Program-made: the position numbers and the translations under genes
Part shown: positions 1-64,000 of the stretch, one piece after another
How the letters are laid out: every line of letters starts with the position of its first letter
How positions within the stretch are numbered: the first letter of the stretch is position 1
Origin: Gonapodya prolifera JEL478
Lineage: Eukaryota > Monoblepharomycota > Monoblepharidomycetes > Monoblepharidales > Gonapodyaceae
DNA length: 64,000 bases
Assembly (NCBI GenBank): GCA_001574975.1
Contig: KQ965759.1
Location: forward strand, 237,407-301,406
Direction of reading: 5' to 3'
Notes under the pieces: model-generated
The model's database searches: none
What the model saw: only the letters and a program-made list of their open reading frames with translations
Told to the model about the DNA's origin: nothing

Positions 1-541
1 CGATGCGATATCAGGTGATTGAAGATAGAAAACGTACCAGACAAAGGTGAAGTCAAGTGGGTAGAAGAAGAGTACGAGGTCTTAAGTGGGGTGGGGACGA
101 TGGAGGAAAGTGTGAGGCAATGATGGATGGAACAGGGCTTGCTCTCTTGGATTGCGCGATGCGCCTGATTCCAAGAACCGCCTTCCACCAGGTTCCGCAA
201 GTGGTCGACAGCACCGCGGCACTCCGGATTTCATTTCATTTCACCGCTTCTTCGCTCCCCTCCCCGTCCGGACTATCCCACTCACACTTCCCCTTGAAGT
301 CCTCCGAGCTCAACTCCTTGAACTCGCCGTCCACCACCGCGGTGGCCTTCCACGCCGGCGCAGGCTGCTGGATCTGTGCAACGGGAGACAGACGGGAGGG
401 CGCGATGGAAAACGATCGGAGTGCAGGTGTCGTTGGGAGGGAGAGACGGGGGGTGGAGCGGAGGGAGGACGAGAGGAGAGGGCGAGCGGGGCCGGTGGGG
501 ACAGAGCGCAGGAGGCGGGGGAGAACGCGGGTGGCGGACAT
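1..541 (-). CDS. Peroxiredoxin (2-Cys type, mitochondrial), 5' part; gene runs off the left edge
   Basis: Thiol peroxidase that reduces hydrogen peroxide with a peroxidatic cysteine. Two exons are visible: 541-286 and 80-38, with a 205-nt intron (donor GTGAGT, acceptor TTAAG). Translation starts at the ATG at 541-539. The first ~55 residues are rich in Arg, Ser and Pro with no acidic residues, as in a mitochondrial presequence. They are followed by the family N-terminal strand (IQQPAPAWKATAVVDGEFKE) and by LFFYPLDFTFVC, whose last residue is the peroxidatic Cys of the FVCP motif. The Cys codon is split by the next intron (donor GTACGT at 37-32), so exon 3 lies outside the window. The family assignment is secure; the targeting is inferred from composition. 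An ATG further upstream in the same frame (832) would add a non-homologous extension and was not chosen. Confidence 0.88.
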
Positions 542-830
542 TGTGTTCGAGAGCGCGAGGTGAAGACTGGAAGTACAAATTGCGTGGCACAGCGCCAAAT
601 TGTGCAGGGTCCTCTTCCTTGACATGCCCAAATAAAATTCGTGCCAAAAAGCAACGTGCACAGCGAAAAATTTAACGAGTATCAACAAGTAATAATTTCG
701 CTTCACTTCTTTCGCGTTTTTGCGTGGACTTGAGGTCAGGCCACGGACAAATGAGTGGAACAATTGGAGTTGGTGCGGCAGCCGGCACAAAATTCCTTGA
801 TTTCTGCCACCGTCCTCACCACTACCGATC

Positions 831-2060
831 ATGGTCGTTCACATCAAAATAACCATCAATCCGTCCTCACCCAAACCCATCGCATCCCACCTCACCTTCA
901 AATCACGTCCCACCGGCTCCAGATCATCCGACGACACCATCCCATCCTCGCTCAAACCGACCCGCATTCTCCTCCTCACGCACGGCGCCAGCGGGGACCA
1001 CACCCAGCCGCAGCTGCAGCAGGTCGCGGAAAGGGTCGTGGAGTGGTGTGCGGTGTTGGATGGTGACGACAACAAGACGGTCGTGTTGAGGTTTACGTGT
1101 ACGACCACGAGTTTGCCCAATCGCGTAAAGACGGCGACGGCAGTGCTGGAGTATGTGAGAGAGACGTTTGCAGACAGTCTGACTCAGGTGAGCCGTTTGT
1201 AGACGGTGGCAACCTAGAAACGTCCGTCAATCTAAACCCATGTCAACTTTCCCGCTGCTTCATCACCCCACGACCTCCGACCACACCTGTGCTCACCCTC
1301 CTCTCCTCCCCAGGTTATCTACGCCGGAAAATCCATGGGCGCGCGGGTCGGGGCCAAACTCTTCTCCGACGACCTCGCCCACTCCCCCAAAGCCCCTCTC
1401 ACCTCGCTCGCGCTCCTCTCCTTCCCCTTCGACAACCCCATGACCAAGACCAAGAACCCTACCGAACGACAGGGCCTCCTTACATCCTTCGCGGAGCTGT
1501 TCGGCGCTGATAAGGAGTCGGAGTCGCGGCAACTGAGGGTGCTCTTCGTCTCGGGTGACAAGGACAATATGTGCGACCAGCAGGTTCTTGCTGACACCGC
1601 CCGTGAAATGGCCGGCTCGAGGAACGTCCTGGTTCGCGTGGTGTCGGTCGAGGACGGGGATCACGGACTGGGCTTAAAGGGCAAAGACGGCGCCAAGCGG
1701 ACTGGCCCGAGCGTGGACTGTTGGGCAGACGAGATTGCCGAATGGGCCGTCGCGAGAACTACGGTAGAGGGCAAGGGGAGTCAACAGAACCCCTCGTATG
1801 CAGTTCTTCGCGTGGGCGCTCCTGCGTTCGCACCCAAGGGTGCCATGACGGCGCCGGGAAAACCATTGGCGGGGTACTTACTCGAGGGCGCGCGGTGGGA
1901 GGGGAAGGAAAAGGGGTGGAGAGTTTCGTCCGGCGGAGGTGCTGGCAAACGGGACATTGCGTCAGTAGTTGGCGAGGAGGCTGGTGATGCGGCGGATGGG
2001 GACGAGGAAGAGCAGGCTCCGGCGGCGAAGAAGCCTAGGAGGAAGGCAGCGGCGAAGTGA
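831..2060 (+). CDS. TEX30/KANSL3-type alpha/beta hydrolase
   Basis: Two exons, 831-1187 and 1314-2060, joined in phase 0 (CAG|GTGAGC ... CCCCAG|GTTATC), give 367 residues. The core matches the TEX30/KANSL3 branch of the dienelactone-hydrolase-like alpha/beta fold. RILLLTHGASGDH is the oxyanion-side strand-loop. YAGKSMGAR at ~residues 122-130 is the nucleophile elbow with Ser in GxSxG form. VLFVSGDKDNMC carries the candidate acid, and EDGDHGL the candidate catalytic His. A ~100-residue tail turns acidic (GDEEEQA) and ends in a basic KKPRRKAAAK stretch that could be a nuclear signal. The substrate of this family is unknown, so no reaction is claimed. The ATG at 831 is the first in frame and is followed by the expected N-terminal strand. 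Confidence 0.85.
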
Positions 2061-3880
2061 TTGGTCGGTCTGAGGAGGGTTGCAGTTATGGGATTTGATT
2101 TGGTTGTTGGTATGATCTGCATGCGATGCAACATAATTTTGACTCTTTGCGTGAAATTTCAAAGAGATGGAGCAGTTCCTTTCAAATAAAGCAAGCCGAC
2201 GATTTGGAATACTGTCTTCGAGCAAGCCATCACCATGTCAAGTTGATTCCGTATATGTAGCATATTTTCTGAAACCTGTTTTTTCTGCTGGCAATCGCCG
2301 GCCCTCTGTACAAACATACTCATGAGATAAACTCCTCAAGCAGTCCACACTCCTGCCTGTGCAATTCCCCCTCTTAACAAAAATATTCCTATGTGTGCCC
2401 ACTGCCTCTTGCTCTTTCGTTCTTGAAATGTTTGAGCTAGACTGATCATCCATCACCCGTGCGGTCCTGGGGAATTGTGCCCGTACGGGTTTGTCGAAGG
2501 CGGTTTGACACTACGCTTGTGGTACCATTTGCAACCGAGGAGTGGCGGGGTGGAGCGTGCGCCGGGTTCAGGTCCGGCAGCTGGTGGGTATGGTAATGAC
2601 CGAGGGCGGTGGGAACAGAAGTAAGCCGAGACGTGCGAGAGGGGAGGGGGGAAAGAAGACAGACTCACCAAGAGCGACTTAGAGAAGCGCTAGGATTGTA
2701 GCCAAGGAGACAACGAAAGTGACAGCTGGGTGATCCGTGACCATGTCGACATGACGGTGCATGATAGGCGTCACCATTTTTCTGCATCGGCCGTGCCCAC
2801 ACGCCAAGATGAAGGGACCCACCTCGCATCGTAGTTTCTCCGTGTCAATAGCAAAACATGTACATATCGGACACGATAAAACCCGGCAACTGGCGTGCCC
2901 TGTCGCGCCCTTGTCCTTTTTTACGTGTACAAAGATGAGGACGTGCCTCAGGGGTTCCACGTCCGGGCGAACAACGGTAAAACACCGGCCAAATGTCACC
3001 CATAGAAGCGGTTATGGCCGTGGGGACACCCCTGAGCGCTTACCGTTGGATTGTGTGCACAAGTGGAAAGGGGAACCGCACCTACAAATACAACTCGACC
3101 ATCCCCTTTCGTGCAGGTACCTGTTTTATATACTGTCTGTGTATTTGGGAGGCAGGGATGTATGAGGGCGTTCGGGTGGGTCAGAGTCAGGTCGTCTCTG
3201 CCTGCGACAATATTATGCACCAGCCACCGGATTCCTCCGAAGGGGACATCATCTGTTGATCATAAAACTCTTCCCGCTTCCGATGACGTCCCTTACGTGG
3301 CTATGCTATCACGTGTGCATATGGTAATGGCTATAATTCTTGTGTATGATGTGTTTGGAAGACCATTGTTTGCTGCGAACACTTAACGCGGCATCGCAGG
3401 CAAGGTTTTCACGATCAAAAATTACAAGAAGACGCTCGAAAAGATACTAGTATGGACATCTTTACTGGAGAGTGATAAGATTAACAGTAAAAACCGAGGT
3501 TGAGTAGGCGGTTGGCAAGGGGCTGGCCTCCGCTGCGGTTGAAAGAGGAGTTTAGACTCCAAAACGAGAGAAAGCAATACGTAAGCGGTGCGAAATTAGT
3601 GACGTTTTGGAGACCTCCCCTCAGTACGGCGTCGTCACGATAAATTGCGTAAATTATGCCGTCTGCGCCCCAACCTCATTCATCTGTGTAGCATGATTGG
3701 GATTTCCACTTAGTTAATTCGTGCCATAGCGCCCTCGCCATGCCGAATTCAATTGATTTTCTAAGCTAAGGCCAGGCTTCGCCAAGAAATTGCCGCGGTT
3801 TCTGCGTCCCTGAGCACCGCCTCGCCTTTCCCAATCTCAATTCGCCCTTAGTCTCCTGCTCCTTCATCCAGAACCGAGTC
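2061..3880. other. Intergenic, no supported gene
   Basis: About 1.8 kb without a convincing coding pattern on either strand. A CAAATAAA motif near 2180 may serve the upstream hydrolase as a poly(A) signal. The GC-rich stretch 2455-2670 has no plausible protein and could hold a structured RNA, but I could not match it to a known family. Confidence 0.4.
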
Positions 3881-3948
3881 TCTTGGGCGCGCTATCCGCA
3901 GTGCCAAAGTACACAAAGATCGTGCTGGGGAGGAACATCATCGAGACA

Positions 3949-4310
3949 ATGCCACGCATGCGGTCGTCCAGTCCTCAACCCATCGCGCTTTTGGTCTCCA
4001 TTGCGCTCTGTATCATCGCGTTCTCCGTGAACCCTCCTGGAACTCCGTTGGTGGCACATGCCGTGACAGTTCCCGACCCCAGGCCGTCTCCACACCGGTC
4101 AAGACATCTTGTGAACTGGGTGGACCGGATTGCCGGGGGTCCTCACTTTTTGTGAGTACTGTCTGCTTCATGAATCGTGGGCTGTTTTATTCAGATTTTG
4201 GTTCTCTTCTAACCTGAAACCACACTTGTGCAGGTCAGGACGGCGAATGTATTCCTGTTGTTCTGGGTGATCCAATTGATCCTACTTATCCGTAGTCGCT
4301 TGTGCGAGTC
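3949..4310 (+). pseudogene. Small secreted Cys-containing protein, copy 1, frame broken
   Basis: From ATG 3949 the frame encodes a short basic N-terminus and a hydrophobic signal segment (IALLVSIALCIIAF) ending in LVAHAVTVP. The part homologous to copy 2 (CELGGPDC, then after an intron DGECIPVVLGDPIDP) lies in another frame, shifted around 4075. The intron is probably 4152 to about 4238 (donor GTGAGT, acceptor GTCAG). If the frame shift is real, the secreted domain is not made. No known family was recognised. The related downstream copy at 4760-5266 shows the intended arrangement. Confidence 0.5.
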
Positions 4311-4765
4311 CACAAGGTGCCGGACCTGTGTTTCTCAGCAGTCACTTTCGTTATTTCTCTCTTTTTCGCTGCAATAAATTGAACGAACATAAATGGTGCG
4401 CCAAAATAAAGAGTACCTTTTGACACGAAATGTATGACTACTGACTACACGGTACGAGTCGGTACCAAGACACAGCCGTTATGGTCTTGGAGCGACGTCT
4501 GACCACCCAAAGAGCCAGAAAGAGGTGAGACCTTTGCCGTTCAGCTACGGAGGTGGCGCATTTTGTTCCTCCATCCAGCTACGGACGGCCAAGGCTGCAG
4601 ACTTATGATCCTCGAGCACCGTCTCGACTTAACACCTGGCAGAGGGAATAAAGATCTCGCACACGCGAAAGTTCAATCGCCTCAAAGATCACCCCTCTAT
4701 CACGCGTTTTCGTGGAGCCCAACCCGAGGCATGCGCAAGGGGCTAGAAAGGAACGCAGTCCCAAG

Positions 4766-5266
4766 ATGCCTTCAAAACGGCGCCTGCTCCTCTCTTGGTC
4801 GTGATTTTGGTCACTGTCGCTTTATTGTTCGTCGCTTTCTACGAAAACATGCCAGGATCTTCGTTGGTAGCGCATGCCGCGACGGTTCCACGTCAAGTGC
4901 TACAGGAGCGTGGCAAGTCGAAACCGAAACCACCCCCTGATCCGGCAACCATACCGTGTGAACAGGGTGGGACGTACTGCCCGCCCCATTATGATTGTGA
5001 GTCAGCCTGAATCTGTTCGTTTGTCACCAATCGCCAATAACCCCTCTACTCACGTGACTTTTATCATGTTGAAACCTCAATTAGGCTATCCGGACCAGCG
5101 CAAATGTATATTCAACTGGGTCGTTGATCCTTTTGCACCGCCGCCGCCTCCCTCGGGTGGTTGCGGCGGTGGTGGATGCGGAGGAGGTGGAGGAAAAGGA
5201 ACAGGAAGAATCATTGCGGATCCCACCCCATCAGGCGTAGCAGTAGAAGATACATGGTGGTATTGA
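4766..5266 (+). pseudogene. Small secreted Cys/Gly-rich protein, copy 2, start region out of frame
   Basis: Paralogue of the gene at 3949. The hydrophobic segment (LLVVILVTVALLFVAF) and LVAHAATVP are followed by a Lys/Pro-rich linker and CEQGGTYCPPHYD. A GTGAGT intron comes next, then exon 2 beginning near 5085 with YPDQRKCIFNWVVDP. The tail has five prolines, a GGCGGGGCGGGGG segment and ends TWWY. The only well-placed ATG (4766) is out of frame with the signal segment, and the frame that holds the signal has no ATG before 4849. Either one base was gained or lost near 4778, or the start lies in an exon not recognised. Lineage-specific; no function assigned. Confidence 0.5.
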
Positions 5267-5843
5267 CGGAAATATGTGGAGATGGCTGCGTGGGAGGATT
5301 AATATTCAACATCCACATCCTCGAACCTGTTGGTCGTGACTAAAGTGCTTAATTTATACATATATATTTACTATTTTATAACATTATATCAGCTACGGCC
5401 ATATGCGCGGAAAAGTGCCGCTTCCCTTCCGATCAGCGCAGCGAAGCCCGCGAGAGCCCAGTCAGTACTAGCGTGAGAGATCAGCTGGGAATACTGGGTG
5501 ATGTAGTTTTGCTCTCGTGGGTTGGTAAGAATTGTTGAAATATATTTTTTTTTTTCGCATGGCGAGACTGTTATCGCATCGTCACCCAGTCCATGTCATT
5601 TTGTTCATGATTCGGGCGGTCCAATAAGTCAAAACATTTAGAATTGGTTTCTACTGCGATTGCATTAGGTACATAAATAGCGGTCTCACTCGTTCTCCAT
5701 ATTTTGGAAGATGGAGACGAAGGAGCCTAAAAAATGCTATCGTTCCCTTGAAAGGGTTCACAGGGAAAGACCGGTTGAATTCGGCCCGTCGCGATCTCGA
5801 CCCCACACTCAAAACGACTGAGCACCCATCAGCGAACATCGCC
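5267..5843. promoter_or_regulatory. Upstream region of the ethanolamine ammonia-lyase gene
   Basis: 577 nt without a coding signal between the secreted-protein relic and the EutB-EutC start. It contains an AT-rich stretch (5350-5390) and a T12 run near 5545. The position makes it the presumptive promoter and leader of the lyase gene. No specific regulatory site was identified. Confidence 0.4.
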
Positions 5844-8693
5844 ATGTCCGCGTTCGAATCACAGCCGTTTGTTTCGACGGGAAGCACCTCGGCGGGCGCT
5901 CCGTCTCTCGATCCGTACCGGTCCACTGCTGCGCTGAAGCTGACGTGGGGGCGCGCGAACGAGTTCAAGGAGGGCGACGAGGCGATCGGTGTCGCGGCAC
6001 TGAACGATGATGAGAGGATGGAGGTGGGAGTCGTGATCTCGTTCGTTGAATGATGGGGCCAGGTCTGACTTTGCGTCCGATCACTCAAGGCTCGAGGTAT
6101 CATCGCGTCCATGCGACTGGCGGATATCCAGAGCTCTCTGTTCGTGCAAGACGAGGTGTCGACATTCATAGAGAGCTTCGTGGACCGGGAAATCGCAAAG
6201 TCAATCAGCTCGTGGACCTTTGGCGAGCTCAAGCAGTTTTTGTTGGACAAGAGCGAGGACGAGATAAAGGCCATCATGCCGGGCCTTCGCTCCGAAGTCG
6301 TCGCTGGCGTCATCAAGCTCATGTCCTCCGACGAGCTCATCGCCGTATCATCCAAAATCTACAACAACGCGCCAGGGTCCACACTCGGTGCGCGCGGGCA
6401 ACTCGGGTCTCGCATCCAGCCAAACTCCCCCGACGACGACCCCACGGAAATTCTCTACTCGGTCCTCGAGGGTCTCTCTTATGGATGTGGGGATATGGTG
6501 CTCGGAATCAACCCCGTCAACGGGGACAGAGTTTCCGTCGCCCGCCTCGAGGCCACGCTCAAGGACGTCGTGCAAACGTTCCAGGCAGAGGATACGCTCA
6601 AGTGGTGCGTCTTGGCGCACATCAAGGACCAGTCCGCCGTTGAAGTGAGCTTCCGGGTCTCATTCATGGACATGCTCCACACAGTCCAACGAACTGACCT
6701 CCACCCCCCCAAAGGACACATACGGCCCCGCCATCCTCTCCACGCTCTTCCAGTCCCTCGGCGGCACGTCCTCCCTGCTCTCCACATTCGACACATCCGT
6801 CCCGAACCTCGTCGACCTATGCTGCCGACCGCAAGCCCCGCCGAACCTCTACTTCGAGACGGGTCAAGGGTCGGCGTTCACGAATGGGGCGGACCATGGC
6901 GTGGATATGGTTACCTTGGAGTGTAGGAATTATGGATTGGCGAGGGCGTTGACGAAGAAGGCCGGGAAGTGGACCATGGTGAATACCGTGGCTGGGTTTA
7001 TCGGGTATGTACTTGTTTTCCCGGGGGGGGGGGGGGGGGAGGGGGGCGCCTGTTGCCATCTCCCACTGGGCACACACATGCCTAACGATACCCCTCCCGT
7101 AGCCCCGAAGTATTCCGCACCTCGGCCCAGCTCCTCCGCGCCTGCCTTGAAGACTTGTGTGCGGGCAAACTTCACGGACTAATCATGGGACTCGATGTGT
7201 GTTCGACGTATCATGTGAGTTTGGGGAGTTGGGCGGGGTGGTGGTTTCTAGTGGTGCTGACCCTTCGGCCTTTGATCGGGATGGAAAGATGGGTGTGGAG
7301 ATTGATGAGCTGGTGAGTGTGGTTGTAATCTTATTCCAAGTGAGGTTGTTCAAATATTATTTGGAATTCTGTGACGTCAGGATGACATCCAAGAAAGCAT
7401 TCTCCCCGCCGGTCCCGGTTTCTACATGGCCGTCGCTGGAAAATCGGACCCCATGCTGTCCTGTGAGTAAACCCTCCCACCTACCAGCTCGCAACCCCTT
7501 GCCAAGCGCTCACCCATATCGTCACGACACAGACCTCACAACCGACTTCCGCGACATCGCCCGCCTGCGTTACAAACACTCCATGGGCCTCTCACCCTCC
7601 CTCATCTCTCTCCTATCCTCCCTCGGGACCGCCGACCCAACAACGAACACCCTGACCCGCCCGGGCGACACGGAGCACATGTACGTCCAGTACCGGCGCC
7701 GTAAGGGCGACACACGCCCCGAGACCGAGATTAGAGCAGAGGCCCGCAAGCAGCTGGACGAGTTCCAGAAGCGCGGGTTGGATCTGGGGTACGGCTGTGT
7801 GGAAGGGTTCAGACCACCCCCCGCCATCGACGGGCCCAAGAGGGATATCTACCACGCGGCCAAGCGGGCCATTTACGAGCGCCTACCCGAACCTTTTGTC
7901 GACGAACTGCGCCGGTTCAGGTTCGACGGGGACGGCGGGGACGGCGGATTCCCAGGCGCAGGCGGTCGTTGTGTCGACGCAGGCACGGAGCCGGGAGGAG
8001 TACGTGCTCAAGCCCGTCACGGGTGAGCACCTCGACGAAGCCGCCGCGCAGATCCTGAAACGGCGCGGAGGGCAATTGGCGCAGACGGTTGCGGAGATGG
8101 AGGGAAACCCGCCGACGAATTTGGTCCAGGTCGTGGTTTCCGACGGACTCAATTCGGACTCGGTTGCGGCGCCGGGGCATTTGTTTCCGTTTTTGAGGGA
8201 GTTGGAGAGTAGTCTCAGGGCCGCGCCGGCTGCTGCGGGCGCGGAGGCGACAGCTTCGACACCACCACCACCGACCCGTGGGGCAGGTGTGGTCCACACA
8301 TTCGTACCCACCCTCGTCGTCGTCGAAAACGCCCGCGTGCGCGCCGGATACGCCGCGGGTCGTGACATCGTCGCTACCCTCGTCTCTTCCGCCGCCGAAT
8401 ACGCCACCACCTCGGCCCACGGCACCCTCCGCCTCCCGCGTTTCTTCACCACCGTCCACATTATTGGCGAACGCCCGGGCAACGGTCAGAACACGTTCTC
8501 GGCGTACGTGGCGTGCGTGACCCTGGAGCAGTGGATGGCGGGCGAGGTTGATCATGGCGTTGTCGCGCTCGTGAGTGGCGTGAGTGCCACGGCGATGAGG
8601 CCTGAGACGGCGGCCAGGGAGGTTGCGCAGGTGGTGAGGAGGAAGGTGGCTCAGGGGGGTGGGGCGGGTGGGAAGGGGAAGAGTGTTGCGTGA
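5844..8693 (+). CDS. eutBC: Ethanolamine ammonia-lyase, fused large and small subunits (EutB-EutC), adenosylcobalamin-dependent
   Basis: Converts ethanolamine to acetaldehyde and ammonia using adenosylcobalamin. Exons: 5844-6023, 6090-6644, 6715-7004, 7103-7214, 7289-7312 (24 nt), 7381-7462 and 7533-8693; start at the first in-frame ATG. The EutB half runs to ~residue 480. It carries the residues known to bind substrate in the E. coli enzyme: Arg and Gln of SRIQPN (~168, 170), Asn of VLGINPV (~201), Glu of LYFETGQGS (~293) and Asp of SDPMLSYLTT (~410). The EutC half follows directly: REEYVLKPVTGEHL, VVVSDGLNSDSV, NARVRAGYAAGRDIV, VHIIGERPGNGQNTF. At the junction the frame changes near 7877-7960. 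A 58-nt intron (7893-7950, weak donor GTCGAC, acceptor CCCAG) restores one frame and gives 781 residues; a 1-nt indel in the G-rich tract is the alternative. Intron 3 contains a run of 17 G. Confidence 0.93.
7023..7039 (+). repeat. G17 homopolymer inside an intron of the EutB-EutC gene
   Basis: Seventeen consecutive G, then A, then six more G, just after the donor of intron 3. It could form a quadruplex in DNA or pre-mRNA and is error-prone in sequencing. It lies outside coding sequence. Confidence 0.9.
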
Positions 8694-8990
8694 GGGGGGG
8701 CGAGAGGCTGATGGTGTGATTAGAAGGTATCGTTGGTTCTATATTTTTTGTGAAGTGATGTTACAATGTGCGCTCCCTGACAAGGGAATGGGTATCGATT
8801 TGTTATGTTTATAATAGGAGTTGATTGTGTGTGGTGTGTGCGTGTGTGTGAAAATTTTCCAAAGATTCGTGACTCGTGGCAAAAAGCCAAAGGGGGGGAA
8901 TACGATTTCGGTCTCGGTGTTTCGTCGGTTGATTAGGTGTGTCCTGCTCCTTCTCCTTCTCCTTCCCGTCCTGTCCCATCCCGTCCCATC
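8694..8990. other. Convergent intergenic region
   Basis: 297 nt between the stop of the ammonia-lyase gene (+) and the stop of the FAM72 gene (-). It holds a TG-rich stretch and AT-rich segments compatible with 3' ends of both transcripts. No gene seen. Confidence 0.5.
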
Positions 8991-9894
8991 TCATCTGCAC
9001 CACCTCACATAACTCGCCATCCCCGCATCCTTTGCAAGGCTCGCCTTGCCCAGTTCCGGCGACGCGCACGTGCCGCCCTCGGGGTCGGAATCCGCCGCGG
9101 GGAGCGCGGCCCACGTCATGGGCGAGTGGGAGGTCGGGTGCAAACGGTCCCGGGCGCGGACGGCTTCAGACAGGAACATCCTGGTGAGGTTCAAGTGTAG
9201 GTCCGTGATTAGTTAGTAGTGCGTCGGACACGCAAACGGGTCCAAGATTGCACTCACCAGTAATGCCCATTATTACACGCTCCCAAACACCTCTCGCACG
9301 GTCTCGTGACATGGTATCCGACAACACACCCGCACACGAGACACGCGACGTCCCGGATCCGGCACCGGCACGAGCGCGTGCGGTAGTCTTTTTCGACGAG
9401 CGCGACGGATTTGGGAGGCGGGAGGTCCGTGGAGAAGAGCTCGACGCTGCGATTGCCGATTGGAGTGATGGTTAAATATAGAACTCGTCAAGTGCGCATG
9501 CGTGGAAGGGAAGGGTGAGGAGGACGCACCGAGTGTCACCCAGAAGAATGGCACGCATCCCACGCCCGCATACGCGGGATGTGCAGTGGGAGCATTCCAG
9601 CTCCACTACGGGCTTTGACCGAAACTGCGGATGTAGGCTCGCCGCGGAAATCGCGCCCTGCTGCGCCGCTTGATGTGTGGTCGACTGCACCTGCCCCGTC
9701 GTGGCTCCCGGCGCAGAAGCAGAAGCAGAAGCGACGGTAGCTGCAGACGCTTGGTTGAGTGAGGAGATGGAAGAGGCGAGTTGCGCGAGTGCGTTGCTGG
9801 CGGAGGTTGTGGAAGGAAGGGATAAGTGGAGTTGTGGGGGTGTCATGGAGGGTGAGTAAGCGTTCGATGAGTAAGCGTTCGGTCTTTGAGGCAT
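8991..9894 (-). CDS. FAM72-family protein
   Basis: Three exons, 9894-9530, 9446-9258 and 9180-8991, spliced in matching phases, give 247 residues. The first ~85 residues are low-complexity (Ser, Ala, Gln). The FAM72 core follows: LECSHCTSRVCGRGMRAILLGDT, then VELFSTDLPPPKSV, and the paired-cysteine segment ending in the family hallmark ACNNGHYW. Vertebrate FAM72 proteins are nearly all core (~150 residues), so the N-terminal extension and a ~60-residue tail are additions here. The conserved CxxC pairs suggest zinc binding. Human FAM72A acts with uracil-DNA glycosylase; whether that holds in fungi is unknown. The ATG at 9894 is the only plausible start. Confidence 0.85.
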
Positions 9895-10390
9895 TTGGTG
9901 GGATTGGGGTCTGGGGTATGTGAGGGGGTTAGGGTTTGGTCAGCGGTCGGACAGTGGTGACCAGTTTGATTTTCGCCTGAGTGATGTCGCGGCACATCTA
10001 GGACTCCAATGCTCCACGCCCGGACCCCTGTTGAGCCCACACACTCCCGTGCATTGTAGATAGCTGAGCTCCAGGATAAGACCAATCTGGTTCCATCCCG
10101 GAGACGCTGCGATGTGTTCTGCACAACCAGTGTTGAGTTCGATAGAGTTATGACCATCATCATGCCCGCGTCTCGCGGATACTCCACGAGAGTCAGCGAC
10201 ATCCTGAGTGTATTTCGTATCCATCCCCCGCTCTTTCGCGTTCTTGTTCCGCTCCATCCGCAGTCCACGCGACGCGCGGCGCCAACTCGTGCGCGATGCC
10301 CGGAGACTGATGAAGGGGACACACACGCACCTGGGGTGTAAGCGGATGGCGACAGCGAGAGTGCTCGGGTTTGACTGAGTTTGGCTCGTG
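9895..10390. promoter_or_regulatory. Divergent promoter region between FAM72 (-) and an orphan gene (+)
   Basis: 496 nt between two divergent start codons, with no coding signal that I trust. By position it should hold both promoters. No individual site is called. Confidence 0.45.
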
Positions 10391-12890
10391 ATGGATGGAG
10401 ATGAATCCGCTGGGAATAAGTGCGGAAAACGGGTGCTCAGTAGACTTTGGACGATCGATCAAAAACACACCTTTGGAACATCGGTGCTTGGAATGGAATC
10501 GCCCGGAAGCAAGTGGCAGCTGCGCAACATCAAGGGTCTCAAGTCAGTTGGGCCTGCTAGCGGGCGACCAACGAGTACCACCGTAATTTGAAACCAACGT
10601 TACAGATTCGACCGCACATCGCTCCGCAAAGTCCCCAGCGCCAGACGGAGACACATCCCGCTTTCTCTCAACGCCCGTCATGATGACTCGAATTTGGCGG
10701 GCGACTTGTACCAGCTTTCTTTGGACATTTCAGACAAGGAAGAGACGCTCCAACGACTTGGTGTGCACACGGACGGGTCCCGAATCCGCCTTGCTGGTCT
10801 CGAGCAAGTGCACGGGGTGAAATCGTCGCACGATGGCGATGGCGCGGAAAATACCAGCTGTGCAGAACCCGTGCCGGCAGAGGACTACGGATGTTGCCCC
10901 CGCTCCGCCGTAATAGACGTCACGCCCGCAAAGCGTCGTAAATCGCTCGTGAAACTCGCTCAAGAGTCGTCGCTCTCGTTAAACGCACCGGACTATGCGA
11001 ATCCCGAAATAAAGGACATGTCGATTGCGAGGATATTGGACAGTATCAAGGCGAATTCCAATGCGCCAAACAAGTCGTCAAGGCGCGCGACCGCCGCCGA
11101 AAAGACCGCCCGTGGCACAAGTGGATCGTCTCTTTCGACTCGGGGATTTGACGACCTCGAATCGACGCACGGGGAGTCGGAGTCCGTGATTGGCGAATCG
11201 GAGCAGCATCAAGCTGACATCGACAGCAATGGTGACGCAGAGGACCATTCCCAAGCAGACGTCATCCTCCAAGTCCCAACACCCCAGAAAAAACCTCGAG
11301 GCAGCCGGAGAAAGGAATTGCCTGAAGGCTACGACGCAGATATCCCCGAAGAGCGAACTCGTCCCAGTTCACTGGACGTCAAGGCAACCACATCGAAACC
11401 TCCAAAATACGAAGAGTTCATGAGACCCGACGGTGGCGTGGTCGCGTCTCCACTATCCAACCTCTACGGCGCTGCTACTACGAAAGAAATCCCCATGGAA
11501 CCATCCGACGACGACGGTGTTGCCGAAATGGAACAGGTCGCGAATTCACTCAGCGGGTAAGATCATTAGCACCGTCGAATAATTTTGGCTTGGCAGTTGG
11601 GCCTTACAATTCCTTTGTTCATGTCAACAACTGGGCGCCGCGGACTGGAGCAGATGGATCCAGCAAGTTATCGAGTCTCGTCCCGCCTACTTGCCCCGGA
11701 GCGGCTCCTCGCCTTCCATGTCTTTTCCTGATACGGCCGCGGATATCCACATCATCACCCCGATATCACTCGGTCCTCTTGGCACCAGTCAACCACGACA
11801 CTTGCGCTCCCGCCGCAGCTCCATCAGCTATGTCGGTGCAGCTGTGCCGAGGAGAGATTTCTCCCAGCTTGTCGACATGACACGGCCTTCCGCAATCTCG
11901 AGTTCGTTTGAGCCGGGAAACGCAAGTGGCAGCGGAAGCATACCGGGGTCCAACGAGGCCGAGCACTCGCAGCATTTGGGACGTTCAGAATGGCTCAAGA
12001 AGCGTGGGGCAGGGCGAAGAGTATTTGAGGACGCACAGCGAGCAACAGGGCATGTCATGAAGAGCTCGACGGAGGGTCAACTCGATCAGATGGCAAGATC
12101 CCGTCAACTTCACGCAATCAACCCAAATCGTTCAGATATTGCCAAAGTGAGTCAGACGCTCCGGTTGAAGTGGAGGCCCGAGTGCTGCTTCCCAGGGGCT
12201 ACATGAATCGTTTTCGCCCAGGTGTGCTTCGGACCATGGTTTATCAAACCTGAGCTTTGGAACGAAACCTTCCACACCGTGCTCACCACACCTGCGCGTC
12301 ATCACACCCAGTCGTCGCTTCCATTCGCCGCGCCCCCAGTACACCCACCCAAAGCCACCACTTCCCCTGCGAGTGACACCGCGACCCCCCGGCGCCCATC
12401 CAAGTCCCGTTTCCAACAACAGCTCGACATGATCTTGTCCTCCCAACGCCGCGCGGACGAGCTCCTTCTGCGGCAGCTTGCCCAAGGCAGGGTCATGAGT
12501 TCTCCAAGGGGGCCCGTTATCAGGACCGAACGGGCGAGCGCGGGACAGGGTGGGGGAGTTGGAAATGTGATGGCTTTGTCGGAGTATGATGGGGGTGGGG
12601 TGGGGAGAAGCAGGAGCGTGATGAGCAGCGCGTTTGATGTCGGCGAGTTGGGGATGGGCGCGTCGGCGGCCGGGTCCCGAGCAGGAACGGGGAGGGGTGG
12701 GAATGCGGCGTTGGATGTGAAACCACTACCGGGGGGCGGGAAAAGAGGGTCGACGTCGCATTGGGAGGTCATGGCGCGTGTGAAGGCGGCTGAAGGGGTC
12801 GTGCATGGATTGGCCACCGCCGCCGCCGCCGGGATGAAAACGAATGTGAATGGGGCGGTGAGGGGGAAGAGTGTTAATGTTCATGTGTGA
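10391..12890 (+). CDS. Unrecognised 773-residue protein, mostly low complexity
   Basis: Four exons, 10391-10542, 10606-11556, 11597-12146 and 12222-12890, join without frame conflict into one ORF. I do not recognise the family. Visible features: a basic stretch KVPSARRRHIPLSLN near residue 60; KSLVKLAQESSLSLN; acidic Ser-rich segments around residues 200-290; a short hydrophobic/aromatic segment WALQFLCSCQQLGAADWSRW created at the exon 2/3 join; another aromatic patch VCFGPWFIKPELWNETF at the start of exon 4; then KSRFQQQLDMILSSQRRADE, a likely short helix. There is no signal peptide and no membrane segment. The two aromatic patches may be the conserved binding elements of an otherwise disordered protein, but that is inference. 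The stop at 12890 is well defined. Confidence 0.65.
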
Positions 12891-13070
12891 TTCCTTTCTG
12901 TGGCAATTTCTTCGTGATTGGATAACTAAAGATGTACATTCAAACCTATATATCCAACATTATGTCATCAATTCCCCCTCCAGAATCCGCGTCCGTGCGC
13001 CAGTCTACGTGGTGAACGTGCTCTTGTTCTGCAAAGTGTCCCTCCATCCCCTTCAGTAAATCAACCTGCG

Positions 13071-13920
13071 TCAGTTCACTGCAACCGTAACCACAATTCG
13101 CCGCTGTACCGCTTTCCCCGCACGAAGTCCACTCCGGATCCGCATCCACACCGCCAACAGGGACGCTGCGGTGGCGACACAGACTGAGAGCGTGAACACT
13201 GTATGTGTGCACTGCCAGCTGCGGCAGATTGCGTCGGTATGCGGCACCTGCAGGCTCGACGGGGCGATGAGAGTCGAGGATCCGTCCGAAAGAGAAGTTG
13301 AGGAGTTGGCCTCCGACGGTGATCGAGGTGTGGATGAGAGCGCTGTGTGGGTTTCAGAGTTATCAGTATTTGACAACGCACAGCTGGAGGGAAGCATTCC
13401 AATAAACTCTCACCCCCAAAACTTCCCAATCACCAACGGGCTCGTGACATGAACCGCTCCGTTCGCAAACCCCACCAGGACCGAACTCGCCCAAAGCCGT
13501 TCCGCACCTTCGACGTCGGCAGCCATCCGTCCTTGATTCCAGACGTGGCGTGCCCCGCCATCATCGCAGTCGCAGATACGATCGTCAGAGTCTCGGGGAG
13601 ACATCGCTGCCCCCCAAGCACATCTGTCGACGCTGGCGCTCCTCTCGACATTAAAAAGTCCACAAGAGCGCCAATGACGATCTTGCCTGCAAAGTTGATA
13701 ACGGAAATGAGCGTGACGTGGGCGCTCTGGAGTTTCTGCAGGTCAGAGTTGGACAAGTCCACGGGGGACGGCTGGAGCGACAGTAGGATTGCGCCGATGT
13801 TGTTGATGCACAACAAGGCGACTCCGACGATGGAGCCATGGATGCACGACATGAGGTAGGCCTCCAACAATCCAAAACTATGGTAGCAGTGAACGACGCC
13901 AAGGTCTGAATCGATTTCGG
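13071..13920 (-). pseudogene. MFS transporter (MCH1/nodulin-like), C-terminal half only
   Basis: The minus strand encodes the second half of a major facilitator: IVGVALLCINNIGAILLSL, SVINFAGKIVIGALVDF, VLVGFANGAVHVTSPLVIGKFWG, ITVGGQLLNFSFGRILDS and a last membrane segment FTLSVCVATAASLLAVWM. Three introns (about 59 nt with a weak GTCTGG donor, one with donor GTGAGA, about 49 nt) can keep the frame. The first six membrane segments are missing: upstream of ~13920 the sequence becomes a C/T-rich tract and then unrelated relics. The gene is therefore 5' truncated and probably dead. The N..G and G..D motifs resemble monocarboxylate-transporter-like fungal MFS proteins; substrate not inferred. Confidence 0.6.
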
Positions 13921-14222
13921 AGGTATAGCAAAGCTTTCTCCCCCCCCCGGCTGTAACACCCCCCCCTCCCTTCTACCCCCTCTCTCCCCCCATCACGGGT
14001 CCATCCCTTGAAGTGATTCCTTCTTTTGTGGCGTAGGCATCAAGCTTAACTTTCAGTTGTATTTGATTGGTGGTTGGTTTGGTGTTCCTGTGCCGTCAAC
14101 GTGATAATTTGACTACCATATATTGTAAAAATACACGCGAGAGTCATTTGCCCACATCGTGAGCCATTCTAATTGTCTCGTTGAAGTATCTATACAATGG
14201 ATCTTTTCTAAGTCTAGATTAC

Positions 14223-14654
14223 TCAACTTTTGCCTGAACGTCCAAAAAATACTTCATCTCTCTGAAGACTTAAGTGCCACTTTCTTCCCCTTGCGGTCGA
14301 TCCTCCCTCTTCCACATCGTCCTCACTGTCGTTTTTGTTGCGTGAACGTTTCAATCGTGGCTCGATGTTACCTGTCTTAAGCTTGGTGATGGACTGAGGG
14401 GTGGCTGGATTTGCTTTTGGCCGAGGACCTTGTACGTTCTCTTTGCCACCAGCCCACACATCTGTCTCCTTTAGGACAGTGTAGTCAATGTATCTATGAA
14501 ATCATATTGTTAGACTTCAAATTCAAAAAAAGTGATTGTGTTAACTTACTTGGCGGCAAGAGAGCCTTTCTCTTCAACGAAGGCCGCACGGAGTGATGGG
14601 AGACGCGCTTTTGCTGATCCTGCCACATCAACAATAGAGTTGATCCCGATGTAC
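14223..14654 (-). pseudogene. Orphan exon pair of an unrecognised protein
   Basis: Two exons, 14654-14550 and 14493-14223, splice cleanly (donor GTAAGT, acceptor CATAG). They encode YIGINSIVDVAGSAKARLPS, then LRAAFVEEKGSLAAKYIDYT and VLKETDVWAGGKENVQ, ending in a basic KLKTGNIEPRLKRSRNKNDSE tail. An acceptor-like CCCCAG precedes the first exon, but no upstream exon exists: the next sequence is a BTB relic on the other strand. This looks like the 3' end of a gene cut by rearrangement. Family unknown. Confidence 0.45.
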
Positions 14655-14707
14655 CTGGGGTGCTGAAAAGAGCAGCGACACCAAACCCAGCTGCTCCACA
14701 GCGGGAA

Positions 14708-14776
14708 AATTACTTCTTGGACAGGAATCCAAAGTTATTCGAAGTGTTTTTGGAGTGGTTGAGAATCGAACGTTGA
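14708..14776 (+). pseudogene. BTB/T1-domain relic, first and shortest of three
   Basis: 23 codons reading NYFLDRNPKLFEVFLEWLRIER and a stop. They match the end of the BTB/T1 domain in the two larger copies at 15090 and 15946. Nothing else of the gene remains here. Confidence 0.6.
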
Positions 14777-15089
14777 ACCTCGATCCGGAGAATCAATCTC
14801 GGACAAAGAACGCACATGACCACAGAGTTAAAAATCGAAAAAGTGCATAGACTCGGTCGCAGATGAGTTGGCCATTATCAATGAGGACACACATTCTAGT
14901 CAAATTTACTGTAAACCAGATTAACATTAACGTAAAAGTCTTTCACGTTGATTTTGAGGGCTATAAAACGTTTCGAAGGTTGCCAGGTTGGTGACAAGGA
15001 CGCTCCCACGTCATCACCCATATTTCGCCGCCAAAAATAACTACGTCCATCAACACATCTGCAGTCTTCTAATAGCTTTTCTCCGTTCA

Positions 15090-15782
15090 ATGTCAGCCAA
15101 CCTCAACGTCGGCGGAACGCCCTTCTCCACTCTCCGCAGCACACTCACTACCCCTCCTGAATCCTCGTCGATTTTTGCACGCCATGTTTGATACCAGCAG
15201 CGGGTGGGCGCCGGGGGGGAAGGACAATCAGGGAAGATTCGTTTTGGACAGGAATCCGAACCTCTTCGAAGTGGTCTTGGAGTGGTTGAGGACGGGAGTG
15301 GTGGAGTTTGCCAGGGCACACGTGGGAATTGCGACGATGGAAAGGGTGAGAGCGGAAGCTGATTTCTTTGGACTAGTGAACTTGACGAAGGAAGTGCAGA
15401 ACGTAAAGAGGAGGGAGGAGAGTGTGACCAAGGAAGGAGGGAACAGGAAGACTCTGTTCCTTCGAAAGCTTCTTGATTCCCACTACATCCTCATGTGTTT
15501 CATCAATCCAAGTGATACTCCAAGTACAGATGAGCTTGAGCACTTGTTCAATTGTCACGAAACGTACAATTCTGAGTCAGACCAACCAGTCAAGGATGTA
15601 GGAGCCATTCGCGTTTTCGCAAACCAGAATGGCCCTGAGAAGGTGTGAACGTTCAATGTTAGCGGAGTGCAGAGTGAGCTTCGATTGGAAGACCATTGGG
15701 TATTTCTGGGAGCAAGAAAATTACCAGGCACGCCAGGTGGAAAGTTGGCACCACTGCCTTCCACATGAAGTTCTTGAATTAG
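15090..15782 (+). pseudogene. BTB/T1 (KCTD-like) protein, damaged copy
   Basis: ATG 15090 opens LNVGGTPFSTLRSTLTTPPE, the classic start of a potassium-channel-tetramerisation-type BTB domain. After IFAR the frame is lost by one extra base near 15182. The rest (MFDTSSGWAPGGKDNQGRFV, LDRNPNLFEVVLEWLRTGVV, ADFFGLVNLTKEVQ) continues in the next frame to about 15645. A C-terminal segment resembling the end of the copy at 15946 (TAFHMKFLN) follows after a probable intron. Known family members act as oligomerising adaptors, often for cullin-3 ligases. With the frame break no full domain is made, unless the break is a sequence error. Confidence 0.65.
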
Positions 15783-15945
15783 CACTGTAGCGCAACGTAG
15801 CCATTCTCTAAATAGTTACTGAATAACCTTTGAGCTCCCTGTGCTCAGGTTTTTGATAGATAATATAAGCCCCAAAATTGTCATTATCACGTCACCATAT
15901 CGCCGCAGCTGACACATCAAGTACTTCTTTTCTCAAGTCTTTGAT

Positions 15946-16679
15946 ATGTCGCACGACCCCATTATCACCTTCATTGTTGGCGGCACGACCTTTTCCACCC
16001 GTCAGAGTATCGTGACGACGCCTAAGGAGCCTTGGTCCATTTTTCAGACTCTGTTCAGCGCCAATTGCGACGAGACACCGGCAACAAAGGACAACGTAGT
16101 TGGTACTTTTTTGAAAGGAATCCGAAGCTTTTTGAAGTTGTCTTGGAATGGTTGAGGAGTGGTGTGGTCCACATCGGGAAGGACAGTGAGGCGAGCGAGG
16201 TGACATTGGTAGGAGTTCGGGAGGAAGCTGAGTTTTTGGGACTGGTAAACTTGGCTCAGGAAGTGCAGGGGATGAAAATGAGGGAGGAGTCGAGCGTGGA
16301 TGAAGACGGACAATACAGGAAGACACTGATCTTGATGAAGTGCCCACTGGATGACTTGATGCTCATGCTCATGTGCTACGTTAATCCGCGTCGTCTTCCA
16401 AGTGTGGATAAGATAGAGCAGATGTTCTCTTTGCACGGATACATCGGCAATCCCGTGTGCTATTCAAAATCATTTCGAGAAGTCCATCGCATTCAGATCA
16501 TACAACACGTCAATGTTTACAAAACGCGGACGCGGAGCACCCATGAATGGGTGTAGGCGCTCGAACTTGGCGGAGTGCTGAAGGAACTTCGCTTAAAAGA
16601 CAAATGTATTTATGCAGGAGCCCACAACGAGTCAGAATCTGGAGGTTCAACTGCCTTCTACATCAAGTTCTTGGATTAA
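15946..16679 (+). pseudogene. BTB/T1 (KCTD-like) protein, second damaged copy
   Basis: ATG 15946 opens PIITFIVGGTTFSTRQSIVT, homologous to the copy at 15090. The frame breaks at a T6 run near 16109, so ERNPKLFEVVLEWLRSGVVH and AEFLGLVNLAQEVQGM are in another frame. The carboxyl part (DDLMLMLMCYVNPRRLPSVD, then LGGVLKELRLKDKCIYAGAH and FYIKFLD before the TAA at 16677) is well preserved and matches copy 1. Three tandem copies in one direction, all damaged, indicate local duplication followed by decay. Confidence 0.62.
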
Positions 16680-16987
16680 CGTCGCCGTAAAATACTACTC
16701 AGTAATATCAAATTCGGAGTCTTCTCTGTTCCTTTCGAATCGAAAATATCACCAACACTTTGAAGCCATCATAGCGCGAAGCAACATGCACAACTCACCA
16801 GCCGTCCTTGGGCGGCAGATCACGTGTCCGCCTGGGGGACACAGTAAAAAGTGACCAAGCCATCGCCCAACGTTCAACTCAAAATCGTTTAAATAAGTAT
16901 CAAAGTACACAGTATCCAAAAGAAGTATCGCAAGTTTTTTTCCCAACGCCGTTGTCATCCCCACCCCCACGCATCATTCCGGCCTAC
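16680..16987. other. Intergenic
   Basis: About 310 nt with no coding signal between the last BTB relic and the stop of the minus-strand phosphatase-like pseudogene. A short GC-rich inverted element (GTCCTTGGGCGG...CCGCCTGGGGGAC) lies near 16804-16840. Confidence 0.4.
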
Positions 16988-18837
16988 TTAACGCGCCGTG
17001 AAAATAAACCCAAGCTTATCCACCGCATCCCCGCTGCGGCCATAGAACCCGGCGACCTGGAACCCAGCGGGTGCCGTGCGCGTGACGCAGTCTGAGGTCG
17101 TGGATCCGCCGGCGAAAGTGCGGCCGGTGGAGGTCGTGTATTTCTGGGGTGGCGGGGTGTGTGGATAAGCATGAGTGGGGAGATGTGGTACGAGGTGGGT
17201 GGGGGAAGGAGGAAGGAACTCACGACGTAGAAAATCCTCGTCTGTCCGTTATAGCTGCCCTGGCACAAATACACCGCATAGACGAACTCGTCCGCGCCGA
17301 GGGTGAGCGAGGACGCGTCACCACCCGTTCCACCGTGGCTCAGTGTGGTTCCTGAAGTGAGCGTGGCGAATACTTGGTCCACACGCGGGAGTCGGAGAGA
17401 ATACCGATTTCGGAACGGCGGGCGGAGGCGGGGATGGCGTCGACTGGTTTGATATGGGTGTAACATGAACTCTTGTCAGAGAAAGGAGGGGCGCGAACAG
17501 GGAAAAAATCACTCACTGTCAGTGTAGTAGTCGCCGTGAGGACCGCCGTACTGGTCGCTGAGTTGGAAGGCGGGGTTGGTCGACCATGAGAAGAGTGTCG
17601 TGATCCAGCTGTCCACAGATTTCACGGCAGAGATACTCGCGTATACAAAATATTATTTGACGGAGTGACCTACTCGTGGTCAGAGAGCATGGTCCCGGTA
17701 CCGTTGAGGAACTTGGCGTGCTCGTTGTTGTACGTCTTCGCGGTGAGGGTGACGAGCTTGTCGCCGCGGTACAAGATATTGTCTGTCGTATTGTGAGTTC
17801 GAACAAGGTGCCTCACCGTCAACCTGAACTGAACTTAAACTCACCGACAACTTCACAAGTGTTAGGCACAGTCGGTCCGCTCTGGTCACACACCAACGCG
17901 TCCGACTCAGGGGCGGGAGGGACGCCGTTCCTCTGGAGCTGCACCCACGTGTCTGTGAGCGAGTTGGCCTGGCCAAACTGCAGGATCGTGTCGTCGGCGC
18001 GGGTTTAGCGCGTGTTGGTGTCGCCCATGACGATCACGGCGACGCCTTTGGAGTGCGACTGGCAGGGTGTTGGGGGGGTGGGGGTAAGATGATGTGTCAG
18101 TGGTTTTGGGTGTTGCAATCTGTGACGTAACACTCACTTGAATGACAGAGGACTGTTGAGCGAGGTTGGCTGCGCGAGATGTCTCATCGCCGGGGTTGGT
18201 TCCAGCCTGCAGATGATTCCATGGTCAAAGGGTCAACGTGTCAGTCAAACTTTCGCTCGCTCCGGACACCAGAATCTGTTACGTTTGTGTGAAGGTTGTG
18301 CACGTGCACGAATACATCCTCGGCAAGGCGCAATCTCATGAAGGTGCACCCCTTTGGAGTGAGACAGTCTCCAGAGTCGATCTGGCAGGAATTCCAGTGG
18401 ATGCGCTCAAAGTCGTCCTCGTCGTAAGTTAACTTGGAGAGAGAGTTGAGACGGCTGCCGATGCTTACTCCTCCTCTTGTGAGAGTTCTGTACGGGTGCG
18501 TGGTGTCGCCGGCGGAGAGGTACGCGTGGTAGTTGAAATCCTCTTGCACATGCACAAGGTCGTCGTCCAAAAAGAAGTCGAATCAAGGCGCGCTTGCGAT
18601 TACCGACGCATCACGAAGCTGTTACCCACAGGGACCCAATCTCTGGCCGATTGTGGTTGGAGAAGTATCACGTGGAGTCGTTGCACTGGACAGAATCTGA
18701 GGAAGACCAGCCACGTTGTAGGAGAGAACCTGGAGAGTCCATGACGCCGCGTGGGCGCCGGTGCCGAGAAGCGCGAACGTGGCACCGACGGCGACACCCG
18801 CTGCCAGACCAAGATGGGACACGAAGCTGGGATCCAT
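16988..18837 (-). pseudogene. Secreted endonuclease/exonuclease/phosphatase-fold protein with jacalin-like C-terminal domain, inactivated
   Basis: From ATG 18837 there is a signal peptide (LGLAAGVAVGATFALLG...AHA) and the DNase-I/sphingomyelinase-type fold: LQVLSYNVAGLP, LVHVQEDFNYHAYL, CTFMRLRLAEDVFVHVHNLH, VIVMGDTNTR, NILYRGDKLVTL and LSDHE. A C-terminal domain with GTTLSHGGTGGDASSLTLGA and YLCQGSYNGQTRIFYV resembles jacalin-like beta-prism lectins. Damage: an in-frame TAA at 18007-18005 directly after GDTNTR, where the family has Tyr; a one-base frame shift near 17408 before LPRVDQVFATL; and no usable acceptor for exon 2 (a TTTTTGG sits where TTTTTAG would be expected near 18572). The remaining exons splice normally, so decay is recent. 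Confidence 0.72.
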
Positions 18838-19166
18838 CACGCAGAATTCGAGTGGCAGGTGGCAGATGGCGCTCGTTAATAAAGGGCAGAGTCCTTCCTT
18901 CTCTTGGCGCACGTGGGGGCGTGGGTTAGGTTGAAGACATGCTGGCTTATTCCTGCGGACACACCCTGCCGGAATTGACGCCGCGCGATCCAGCCGGATC
19001 TTCTCAACGATCGTTAATGCTATGTCACTTGCCCTTGTATTCCCACTACGCCAATTTTTCTCGATACACGACTGTCGTTCCCGACAAATACCATTACCCT
19101 GACTGAGTCTTCCAATTAGATACGATTGCACGAATGCCCCTCCAATTCACCATCACTCCCAAGTCC

Positions 19167-21340
19167 TCATCTCCCCTGCCGCCCGTCAGAAACAACGACG
19201 TTAAGAGCCGCCGGTTCAACCGAGTCCATCTGCACCCATTCCCCTCTTGGCTCCCCACTTCCCCCAGTGGCGCCTTGTCCCGCCCATTCCCCAGCAACGT
19301 CAGCAGGCGGGGTGTCTTCACCAACCATGACGGCCGACCCGTCCGTGCCCGGGATTTGCCCAGCCGCGAACATCTGCTGACGCCGTGTGAGGTAGTCCTG
19401 GCCCTGCGACCGGCGTCTGCGGTAGAAGAAGAACGCAGCAGCACCACCGACGATTCCGACAGCGAGGATCCCTCCGATTGCGGCTCCAGCTGTGCTGCCC
19501 GTGCTCGTTCCACCCGTGCTATTGGAAGACCCTGCTTGAGGCGACCCCGTAGCTGTAGTCGTCGTCGCGGCGGCGGCAGGTGCTGGCGCAGACGCCGTGG
19601 CAGAAGGAGGCGCAGCAGTTCCCTCAGTGGTGGCAGCTACTGGGGCAGACGTCGACGTCGCGGGCAGGTCGGGACACGTGACGTTCTGCTTCCACGAGCG
19701 GTAGAACGCCGACGCGGTGTCGTTATCGGGGCAGTCGGTCGAATTGAGGTTAGTGTATCCGTCCTCTGGTCGCGCAGAGAGTTTCAAGGGTTACCATCTC
19801 GTAAGAGTCAACAACAGAACTGGGACCCGGCTTCAACTCACCATCGTACACATTCCTTGCCCATATGAACTTCCAGTCCTTGTTATACGTCCGGTACACG
19901 ATGCTGATAATGTCCGACTGGATGTACTCGGGCATCGCCAGGTACGACTGCGTGAAATCTGCCGTTCGCAATCCCCAAAACAGAACTTGAGGCATCTCCC
20001 CCTTCCACCAACCACGACGACCACTCACCATCATACGCATCCAAGTCCCGCAGCCTATTTAACTGGTACACCTGCCTTTCTTGCACCCACTTGATACTGG
20101 AGTTCGCGCTTGGCGACGCGGAGAGGCCGTAGCCTGTCAGCAGGGCGTTCCACGAGGTAGCTCCGCTATCGTCGATGAGAACGTCTGCGTTGGACACGCT
20201 GGACCAGAACGCGACGTCGTCGGTGGATGAAGAGGTGGTCACGGGTGTGATGCCTAGGTACAGCCCGGCCGGTTGTTCCAGGTGCAGCTCCAAAACGCCA
20301 TCACCGTCGACCCACCAGCGTCCGCCAACATCTCATTCTTATACACCGGATCCGTCGTCACAAACGTCAGATTCTGCGTATTGGGTTTCAACCACGCGGC
20401 CGTCTTCTTGCTCTGCGTCGCAACCCGCCCGCTATTGCACTGGTACAGCGTCCGCGCGGATTCGAAGACCGTGTTGGCGGTTCCTTCGGCATTGAAGAAG
20501 GCCGAGAGGTACTTGATCCATTCAAAACGCGCAATGGCACCGTTCTCGGCGATGGGGCGGAACTGCGGGAGGGGTCGAGTACGGTTGGTTGATGTTAGCT
20601 TTGGGTTCGGTCCGCTGTGTCGAGGGGTGAAGAGGACTTAACTCACCAGAACAGTGATATTCAAATTCGTCAACAGCGACACTTGGTCGTCTCCTCCCGT
20701 CGAGAACACCGCGTCGACGTCCGACAGCGTCGCCAGGGTAGCGTTCGCCGGAAACGGACGCGTGAAGCCCTGCTGGACCAGGGTTTGAAGGCACGGGGAG
20801 GTCACGGTGGATATAGCGGGCACGTATCGGATTCGCTCGCGGAGTTCGAGGCGCTGAGGGGGTGTTGGGCGTCAAAGGGGGGTGGGGGGAAAGGTAAAGG
20901 CAAACGTCCAGGTAATCCTTACCTCGAAGAATCGCGACACAGACAAGCTGGCCACGGCGGCCAAGTTGATTGGAACGGTGAAGTACTTGACGGCGGAAGT
21001 GATGTTGGGCGGCGGGGTGTTGCACATGGCTTGGGTGGTGGGATCGACGAGGTTTGGTTCGTTTCCCATGCCTGAAGGACCACCCTCGCGACTCACTCAA
21101 CACCATTATCTCATTCGTGAATTTGTTCCTCAACAGCTTGTAGTTAGAGAAGTAGGTTATATTCCAGTACGTCGCGAACACCGGGGCAGCCTTGTTGGGG
21201 AAGTAGTCCTTGGTCGAATCATAGGTCCCGTTGGCAACCGGGCAGGCTGCTCGGACGGTCGTCGGGGCGGCGTCGGTTGATGCCGCGACGAGGAGGAGGA
21301 GGGCCCCGAGGGCGACGATGGTGTATTTTCGCGGGATCAT
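19167..21340 (-). CDS. Type I membrane protein with extracellular BtuF/TroA-like (class III periplasmic-binding) domain; candidate cobalamin-acquisition (CBA1-like) protein
   Basis: Seven exons (21340-21097, 21029-20923, 20853-20647, 20562-20316, 20253-20029, 19958-19842, 19765-19167) join in correct phase to 581 residues. There is a signal peptide (IVALGALLLLVAASTDA). A two-lobed binding-protein pattern follows: VLTMCNTPPPNIT, strand plus helix RIRYVPAISTVTSPCLQTLV, VDAVFSTGGDDQ, the inter-lobe helix ARFEWIKYLSAFFNAEGTAN...LYQC, and second-lobe ADVLIDDSG. The end has an Ala/Thr/Ser-rich stalk, one membrane segment (AAIGGILAVGIVGGAAAFFFY) and a ~75-residue cytosolic tail beginning RRRRS. In bacteria this fold binds B12, haem, siderophores or metals. 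Algal CBA1, from memory, pairs such a domain with a C-terminal anchor and serves B12 uptake. Ligand here is inference, though the B12-dependent lyase nearby makes it attractive. Confidence 0.72.
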
Positions 21341-23942
21341 GGCGTGAGAGCTGTTGGCGACAAGGCTCCGGATGGACACGACGAGGGGAGGAAGTGGCGA
21401 TGCGATGGCAAATCGGTGTTGCGGAGGTCGATGGGAACGTTCCGATGGGGAGAGATCGTTGGCGGAAGGCTAGGTCGTTTTTGCGCGTGAGGGAAGACCG
21501 TGGCACAATGATCACTCGCAGGGGTCCCGGCAACTCCAATTTGTCATGAGGGACGACGCCAGCGGGCGGTTTATTTGTTACTGTAAAAGCAAGCCATAAA
21601 TAGACTCGTACCACTCGTTTTCTTCTGATCAAGCGAGAACTGCGTTTCGGATCAGTGCAGTCGAAATTATGATGCCCTGGGTCAGGGCAACATCGCGAGG
21701 CAGCGCTCGCACGAATACGTAACGCCTCTTGAACGACACCTGCGAGGGCACATACAGAAGTGAACGTATCTCTTGTATTCGAGTGCATTCATCTGAACCT
21801 CCGTAGAAGTTGTGAACCCCCACCTTTGGGCGACGACATACGGACTAGAGTCTAATGGACAAAATCGAACCGCGAACAAGCAAAAAATTCGTGCGGATGT
21901 GTTGTTATTCTTCACCTCCAGCCACGTCGATAGCCCAGGGAAGTCCTCTCTGCGAGGTGTTGCTGACCCGCACAAACTCCCGCGGCGACGCGACTGGGGC
22001 CTTGAGCTAGTATACACGCAATACAAAAGTATTCTACGGGGGGAGGGGGAGGGGAAGAGAGGGGAGGAGAGGACGCGGGGGAAGCGGACGAGCGAACCAC
22101 GAGGAAGAAAAGTACAGCGAAGCTTTCGTCAGTGGCAGACTGAATTCGAAGAGGAGGAGACAAGAATACTCACGGGGATACCTCGAGGGTACCACGGATT
22201 CCCGGCGTGGTGGACCTTTCGCAGTACTCACTAGCTTCGTCGCGACGCCCATGTGTCAAGTTCATCCGACGAACCCGTGAAGGCACGCCGGCAGCATAAG
22301 CACAGCTTGACGGGCCCGCTCAGCTGTGTAGAGATGATACGGAAGTACTAAAAGGTCGGGATGGAGGTGGGAAGGAGAAGAATGAGCGGGTGGTCGAAGA
22401 CCGGAGCGACAATAGACGAGGGGAAACAATCCAGTAGCTTGTGTCACGAAGAAGCCGGACAAGAACCACGAGACCACTCACCGCAAGTGCATTGGTGAGT
22501 CGCCGCGACACCTCCCGAGAAAGCCATCCTCACTGGCTTCCCGCATGGTCGACCGTTCGCAGTGCTCGCTTGCATCGTCACTAGGTCACCACATTCGTCG
22601 CACGATTCGGAATTTCACGATCCGAAGCATCCCGGAGGAGTAACTCGGCAGCCCAGCCCGTGGGAGAGCTAGTTCAGCAGTGTAGAGAGGATACGGAAGC
22701 CAAGTACAAATATTAACTGGCATCGGGATGATGGGGGGAAACAAGTGCAGCAGGGCGTTAGAGGCAGCGGAAGAGAGACGTGTCAGAGGGGCATCAGCTC
22801 ACTGGGAGACGCAGGGGCGGCTCCGTTGTTCCAGTGGTGTCATTTGGCTGGAGACCCCACAGTAGCATCTTAACGTCCACAATATGCGTGCCAAGGTCTA
22901 AAGCTTGGCTGGCGAGTCTTCCGGAAACTTACCCATTGGAGCTCACTATTCGGAGACTATATCTGCGAAAGACGGCTCGAATGTCTGAAATTACGCGACG
23001 GACCATGTCAACTGATTTCTTCGCATCATCTGCGGTATTGTTGGGAAACCTGGAGCAAAATGCGCGCGCAAGGAGTGTGAAGTCGTCACAGGAGTCGTGG
23101 AGTGAAATCAGCCCTTCGTTATGACTCTTGATGACCGCCATGTACGCTAAGCACGGCGAGACAAGCAAGTCGTAGTGTCATGCTTGGAGGATATGACAGG
23201 AGCTCTCGTTGCGAAATCACCTTCCCCTGCTTTCTCGATTTGTTCTCTGGATTTCGCTCTCAGCGCCATAGCCGTCACCTTCCGCGACGGCAGAGGCTCT
23301 ACACTCATTCTCTGAAAGTGGTCAGCTCTTCGAGACATTCTATCCACATCTGTGGACGATAAAAGTGCCGAAAGAGTGGGTTTTATGTTTCTCCCCGTGA
23401 TTCCTTTTCCAATCTGAGCTCCATCGAGACGCGGACGCTTCAGTAGGCCACTGATGGTAGGTTCATCATCTACGGGAGCCTATCGCGGATCTTCACGTGA
23501 AAAATCTGCTCTGCGCTGCCGTGAAAATGGTTTTTCGAGGTGGTCCAAAGGTTTGTCGTCCCCCACGGAGTCGGGTCGCAAAGCTATTGGATTCCGCGAA
23601 AATGATCTCTTTCGACTGTATGCCAGTAGCCAGGGAGTTAGCTTGCGAAGGTTGCCTGCTTGTGGCATCCGGGGCACAGTAAGGTTTCCTTCAATGTGGA
23701 AATCGTCCGCACGACTATGGCAATTTGTCTGATTCAATGACGATGTATGCAAAGCTTCATGGCTAGATGCGCAAAATTTTTTTATAGGCGTGACCCGAAT
23801 CTTGTACTTGCGAACAAACATATTTGCCACCCCGCCCGCCGCTTCGGAAGGAGTCAATGAAGCTCGCCAAAACAGAGATGACATCTGAATCACCGAAGTC
23901 GTAAGGAGTCCGACCATACCAGAACGTATATGTCCGATCCAC
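21341..23942. other. 2.6 kb without a supported gene; contains an imperfect duplication
   Basis: No reading frame here shows a protein I can support. Purine-rich low complexity (GGGAGGGG runs) occurs at 22038-22080. An in-frame extension of the next minus-strand gene beyond its TGA at 23945 stays open to about 23780 (VDRTYTFWYGRTPYDFGDSD), which may be a former last exon. Confidence 0.4.
22190..22700. repeat. Imperfect direct duplication, unit about 350 nt
   Basis: Two landmarks recur in the same order and spacing. GATTCCCGGCGTGGTGGACC (22196) resembles GGCTTCCCGCATGGTCGACC (22534), each followed by TTCGCAGT and a CACTAG or TCACTAGG element. CTCAGCTGTGTAGAGATGAT at 22319 resembles GTTCAGCAGTGTAGAGAGGA at 22671, each followed by ACGGAAG. 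The intervening sequences have diverged. Confidence 0.55.
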
Positions 23943-26523
23943 TCAAATCCTACAAACCAAATTGAACAATGAGATCCACTTGTACGCAAAGTTGGCGGAG
24001 AGTGCGTCATCGGGCGAGTCCGCGGGCATGTTGTTGAATATCGCTGTCAAACTATTTCAGCGTCATTTGCTAATTAGTTGGGCGGGCCACTCCACGTCAT
24101 GCATGCTCACACTTTCAAACTCACCACGCGCAAGTGTCCGTATCAGCTCTATACTCCGGCCACTGTCCTCCAAACAAGTACCCCTCGAATCCCGGTCTTG
24201 TGATCCACCCTGTTGACACCCCTTCCTTGTCCACTTCAGGCCGCCCCAGTGACGCACCAAAGGCTTTCCAAGCCTCCACGTTACAGTACGTCAGTCGAGG
24301 GTGGGGGAACGACCCCCACCAGCCAGACTTCTGCGGGGCTTGGGCGCAAAGGGCCGACCGGGTGAGGCGAAATGCGAAATGGAGGTCTGCGGCAGTGTTG
24401 GGTCGGGTGTCATTGAGGATCTGGAATAGAGTGCGAAAGGGTGTGTGCTGGTTGTTGGTGAGAATAGTGGGGTTGACGGTTGAGGGCGCCGAGGACGTGC
24501 GGAAGCGCTCTCGCATCTCAGCAGCGATTCTCTCCGTCCCGGCAGTCAGGTGGTCATCCAATCCAATGTCATCGACTCTTGGGCTCTCCAAAACAGCCAC
24601 AGTACCGCCCCTTGAGGGTTCACCTCCGCCCAGACATCGCTCTGACCCGTCATAACCCAATGAAATCCGGCCATGCAATGGTGGCTCCGGGTGTCGTCTC
24701 CTGCCACGAAATGATTCGTCAAAGCCTTGTGGGTATTCTCGGACTGCGCGAAGTGCCTGGAGCGGGTAAGGTGCCCCGGTGAACGCTCTGCGTAATTGTT
24801 TGAATGATACCTGTTTGAACTCACCTCGGTCCCACACGCCTCAATGACAGAGTCGAAGTACACTTCCATGGAATCGCCGCATCTCCGATCGCAAAACGAT
24901 TTGGTGTGGGATTCGTAGCTTCACGGCGTGTGTGGAAGAGTGACCGCGTCAAAGGCGTCACAAACAGACCTTACGTCGCGGATTGTTGAGCAGAGACTGA
25001 ACTCACTGGTTCCTCCAACACGGACTCCCGCCACCATCCACATCATACAGCTCTCGCGCATATACATCCACTGCACCGTACGTCAAAATTGCCCTCATCC
25101 CCACCACTGGTCCATCGCCCCTTTCCTGCATCCGCTCCAGTGCCAACGGTGGGAGACACGCTTCTGATACGGCCTTAAAGTGTCTCGTGTCGTGAAGTGC
25201 GCCGATGCAGGGAGGGGAAAGGTCTGGTAGGAGGGGTTCAGAGAGGGGAATGCTTGGGATAAGGGCGGAGGGAGGGGAGGAGCAGACGAAGGCGATGAAC
25301 TCGGAGGCAAGGTAGCGCGGGAATGGGTCGAAGTTGTCGGTGGGTATGGAGGAGAGGGCACGCGAGATTGATGTTGCGCTGTGGGAAGGAAGCCCGGTGC
25401 ATTATCGTGACAGTTGAAGGACAGTTTGGAAGAGCTGAAGGAAGATGAAACGTACCACGCACACAAATCCCCAAACTTCCTCCCTTCCTTTCCCCAATAG
25501 GCCCTGACCAACGCCTGGTCCAAAACCCAGTCAAAGCCCAGCTCCCCATCAACCCTGCGAAGCACAATCGCGGCGAGCCACCCCTGGGGCCCTACCATCT
25601 GGCGCGCCTCGACGGGACAGTATTGTTCCGTCGGAGAAGTGAATGGTTGGTGCGCTTTGGTGCATGTAGCTGTTCGAATGAAGAGGTGGGAGGCGGAGAG
25701 GGTGGACGTCGTCGTTGGTTCAGCGTGCGATTCGAGAGGTGTGAGGAGGAAGGAAGTGAAAGAATGTGGGGAAGGGGGTGATGCGGTGGTCAGGGGATGT
25801 TGTGATGGAGTGGTTCGAGGACGATGGGATGTCATGAGGGGATGGTTGGCGTTACTTCTACTGTCAGTCCTGCTGTTGGCGCCAGCGCATTCCTCTGGCG
25901 GCTCCCCAAACAAAAATTGATCTGTGTCAACCGAGTCAAAGTCTTTGTTCGACCCTGGCACGGGCGGTATCGTCGGGTCTACGAACCACTTTCGTGGGTG
26001 GAAGAGGGATTGATCCCCACATGCGCGGTGGAGGGAGTCAAAGTACGCGGAGAGTGCGGAGGAGCAAGTATCGGAGCAGTACGCGGTGGTGTGGGCGTAT
26101 ATCCTGAACGGTGCGGGTGGTTTCGATCATCTTGATAAACTAAAGGAGGAGGTAGGAACGTTGCAGCACGTACTGTTCCGCCCAGCACCCCTTGCCTTCT
26201 CGTAGTGGTCCGTCATCTTCGTACAGTTGACGCATGAGAAAATCGCTCGCCCCGAACGTCACGACCGCCTTGAAGATTGCGACCTCGTCCAAGTCCGCGA
26301 TCCAGTCCCCGTGCGGGATACAAGCACGAGCTATGTTGCGGTACATGGGTCGTGAGTGTATCGATTGAAAACATTCGGATGTGATGTTGTGTTTGGTGGA
26401 GTGCGGGGGTACTTGCGTCGCAAATGTGTCCCCGTGACTGGCTTTGTAGGAGTGGAGTGGGCTGGCTGAGACCATAGCGGTGTGTGCGAGCGCTAACAAG
26501 GATACGGCGAGTAGCGCCATCAT
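23943..26523 (-). CDS. Secreted protein with two divergent ~300-residue Cys repeats, family unrecognised
   Basis: Seven exons (26523-26174, 26103-25856, 25669-25456, 25378-25007, 24918-24825, 24756-24125, 24051-23943) splice in phase to 672 residues. The N-terminus is a signal peptide (MMALLAVSLLALAHTAMVSA). Two repeats are visible. YCSDTCSSALSAYFDSLHRACG in the first corresponds to FCDRRCGDSMEVYFDSVIEACG in the second. ACIPHGDWIADLDEVAIFKA with GASDFLMRQLYEDDGP corresponds to ACLPPLALERMQERGDGPVV with GAVDVYARELYDVDGG. A third pair is PRYLASEFIAFVC and SANFAYKWISLFNLVC. Introns fall at similar places in both halves, so the gene grew by internal duplication. No transmembrane segment follows, so the product should be extracellular. 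The stop used is TGA 23945; the frame continues open beyond it. Confidence 0.68.
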
Positions 26524-26833
26524 CGCGAGGTGACCGTTGTAACGCGGCGTTTAATGGATGATGTTGTGGAGCACCAAGTTGGGGTTTTGCCGGAGAACTC
26601 ATAGGACCCTCGGAGCTCATGTAGTCCAATGAGAGAGCTTCTATGCACTCACGAAATTGAGACGAAAAAGTATTTGTGCTGGTCATGCTCACAGGTCCAA
26701 CCCAATTTGCGACTCATTTCTGTCACAATTTTTATCTCAAATTTCGGAGGCATGCATATTTTTATATTTTCTTCAAAACCATGAAGTTATTGAGGGAATA
26801 AAGATCAAAACTAGTTCCGTCACCCAAAACTGA

Positions 26834-27115
26834 ATGGCACCCATCCGCACGCGCCCTATCCACATTTTGGAACCGGACGGGCACACGACCATCGTTCCCT
26901 TCCCTTCCACCAATCCCCCTCATACATTATCCTCCCTCCGTGACTGGCTGCGAGAATCGGTGCCTCGCCTCCAAACCGCCAAGACAATCCGTATCTCCCG
27001 AGAGGAAGGCCGAGGAGGGTTTCGACGTGTGGATTCGGACAATGACGTGAGAGAGTTGAATCACGGGACGGGGAAGGTCGTCTTGAAGGTGGAATCCGAG
27101 GTTGGCGGTCCTTGA
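26834..27115 (+). CDS. Small hypothetical protein, 93 residues
   Basis: Single-exon ORF with a clean ATG (AACTGAATGGCA) and fungal codon use. It begins RTRPIHILEPDGHTTIVPFP and includes SSLRDWLRESVPRLQTAKTI, a likely amphipathic helix, then KVVLKVESE, a likely strand. No signal peptide. The beta-like start, helix and beta end could be a compact ubiquitin-like fold, but this is a guess from pattern only. It lies 93 nt before another small ORF on the same strand. Confidence 0.45.
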   Translation: MAPIRTRPIHILEPDGHTTIVPFPSTNPPHTLSSLRDWLRESVPRLQTAKTIRISREEGRGGFRRVDSDNDVRELNHGTGKVVLKVESEVGGP

Positions 27116-27208
27116 ACTGCGTCCATCACAGAGAAGAAATAATGAATACGGGCTTTGAACTTCCGGACTTCACTGTAGGCACAACCTCCTCCCACTCCTT
27201 CCATCGCA

Positions 27209-27532
27209 ATGGACTCATCTGCTCCTCCCTTGGAACGCCCCACTCTCGTACCGCTCGACGAACTCAACAACGGCACCGACTCCTCGTTACCACCCGTGTA
27301 TGAACAACCCTCACCCACCCGTAAAGCAGCGCCCATAACAGACTCGTCGGCTCCTCCGTCTATTCCGAGTATTCAAATGGGTTCCGTGAGTGGGTCCATG
27401 GTGCCCGACTCCTCCGCACCTGGGGACATGAGCATGGGCACGCCTGGAAGAGGCGAAGCGTGGGCAGGGTGGATGGCTCAGGGTGGTCTCGACTCGCAGC
27501 CGACTTTAGCGCCAGCGGACGACTTCGAGTAG
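27209..27532 (+). CDS. Small Pro/Ser-rich hypothetical protein, 107 residues
   Basis: Single-exon ORF from ATG 27209. It is built around three DSSAP motifs (MDSSAPPLERP, ITDSSAPPSIPS, VPDSSAPGDMS) and ends in an acidic DDFE. Low complexity and no hydrophobic segment suggest a disordered protein. It could also be a last exon of the upstream small gene, but no suitable splice pair was found. Function unknown. Confidence 0.4.
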   Translation: MDSSAPPLERPTLVPLDELNNGTDSSLPPVYEQPSPTRKAAPITDSSAPPSIPSIQMGSVSGSMVPDSSAPGDMSMGTPGRGEAWAGWMAQGGLDSQPTLAPADDFE

Positions 27533-28997
27533 CGGGACTATGGGGTCACACGTCCTAAAATGTGCATTATCGCAAAGTTTGAACTTTTCAACCTTACCAA
27601 GGTATTCACACCATTCACACAAACCATATATATATATATCTGCCATTACCGCGTCACGGAATGTATTTACATTATGTCGAGCGATTTGTCATCAGCATTG
27701 TCCGGGACAACAGCGAACTGCGTTGATCCGACAGTGGTTTGAGTCCGATAGCTCGTCCCAATAAAGGGAAATGTTATGACCAGGTGATCATATACTGTCT
27801 TGCAAGACTAGTTCTCACAATCTCGACGCAGACCATTCCTCAGTTCTTTTCGTTCTTTGTGTACCCTTGTGAGCACTTTACACATCATTCAGGCGTCACA
27901 CAGTAGCATCATTCTCGCTCCCTGCCCAATAGCATTTCTTGCTTACTTCAGCACACGCCTGAGTTTTAGAGAAAACAGAAAAGACTCAATCCGATAAAAT
28001 ATGGTCAAAGGAAAGTAAGAGCAGAAGGGGGGGGAAAAAAGGGAAGAGGGGAAAGAGGTGGATCGATTATCGACTTTAAGTGTCAGTCTTTTTTGTGTGC
28101 GGTGGCAGGGCGTTTGAGAAGGGGACGGAAAAGGCGCATCTTGTCGCACCCCACGGGCACCGGACGACGTCGGATTCCGGATCACCGAGCGCTGTAGGTT
28201 GATGGTTTCGAGTGCCGCCCTGTACGAGTCGGTGTTCCACGGTTGATTGATTGATTGTTTTTCGCGGGCAGGGCAGGGCCATGAGTCTGGGAGACGGAAG
28301 AGTCGGAGGAATGGCGGGCAGAGGGATTGGTGTCGAAGAAGAGGAGGAGTATGTGCGGAGTAAAGGAAACGGGTGAGTGTGTGGATGGGCTGGGTGTCGA
28401 GGTGTGGAGGTGGTGGCGGGCGGCAATGACAAGAGCGGCGAACAACCGAGAAGTGGAACGGTGCGCAGGAACTGCAACTTCGTTTTTCAATCGGAAATAA
28501 GGGGAGGCGAGCGTTTGCTGATTGATTCGGACGGACAAGCCGATGGGTGAGGCTTTCGGGACAAGTTTGAAGACGAGGAGCAGAAATGGCAGTAGAAGGA
28601 ACATTTGGAGGATCCCTTTGCGTCTCTTTGATCATTTTCTCACTACGACTGTGTTCCCTTTCTCATCGCCTCGCTCGTATCTGCTAACAACGTCGCCGGG
28701 TCCAATCAACAACCATCCCGTAACATCCCTCATCCGCTCATCGAATCGCCCACCAGACCGAACTCATTTCTTTCTCCCCACCAATCTGACTCAGACTCGG
28801 ATTCCGCCATCGCTCTCAACCCTTTCGCCAGCCACCAACGACCACGATCGGCACCTGACTATTCCTACTCTTCAAACACCCGCCCTCTCGTTCCCACCGC
28901 TTCTCTTCGCAAACCGAACCAGCCCCTTCCGGATCCGTTCCAAATACCACTCTACTCTCCAACCATCACCTCTCCTAACCTGGTCACCGCATCCCAC
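27533..28997. other. Intergenic region and probable leader of the SRPK gene
   Basis: About 1.45 kb. The minus-strand open frame 28635-27943 is rich in Pro, Ser and Arg and looks like a chance frame in C/T-biased sequence. C/T-rich sequence just before 28998 is compatible with the 5' UTR of the kinase gene. Confidence 0.4.
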
Positions 28998-32982
<3,985 letters not shown>

Positions 32983-33947
32983 AGTGGAAGCGGAGGTCGA
33001 GCGTTTGGGGTGGGGTGGATGGCGAGGACTCGTGAAGAAGGTTATGGGGTCGGGGCGTGCGAGGGCGGGGACTTTGGAGTCTTTTTGTTTTGTGAGTTCT
33101 GGGACCATGACGGAGACAGATGGCGATGTGTTCGAGTCTCGTACTGCCCCATCCCGGCTGGAAGGGTGGACACAACCCCCTGCCTGTTTTTGTGTATTTC
33201 ATCCGACTGTATGAGTCAAGCGTCGGAGTGAGTAGGTGTCCGTTCCGATGTTACGTAGAAATAAATTCGGTGCACGATCGCGTCATGGGTGGTCACGGGG
33301 TGTCTCATTACGGTTTGCGAAGGTAACCTGATTCGTTACGGACGTATAGATGAAGTTCGGTGCACTGTATGCATGATAGCGTCATGGCGACGGGGCATTT
33401 CATAAAGGCTTTTGACGACACCAAGCGCCCTCAGGAGCGTAACATTTAATCACCGCGTATTTTTGTGACGTCGAGGAGCAGAGATTTTGTTGGTGGGGCT
33501 TATTCTGTCCTGCCACAGGTGAGGATTCAGGAGACGGACGCCGTCCCTGGCAGGCGAGAATCTCTCGTTTTATGGGGAGACAGAATAGAATTATAATCCG
33601 CCAATTTTGCAAGAAAAGTGTATGCATAGTTGGAGAAAACACCTGACATCTGGTGATGACGAGAGGAGGCACGCGGAGTCGGTCTTGCCTAGTCGCCTAG
33701 CTACCTTCACCTGCCTATCGAGGACTCCGTTCGCCGCCGCGTCTTTCCCGCATCCAACGTTCTTCCAGGTTCCAGGGACCGCGGAGCTGGGGCTTTTTGG
33801 GAGGCACAACCGAGGAACAGTGTCCGTTTCAGTTTGCCTCCATGTGGGGTTCGGAGTTCCGGCACCTGAGTGCATCCAAAGAAAAAAGAGACCCCAAGCG
33901 GCCATTTCGGACTCCTTTGTACGCGTACGCCGCTGCAACTCAGCGAC
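32983..33947. other. Intergenic
   Basis: About 960 nt after the kinase gene. A near-repeat (GATCGCGTCATGG... at 33277 and GATAGCGTCATGG... at 33376) is the only structure noticed. Short open frames at 33600-33980 do not resemble genes. Confidence 0.4.
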
Positions 33948-35266
33948 ATGTCGTGGGTCGACGAAGCGACGGCCGTCGCGCTGAGGAACGGAAATCTTCC
34001 AAGAGCGGAACGCGCGCCCATGGGATATCCCGGTGTACTCTATCACGGTCCTCAGGGACACCATGGTGTTACTCTTCTACGCGATTGCATTTGGGTGAGC
34101 TGGATGGGCGTGATTTGATCGCGTCTGGTATCGTTGCGGTTGGCTAGTCATCCGACACCTGCTTGGCACCCCCGCAAAACACGTCTTTGTAGCTCGCGTT
34201 TACCAATCCTGCGGCATCCCTTGCGCAAACTGATTGTCATTTTTTTCGTTTGCAACCTCATCGGAACCACGTTTTATAACATCGTGTACTGGATTCCGCC
34301 GGACGGCTTCTGCCAGTTAGTACCACCGACTTCGTCATTTGCGACTCTAGTCTTCCACATAAAATCCTTAAACCCCGTACGCAAACAGTGTTAGCATGTT
34401 CCTAGCTCTTGGCTTTGTATTCGGAGAATATTCCTCGTCATCTTGCATCTGCTGGCTCCTTTTTCACTCTCGTCCTGCACGGCCGAATGAGCACATTCAA
34501 CGAGTACGCGACCTTGCTTACTCCATTCCTCGCAGTCATTGTGTTCGGATCCCTTACTATTGGCGGGTGAGCGCTCCTGTCCATCAAACCCTTGAAAAAT
34601 CGCCACTTCTGCCCACGTCTGACTGTGGACTTCGGACGTCACCCCTCCCCCTCCGCCACTCCCAGAACCGGCGCCATGAACCGCGACGGCGCCTGCTGGT
34701 TCCACGACATGCTCGGCTGGCGCGCCTTAACCACCTACAACGTCGACTGGCATCTTCGCCACCATCAGTGTGTTCATGGTCATCGCCATCTGGCGGTTCC
34801 TGTCACAATCAACGCAACGCAGCGGTCTTGCGACGGAATTGGTCGTCGGAGGTACGATCTGCTCTTTTCTCCTCTCACCTCCCACTTGGTCATTTGCCCA
34901 CTTCAACTTGAATACAGAGCAACTCCTCAAAGGCGGAGGTCTCATCAACTGGACCGTCTTTTTCGTCTTTGACCCCACCGCGCGTAAGATCGCAACCGGG
35001 CTACTCGAGGCCGCAATTCCATTTCCACTGCCAGTTACGTCGGGGGCGGTGGCGGGGGCGCCAGTACAAGCAGCGGCAGTGGCAGCGGGAGGTATGGTGG
35101 ACGGCCCACGGCCGACTACGATGGCAAGGAGTCCGGCTCATACTGCGCACCATCTAGAGCGGGGTCGCTACAGGAGTCTCATGGGACGACGAGCGTGCCA
35201 TGGGGGTGGTATGTGGCGAGGGCGATCAGGCCGGTGTTGAACTTGATTGCGAGGAATTCGGTGTGA
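33948..35266 (+). pseudogene. Seven-transmembrane (GPCR-like) membrane protein, frame broken
   Basis: Hydrophobic exons separated by fungal-type introns can be read in order: VYSITVLRDTMVLLFYAIAF; LRKLIVIFFVCNLIGTTFYN; MFLALGFVFGEY; GSFFTLVLHGR and TPFLAVIVFGSLTIGG; then an acidic/aromatic loop; FATISVFMVIAIWRFLSQST; and GLINWTVFFVFDPTARKI. A Gly/Ser-rich tail ending in PVLNLIARNSV follows. The segments do not share one frame: one-base shifts are needed near 33990, 34440 and 34740, and probably in the tail. The pattern of helices and the loop suggest a receptor-like 7TM protein, but no family motif was certain. Several shifts in one gene argue for a pseudogene rather than isolated sequence errors. 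Confidence 0.42.
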
Positions 35267-35597
35267 GAGGTGGAGGGGCGGGTGCACCGGTGTTTGAGTA
35301 CGGTGCGGGGGAGGGTTGGCGGAGAAGCTTGAGGTGTGAGTGTGTGTTGCTCATCCTGGTGGCATTTGATCATACATACCTGCGGCAGAGATGTGTTTTG
35401 GGAGCGTGCTGGTATAACTAGATTGACACTATAGAGGCATTTTCTTTTAGATTCTTGCTTTGGACTATTTTGACAAAAGCTTTGTTTTGTTTCTGAACTC
35501 ACGGTGCTGGTTGCTTTACATGATCGAGTCTTCTTGTTCGGCCCGAATCTCCCAGCACCCATTCCCGCATCCTCCGTCCCCATCACTCCCTCCCACA

Positions 35598-37459
35598 ATG
35601 CCACTGCCACATTCCGCCCTCGCTCTCGCTTCCTTCCCAGACGGCTGGCTCACGCCCGAGCACTTCACTTTCGTGGACGTGCCGGCAATCGATCCTGATG
35701 GCCCGATGGAGGATGTTTTGGATGATGGCGATGGTAAGGGAGATTTGGATGCGTGTGATTGGAGGGTTACGCGACTGAAGTGGTGCCTATCGCTCCTCCG
35801 GAACCAAACGAATTGATTGAATCACGCCGCGACAGCCCTGCTGGAGAACACGTACCTCTCGCTTGACCCATACAGTGAGTACTCGGCACTCAATCGAACA
35901 GGTTTCTTTTTCCTCCAATACATCATCTAACCGGAATCTCAAACAGTGCGCGGTCGAATTGCACAAGGAGAGCACAGCTACACGTCCAATTTCAAGCTCT
36001 GGCAACCTATCGATGGGTGCGTTCCGTACGCCCGTTTTCGCCTTTCGCTTTGACTATCGTGTGCCTGTGTTCTTCGCTGTACGGCCTCCCTCGGCGGCCG
36101 CCAGGTACGGCGTGTCCAAAATCCTCCACTCCCGCAACCTCCGAAACCCCGCCGGGCAACACGTCACATCGGTCGTAACGCGGTGGTCCAATTATCAGGT
36201 TACCAAACGCGCGACGATAGAGGCACTGGAGAAGGCGACGATGTGGATTCTCGTGGAGGACGAGCCGGATGTTCCGTTGACGTATTATGTGGGACCGTTG
36301 GTGAGTTGGGACAGTTGAGCGGTGTCGTCGTCAAATATCAACAGTCGTTGTTTGCTTTCGGTGCTGTAGGGAAGCCCTGGGATCACTGCATGTGAGGTTC
36401 AATTAACAATCGAGCACGGTCTTTACATCAGGACGTGGGCTTGTTCAAGTATGGCGAGCCCAAAAAGGGCGAGACGTTGTTTGTATCTGGGGTTTCAAGG
36501 GCAGGTGAGTGACAGAAACATGCAGAGTGCGGGAGAGGGGATGCTGAGCAATAGTCGACTGAACTGCTCTTTCCATAATCAGTCGGACAGGCCGTCATCA
36601 TTTTGGCCAAAAGCTTTAGTCTTCGTGTTATTGGATCTGCGGGAGTGACGAAAAGGTTGCTTATTGCTTGGAAGTGGGTTGAATCGAATTGGCGAGAACG
36701 CGGTCACAATCAACTTCAAGATTTACCTTTTTAGCTCGGGTGTGATGATGTCTTGTAAGTGGGGTTCTATTTCGCGCATCGATTTGGGTCACACTGACAT
36801 ATGAATCCCGGCGATAGCAACTACAAGAAGCCGCCAGGAGGATCGATCCTGTTGGCGATCAAGAGCATCGCTCCAAATGGACTGGGTGAGACGAATTGTT
36901 CGGAACGCATAATCCTGTCTTAACAAAACCTCACAGTTTCTTGCACCCAAAGACATCTACTTTGACAACGTTGGTTCGTATGCTGAGACACTACCCCCAC
37001 AATATCAAAATTTCATGCTCATTTTCTGCTGTGCTAGGTGGAGAGACGTTTGACGCTGCCCTTGCGTGCATGAAACCATTTGTGCGAACGCCAATTTGCG
37101 GCACGATTTCGAACTAGTCGGTGATCAGCAAGAATTTGGTAAGATGATGTGATTTCAAACACTGACACATCACACTCCCGTTCTCATGGAAAAGTAACCT
37201 CGCATCAGGTGGATCGGACTACTCCATCACAAACGGGCGCTTCATTGTTCCAAACCGTCTCATGATCCGTGGTTTTATTGTTCGCGATGATAGAGTGGAG
37301 TGGATTGGTCGAGTATTTGACGATGTCAAGAAGCAGATCAGGGAAGGAAAGTGGAAGGCGTACAAAGAGGATGCCAGGAAAGGGCTGGAAGAGGCGCCGA
37401 GCTTTTTCGTGGGCATGCTGAAGGGTGATAATAGGGGTAAAGCTATCATACAGCTGTAG
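35598..37459 (+). pseudogene. Zinc-binding-dehydrogenase (MDR) family, NADP-dependent alkenal/one oxidoreductase-like, inactivated
   Basis: Many short exons give an MDR protein of the prostaglandin-reductase/leukotriene-B4-dehydrogenase type: ASFPDGWLTPEHF, LLENTYLSLDPYMRGRI, YVGPL, GSPGITA, VGLFKYGEPKKGETLFVSGV, VGQAVIILAKSFSLRVIGSA, LGCDDVFNYKKPPGG, IYFDNVGGETFDAALACMKP and a C-terminus GFIVRDDRVEWIGRVFDDVK. Damage: a one-base loss after RVIGSAG (near 36642) puts SDEKVAY out of frame; an in-frame TAG at 37115-37117 follows CGTISN; and the exon boundary before VGLFKYG works only with a poor 35-nt intron. Most introns still have good splice sites, so inactivation is recent. Confidence 0.68.
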
Positions 37460-38284
37460 CGCGATGGAATTACAAGACGCGTCACGTTCGACAACCGAAA
37501 ATCAGCGATGATTCCAGATGATAAAACCTCCAGAGTACGCACTCAACTACACGTTCAAAGAAGCTCTCCCTCGATTTTGGTCGTGGCACTAACTCGTGCT
37601 CATGTGGTTCGTGCACAACTGTTGAGGAAGCAGCCGCACGCACGAGTATATACCGGGTCTGTGTCGTTGCTCAACAAAGCGGAGGAAGATACGTATGAGC
37701 ACGTGAGGAGTATCACCGTCCTGGGACCAACTGCTGGACTACCCACGCTTTCCCCCTCGGAGGGTGACTTCAGCGAAATTATGCTCTACCTTTCTTGAGG
37801 GGTGGATATGTGACATTGTGCACTTATAATAGCTGAGGCAATGGCATCAATAAGTTTTAGACATGTTGGTGGACCAAATCAGTTGATGTCCCTGACTAGT
37901 GTTGAGGACCTTGTATAAACTTCTCCTGCTGATTACGATCCGACCTTCCAGCCAAAAGAGGCACGAATTAAATACGGAGAAGAAAAGACAATTAATCTCA
38001 CCCCAAAGTCTGTGGGCGGTATATTCTGTTTTAGTCGACTCCACTGCCATCCCGTCGACTTGAGATCGGCCCAGGTCCTTTGCGACTTTCGATCGAGATT
38101 TTGAACTTCCCGCTTCAAATCCACGTCGAATCGAGGTGCTGCACGTTCTCGCTACGGATTCTTCCTCATTTTGAGCCATCTTTCAGGCCACCCCTACTTT
38201 TCTTGTCATCGATACCTTCAGGCTGCGGCAACCTTGGAACTCAAACACACACGAAACCGCAACGTCTCCCTCAAAACAACTCAA
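37460..38284. other. Intergenic
   Basis: About 820 nt with no supported gene. The last part is the presumptive promoter of the cyclopropane-fatty-acid synthase gene. Confidence 0.4.
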
Positions 38285-40643
38285 ATGAGCCCGATTCAAT
38301 CTAAAGGAGTGGCGACATCGGGCGTTTTCGGGAAGTTGTGGGATGGCGGTGAGTTCCAGTCAACACACTTTGGGGGGCGCGAAAGGGACGAGCGAGCATT
38401 GGCCATTTTCGGCGGACTCTTTTGAATTCGAATTGCGGAAATGAATTCTCCTGGAGACGTTCCGTCTTGCGCGAGCGGGGAATGGCGGAGGGTACATCAA
38501 GAGGGAGCCACCTGTTTGTTGCCAAGACCGGAAAGTCATGGACGCGCTCTTCGCGAGCAAAATCTTTGTCACACGGCGGAGTTCGATTGCGGGAATGTAT
38601 TTCCACTCAATCCTTCAGAGCCGCCCGGTGGATTCGCTCAGAATGCTTGTTTTCAAGTCGATCAAGAACATGAAGCCTTTCTCATTTACCTTCCACCTCT
38701 GAAGCAACCTCCCTTTTGCGGAACTCTATGATTTCTTCTCTGAAAGGGACGATTACCACGGGCTACCTCACTATTATCGATGAGACCGGTGCCACACACG
38801 AAGATATCAATGTCAACAGTCGAGATGCCGTCGACGAAACCTTGAGAGCTGACTTCACAGTCAAGGACGAAATCTTCTGGTGGCGAGTGGCTGGCACCGA
38901 GTCGCTGGTGAACTTGGATATTGATCCAAATCAAACTAAGAGTCTCTGACACGTGATCCCCACTGCTCCCCCTTCTTTTTGTACCAGGGAGTCGGCGAGG
39001 CGTTCATGTATGATGAATTCGAGACGTCGGATATTGCAAAGCTTTTGAAGGTGAGCGGGATCCTCCTCGTGTGTCGTGGAACGTCCGGGTGAAACTCAAT
39101 TGCTTCGACGTCAATTAGGTTCTGGCGCTCAATCGCCCAGCTGCTGCGACTTACTCGTTGGTCCCACAACCGTTGTGGAATCTCATGGAGTATCTTCGTG
39201 GTGTCATCTACTACTGGACTGTGGCGAGAAACGATTCTCGCGGGGGCTCCGAGAAAAACGTGAAGGAACACTACGACATTGGAAACGAGCTGTTTGAGGG
39301 CTTCCTGGTCAGTAAAAAAACCACTCTTGTGATTTCATCTGAGCTAATCGAATTGTTACACTCGACAAAGGACGAAACGATGACATACTCTTGTCCCATC
39401 TTTCCAGGCATGGCACCGCAACCTTCTTCGCTAAACACCGACACCGCAACGTCTACAGCTGAAGACGATGAAACAATCTGCTCTGATCGGATGCCAAGCC
39501 CTCCTCCGGAGACTTCTTCACCACCCCAGAAACCCGTACCACTCCCGTACCTTCGATCTTACCCCGTTCCACCTTCCAGTCTCCTCGCTCAGGCCCAAAC
39601 GGCGAAGTTGAGACGCCTCATTCATCTATCTGGATTCCGCCCAGGCGATCGCGTCGTGGAGATCGGCTCCGGTTGGGGGTCGATGTCGCTGGAACTCACG
39701 GCCCTTGGCGCGAAACATGTTACCACCTTGACCCTTGCCGATGAACAAGCAGCTGTTGTGAGGGGGCGCTGTGACGAGAAAGTCGTCAAGTGTGAAGTTA
39801 TTGATTACCGAAAGTATGCCGATAAGGTAAATATTCCCAAACGAGTTAACTCGGCCGGTCGAAGTTCTGAACAACTGTGTTCCGGAAGTGTGAGGAACCA
39901 TTTGACCGTCTTGTTTCCTGTGAAATGATCGAAGCGGTCGGAAAGGAGTTCCTGGCTGAATACTTCGCAAAGATTGATAAAGTGAGTCGGCTTCGAACTT
40001 TCACTCGATGAGCCGCCTATTCTGACCACATGTCGATGCTGCGATTTCTACCAAACTCAACAGCTCGTCCACCCTATCCACGGAGCTGCCGCTATTCAGT
40101 TCATTTCGATTCCAGACAGTCGTTACAACGAATACGTTACCGGCGGTCCCGACTACATCAACAAGCACATTTTCCCCGGTGAGTTCTTCGGTAACACTTT
40201 GTCGCGAAATAGTCCACTTGCTTTACATCTCTCTTGACACAAAAGGTGGTCACCTCCCGTCCTTGACATCTTTCGTCGAGGCTGTGTACCAAGGCACCTC
40301 GGGGCGCCTCATCGTTGACGAAGCAAACCAAATCGGACCACACTACGCTGTAGCCCTCCGCATGTGGCGGGAGCGATTCCTGGCCAACTTCGACCAGGTG
40401 CGTTGATGACTAGCTGATGATCGAATGCCACGGAACCTCTGGTTGATTTTGCCCAAATCCACCTCGCAGATCGCACCGATCAAACCATCACTCTACACGC
40501 CTATCTTCCGCAGAAAATGGGAATTCTACTTCGCATTTTGTGAAGCGGGTTTCGAGACAGGGCGTCTTGGTATTTATCAAGTGAGACTTTGCCGGGAGGG
40601 AAGGCTGGGGCAATGGGGACAGTTAGCCCGTACCATTGCGTGA
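38285..40643 (+). CDS. Cyclopropane-fatty-acyl-phospholipid synthase family (SAM-dependent)
   Basis: Nine exons (38285-38348, 38705-38907, 38988-39050, 39119-39307, 39371-39826, 39889-39981, 40064-40178, 40246-40397, 40470-40643) join in phase to 502 residues. The family adds a methylene or methyl group from S-adenosylmethionine to a double bond of a membrane acyl chain. Motifs: LTIIDETG and GVGEAFMYDEF in the N-terminal domain; VKEHYDIGNELF; DETMTYSCPIF; the SAM site VVEIGSGWGSMSLEL; FDRLVSCEMIEAVG; YINKHIFPGG; and a C-terminal RRKWEFYFAFCEAGFETGRL. A ~60-residue Ser/Pro-rich insert follows CPIF. The first intron is 356 nt, unusually long here. The gene converges on the DUF1365 gene, with 160 nt between stops. 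Confidence 0.9.
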
Positions 40644-40803
40644 TGAGCATAGTGAAGAAGCGGACGAACAACGTCACACTGATTACTTGGGTATTACTCT
40701 CTCTTCTTAGATTGAAACTATTGTAAATTATATGTCTAAAATTTCATACAAATCCCTACTATTTTTGACAATGATCAGCTTGTATCAACTAGCAACTGGC
40801 CAA

Positions 40804-42775
40804 TCATCTTCCCCGCGCACTACCAACGTCACTCTCCCATCTGCTCCATCGTTCAAACTCATTCTCATTTGGACCCTTCGACCCATCGGAATAAGTTACC
40901 AAGCGTCCGCTTACCTCTTCGATTCCAGGTTCACTTCCTTCGACATACCATGCCAACTTGCGCCCCAATGACCCAAACAGGTTATACTCCACAGATGCCC
41001 AGAGCAAAAGCACAACGTCATAGAGCGACCCCGTCGCCGCAAGGGGTTCAAGAGCCGCATCTGTTGAATCAATTGTTTCGGCAAGTCTTCCAGAATTATG
41101 CCGTCGAATGGGACCCTCTACGCCCTTGACCGTTTGTCCTCCTTCTCCATCTTCAACGCGCAAAAAGTTCACAATGTCCCGTGGATTGCCCTCCCACCAG
41201 CCAGCCGCGTAACCCGCACGCCAGACAGCGTACGTTGATTGAGAGTCATTTCCCACGAGAGCAAGGTAGTACGGCAGTAGTAGGTGGGGAAGATGAATGC
41301 GAATCGTGTTTGCTGGCGACAGACAATCTGAAGGAGAGGTGGGAGTGACGGCAACAGAGAACGTTTGCAGAGACGGGTCGGTGAATGTAACAACAACATT
41401 CTTGGATTTCGAGTGAGCTATGTCGGAAAGCTGTGATAAAAAGCGGGGGAGAACTCTCCTAATGTCGAAAGATCGATATCGTTAAGATTTTCGCCATGGA
41501 AATGTCCAAGCACTCGTGTGAGTTACCTGCCAAACCACCCGCCATCGGAGACATCTTTGAAGATTGTGTAGCCTTCCCGCCATTGCAGCAAATATCCAGT
41601 GCCGTCTGCCCGATTCTCATAAACTTTTACCCAGCTTCCATTCATCTTACTTTCAATCAGTTCTCCTCCAGTGACCGGCTTTCCGTTTATATCAGTCCAG
41701 CTTGGGACAGGTTCTGGTCGACTGTAAACGGGTAGTTTCCCTCTGCTGGATGTGTATCCGTAATGCACAAGTGCGGCTTGGTAGAGTATTCGCGGAAAGG
41801 TAAGAAAGGCGGTGAGGGGCATCGTGGCAAATAAGGTGAGGAGATTTTGTTGGGTAACGGGAGCGAAAGTTGGGGCTTCTAGGATAGAGAAAAGGCGCGC
41901 AAAGAACACCTTGGGGGTTTTGGGGTACTCTCCCGGCGCGACGTCCTCCTTGGGATCCGAAGGGCTGTCGTGAAACGTGATGGACACGTCCAGGTTTCGA
42001 GATTCCCCGATCCCGCCATTGAAAGGATTGGTGAGGTGGACGACGTACCATCCTTTTCTGTGATTGAAGGGTGAGACGTGAAAAGAACGATGTACGACGT
42101 TTGAGGTGTCATAGCTATCAACAAAGAAGGGTTAATTATTTGTGTTGGTTTTTTCGACGCCGCCCGACTAGCACGCACCCTGTCCTTGTCTTCACTCTGT
42201 TTCGCTCATCCAGCATATAGATATGCGAGTCCCCAAAGGTATTTGCCACTTCGAGAATCACACAAAGCAACTCCCGGTGGTGTTGTTCGTCCTCAGGCTT
42301 CGATTCGTCCCGCGCTTTCAAGACATAGTGGACCGAAAGAGGCCGGAAGGCATACCCCAAGACACACGGTGTAGTGAGGAGATACGAGGATCCCGCACGG
42401 GTTGGATCGATACCCTGCAGGTCGGCATTCGTATTCAGTAAATCTTGTCGAGTCGGTTTTACGAACTCAAAAAGAACCCACCACTTGCTCAAGCCAGTAC
42501 AACATGCGCTTCTCAATTGTATCAAGGCCATTGCCTTCTGCTCCTTGAACTTTCAAATAGTCCTTCGTCCTCAATCCGAACAACGGAGGTACAGAACTCT
42601 CCCAATCAATCCCCCACAACCACGACGATACGCCTTCGATCGTCCGCTCCAGACGGCGTACGTCTATCGCCACATAGAAAAGAGGATACTCGAAGCGCGT
42701 CCGTGATTCTGCAGGCAGGAGGCGGGCATGGAGTGTTGACACTGATGGCAGCAGGAGAGCCGGAGGCAGGGACAT
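40804..42775 (-). CDS. DUF1365-domain protein
   Basis: Four exons (42775-42482, 42414-42179, 42114-41527, 41458-40804) give 590 residues without frame conflict. The DUF1365 domain is plain: TLHARLLPAESRTRFEYPLF, VGIDPTRAGSSYLLTTPCVL, GYAFRPLSVHYVL, LLCVILEVANTFGDSHIYML and the hallmark HRSFHVSPFNHRKGWY. After ~350 residues a membrane-proximal segment (FAPVTQQNLLTLFATMPLTAFLTFPRIL) matches the end of bacterial DUF1365 proteins. The last ~230 residues are an extension not recognised. In many bacteria DUF1365 genes sit in operons with CFA-synthase-like methyltransferases and an FAD amine-oxidase-like gene. The adjacency here suggests joint work on a modified membrane fatty acid; biochemical role unproven. 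Confidence 0.88.
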
Positions 42776-43129
42776 CAGCGGATTCTTCTTTGATCAATCG
42801 CTCTCCAAAAATGAAAACACGGTGAAGACGGTGTGAGGTCGAGCAATGAGAATAGGATCCCAAGGTGGAGGGGTAAATTTCAAATGTCCGGCAGTGAATT
42901 CGCATCTTTGGGACAAGATAACCGAAATACAATGAAAGGGCATGTTCAACTGAAGATGGTTGCTCTCTTGATTTCCTTGTACTTGTTCGACAAGTCGAGG
43001 ATGGGATCCGACGTGGTGTCGGCGCACACGCTAACTGAACTCGCCCCTCAGCTCAACCTAAACACGGACAGACTCTCCTGTCATCCAGCGAGATAATCAA
43101 AACTGAGCGTCAGCTTCTAATTGCACACC

Positions 43130-44584
43130 ATGGACTCGCAACAGCTCGATAAAGATCTAGAAACTTGGCGAATCAAGCGATTCATCACCACTCTGAAATC
43201 GATGAGAGGAAACGGCCCGAGCATGATGAGCCTCATCATCCCACACCAAAGTGAGACACAGTTGCTGCGGGTTTGCGGTTTGAGCTCTCTCTGACCTTTG
43301 GATGCCTCTCGGCCAACGTAATCTATCCCTCCAAGATCAAATCTCCCGAGTCAGGAAGGTACTCGACGACGAGCTCGGAACCGCGACCAACATCAAGTCG
43401 CCATCTAACCGCCGCTCAGTCCTGTCGGTTATCGGGCACGCTCAAGCGAGACTGAAGTTGTCCAACAAAGTGCCAAGAATGGGTTGGCGTTGTTCTGTGG
43501 GACAGTCGTGACGGGAGAAGGGAAAGAGCGGAGAATGAACATCGACTTGGTGCCGTTTAAAGCCTTGACGCACCCTCTATACTTTTGTGACAGTCGCTTT
43601 CATGTAAGAACCCCTTCTGCATTCCTTTACAAAGTCGATCACATCTAATCGCAGAGCCACTTCACAATGTCGAGCCCCTCGCTGAGCTTCTCGAGCCTGA
43701 CACACGCTTTGGATTCATCGTCATGGATGGCCACGGAACCCTGTTCGGCACCGTGTCCGGAAACAACCGCGAGGTGCTCTATAAGATCCAACTGGACCTC
43801 CCGAAGAAGCATGGTCGTGGAGGGCACTCTGCGCTGAGATTCTCCAGACTCCGAGACGAGAAGAGGCACAATCATGTGCGACGTGTTGCGGAGCTCGCTG
43901 TCCGGTTCTTCATTTCGCATGATCGGGTGAATGTGGAGGGACTGGTTCTGGCGGGGTCTGCGATTTCAAGACGGAGCTTTCTCAGGTGGGTGAGAGGTTG
44001 TCGCTATTCCTAGTATCTCGTGTTTCCTGACATCCTTTCTAATGTGCTTCATGATGTTTGTATTCATCACCAGTCCGACCTCCTCGACGCCCGCCTCCAA
44101 ACAAAAATCCTCTGCGTCGTCGATATCTCCTACGGCGGCGAGAATGGGTTCAACCAAGCAATCGACCTGCCAACGATACCTTGAAAATCGTCAAGTTCAC
44201 GCAGGAACGCAAACTCGTCCAGTCCTTCTTCTAGGAGATCGCGAAAGAGGGTCTTGAGATGAACAGATGCGTGTGGAAGTATCCGGCGAGTGGAGATACC
44301 GCGGACATATCGTTCTCCGCCAGAAGACGGTCAAGCGCGTCGACGCGTCGGTGATGTAGAGATGGAGCTCGCCGAAACGCACCCCCCTCATCGAGTGGCT
44401 CGCGGAGTCCTACAAAGAGTTCGGCTCGGCCCTGGCGATCGTCACCGATAAGAGCCCAGAGGTCGCGCAGTTTGTGCGAGGATTTGGTGACGTTGGGGCA
44501 TTGTTGAGGTACAAGGTCGCCCAGGAGTTGGATGGGGAGGAGGAAGATGAGTTTGTGTCGGATGATAAGTTCGATGCGGTTTAA
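43130..44584 (+). pseudogene. Translation release factor eRF1, inactivated duplicate
   Basis: A non-processed eRF1 copy (introns retained). It contains [37 protein letters not shown] (with the NIKS stop-codon-recognition motif), [34 protein letters not shown] and [15 protein letters not shown]. The last should contain the universal GGQ motif; the codon is CAC, giving GGH. Other damage: one-base losses near 43477 (before NGLAL), near 43961 (GSADFKTEL broken) and near 44170; an in-frame TAG at 44232-44234 where an acidic residue is expected; and loss of most of domain 3 before LIEWLAESYKEFGSALAIVT. The C-terminal end (VRGFGDVGALLRYKV...) is intact. A functional eRF1 must exist elsewhere in the genome. 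Confidence 0.92.
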
Positions 44585-44747
44585 GATTTGTAATTATGTA
44601 CATAGTTTGTGACGATGACAAGATGGATTTTTTTCAGCACAGCTGTTGTTACATCAACATTTGACTTCATGCGATGATTGCTCTTTTACTTCCACAACCA
44701 AGATAAGTGCAAACGATCCACATTCCAAAATCAAAGCAACCCGAACA

Positions 44748-45829
44748 TCAATCCTCTTCTTCGAATTCGTCGCCCTCAATCTCCTGCGCGGGAGCAGGGG
44801 CGGGGGCAGGAACCGCCTTCGCTTTGGCCTTGGCGACGGGTGTCGCGACTGGTGCCGCGACTGGTGCCGCGACTGGTGCCGCGACTGGTGCAGCGACTGG
44901 TGCAGCAGTAGCGGGAGTAGCAGGAGCAGCGGCGACTTCACCAGCGCACGCTGGGAGAGGTGAAGGTGCGGCGGCGGCCTTTGTAGCGGCGGGTTTCGCA
45001 GCGGCAGTCTTCGTCGTTGATGGAGCCGCGGCAACCGGGGCGGCAGGGGCAGCGACTGGAGCGGCAGGGGCTGGTGCAGGTTGGGGGGTTGCTCCACCGG
45101 CACCGGCGGGTGGTGCTGTTGGAGTCGTATGAGATGAAGTCATAAAAAGAGTGAACAAAATGGAAAAGGCGAAACTCACTTCCAGCAATGAACATGCCCG
45201 GGATAGCGGTATACCAGATATCCTCATCGTTCTCAACGACAACCGCTTCAGCGACGAGTTGCATACCGGGCGTCACAGCCGCATCAGGCGTCCACGTGTA
45301 TGCGAGCGTGGTCTTTGTGTTACCCTGGAAGTGACCCATGGTGCTCATGGCTCCCGACGAGGCACCGCTCATGGCAGTGCAGTCCTTGCCGCGCATTCCG
45401 ATGCCGTCGGGGATGGTGAATTGACCGACGTGTTGTGTGCCGGCGGCATCGCGGACCCACATGACTGGTAGCAGAAGGGTCTTTGGCTTGGTTGGGGACA
45501 AGAATGCAGAAGGAGAGGATACGCACTGAGTCCTTTGTATGAGCGAATGCCGGTCAATGCGATAGAATACGCAGCTCCCTGTTGAGTTGCCACCATTGTC
45601 GCGCGAGGTGCGACTCCTTTACCATGCGGACGCTGCATGCTGAGGTAAACGTTTATAGTCGGTAGAGGCAGTCAGGTGCCCTGCTCCAGAAGATGAAGGT
45701 CAATATACCAACTCACGCAGCTGTGTTGGTGTCCTCGTACAAGCATACTGGGGCACCACCTTGGGGGAATGCAAGCGCCGAAGAGGCCAGGAGTAGGACC
45801 AATGCGATAAGGAAAGTGACGGAGACCAT
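44748..45829 (-). CDS. Secreted Reeler-like domain protein with Pro/Ala-rich tail
   Basis: Four exons (45829-45717, 45639-45527, 45464-45180, 45115-44748) give 292 residues. A signal peptide (FLIALVLLLASSALA) leads into a Reeler/DOMON-type beta sandwich: YSIALTGIRSYKGLIMWVRD, QHVGQFTIPDG, KTTLAYTWTPDAAVTPGMQL, and EDIWYTAIPGMFIAG. The tail is Ala/Pro/Val-rich, with a perfect-looking (APVAA)n tract encoded by 15-nt repeats, and ends in an acidic EGDEFEEED. Cysteines near the start and within the domain fit a secreted fold. Reeler domains occur in extracellular and defence proteins; the fungal role is unknown. The tail may be O-glycosylated and span the wall. Confidence 0.75.
44836..44910. repeat. 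15-nt tandem repeat encoding (APVAA)n
   Basis: About five copies of a 15-nt unit (GCGACTGGTGCCGC plus one base; the last two have GTGCA in place of GTGCC) within the coding sequence of the Reeler-like gene. The unit is a multiple of three, so copy number can vary without breaking the frame. Confidence 0.85.
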
Positions 45830-47314
45830 GACTGTTTGCTGATGCGAGTGGCGTGGGATGTATCGACGGATGACCGATTTCATAAGGATGCGAGAATAAG
45901 GTTTTCATTTCCGAAGGAGGGGGCGTGGGGCGTAATGAGAGAAGAGATCAAGGGAGGGTAGTGACCGGGTCTGCGATCTTGCATGCCGCCGAGGGCGATT
46001 CCACCCGCAAATCATTCGGTTGTTGAAGTTTAAATCACGAGTAGATCGATACGTGTCGTTTTCCTTTGGCTTTGTGGTGGATTGACGAGAATTCAAAGAT
46101 GCAGTTAAGTTGGGGATTCTCCCGCTTGAGAGGTGGCGTGTAGGGCTTTCCACCTTGCATCGCTCCCAGGACTCTGTCGCTCAATACATAGTACTTTGGA
46201 GACAATAAACAACGCTGTCGTGAAGTGGTGGAGGTGGTCAATTGTCTTCACTCCGAAGGAACTCATTCGTCATAGAAAAATGGCACCAATACAGTCAACC
46301 CCGAACGACTCATCAATCCAACAACATCTGAGCCCGTTGTATCATTTACTGTACGTTCCTGTTGCAGAAGCATTGTTCCCAAAACTGCAACGCGTGACCT
46401 CATTCCCTAGCGGAGCGTACCTACGGTGAGAGATCATCACGTCAGGTCACCGACAAAGCTTCACGATGGACGATCAGTGCTGAGACCACTGCACAGCGGT
46501 CGAGTCATTGGCGGTAACACGTTAGACTTGAATGTTCCTTCGGTGATCATGCCACGCTGCCGTATGTACTAGTCGCACGGTCGATCCCAAAAAGTCGGGA
46601 ATCATTGCGACACAAAAACAGGTTAGCCGTGCCTTTTCCGATTCCGCTTACAACCACACCACAGACGCCTCCGTATCGCACGTTGCGGTGGCGTCTAATC
46701 TGCATGGACACGACACCGACTTTTTCTAGGTCGGTGCCTTCACCAAATGGCGACCAAAAACACCGGCCGCGGTGCGCAGTACCCACTCCGCTCACTCTCG
46801 TGGACAGCATTCCCTCTTGGCCCCAAAACCTTGTTTGAGGCTGCCGCCACGCTACCCCTCTGGTCTCTGGAGCCATTCCATGCGCATGCTGATAAATCAG
46901 GTTCGATAACATCATCCACCGAACTCGCCCACCTGCCCCAAGTTCTAATCAAGTGACGGTAGCGGGACACGGAAATCCCCAAGAATGTCGCCGTACGATG
47001 GACGGGCGTCGGGTCGGTCCACGTCCGCGGCCTGACTTTGCGAGGAGGTGTTTCAGAAAGGTCTGCGCGTGGATCGAGCAAGGAAACTTCAAGCCCAGCG
47101 CTGTCAAGGTCGTTCCAAGTGGCTTTACATGCAGCAACAAAGTATGTCTTACGACGCTTCGCAAACCTTCCAACGCGCTGCCGAACTAGCCTACTTCCCA
47201 CACCAGGGGTGTGGTTTGGAACTTGCACACAAAACTGGTGGCACAAACCCGAGTGTGGCTTGTTCGAATCCATACGAGCTCAGGTGAACCGCGGCTTTCG
47301 CTCCAAAAACCTCA
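45830..47314. other. Intergenic, no supported gene
   Basis: About 1.5 kb. A minus-strand open frame of 177 codons (47273-46740) shows no recognisable domain and no splice context, so it is not called. The first part is the presumptive promoter of the Reeler-like gene. Confidence 0.4.
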
Positions 47315-48324
47315 ATGGACCTCACCCCCTTCTTCACTCACCTCCCATCGGAAACCCTCCACGCGATCGCCCACCTCCTCCCCGTCCGCGCTCTCGTGTG
47401 TCTCTCCACTCCCTCTCGCACATTCCGCCAACGAATCGCGTCGGACCAGCAGTCGTGGCACCGTCTGGATTTCTCAGACACCTCACCCGGCACCTTCAAT
47501 GAAGAGCTCTACTTGGTCTGCCTCGCTCAAATCGCTTGATTGATCGCCCCGGGTCTTCACTGCGACGTCCTGACGGCAAAGGGCGTTGCCATGATGGCAA
47601 TCGTGGAACTGACATTCGAAGGATCGAGAGTCCCCAATTGGACGGTCTCTGCAGCAATGAAGCTAACCCCTATTCGTCGCTTGTCGTTCCGCAACTGGCG
47701 CAAGGTCGAGCTGGAAAACCTTCTCTCACACCACAAGTTCATGGACCCCCCACCGGCCATCAACCGGAATGCTAGATGGAACGATGACTCTCGCTAAGAT
47801 ACATTGACTTTACCGGTGTTGTGACCACCCTGGTAGCCTTGGGGCTGGGCGGTGCCTTGGTATTTTCAATCAGCGACTCGACATACTCCCCATGGACATG
47901 TCTCGAGCGGCTGTTCCCCAACGTCACGCTCAACCTGCCATATCCCATACCTGCACACGCGCAATCGTCGCTGTGGACGATCCCCACAATATCATGAGCA
48001 GGCCGTTCTACCACCACACGGCGCAAACCTTGTCAAAATCAATGTGCTGGAAGTGTCTGCACGAGTGCGTTTGCGACGTCTGCGATAAAGCGTTACACCA
48101 TCCGCTGGGAAAAAGGACGTGCACGGGTCATGTTGAGCGATCGCGCACAATGCATGCTTTTACGCGGACTGTCGAAGTGTGGGTCAGAGGATTGCATCAA
48201 GCCTGGTGGTCGGTACTTTATTGAGCCCGATTGCGCGTTCGCTATTTGTCGGGTATGCGCTCAAATTCCTGGGACAGTACCGCTTTGTGAATCGTGCGGG
48301 AACTTTGTGTGCGTGGAGCACTAG
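47315..48324 (+). pseudogene. F-box protein, interrupted
   Basis: ATG 47315 opens a typical F-box: FFTHLPSETLHAIAHLLPVR followed by ALVCLSTPSRTFRQRI. The frame meets TGA at 47537-47539 but continues in the same frame with leucine-rich-repeat-like sequence (VELTFEGSRVPNWTVSAAMK, LTPIRRLSFRNWRKVELENL). After a further shift near 47795 come RYIDFTGVVTTLVALGLGG and a Cys-rich end (CGSEDCIKPGGRYFIEPDCA, CRVCAQIPGTVPLCESCGNF) ending at TAG 48322. The whole resembles a chytrid F-box gene that has lost its frame. F-box proteins recruit substrates to SCF ubiquitin ligases. Confidence 0.55.
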
Positions 48325-48931
48325 GACGATCACGTGTACTGCTGCAAAGGTCGCATTATAGCATTCGATGATTTCTTAGTCGGAAGTGGAGGGTGGGGTG
48401 GTGACCGAAGGATAAGTGCTTTTTCTGATTAGATTATTTGGCCATGGCGTGGATTCTGGTATCGGTTCTTAGAACGTTTTTCGCGGGCCGGTCACAGCTG
48501 CCATCCATGTATTCGTCTCAGTCACTTCCACTCTCACTAGTCCCTCATTTTGTATTCTTTTCGACCTACGTATCTTTGTAATTTATGCGCTGATGATCCC
48601 GTGACGCACTCAAATGAATTTGCATCAACAATTTTCCTCCATAAGCCCGACACGTCCATTTCGTCTAAGTATCATCCTCGGTAGTCTCACTTTTCTCAGT
48701 GAGTGCTCTCCCGTCGACAGTTTTCTTCGACGTTGTCTCAGTCGTTGTCTCATCGAAACGCTTTCGCGCTGTCCACAATAGATACATACATTCTACTTAC
48801 AGGACTGTAAACGGACGAAAAAAACACCAGAGATCTATATGCAGCCAGTACAAAGTGAATGCTTGCTATGTGTGATAATACATCCCATGTCAAGTGAATT
48901 CAATGCGAGTTGCAACGTCTGGATCTGGTTC
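48325..48931. other. Intergenic
   Basis: About 600 nt, AT-richer than the flanking genes. It contains the downstream region of the protease gene and no coding signal. Confidence 0.45.
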
Positions 48932-51900
48932 CTAAATCATCCACGCCCCTCCAACAGCACTTCCTATCGACAGCGTAACCCACCCCGGCATCGCCCTCCT
49001 TATAACACGGAGCACCTCGCCCTCCTCCCATGTCACATTCCCCACATGGAACCAGTCCGTGTCCCCATACACACCCCAATCCTCCTTCTGACCCACAACA
49101 TTCCACATCCTGTTATCAAACCCCCACAACTCCGCAGTGATCCTACTCTCGGTACACGCGACAGGGTCGGTGTTTTTAGGGCACCGGATCTCCAGGTCCA
49201 GAGCCCATGTGGAAATGTTGTACCCGTTGGCGTTCTTGACGACGTGAAGTTGCTCCCGTCCCGTGTTAGGGTTCGAGTCAAGACTCCACCTAACGAGATC
49301 TGCAGTGAAAGACAGGGACGACCACCCCATCCCGCCTTGTTCAAGACGGAGAGTGATGTGCCTAGAGTGGGTTGTCAAGATGTACGTGGACTCGCTGAGA
49401 ATTGAAGGCGTCGGGCGTGTGGATTCTTGCCCCTGTAGGAGCCTTGACGCATTCTTGGGAACGACGGCCTTGAAGGCGTCGTATGGGTACGATACCATTT
49501 CCACAAAGTTGCTACGTCGCAGAGAGGAAGTGAGCGAGGCGGTCATTAAATTTCAGAACCATCCATGTTCTCACCCGAGGGGATATATAACGTTGACGTT
49601 TGATCCATGTTCGTGAGGTTCGTTCATCTCCCTTCCCCTTGACCGCGCCCACCAGATCCTCTCTTCCAGTGCATCCAACGCAATGTCGAATGCCCGACGC
49701 TCAGAATCCATTCTGCCGACCGAGACCCACTTCTGCGGCAAGGACGACGAGTGTTCATCCGAAGTAACGTTCTCGCTCAAAAGAACCACGAGATGTTTCG
49801 GGTGCATGTGCGAGTCGAAGGGGAACGTGAACACAGAGACCAGGGGGGGAACCACGATCGCCAAAAGCATCAGCACGCCGACACATTTCGCAATGTGCTC
49901 CGCAGAGTGCACGTTACGAAACCGGTACACGAGCCCCGTGATGGGCAACATCGCCAACCACACTGACATCCCCACAAGCGCGCCACCCGCGACGTACTCT
50001 GCAGGCGTGGTTGTGCCGGCGCGGCCCATGAGCGGGAGGAAGATGGCGAAGGCTTGCAGAAGGGAGTGGACGTCGATGAGGAAGGGGATGGTCCAAATGA
50101 TTGCGTATGACATTAGTGGAAGGTTTTCAGTTCGCGTGTCCTGAGTTGAAGTGAAGGAAAGTTTGGAGTCGTACTTTTTAGGTGGCTTGGGAGATTTGGG
50201 TGTTGCGAACCAAATGGCGATCATGAGACAGGTCACTCGAAGAGCGAACAGGATGGTAGATCCCAGCCCCACGTACGTCCCAATCGCGAGCAAGAACGTG
50301 AACAATACAAGCTGAGCGACCATTGACAAATGTTCCATCGCTCCAGAGTGGGCCTCTCCTAACCCACTTGGAACTGACGTCCATCTCCCGCTCCGAACCC
50401 TCTCCAACACGGCCAGCGCGATCCATTGCGACCCGACCAGTCCCGCGAGGGCTCCCCATCCGTACATGCCCAGAAGACCAACCGGCCCGGTTCTGAACCA
50501 GGTGAGAAGGTTACCTCCGGCGATGTGGAGGATTGAGACGGAGAGGAAGGAGCCGAGAATAGAGAGGGGGAGAGCGAGGAGGAGGGAGAGTACGAGTGTG
50601 AGGATGGTGAGTGGGGTTGAAGCTTGTCCGCCCTGGCGATTGTAGGTTATGGAGATGATAAGGACGACTGAGAGCACGAGTAAGGCTACATGGATGATTC
50701 TCATCGTGCGGATGGAGAAGACGACCTCGCAAAAGCCTTGGATCCGTTCAAGTTAGCCGAGGAGTCGCTCATCTACAGCTACAGCATGCTCCGAAACGCC
50801 ACACTCACCCAAAACGTCCATGTACACTGTATCGTACCCCCGCCTGTACCCGTGCAACTCGGACTCCGTAGCGAGCACTTTCGTAACCCCCAACACGTTA
50901 TCCCCGAAATGCTGCACGGATCCAGGTTCCAGGCGGTCTTCGGTGTCGAACATGGTGTGGTAGACGTGGGAGTTCTGGTAGTATGCCTGGAGAATGTGGA
51001 GTGAGAGGTGAGACGCGATTGGGGTTTGTGTAAGGCGGACTAGGGGGAGTGAAAGAACGTACCATGTCGAGCGCGACGAGGTCGTCGTGGCCGTAGCCGA
51101 CGAATTGTTGGAAGTCGGTGTCGGAGACAAGGATACCTGTTCGGACTGGTGGGAGGTAAAAGGTTCAGCGAGGGACTCGTGACATATAATAATTGTGCTT
51201 GTGGTTGAAAACTCACAGACGTCGTTTGCCTTGACACAAAAAAGCAAAAAAAAAGAACTTCAGCTTCACACCAATCCTCAACCCTGGTAGCCCCACAACT
51301 CACCATCACACTCCCATGCGGCCACTTGGCACCCCTCGCATAAGATCTCACCATTTCCGGCGAATTCGCTTGAAACAGCGCCTCCGGCCCGCCTTGCCCG
51401 CATGCCTCGAGGTTGATCACGGCCTTGACAGTGTTGGCATATGGGTGGGAGCGCATAAAGCCGTAGGAGCCGTCGTAGAAGGATTCTTCGGCGCCGTTGA
51501 ATACTTTGGAGGGCATGAGAGGATGGGAGGTCACCCAAATGGGGTCGTGAGGGTTGAGAAAGTATAACTCACAGAAGATAATAGGATTCTTGAGATTCTT
51601 TCGGAACTCTTTGTCATGAAGCAGAATCCGAGCCACTTCGAGCAGTATCGAGACTCCAGCAGCGTCGTCCCCCGCCCCCGTGGTTCCGATCGCCGTGTCC
51701 GTATGTGCGTTGAGAAGAATGGATGTCCTCTCCCCTTTGTAGGACGGTGGGGATATTCGTGCGATCACGTTGGAAATGTTCATGAAGCTGGGGATGAGGC
51801 ATTGTTGAGGGGCAGCTCGTCATAGAAAGACGACTCGCGACCTGTACTCACTGCTTATGCACGTTGGTGCCAGCCATTGGAACTGTATGGCTTCCGGAAG

Positions 51901-52393
51901 GTCTGTCAACCTGGACCTCCCACGTCACTCCAGTCCCATCATCGGGAACACCGTCCGCGAGACCATTCAGCCGCGACACCACATACTCCTCCGCCCATCG
52001 TTCCCCCACAGACCCGACCATTCTGCCGCCAATCGTGGACGCAAGGTGGTGAATATGCTCTCTCGCTCTCGCTTCGGAGAATTGAAGCAACGATTCCTCG
52101 GAGGTTGCGTTGCGGTTGTCGACGGGAGCGGGGAGGTGGTAAAGGCGGTGAGAGGCGAGGAAGGCGAGGCAGGGGAGGTACAGAGCGAGGAGGGAATAGG
52201 TGGCAAGCGGTGATTGAGAACCGAATGTCCTTCGCGACGAGGGAGTACGTCGATCCGTAGATTTGCTGTCAAAATGAAACCCATTGCCGTTGCTTTTTAC
52301 GTTCCCGTTCGCTGAGGGGAGATCGGTTGGAATGTCGAGAATCGTCTTTGCACCGCGAGTTGCAGCCGCGCGACGGGTGACGGCCGAGCTCAT
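48932..52393 (-). CDS. M28-family membrane metallopeptidase (PFF1 / ERMP1 type)
   Basis: Eight exons (52393-51852, 51787-51573, 51503-51304, 51229-51217, 51145-51063, 50986-50809, 50736-49575, 49511-48932) join in phase to 990 residues. One exon is only 13 nt (codes ANDV). After a cytosolic ~60-residue start and one membrane helix (LLALYLPCLAFLASHRLY) comes the zinc aminopeptidase domain. It contains ILLNAHTDT (first ligand), GTTGAGDDAAGVSILLEVAR (bridging Asp), LFNGAEESFYDGSYGF (catalytic Glu pair), NLEACGQGG, and SDTDFQQF...NSHVYHT (last ligands). Exon 7 holds eight or nine membrane helices (HVALLVLSVVLIISITY onward). The last ~200 residues form a lumenal beta-rich domain ending GSAVGGAWMI. 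Homologues lie in the vacuole or ER membrane. Substrate unknown. Confidence 0.9.
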
Positions 52394-52619
52394 TTAAGTT
52401 TTCTGCAGAAGTTCCAAAGTGAAATCTGTTCGGCTTCGCAGCTGATTGGTGCATGATTCAACTTGGCAAGGTTCCGAACAGTTTAGCCGGGTGATGCCGC
52501 ACTTCATCCGGGCATCGCCGTGATCTGTTTCTCCTCTTTTTACGCAACCCAAAGATGCGCGATATGTTTTGGATGAAATTTGATTAGTGGGTACAAAGAA
52601 TTGTAAAAGAAATACCACC

Positions 52620-53776
52620 CCAGTCAAATCATAAATCGCCACCCATTTCCCATCCTCCTCCATCTTATCAATTTTTCCAGTGCCATACTCAGGCGCATAC
52701 ATACACGCACCCTTGAACCTCCACAAGAACACGTACGGCAGCAAGACCCCCTTTGACGATCCACGGCATGTCCTCGAACAGCATCCACTCCCTTGTCTCG
52801 GGTGTCAAGTACACGAAGAAGGGTAGAGAGGTGAGGGGGTCTTCGGCTTGGAGCTGGGCGTCGAGTTTCTAGATGGAAGGAGGTGTTGTGTAATGAGTCG
52901 GAGGGCGTTTTCGAAGGAAGACGAGTGCATTCGACATGAAGCAAACGAACCTTTTTGAGCTCTCTCATCTCGTCGGGAGTGAACTTCAGCTTGATCTCCC
53001 CATCACTGAATATCAAGTCTTCCTCTTTCTTCAAGTGCGGGAACAGAAAGTCCTAAAAGCGAGAAAACGAGAAAACAGAAAGATTTCGCGTTATTGAGTA
53101 CATGCTTCCAACGGAATTCAAGCTCATGCAAAGCACATCGTCACACTTTCACTTATTGTGCCTGGCCCGCAAGCGTCTCCCCGGCTTTAGCGTCGAACGC
53201 CTTGGTAATCTTCTTGCCACTACCACTCAGCGCCTTCACATCCGCTGAGAAGGCTTCGAGAACGGCGTGGAGCCCCTTTATGAATAAGAAAAAATGGTGA
53301 GAGCCCCCCCAAAAAGAGGTTGGGGGAGCATCAGAGTACGTGGTGATCTTCCTCGTACGCCTTGACGTCGACCTCTTTCGTGGTATAAGCGGGGAAGAAG
53401 ATTGTGTCTTCATGTCGATGGTGGCTAATTTCGAAGAGAATTACGTCATAAATGTGTGATGCCGGATAGGTTCAACCCCAATACCTACTCTCGGACGAAT
53501 TGAAGGTAAGTATCCACATATTTCACATAATCTGCCGCCCCAGGCGTTCCCACCACGGTCGGCGCGCGCGCGATGATGGTTTCAGTTGCGCCGCGGATTG
53601 CCGAGTGGACTTGGTACAGTCCCTTGTTCACAAACTCGAGCACGTCCCTGGACGCCGAGGGAACCAGGTCGGTGGTGACGGGAGAGGAGGTCGGCGAGAC
53701 GGCGGTGGCGACCTCGGATGGAGAGCGAAGGAGGATGGTGGTGGGACGGCGAATAGAATGAGATTTGTGCAGCTGG
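52620..53776 (-). CDS. Hemerythrin (HHE) domain protein, start and end uncertain, one frame break
   Basis: Minus-strand exons encode DVLEFVNKGLYQVHSAIRGA and YVKYVDTYLQFVRE; then HHRHEDTIFFPAYTTKEVDV with YEEDHH; GLHAVLEAFSADVKALSG; FLFPHLKKEEDLIFSDGEIK; and DPLTSLPFFVYLTPETREWM, followed by EDMPWIVKG. HxHE/HH and H...E patterns fit the di-iron hemerythrin four-helix bundle. After WIVKG the expected VLLPYVFLWRFKGA lies in another frame: a G5 run at 52749-52753 has one base too many. No in-frame ATG was found upstream of the first exon (a TAA sits near 53780), so an initial exon is missing or the start is lost. The domain is clear; whether the gene works is not. Confidence 0.6.
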
Positions 53777-53908
53777 CGTTTTTATGTTGTGCTTGCGATA
53801 TTTTTCGGCCACAGGTTTGTGGCAGTTACCGGCTGCAGTGATATATTCACAGGGTTTGCTCCAACACGTCGACAGGGTCAACAGAGGATAAATCATTTTC
53901 TTCCCTAT

Positions 53909-56070
53909 CTACTTCGCCTCCGGAAACAACCCCTTATTCTCCCTCACGAACCTCTCCGTAAACACATCACAAGCCGTGATCTCAAACACCCTTCCGTGCA
54001 ACTCAATCACCTTGCCCACCGCAAAGTCTTTCGTGCCGTGGTACTCGTGCGCACCGCTTCCATCGTCTTCGGATTCCCCCGATCCGGACCCCGAGGGCGG
54101 GATCGGGTGTTTGGGGATCCGAGAGCGTTTAAGGAACCGACCGCTGGACATGCCAGAGGCGTGTGTGGTTTCGTCGACGGAGATGGTTTCGTCCTGGCGT
54201 GGCATGGGGAGTGGAGTTGAGTGGCGGAGCATGTGAGTGTCGTTTCCCCCTCCGTGCCGAGCAGCTGTCATACGCACCTGCATATACAACCCCACCACAA
54301 ACTCTCTATCCCTATCCACCATCTTATCACTCCTGAGCTTCGCTCTCCACCTCAACACCGTCGTGTCGTACTTGGCGAACCGGTCAAAGTCCTTCCTGTG
54401 CGGACGCGGGACGAGAGGTGGGGCAGGGGGGATGCAGACTTGGTGCGCATGCGGGTGGGGATCGTCGAGGCTGATGGGGGAGAAGTCGGTGAGACCGTAT
54501 TTCTCGCGGTAGTATTCCTGCAATGGTTGTGTAAGGACTGCGGTTCGGTTGCAGGTCGAGAGTAGTGATGTTTGTGACTCACCTTTGTGAACTCGTCGCA
54601 GTCCACGAGCATAAACCTGATAGAAGTTGAATTTCAAAGTTGGAGAACCCAGTGAAAAGCTCGACAGCGGCACAGGTCCACTCACGGCCTTCCATAGATA
54701 TGCAAAATCGCGCCAATCTGCAAGTCACCGTCCCCATACCAAATCTGGGGCCCCGCTACCCCCACTCCCATGACCACCTTCACAGGCCTCTTTGCCACCT
54801 TGCCCCTCTTCAAGAAAACCCTTCCCGTACCCTGCCCATGTGGGCCCTGAGCCGCTCTGACTTCAAGCTCCTCCGTCGCGAGATAGTAGTGCACGACCAT
54901 GTGTCGCAGTTCGCCAGAGGGTTCCCCACGGTCGTCCCAGCAGGCGTAGAAGCGGAGCACGCGGCGGTCGTTTTCTAGGAAGGTTTTAAGAGAGGTGTGG
55001 GGAGCGGAGGGGCGGGTGGCTTTGAGCCGGGATTGGAGTTCGGCGCGGACGAGGGTGTACTGGGAGGAGGAGGGAGGGAGTATGGCAATGGTGAGGATGG
55101 AAGGACGGGAAGGGAAGGGAGGCAACGAGAGACTTACGGGGTCGGGTGGACAGTCGGTGTTTTCGGCGACGGGCATCCCGAGAGCTCCGAGGAATTCCTG
55201 TTTCGATTCATTCGTGTTTTATGTGTCTGATCAGAAACATTTATCAACTCACCCTAGTGAACCCATCACACCCAATAATCTTGAACGTCCTCGCATGCAG
55301 CGTCACTTCTTTCCCCACATTAAAGTCGGTGATGGTATGGTGCTGCCCGTCCTCGGCGTTTGGGAGAGGAACACGATGACGCCGAATCAGAGTCCCTTGC
55401 ATGAGCCCTGAGTTGGGAGCGCGCGGTTCCGTGACTTGGACGGTGTCGTCTTCGAGGTAGAAGTATATGTTGACTCTGATGAAGAGGGGTCGTTTGTGAC
55501 AGGTGGTGAATATTGACACGAACAGTGGGACTAATTACCGGCGAATGCGGTGCTGCTCCTCCCTGCGTTCTTGAACCGCCTCTTGGAAGAAGCCATAGAA
55601 GCGAAGAACTTTCCTGTCGAATGCAACCCAAGCTGGAACACTCTACAGTGCGGAGAATGACTGAATCATCTCTTTTCTTTGAAGCCATCAACGGCTGCTC
55701 TTACCTCTGCGACGTCATCTGCCTTCGGATACACATCAAGTGATGTCTTGATCTTTGTCACAGTCTGGCCGGGAATAGCGTCTCCACCTAACCGTCGATG
55801 TTCGTGCTCAATATCCCCATCATCGACTCGACTCGCCCCACATCCGCTCTCCTCACCGATGCCCGGTTTCCCCTCCACATAGACCGTGACTCCGTTCTTG
55901 ATGTCGAACACGTGGCTCTTCCTGTAGTTCGGCTCAGATGCGCCACCGCCCGTCCTGTGTGCCAGCGACCGCGAGAAGTCTGCGCCCGGAAGGAACGGAA
56001 GAAGGCGAGAGAGATCGCTGAGCGGAGAGGGAGATTCGCTGGTCTTGCGCAATGGATCAGTCGGCGACAT
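53909..56070 (-). CDS. EFHC-type axonemal protein with three DM10 domains
   Basis: About nine exons from ATG 56070 to TAA 53909, all phases consistent (first exon 56070-55705). The N-terminus has the family LPFLPGADF and KSHVFDIKNGVTVYVEGKPG. DM10-1: VPAWVAFDRKVLRFYGFFQE, RVNIYFYLEDDTVQVTEP, ITDFNVGKEVTLHARTFKII, GCDGFTREFL. DM10-2: RRVLRFYACWDDRGEPSGEL, HMVVHYYLATEELEV, QIGAILHIYGRPFMLVDCDE, FTKEYYREKYG. DM10-3: TVLRWRAKLRSDKMVDRDRE, FVVGLYMQDETISV, KDFAVGKVIELHGRVFEITA, CDVFTERFV. EFHC1/2 orthologues are microtubule-inner proteins of motile cilia. Its intactness implies the organism makes flagellated cells (zoospores). The C-terminal EF-hand seen in some animals is absent; the protein ends just after the third DM10. 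Confidence 0.92.
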
Positions 56071-56205
56071 GCTGCTGGTGTTCTTTGTGGGGTCTGTGGT
56101 CCGATCATTCGTGGCCTGGCTTGAAATTTATTCACCCACTCTGGCCTTGAAATGGTGAACACGTTCGATTTTTCACGAATCAAATATCGTAGGCTATACA
56201 GCACT

Positions 56206-58679
<2,474 letters not shown>

Positions 58680-59831
58680 TCAGAGAACGAGACCACCGAG
58701 CTTTCCCCCAAGAGCAGTAGTAGGGCTGATCGGAGGAAGAGATGGGGACCCCGGCGCTGCCGAGTGGGTCGAACCTGTTGAGTGGCGAGAGGGGACGAAG
58801 AGCTCTGGGTGCTGCGAGAAGTCGATGAGGCATTCGTCAAATGATGAAATGGGATGGGACAGTGTCGACGTGCAACGAACCTTGCGCTTGTTGTGCCTCT
58901 TGAGATCGTGAGCACGGGTGAAGGACGTTTCGCAACCTGAGGGAGAATCATGGAAACGGTTATTCACTGGTGCGTTCAACCGCTGTCGGCCAGACTTGAG
59001 AACACAATACTCACGATGACACCAAAACTTCCTCCCGTCACTCCTCTCCCCATGTTGCGACCCCACGCTGGCCGAGTTGCGACTCCTCTTTACCCCAGCC
59101 GACCTTCTCCTTCTGCTCGCGCCCCCGGTCGAAGACGCGTACCCGCGGTACGACCCGCCGTCGTCGCCCTCCCCAAACTCGCTGCACGCATCGGAGCTCG
59201 AGTCGGAGTCGTGTACCACATCCGAACTGTGCCCGCGGTGCACGGTACTGAGGTGCGATATCCCGTGGCTGAAGGAGTGGGAAAGCGATGTCATCTTAGG
59301 GTACGGGTCGCGCGTCTCCGACTGTGCGCGCCTCTGGACTCTGGATACGCTTGGTGACACGCCCGATCCACCGTCGGCGCCGTTGAGGTGGGGAGGTTTG
59401 CGAGGTCCCACGATGGAGAGCTTCCTCCGAACTGGAGCCCCGACCGAGAGGGCGCGAGAGACGAGCAGGGGTCGCGCACGACGGGGTGGTTCCTGCGTCG
59501 TGTCGTCGTCGGACATGGACGTGACAGGGTCCGAGTCCGAGTCCCATGGCTTTGAATTACCGTCCTCGGAGCCAGGGTATGGAGATGTTGGAGTGAGAGG
59601 GTAGGCGCTCGTGTCTCTGTATCCTCCAGGGAAGGAGGGAATAGGAGGAATGACGATACTTGGGGTGAGTGGGTGTAAAGGAGGTCGAGCCCGGGTGGGA
59701 GAAGGACCGCAAATGAGCGAAAGCTTAATCCCCGAAGGTGGTGGATTGGTTGAAGATTGCATGGACGATGGCGGTGACGATGGAGCATTGTTCGGAGTTG
59801 AGGCAGGATACTGAAGGGGAAGAAAGCACAT
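58680..59831 (-). CDS. C2H2 zinc-finger protein, probable transcription factor
   Basis: Three exons from ATG 59831 to TGA 58680. The first ~260 residues are Ser/Pro-rich and disordered, with a basic GASRRRRSAGVKRSR segment. A single C2H2 finger is assembled only after splicing. FWCHR at the end of exon 1 joins CETSFTRAHDLKRHNKRK in exon 2, and the last His is the first codon of exon 3. The result is C-x2-C-x12-H-x4-H, with RAHDLKRH typical of a DNA-reading helix. A Ser/Pro-rich tail follows. A single recognisable finger suggests either a dimer or a second, degenerate finger that I could not see. Target genes unknown; the neighbouring allantoicase gives only weak context. Confidence 0.75.
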   Translation of the reverse strand: MCFLPLQYPASTPNNAPSSPPSSMQSSTNPPPSGIKLSLICGPSPTRARPPLHPLTPSIVIPPIPSFPGGYRDTSAYPLTPTSPYPGSEDGNSKPWDSDSDPVTSMSDDDTTQEPPRRARPLLVSRALSVGAPVRRKLSIVGPRKPPHLNGADGGSGVSPSVSRVQRRAQSETRDPYPKMTSLSHSFSHGISHLSTVHRGHSSDVVHDSDSSSDACSEFGEGDDGGSYRGYASSTGGASRRRRSAGVKRSRNSASVGSQHGERSDGRKFWCHREYCVLKSGRQRLNAPVNNRFHDSPSGCETSFTRAHDLKRHNKRKVRCTSTLSHPISSFDECLIDFSQHPELFVPSRHSTGSTHSAAPGSPSLPPISPTTALGGKLGGLVL

Positions 59832-59904
59832 GGTAAGGAAAAGGTTACTTTAAACCGACACAAAGGAGCCAGAACGACGAAAGAAAACCTTCCAACACTC
59901 AAAA

Positions 59905-60312
59905 TTATGTGGTTGTAGGCTCTTTAGTCGTTTTGACCACAAGAAACCGTTCCCGACGCGACTTCTGGACAATTCGCCATGCTGAGACAATGCTACTCAC
60001 CCTCCAAGCCTTATCCTCCCTTGCAGCGACGTAATCCTCCCACGTCTCTCTCTTCTCTTTTCCCAACGAGCAGAGCACTTTCTGCTGCGCCTTCATGTGC
60101 TCATCGAAGCTCATCGTGAGCTCGTCGGGAAGTTCGTCTGTTCCTGGGGTTTCTTCGAGGTCATCCAGCACGATGCAGCCCAGCATCCCGCCGAGCTGAG
60201 CGTCGTCCTTTCCGGTGTCGCACATGTCGTCGAAGGTGAGGAACTTCTCGCCGGAGAAGAAAGGCATCGGGGTATTTGGGGCTGTGAGTGGATGTTGGGC
60301 GGGTAAAGCCAT
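59905..60312 (-). CDS. Hypothetical protein, 135 residues
   Basis: Open frame from ATG 60312 with fungal codon use. It is acidic in the first half (FDDMCDTGKDDAQLGGML, GCIVLDDLEETPGTDELPDE), then helical and charged (KEKRETWEDYVAAREDKAW). A 36-nt segment starting GTGAGTAGC and ending GTCCAG could be removed without changing the frame, giving a 123-residue form. No domain recognised. Confidence 0.45.
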   Translation of the reverse strand: MALPAQHPLTAPNTPMPFFSGEKFLTFDDMCDTGKDDAQLGGMLGCIVLDDLEETPGTDELPDELTMSFDEHMKAQQKVLCSLGKEKRETWEDYVAAREDKAWRVSSIVSAWRIVQKSRRERFLVVKTTKEPTTT

Positions 60313-60780
60313 GGCGACCGTGAGAGATGCTTCTTGCGGTGGCGCGTGGAGCAGAAAAGGCGAGAGAAGACGCTGAGCTGTGGGCTGCGCGAGGAAAACT
60401 TCCGATTCAAAAGTGTTGGGAAGAAAAGGATGCAGGTGTCAGGGGTGTCACGTGGTGCTTGTTACCTTTTATAGTCATATTAGAGCATATCAAACAAGAG
60501 AACAAAACAATACTCCAATACCTAGTCGTCACCGAAATCTCTGAGGAACCGCGAGGAGACTTCATTCCGACGATCGACGACCAATCCTGCCCAGTGGAAA
60601 TCGAATTATTCTGAAACTCTTTTGGATGTTTAGCCACTCGCCACCGTCGGTCTCACTTGTTATATAGGTCAGTTAAAGTGTTTACAGGACGGGTAGATGT
60701 ATTCGGACCACGCCGGATGATATCTAAAGCACCTGCCACTCCACCTAATTTCTGTATTTCAAAGCGATGATAGTAGCTAT

Positions 60781-61985
60781 TTACTCCCAGTCTTTCTTGA
60801 TGGACATGAACTGTAACGTGATCAACGTCATCAAAACCGGTTATTCTCGAGGCTTTTTGGTTGGGTGAACCCAACGCGAAAACTCACCCAGGTGAAATCC
60901 AAGTGAACTTGCTTGTCGTCGTCGATAAAACGGCTCTGGTGAAGGAAGGCGAAGTCGGTCAATTAATGGCCACGTCGTCAATTGCCCGATTGAGTACTAA
61001 TGTTTCGACTCACCCGAACTTCGTAAGTTCCACGGAACGCCATCCCCTTTGGCGCATCGTCCGGGAGGAATTTCTTCACATAAGGGGCTAGTGTGACCAG
61101 GACCTTTGTATCACATGGGTTCACTAGCATTTACGATTGATTGGTACGGCACCTGCTTGGGGTCCGTAGCTCCCAATCATTTCCTCCGTCTTGTCGACCT
61201 GCACACCCATCCTTTTCACGACGTGCAAGTACTTCAACCCGGCCACGACGTCGTGCTGGACCCTGGGGAGCGGGCGACAATTTTCGATCATCCTTGTGAA
61301 TCGAGAGTGAAACCAGGAAGGTGAGAGTTGTCCTCACTTGAACGCGATTTTCATTCTGTACGTGATCCCTTCCTTAACGATAATTGGCTGCGCTTTGAGC
61401 TTGCTGATGGCATCTATGAACAGCAAGTTCGAACCATTTCGGAGTGGCCAATACCACGACAGCAGCCAGCTACTCACCTGGCGTCGAAATATCCAGCGTC
61501 ACATCCTCACGCCCTTCAACCTCCATCGCCAGTGATACGGGAACCACGCGTCGGGGATCGTCTGCCGGGCCTGTCGCGCCTCCCTTTATGCCCAGCGACT
61601 GGCAGGACGTAGTGATCCCATGTCAATCAGAATTCATCCTCATAACCCATTCCTTGGCATCACCTCTTTCCACTTCCGGAGACTGGGGAGTAAGCAGCCA
61701 AGAACATGTTCAAACACACCGACACCACTCCGAACGCGCCAAACACTCCCGCCACGAACCTCTCGTCCTCCTGGTCCAGCTGCTGAAGCTCCGCGAGAGT
61801 CTTTTTCTCTCCGACCTTGTATCTACCGCAACAGACCGCGATTACACGGGATGGGTGAGGGGGGCGGAGTACGCAACACAAAGGGTGCACGCGTGCACAT
61901 GTGAACGCCATTCAAACACACCAGGGTACAGCTGCAGATCTCACCCCTCTGTGGTTGTCGGCGCGAGTTCGTCTTCCGAGGCCAT
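60781..61985 (-). CDS. Rho GDP-dissociation inhibitor (RhoGDI)
   Basis: Nine exons (61985-61945, 61822-61760, 61682-61664, 61598-61478, 61413-61338, 61262-61148, 61103-61014, 60935-60888, 60810-60781) give exactly 200 residues, the usual family length. Exon 3 is a 19-nt microexon needed for ESLRKWKESLGIKGG. The N-terminal arm has YKVGEKKTLAELQQLDQEDE, which clamps the switch regions of Rho GTPases. The immunoglobulin-like domain has REDVTLDISTPG, QPIIVKEGITYRMKIAFKVQ, HDVVAGLKYLHVVKRMGVQV, DKTEEMIGSYGP, PKGMAFRGTYEVRSRFIDDD and ends FTWFMSIKKDWE. It extracts prenylated Rho/Rac/Cdc42 from membranes and keeps them inactive in the cytosol. All phases agree; no damage. Confidence 0.95.
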
Positions 61986-62184
61986 TGCGGGATGGTGGAG
62001 GAGAGTGCGATGGAAAGTGGTGGGGTCTACCACAGCAAGTGCCGACCGAAGTGAGACCCGCTTTTGGATTCCAGAAAATTTAGGAGATTTAACTTAGTAT
62101 ACGTCGTGAGAGATTCGCGGGAATGCGAGTTTGTGGCGCTGTCGTATTAGTTCCAGTTTCCACTGCCATTTTTTGAGGGGGAGC

Positions 62185-63513
62185 TCATGTCAAACTAACA
62201 TCTAGTTGCGAGAACAATAACAGTCTACGGTGACCTTCACACAATATCTCCCGTTCACAAGGTCGTTGGAGAGAACGCCACTGGGTTGCAGGCTCGGTAC
62301 CCCATCCAGCTGTCACCACTGTGTCCGTTGCAGGACTATGGTCACCTTCGCGCCAGTTTCCCTCCCCTAATTGCTCGACTCGACTTGCGAGTGTTCGTCT
62401 GGCATTCAGTGCCGACTTGGGTCCCCAAGAACACCCCTGTGTCTTGAAGAGAACCTGCTCTGATCCATCAAGAGGGCCCAATATATCAGCGCGTTTTCGG
62501 TACTCTATATTGTGAATCACAACTGAGACTCCTGCTTTTTGAACCATCCTCACAGCCGCTCCACAAGGTCCAGCGCGTGGTCCTCCGTAGCATGTACAGA
62601 TGGGTTCGACAAGTTCCATCCCCGTCGCTCCATCACCAAGACCATCGTGAGGTGGATATGTCTGAGATTGGGCACAGATTGCGCCAACCATTGGTAAATT
62701 TTTCAAGTGAGGGGGGAAGTGGCTTATCGCAGTTTCCACTGAAAGCTTCGATGCTAACGTGAATGGTTTCAAGGTGGGAGAGGAAACTTGTTGGGTCTCC
62801 AGGATGGCCTTGGATCTAGGGTGCCTGAAGCAGCGACGAATCGTAAGCTCTCAAGGATCCCAAAAGAAGAACCCCAAATGTCGTCACGTTGGGGAACACG
62901 GAGACTGTCGTGAAAAGATACTCGGGAGAGCGTTCCCACACCAGGTATGAAGGATCGCGCTTGCAAGGCTCAATGGGTGGAACTATGAGTGTGCGCACAA
63001 GTGACCGTTGCCTCCTCGTAACGGTTTGGAAAATGAGGCTCGCCTCTACTGGAGTCTGCAAGCGAGTCCCTCGAATATCTGTGAGGGCGGGAAGCATTTT
63101 CATCACCCGTTCAAATATCACTTCCAGGGACGGCTGTTCCAAAAGTATTGTGAATGCCCAGTTGATAAAATAATGTCCAATGGTGAGGTGCGTCACGTTC
63201 TGAAAAACCGGTTCTTCATGCTCCTCCCGTGCTACAATAATGGATTCAAGTGTCATCTCAATTGGGGAGACCTGGTTTATTTCATTGTTTGTGTAATGGT
63301 GCAGTGCGGTCATCGCGTTCCAACACGTGGCATGATTCCTGAAGTCCAAAGGTCATTTCGGTACATCGATTTTGATGAGACAGAGCAGAGCTTAAAAAGT
63401 CCCCAGGGTGGAAGAGTTTTATCCCGAAAGTAGACCACACAACGGCCAACAGGGACTTGATAGCGGATAAGATGATGCCAGATCTCGACATAGGATACGG
63501 GTACTTTGACCAA
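62185..63513 (-). pseudogene. F-box/leucine-rich-like protein, fragmented
   Basis: Minus-strand frames contain VEIWHHLIRYQVPVGRCVVY, resembling an F-box start, near 63480. From 63349 another frame reads NVTHLTIGHYFINWAFTILL, LEVIFERVMKMLPALTDIRG and FPNVTTFGVLLLGSLRAYDS, a leucine-rich pattern. The frame then changes again at ~62800 to KPFTLASKLSVETAISHFPP and CTCYGGPRAGPCGAA with VSVVIHNIEYRKRADIL. No intron pair joins these cleanly. It is most likely a decayed member of the F-box family also represented at 47.3 kb. Confidence 0.35.
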
Positions 63514-63790
63514 GTGAGCCAGAAGTCGTAAAAGAACGTTGAAGCGGCCTCAACACGTCATGCAACTTGCCGGGGTCGTTAACACTAGAAAATGTAAAAT
63601 ATCTTTAGAGTAGCTTTAGATGAAAGTGTATTTCTATGGAAAGACTGCAGATAATGGGTACTAGGACCGAAAGAATTCCCTCCCTGAAAATACAACACTG
63701 AACCACTTCAATGATCATAATTGAAGTCTAACCCACGGTCCTACGACATGGGGAAGACGTCCACCGCACCGGCGTATAAAAAGAAGATAC
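63514..63790. other. Intergenic
   Basis: AT-rich sequence with no coding signal between the F-box-like relic and the GGGTC repeat. Confidence 0.4.
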
Positions 63791-63805
63791 TGGTATAGTG
63801 TTGCA

Positions 63806-63930
63806 GACGGGTCGGGTCGGGTCGGGCCAGGCACCTTTCGGGTCGGCCCGACTCGGGTCAGAGAACTTTCGGGCCAACCTCGGGTCGAGCCTTGGCCCGA
63901 CCCGAGGTTCGTCGGGTCGACCCGAAGTGG
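63806..63930. repeat. GGGTC-rich repeat with inverted copies
   Basis: Pentamer GGGTC/CGGGT is repeated on both strands: tandem copies (GTCGGGTCGGGTCGGGCC) at the left and inverted copies later. CCTCGGGTC ... GACCCGAGG forms a hairpin with a ~13-nt loop around 63878-63908. TCGGGTCGACCCGA just after it is a perfect 14-nt palindrome. Such GGGTC arrays are spread in many eukaryotic genomes; a mobile-element origin is possible but nothing else of an element is visible before the window ends. Confidence 0.8.
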
Positions 63931-64000
63931 GTTACCAGTTTGATAGTTCATATTTTCTTCCTAACACTGTTTTCATTATCAGATTAATGTAAACCACAAA

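Follow-up and report, generated by a model that had tools for sequence, protein, structure and literature searches.

We consider it likely, on the evidence of sequence, that the gene at positions 5844..8693 (+) of the window belongs to the nuclear genome of a fungus that uses B12 and is probably flagellated, and that it encodes a single-chain ethanolamine ammonia-lyase (EAL; EC 4.3.1.7) of the bacterial fused EutB-EutC family. The window is the whole 64,000-nucleotide stretch that was analyzed (G000:C29:237407-301406), and the genome comprises 47.6 Mb in 207 contigs. The EutB (PF06751) and EutC (PF05985) profiles match this genome at two places, the window and C93:140434-143012 (-). The second gene copy spans C93:143252-140395 on the minus strand, and alignment of the two copies gave seven exons in each.

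Gene structure and active-site residues

In the window, exon 1 (5844..6023) begins with the start ATG and encodes an N-terminal extension without a hydrophobic signal. Intron 1 (6024..6089) is 66 nt long in both copies and has a CTGAC motif 25 nt ahead of the acceptor. Exon 2 (6090..6644) matches EutB profile positions 34-223 (E 1.6e-49) and contains the codons for Arg168 (6411-6413), Gln170 (6417-6419), and Asn201 (6510-6512). It is followed by intron 2 (6645..6714; 70 nt, and 71 nt in C93) and by exon 3 (6715..7004), which matches EutB positions 230-320 (E 9e-19) and has the Glu293 codon at 6856-6858. Intron 3 (7005..7102; 98 nt, and 88 nt in C93) has a G run inside. Exon 4 (7103..7214) matches EutB positions 321-359 (E 6.2e-11) and has the Asp373 codon at 7194-7196. 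The EutB matches of exons 2, 3, and 4 are each above the Pfam cut-off by themselves. Intron 4 (7215..7288; 74 nt, and 80 nt in C93) leads to the 24-nt exon 5 (7289..7312), through which the alignment of the joined C93 protein runs. Intron 5 (7313..7380; 68 nt, and 69 nt in C93) is followed by exon 6 (7381..7462), assigned to EutB by alignment, and by intron 6 (7463..7532; 70 nt, and 78 nt in C93). The first part of exon 7 (7533..7955) encodes the EutB C terminus and a linker domain that is common to bacterial fused proteins. The second part (7965..8690) encodes the EutC domain in an open frame of 242 codons that ends at the stop codon 8691-8693. Between these parts lies a short region (7956..7964) where the frame is shifted by 2 nt from that of the C93 copy, which is intact. 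A reading of the sequence alone had proposed at least six introns with good splice sites, and this is what we found. All six window introns are GT-AG and 66-98 nt long, and four have a CTRAY branch-point-like motif 21-32 nt ahead of the acceptor; none was found in introns 5 and 6.

The joined C93 protein matched Pfam EutB with E 9e-123 (410.8 bits; gathering threshold, 25) and EutC with E 4.4e-14 (52.8 bits; gathering threshold, 25.8). In the window, two EutC matches were above the Pfam cut-off (E 3.6e-7 and 4.1e-4). The fungal EutC half has the EutC fold. A search of this half against the PDB by sequence returned no EutC chain at E 0.001. The fungal protein scored below the curated NCBIfam cut-offs for both EutB (471.5 bits versus 554) and EutC (37.4 bits versus 230). 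These models serve to annotate bacteria and archaea. The single fused protein from a bacterium that we scored against them (L032) passed the EutB cut-off with 595.8 bits and failed the EutC cut-off with 86.6 bits.

Fungal R168, Q170, N201, E293, and D373 align with E. coli EutB R160, Q162, N193, E287, and D362, which we take, for both numbering and role, to be the residues that contact the substrate ethanolamine. The alignment therefore bears out the proposal that all five are present. These five residues and S247 (E. coli numbering) are invariant in 82 fused and 5 split enzymes, and all six are kept in the fungus. In the EutC half, 33 columns show 95% conservation or more among the bacterial fused proteins. 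The fungus retains 31 of them, and several of those columns, such as R685, Y688, and H756, differ in the split enzymes. The two-subunit EutB/EutC enzymes of E. coli (3abo) and Listeria (2qez) have the fold and the substrate-binding residues in common with the fungal protein. However, they are encoded by two genes, whereas the C93 copy encodes a single chain.

Relation to the bacterial fused enzymes

Fusion of EutB with EutC is already known in bacteria. The available text of a 2012 study describes fused EutBC in Pelobacter carbinolicus (Pcar_0491 and Pcar_0467; PMC3543383). A pattern scan of 84,980 prokaryote genomes gave 359 matches, of which 325 encoded relatives, and we kept the best 80 of these 325. 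By tblastn, these 80 are 38-42% identical to the query over residues ~36-785. All of them have a single open frame of 650 residues or more, which indicates that they are fused. A tblastn search of plasmids matched 148 records. In 25 of these, from Sinorhizobium, Ensifer, and Pararhizobium, the match extends over 80% or more of the query, and the two that we translated are single open frames. EutB and EutC also occur on a haloarchaeal plasmid, so the bacterial-only distribution assumed in the sequence-only reading was too narrow. Among stretches in viral contigs, 34 matched the pattern and none encodes a relative; a viral origin was rejected.

The comparison set consisted of 82 bacterial fused proteins (L025, L026, and L030-L109) and 5 split ones, and the P. 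carbinolicus proteins were likened through their published description. The 82 span Myxococcota, Planctomycetota, Thermodesulfobacteriota, rhizobia, Bacteroidota, Acidobacteriota, and other groups. These proteins and, as described in the available text, those of P. carbinolicus have EutB, linker, and EutC in one chain, as in the fungus. The fungus and the 82 also have the linker domain and the family-specific conserved EutC residues in common. The mean identity of the fungal protein to the fused versus the split enzymes is 48.2% versus 38.4% in EutB, 28.4% versus 13.2% in the linker (residues 437-559), and 37.6% versus 23.6% in EutC. The bacterial genes differ from the fungal one, which is nuclear, has six introns, lacks an export signal, and sits on a very long branch.

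Phylogeny places the fungus with the 82 fused proteins against the 5 split ones in the whole-protein tree (SH-aLRT 100). The EutB and EutC halves, analyzed apart with 41 chosen fused and 5 split sequences, each gave the same grouping with an SH-aLRT of 100. However, the place of the fungus inside the fused family differs from tree to tree, and its branch is very long (1.5 for the whole protein, 1.29 for EutB, 2.15 for EutC, and 3.51 for the whole protein without the split sequences). The whole-protein tree places it outside all 82 fused proteins (support 99), and the EutB tree likewise places it outside its 41 (support 98). In the EutC tree it lies inside the fused proteins, with Myxococcota, Planctomycetota, and Acidobacteriota (support 86). 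In the tree without split sequences, it is on the other side, apart from a 27-member set of those groups (support 99). A tree in which the fungus was constrained to group with these three was not rejected (p-AU 0.175; 42 of the 83 fused-side sequences plus 5 split). The likeliest origin, and the simplest reading, is an ancient gain from a bacterium of an already fused gene. Alternatively, the gene may have an older eukaryotic history.

The long branch and the scores under the NCBIfam cut-offs could also indicate that the same adenosylcobalamin (AdoCbl) radical enzyme has choline or a different small amino alcohol as its substrate in place of ethanolamine. We regard this as improbable, because the fungus and all 82 fused relatives (82/82) retain the five residues presumed to contact ethanolamine.

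By a crude rule for Tat- and Sec-like starts, 76 of the 82 bacterial fused proteins have an export signal: 52 have an RR motif, 14 have RK or KR, and 10 are hydrophobic only. The 6 scored as having none are the Myxococcota proteins L052, L066, L100, and L105, together with L074 and L045, the last of which has an RR motif by eye. These Tat-, lipoprotein-, or Sec-like starts suggest a family of exported, possibly periplasmic, AdoCbl enzymes. Two Archangium genomes (L030/L100 and L032/L105) hold both signal-bearing and signal-less types. The neighbors at the 80 loci L030-L109, counted over flanks of unequal length with one member scanned per cluster, included a protein with no Pfam hit (16), an ABC ATPase (15), Gcw_chp (13), SBP_bac_6 (10), Peripla_BP_2 (10), FecCD permease (10), DUF58 (10), and a MoxR-type ATPase (9). 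They resemble the corrinoid-transport surroundings of the Pelobacter fused gene, as far as the available text describes these.

The second copy and the fungal setting

In the exons, the sole indel between the two copies is the 2-nt difference in the EutB-EutC linker near 7959. The C93 copy is a single open EutB-EutC chain of 801 aa. As assembled, the window copy encodes EutB and the linker (578 aa) up to a stop at 8024-8026, and its EutC occupies a different open frame. Of the two copies, only C93 is therefore shown to have an open fused frame. It follows that the proposed single fused gene holds for C93 and fails for the window as assembled; the proposed complete EutC half stands as 242 open codons, but these are out of frame with EutB in the window. 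The offset may be a real allele or an assembly error, or it may be removed by splicing. GT-AG or GC-AG pairs of usual intron length are few around it, and they have a non-consensus donor or would cost conserved residues. An extra intron is therefore an unlikely, if still possible, explanation.

The offset in the window copy could also be a sign that the gene is decaying or dead and has lost its function. This is very unlikely, given that the C93 copy is intact and that the EutC half of the window copy runs through 242 codons without a stop. In addition, dN/dS between the two copies (Nei-Gojobori) is 0.143 over 550 codons of EutB and part of the linker, with 15 amino-acid differences, and 0.153 over the 242 codons of EutC, with 9 amino-acid differences, which shows that purifying selection acts on both halves.

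The two copies lie in a collinear region of ~100 kb, in which C29 198-301 kb corresponds to C93 189-86 kb. Collinear blocks of at least 250 bases have 74-91% identity, and a few off-diagonal matches have 64-77%. This collinearity suggests that the copies are probably haplotypes or homeologues. The stretch that holds the EAL gene (window 5218-9449) is 91% identical to C93 over 4.3 kb. Identity in the other blocks is 74-88%, apart from a 282-base block at 91%. The 91% stretch around the gene may reflect gene conversion or slower change in this region. Near-equal Fungal_trans matches on the G000 contig pairs C24/C147 and C72/C110 hint that more of the assembly is present in two copies. In contrast, MetH, MM-CoA mutase (MCM), the adenosyltransferase, and MeaB have one matching place each in the genome.

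The Fungal_trans profile matches the genome 72 times and none of 14 control prokaryotes. The window holds a DM10 domain, which we take to be a domain of axonemal proteins. Elsewhere in the genome, a rhodopsin exon is followed by guanylyl cyclase exons, a combination presumably known from zoosporic fungi. Together, these features point to a fungus that is probably flagellated and early-branching. The rhodopsin genes are two and adjoining (L134 and L137; G000:C1:1417353-1421131). The guanylyl cyclase exons come after the rhodopsin exon of L134, and the L137 translation looks like L134. Compared with the PDB, a rhodopsin exon had weak matches only.

Bacterial contamination or a chimeric assembly has almost no probability. 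The relatives that we found are bacterial, in searches that covered no eukaryotic database, but the gene has six introns, a diverged copy on another contig that is collinear over ~100 kb, and an EutB part whose identity to the 82 bacterial fused proteins examined does not exceed 50%; the best 80 of the 325 prokaryote relatives are 38-42% identical by tblastn. With the 72 Fungal_trans matches, these results uphold the earlier view that this is a fungal nuclear gene.

We compared 30 window ORFs outside the gene, most of them single exons, with Pfam; 8 matched, and none of the matches was an ethanolamine transporter or an aldehyde dehydrogenase. A 5S rRNA gene lies at window 5391-5509 (+), ~330 bases upstream of the EAL start codon. 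A CMAS (cyclopropane-fatty-acid-synthase-like) exon at 39119-39925 is near a DUF1365 exon at 41526-42131, and we believe the two to be a pair known from bacterial lipid operons.

B12 supply, location, and proposed function

The genome has profile matches, as distinct from gene models, for MetH (PF02965), MM-CoA mutase (PF01642), MeaB (PF03308), and, on three contigs, class II RNR (PF17975). This agrees with the sequence-only reading, which cited other B12 enzymes for some early-branching fungi. An MMAB-type adenosyltransferase (PF01923) matched in two stretches; reading across the DNA, each contains a single in-frame TAG. A search for MMACHC gave no match in the genome or anywhere else that was searched. 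For the EutA reactivase (PF06277), there was no match in the genome, and the same search was positive in 5 of 14 control genomes. Bacterial EAL is inactivated by turnover, according to the available text of PMC5821096. P. carbinolicus is likewise described as being without EutA in the available text of PMC3543383.

By the crude rule that we applied to the 82 bacterial proteins, the fungal protein has no export signal. In the C93 protein, the 12-residue hydropathy peaks at 0.37 within the first 60 residues. Its first 36 residues include 2 basic and 2 acidic ones, unlike a usual mitochondrial presequence. This crude reading of the N terminus suggests that the fungal EAL is located in the cytosol. 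In animals, adenosylcobalamin is made in the mitochondria.

We suggest that the EutB barrel and the EutC half would hold adenosylcobalamin between them. Homolysis of the Co-C bond would yield an adenosyl radical that abstracts hydrogen from ethanolamine, and the substrate radical would then rearrange to give acetaldehyde and ammonia. In this scenario, the fungus would import B12, and the MMAB-type transferase of the genome would adenosylate it to give the cofactor. In the cytosol, the ammonia could serve as a nitrogen source, and the acetaldehyde could be converted to acetate or acetyl-CoA.

B12 use has been described in all non-Dikarya fungal lineages, with enzymes in 50 of 59 proteomes, in the available text of PMC8085122. 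B12 use in the present fungus is alike, as its genome matches all three of the eukaryotic enzymes MetH, MCM, and class II RNR. However, EAL is outside this set, and the word "ethanolamine" does not occur in the main text of that paper (PMC8085122). Other available texts give only MetH, MCM, and RNR II in 160 eukaryotes (PMC2667541), three B12 enzymes in eukaryotes (PMC7435645), two in specific eukaryotes including mammals (PMC7689651), and no eutBC in Tilletia (PMC9172201). We found no report of a eukaryotic or fungal EAL in the available texts of the open-licence PMC literature, with UniProt and MycoCosm outside the search. Because the eukaryotic set described in these texts is MetH, MCM, and RNR II, EAL appears to be new in eukaryotes and of a kind already known from bacteria; the novelty thus appears to be its presence in a eukaryote and not the fusion.

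Going by the sequence evidence, we lean slightly toward the view that this is the first AdoCbl-dependent EAL from a eukaryote, which would make it a fourth class of B12 enzyme in eukaryotes. The gene would be an ancient bacterial capture whose product was relocated inside the fungal cell, where it would turn phospholipid head groups into nitrogen and acetyl units in a B12-dependent manner. The fungal gene supplies a single-chain EAL for mechanistic work, and it draws attention to a large bacterial radical-enzyme family that looks exported. A fourth B12 enzyme, if true, would broaden the use of B12 in early fungi and would hint that they may depend on bacteria that make it.
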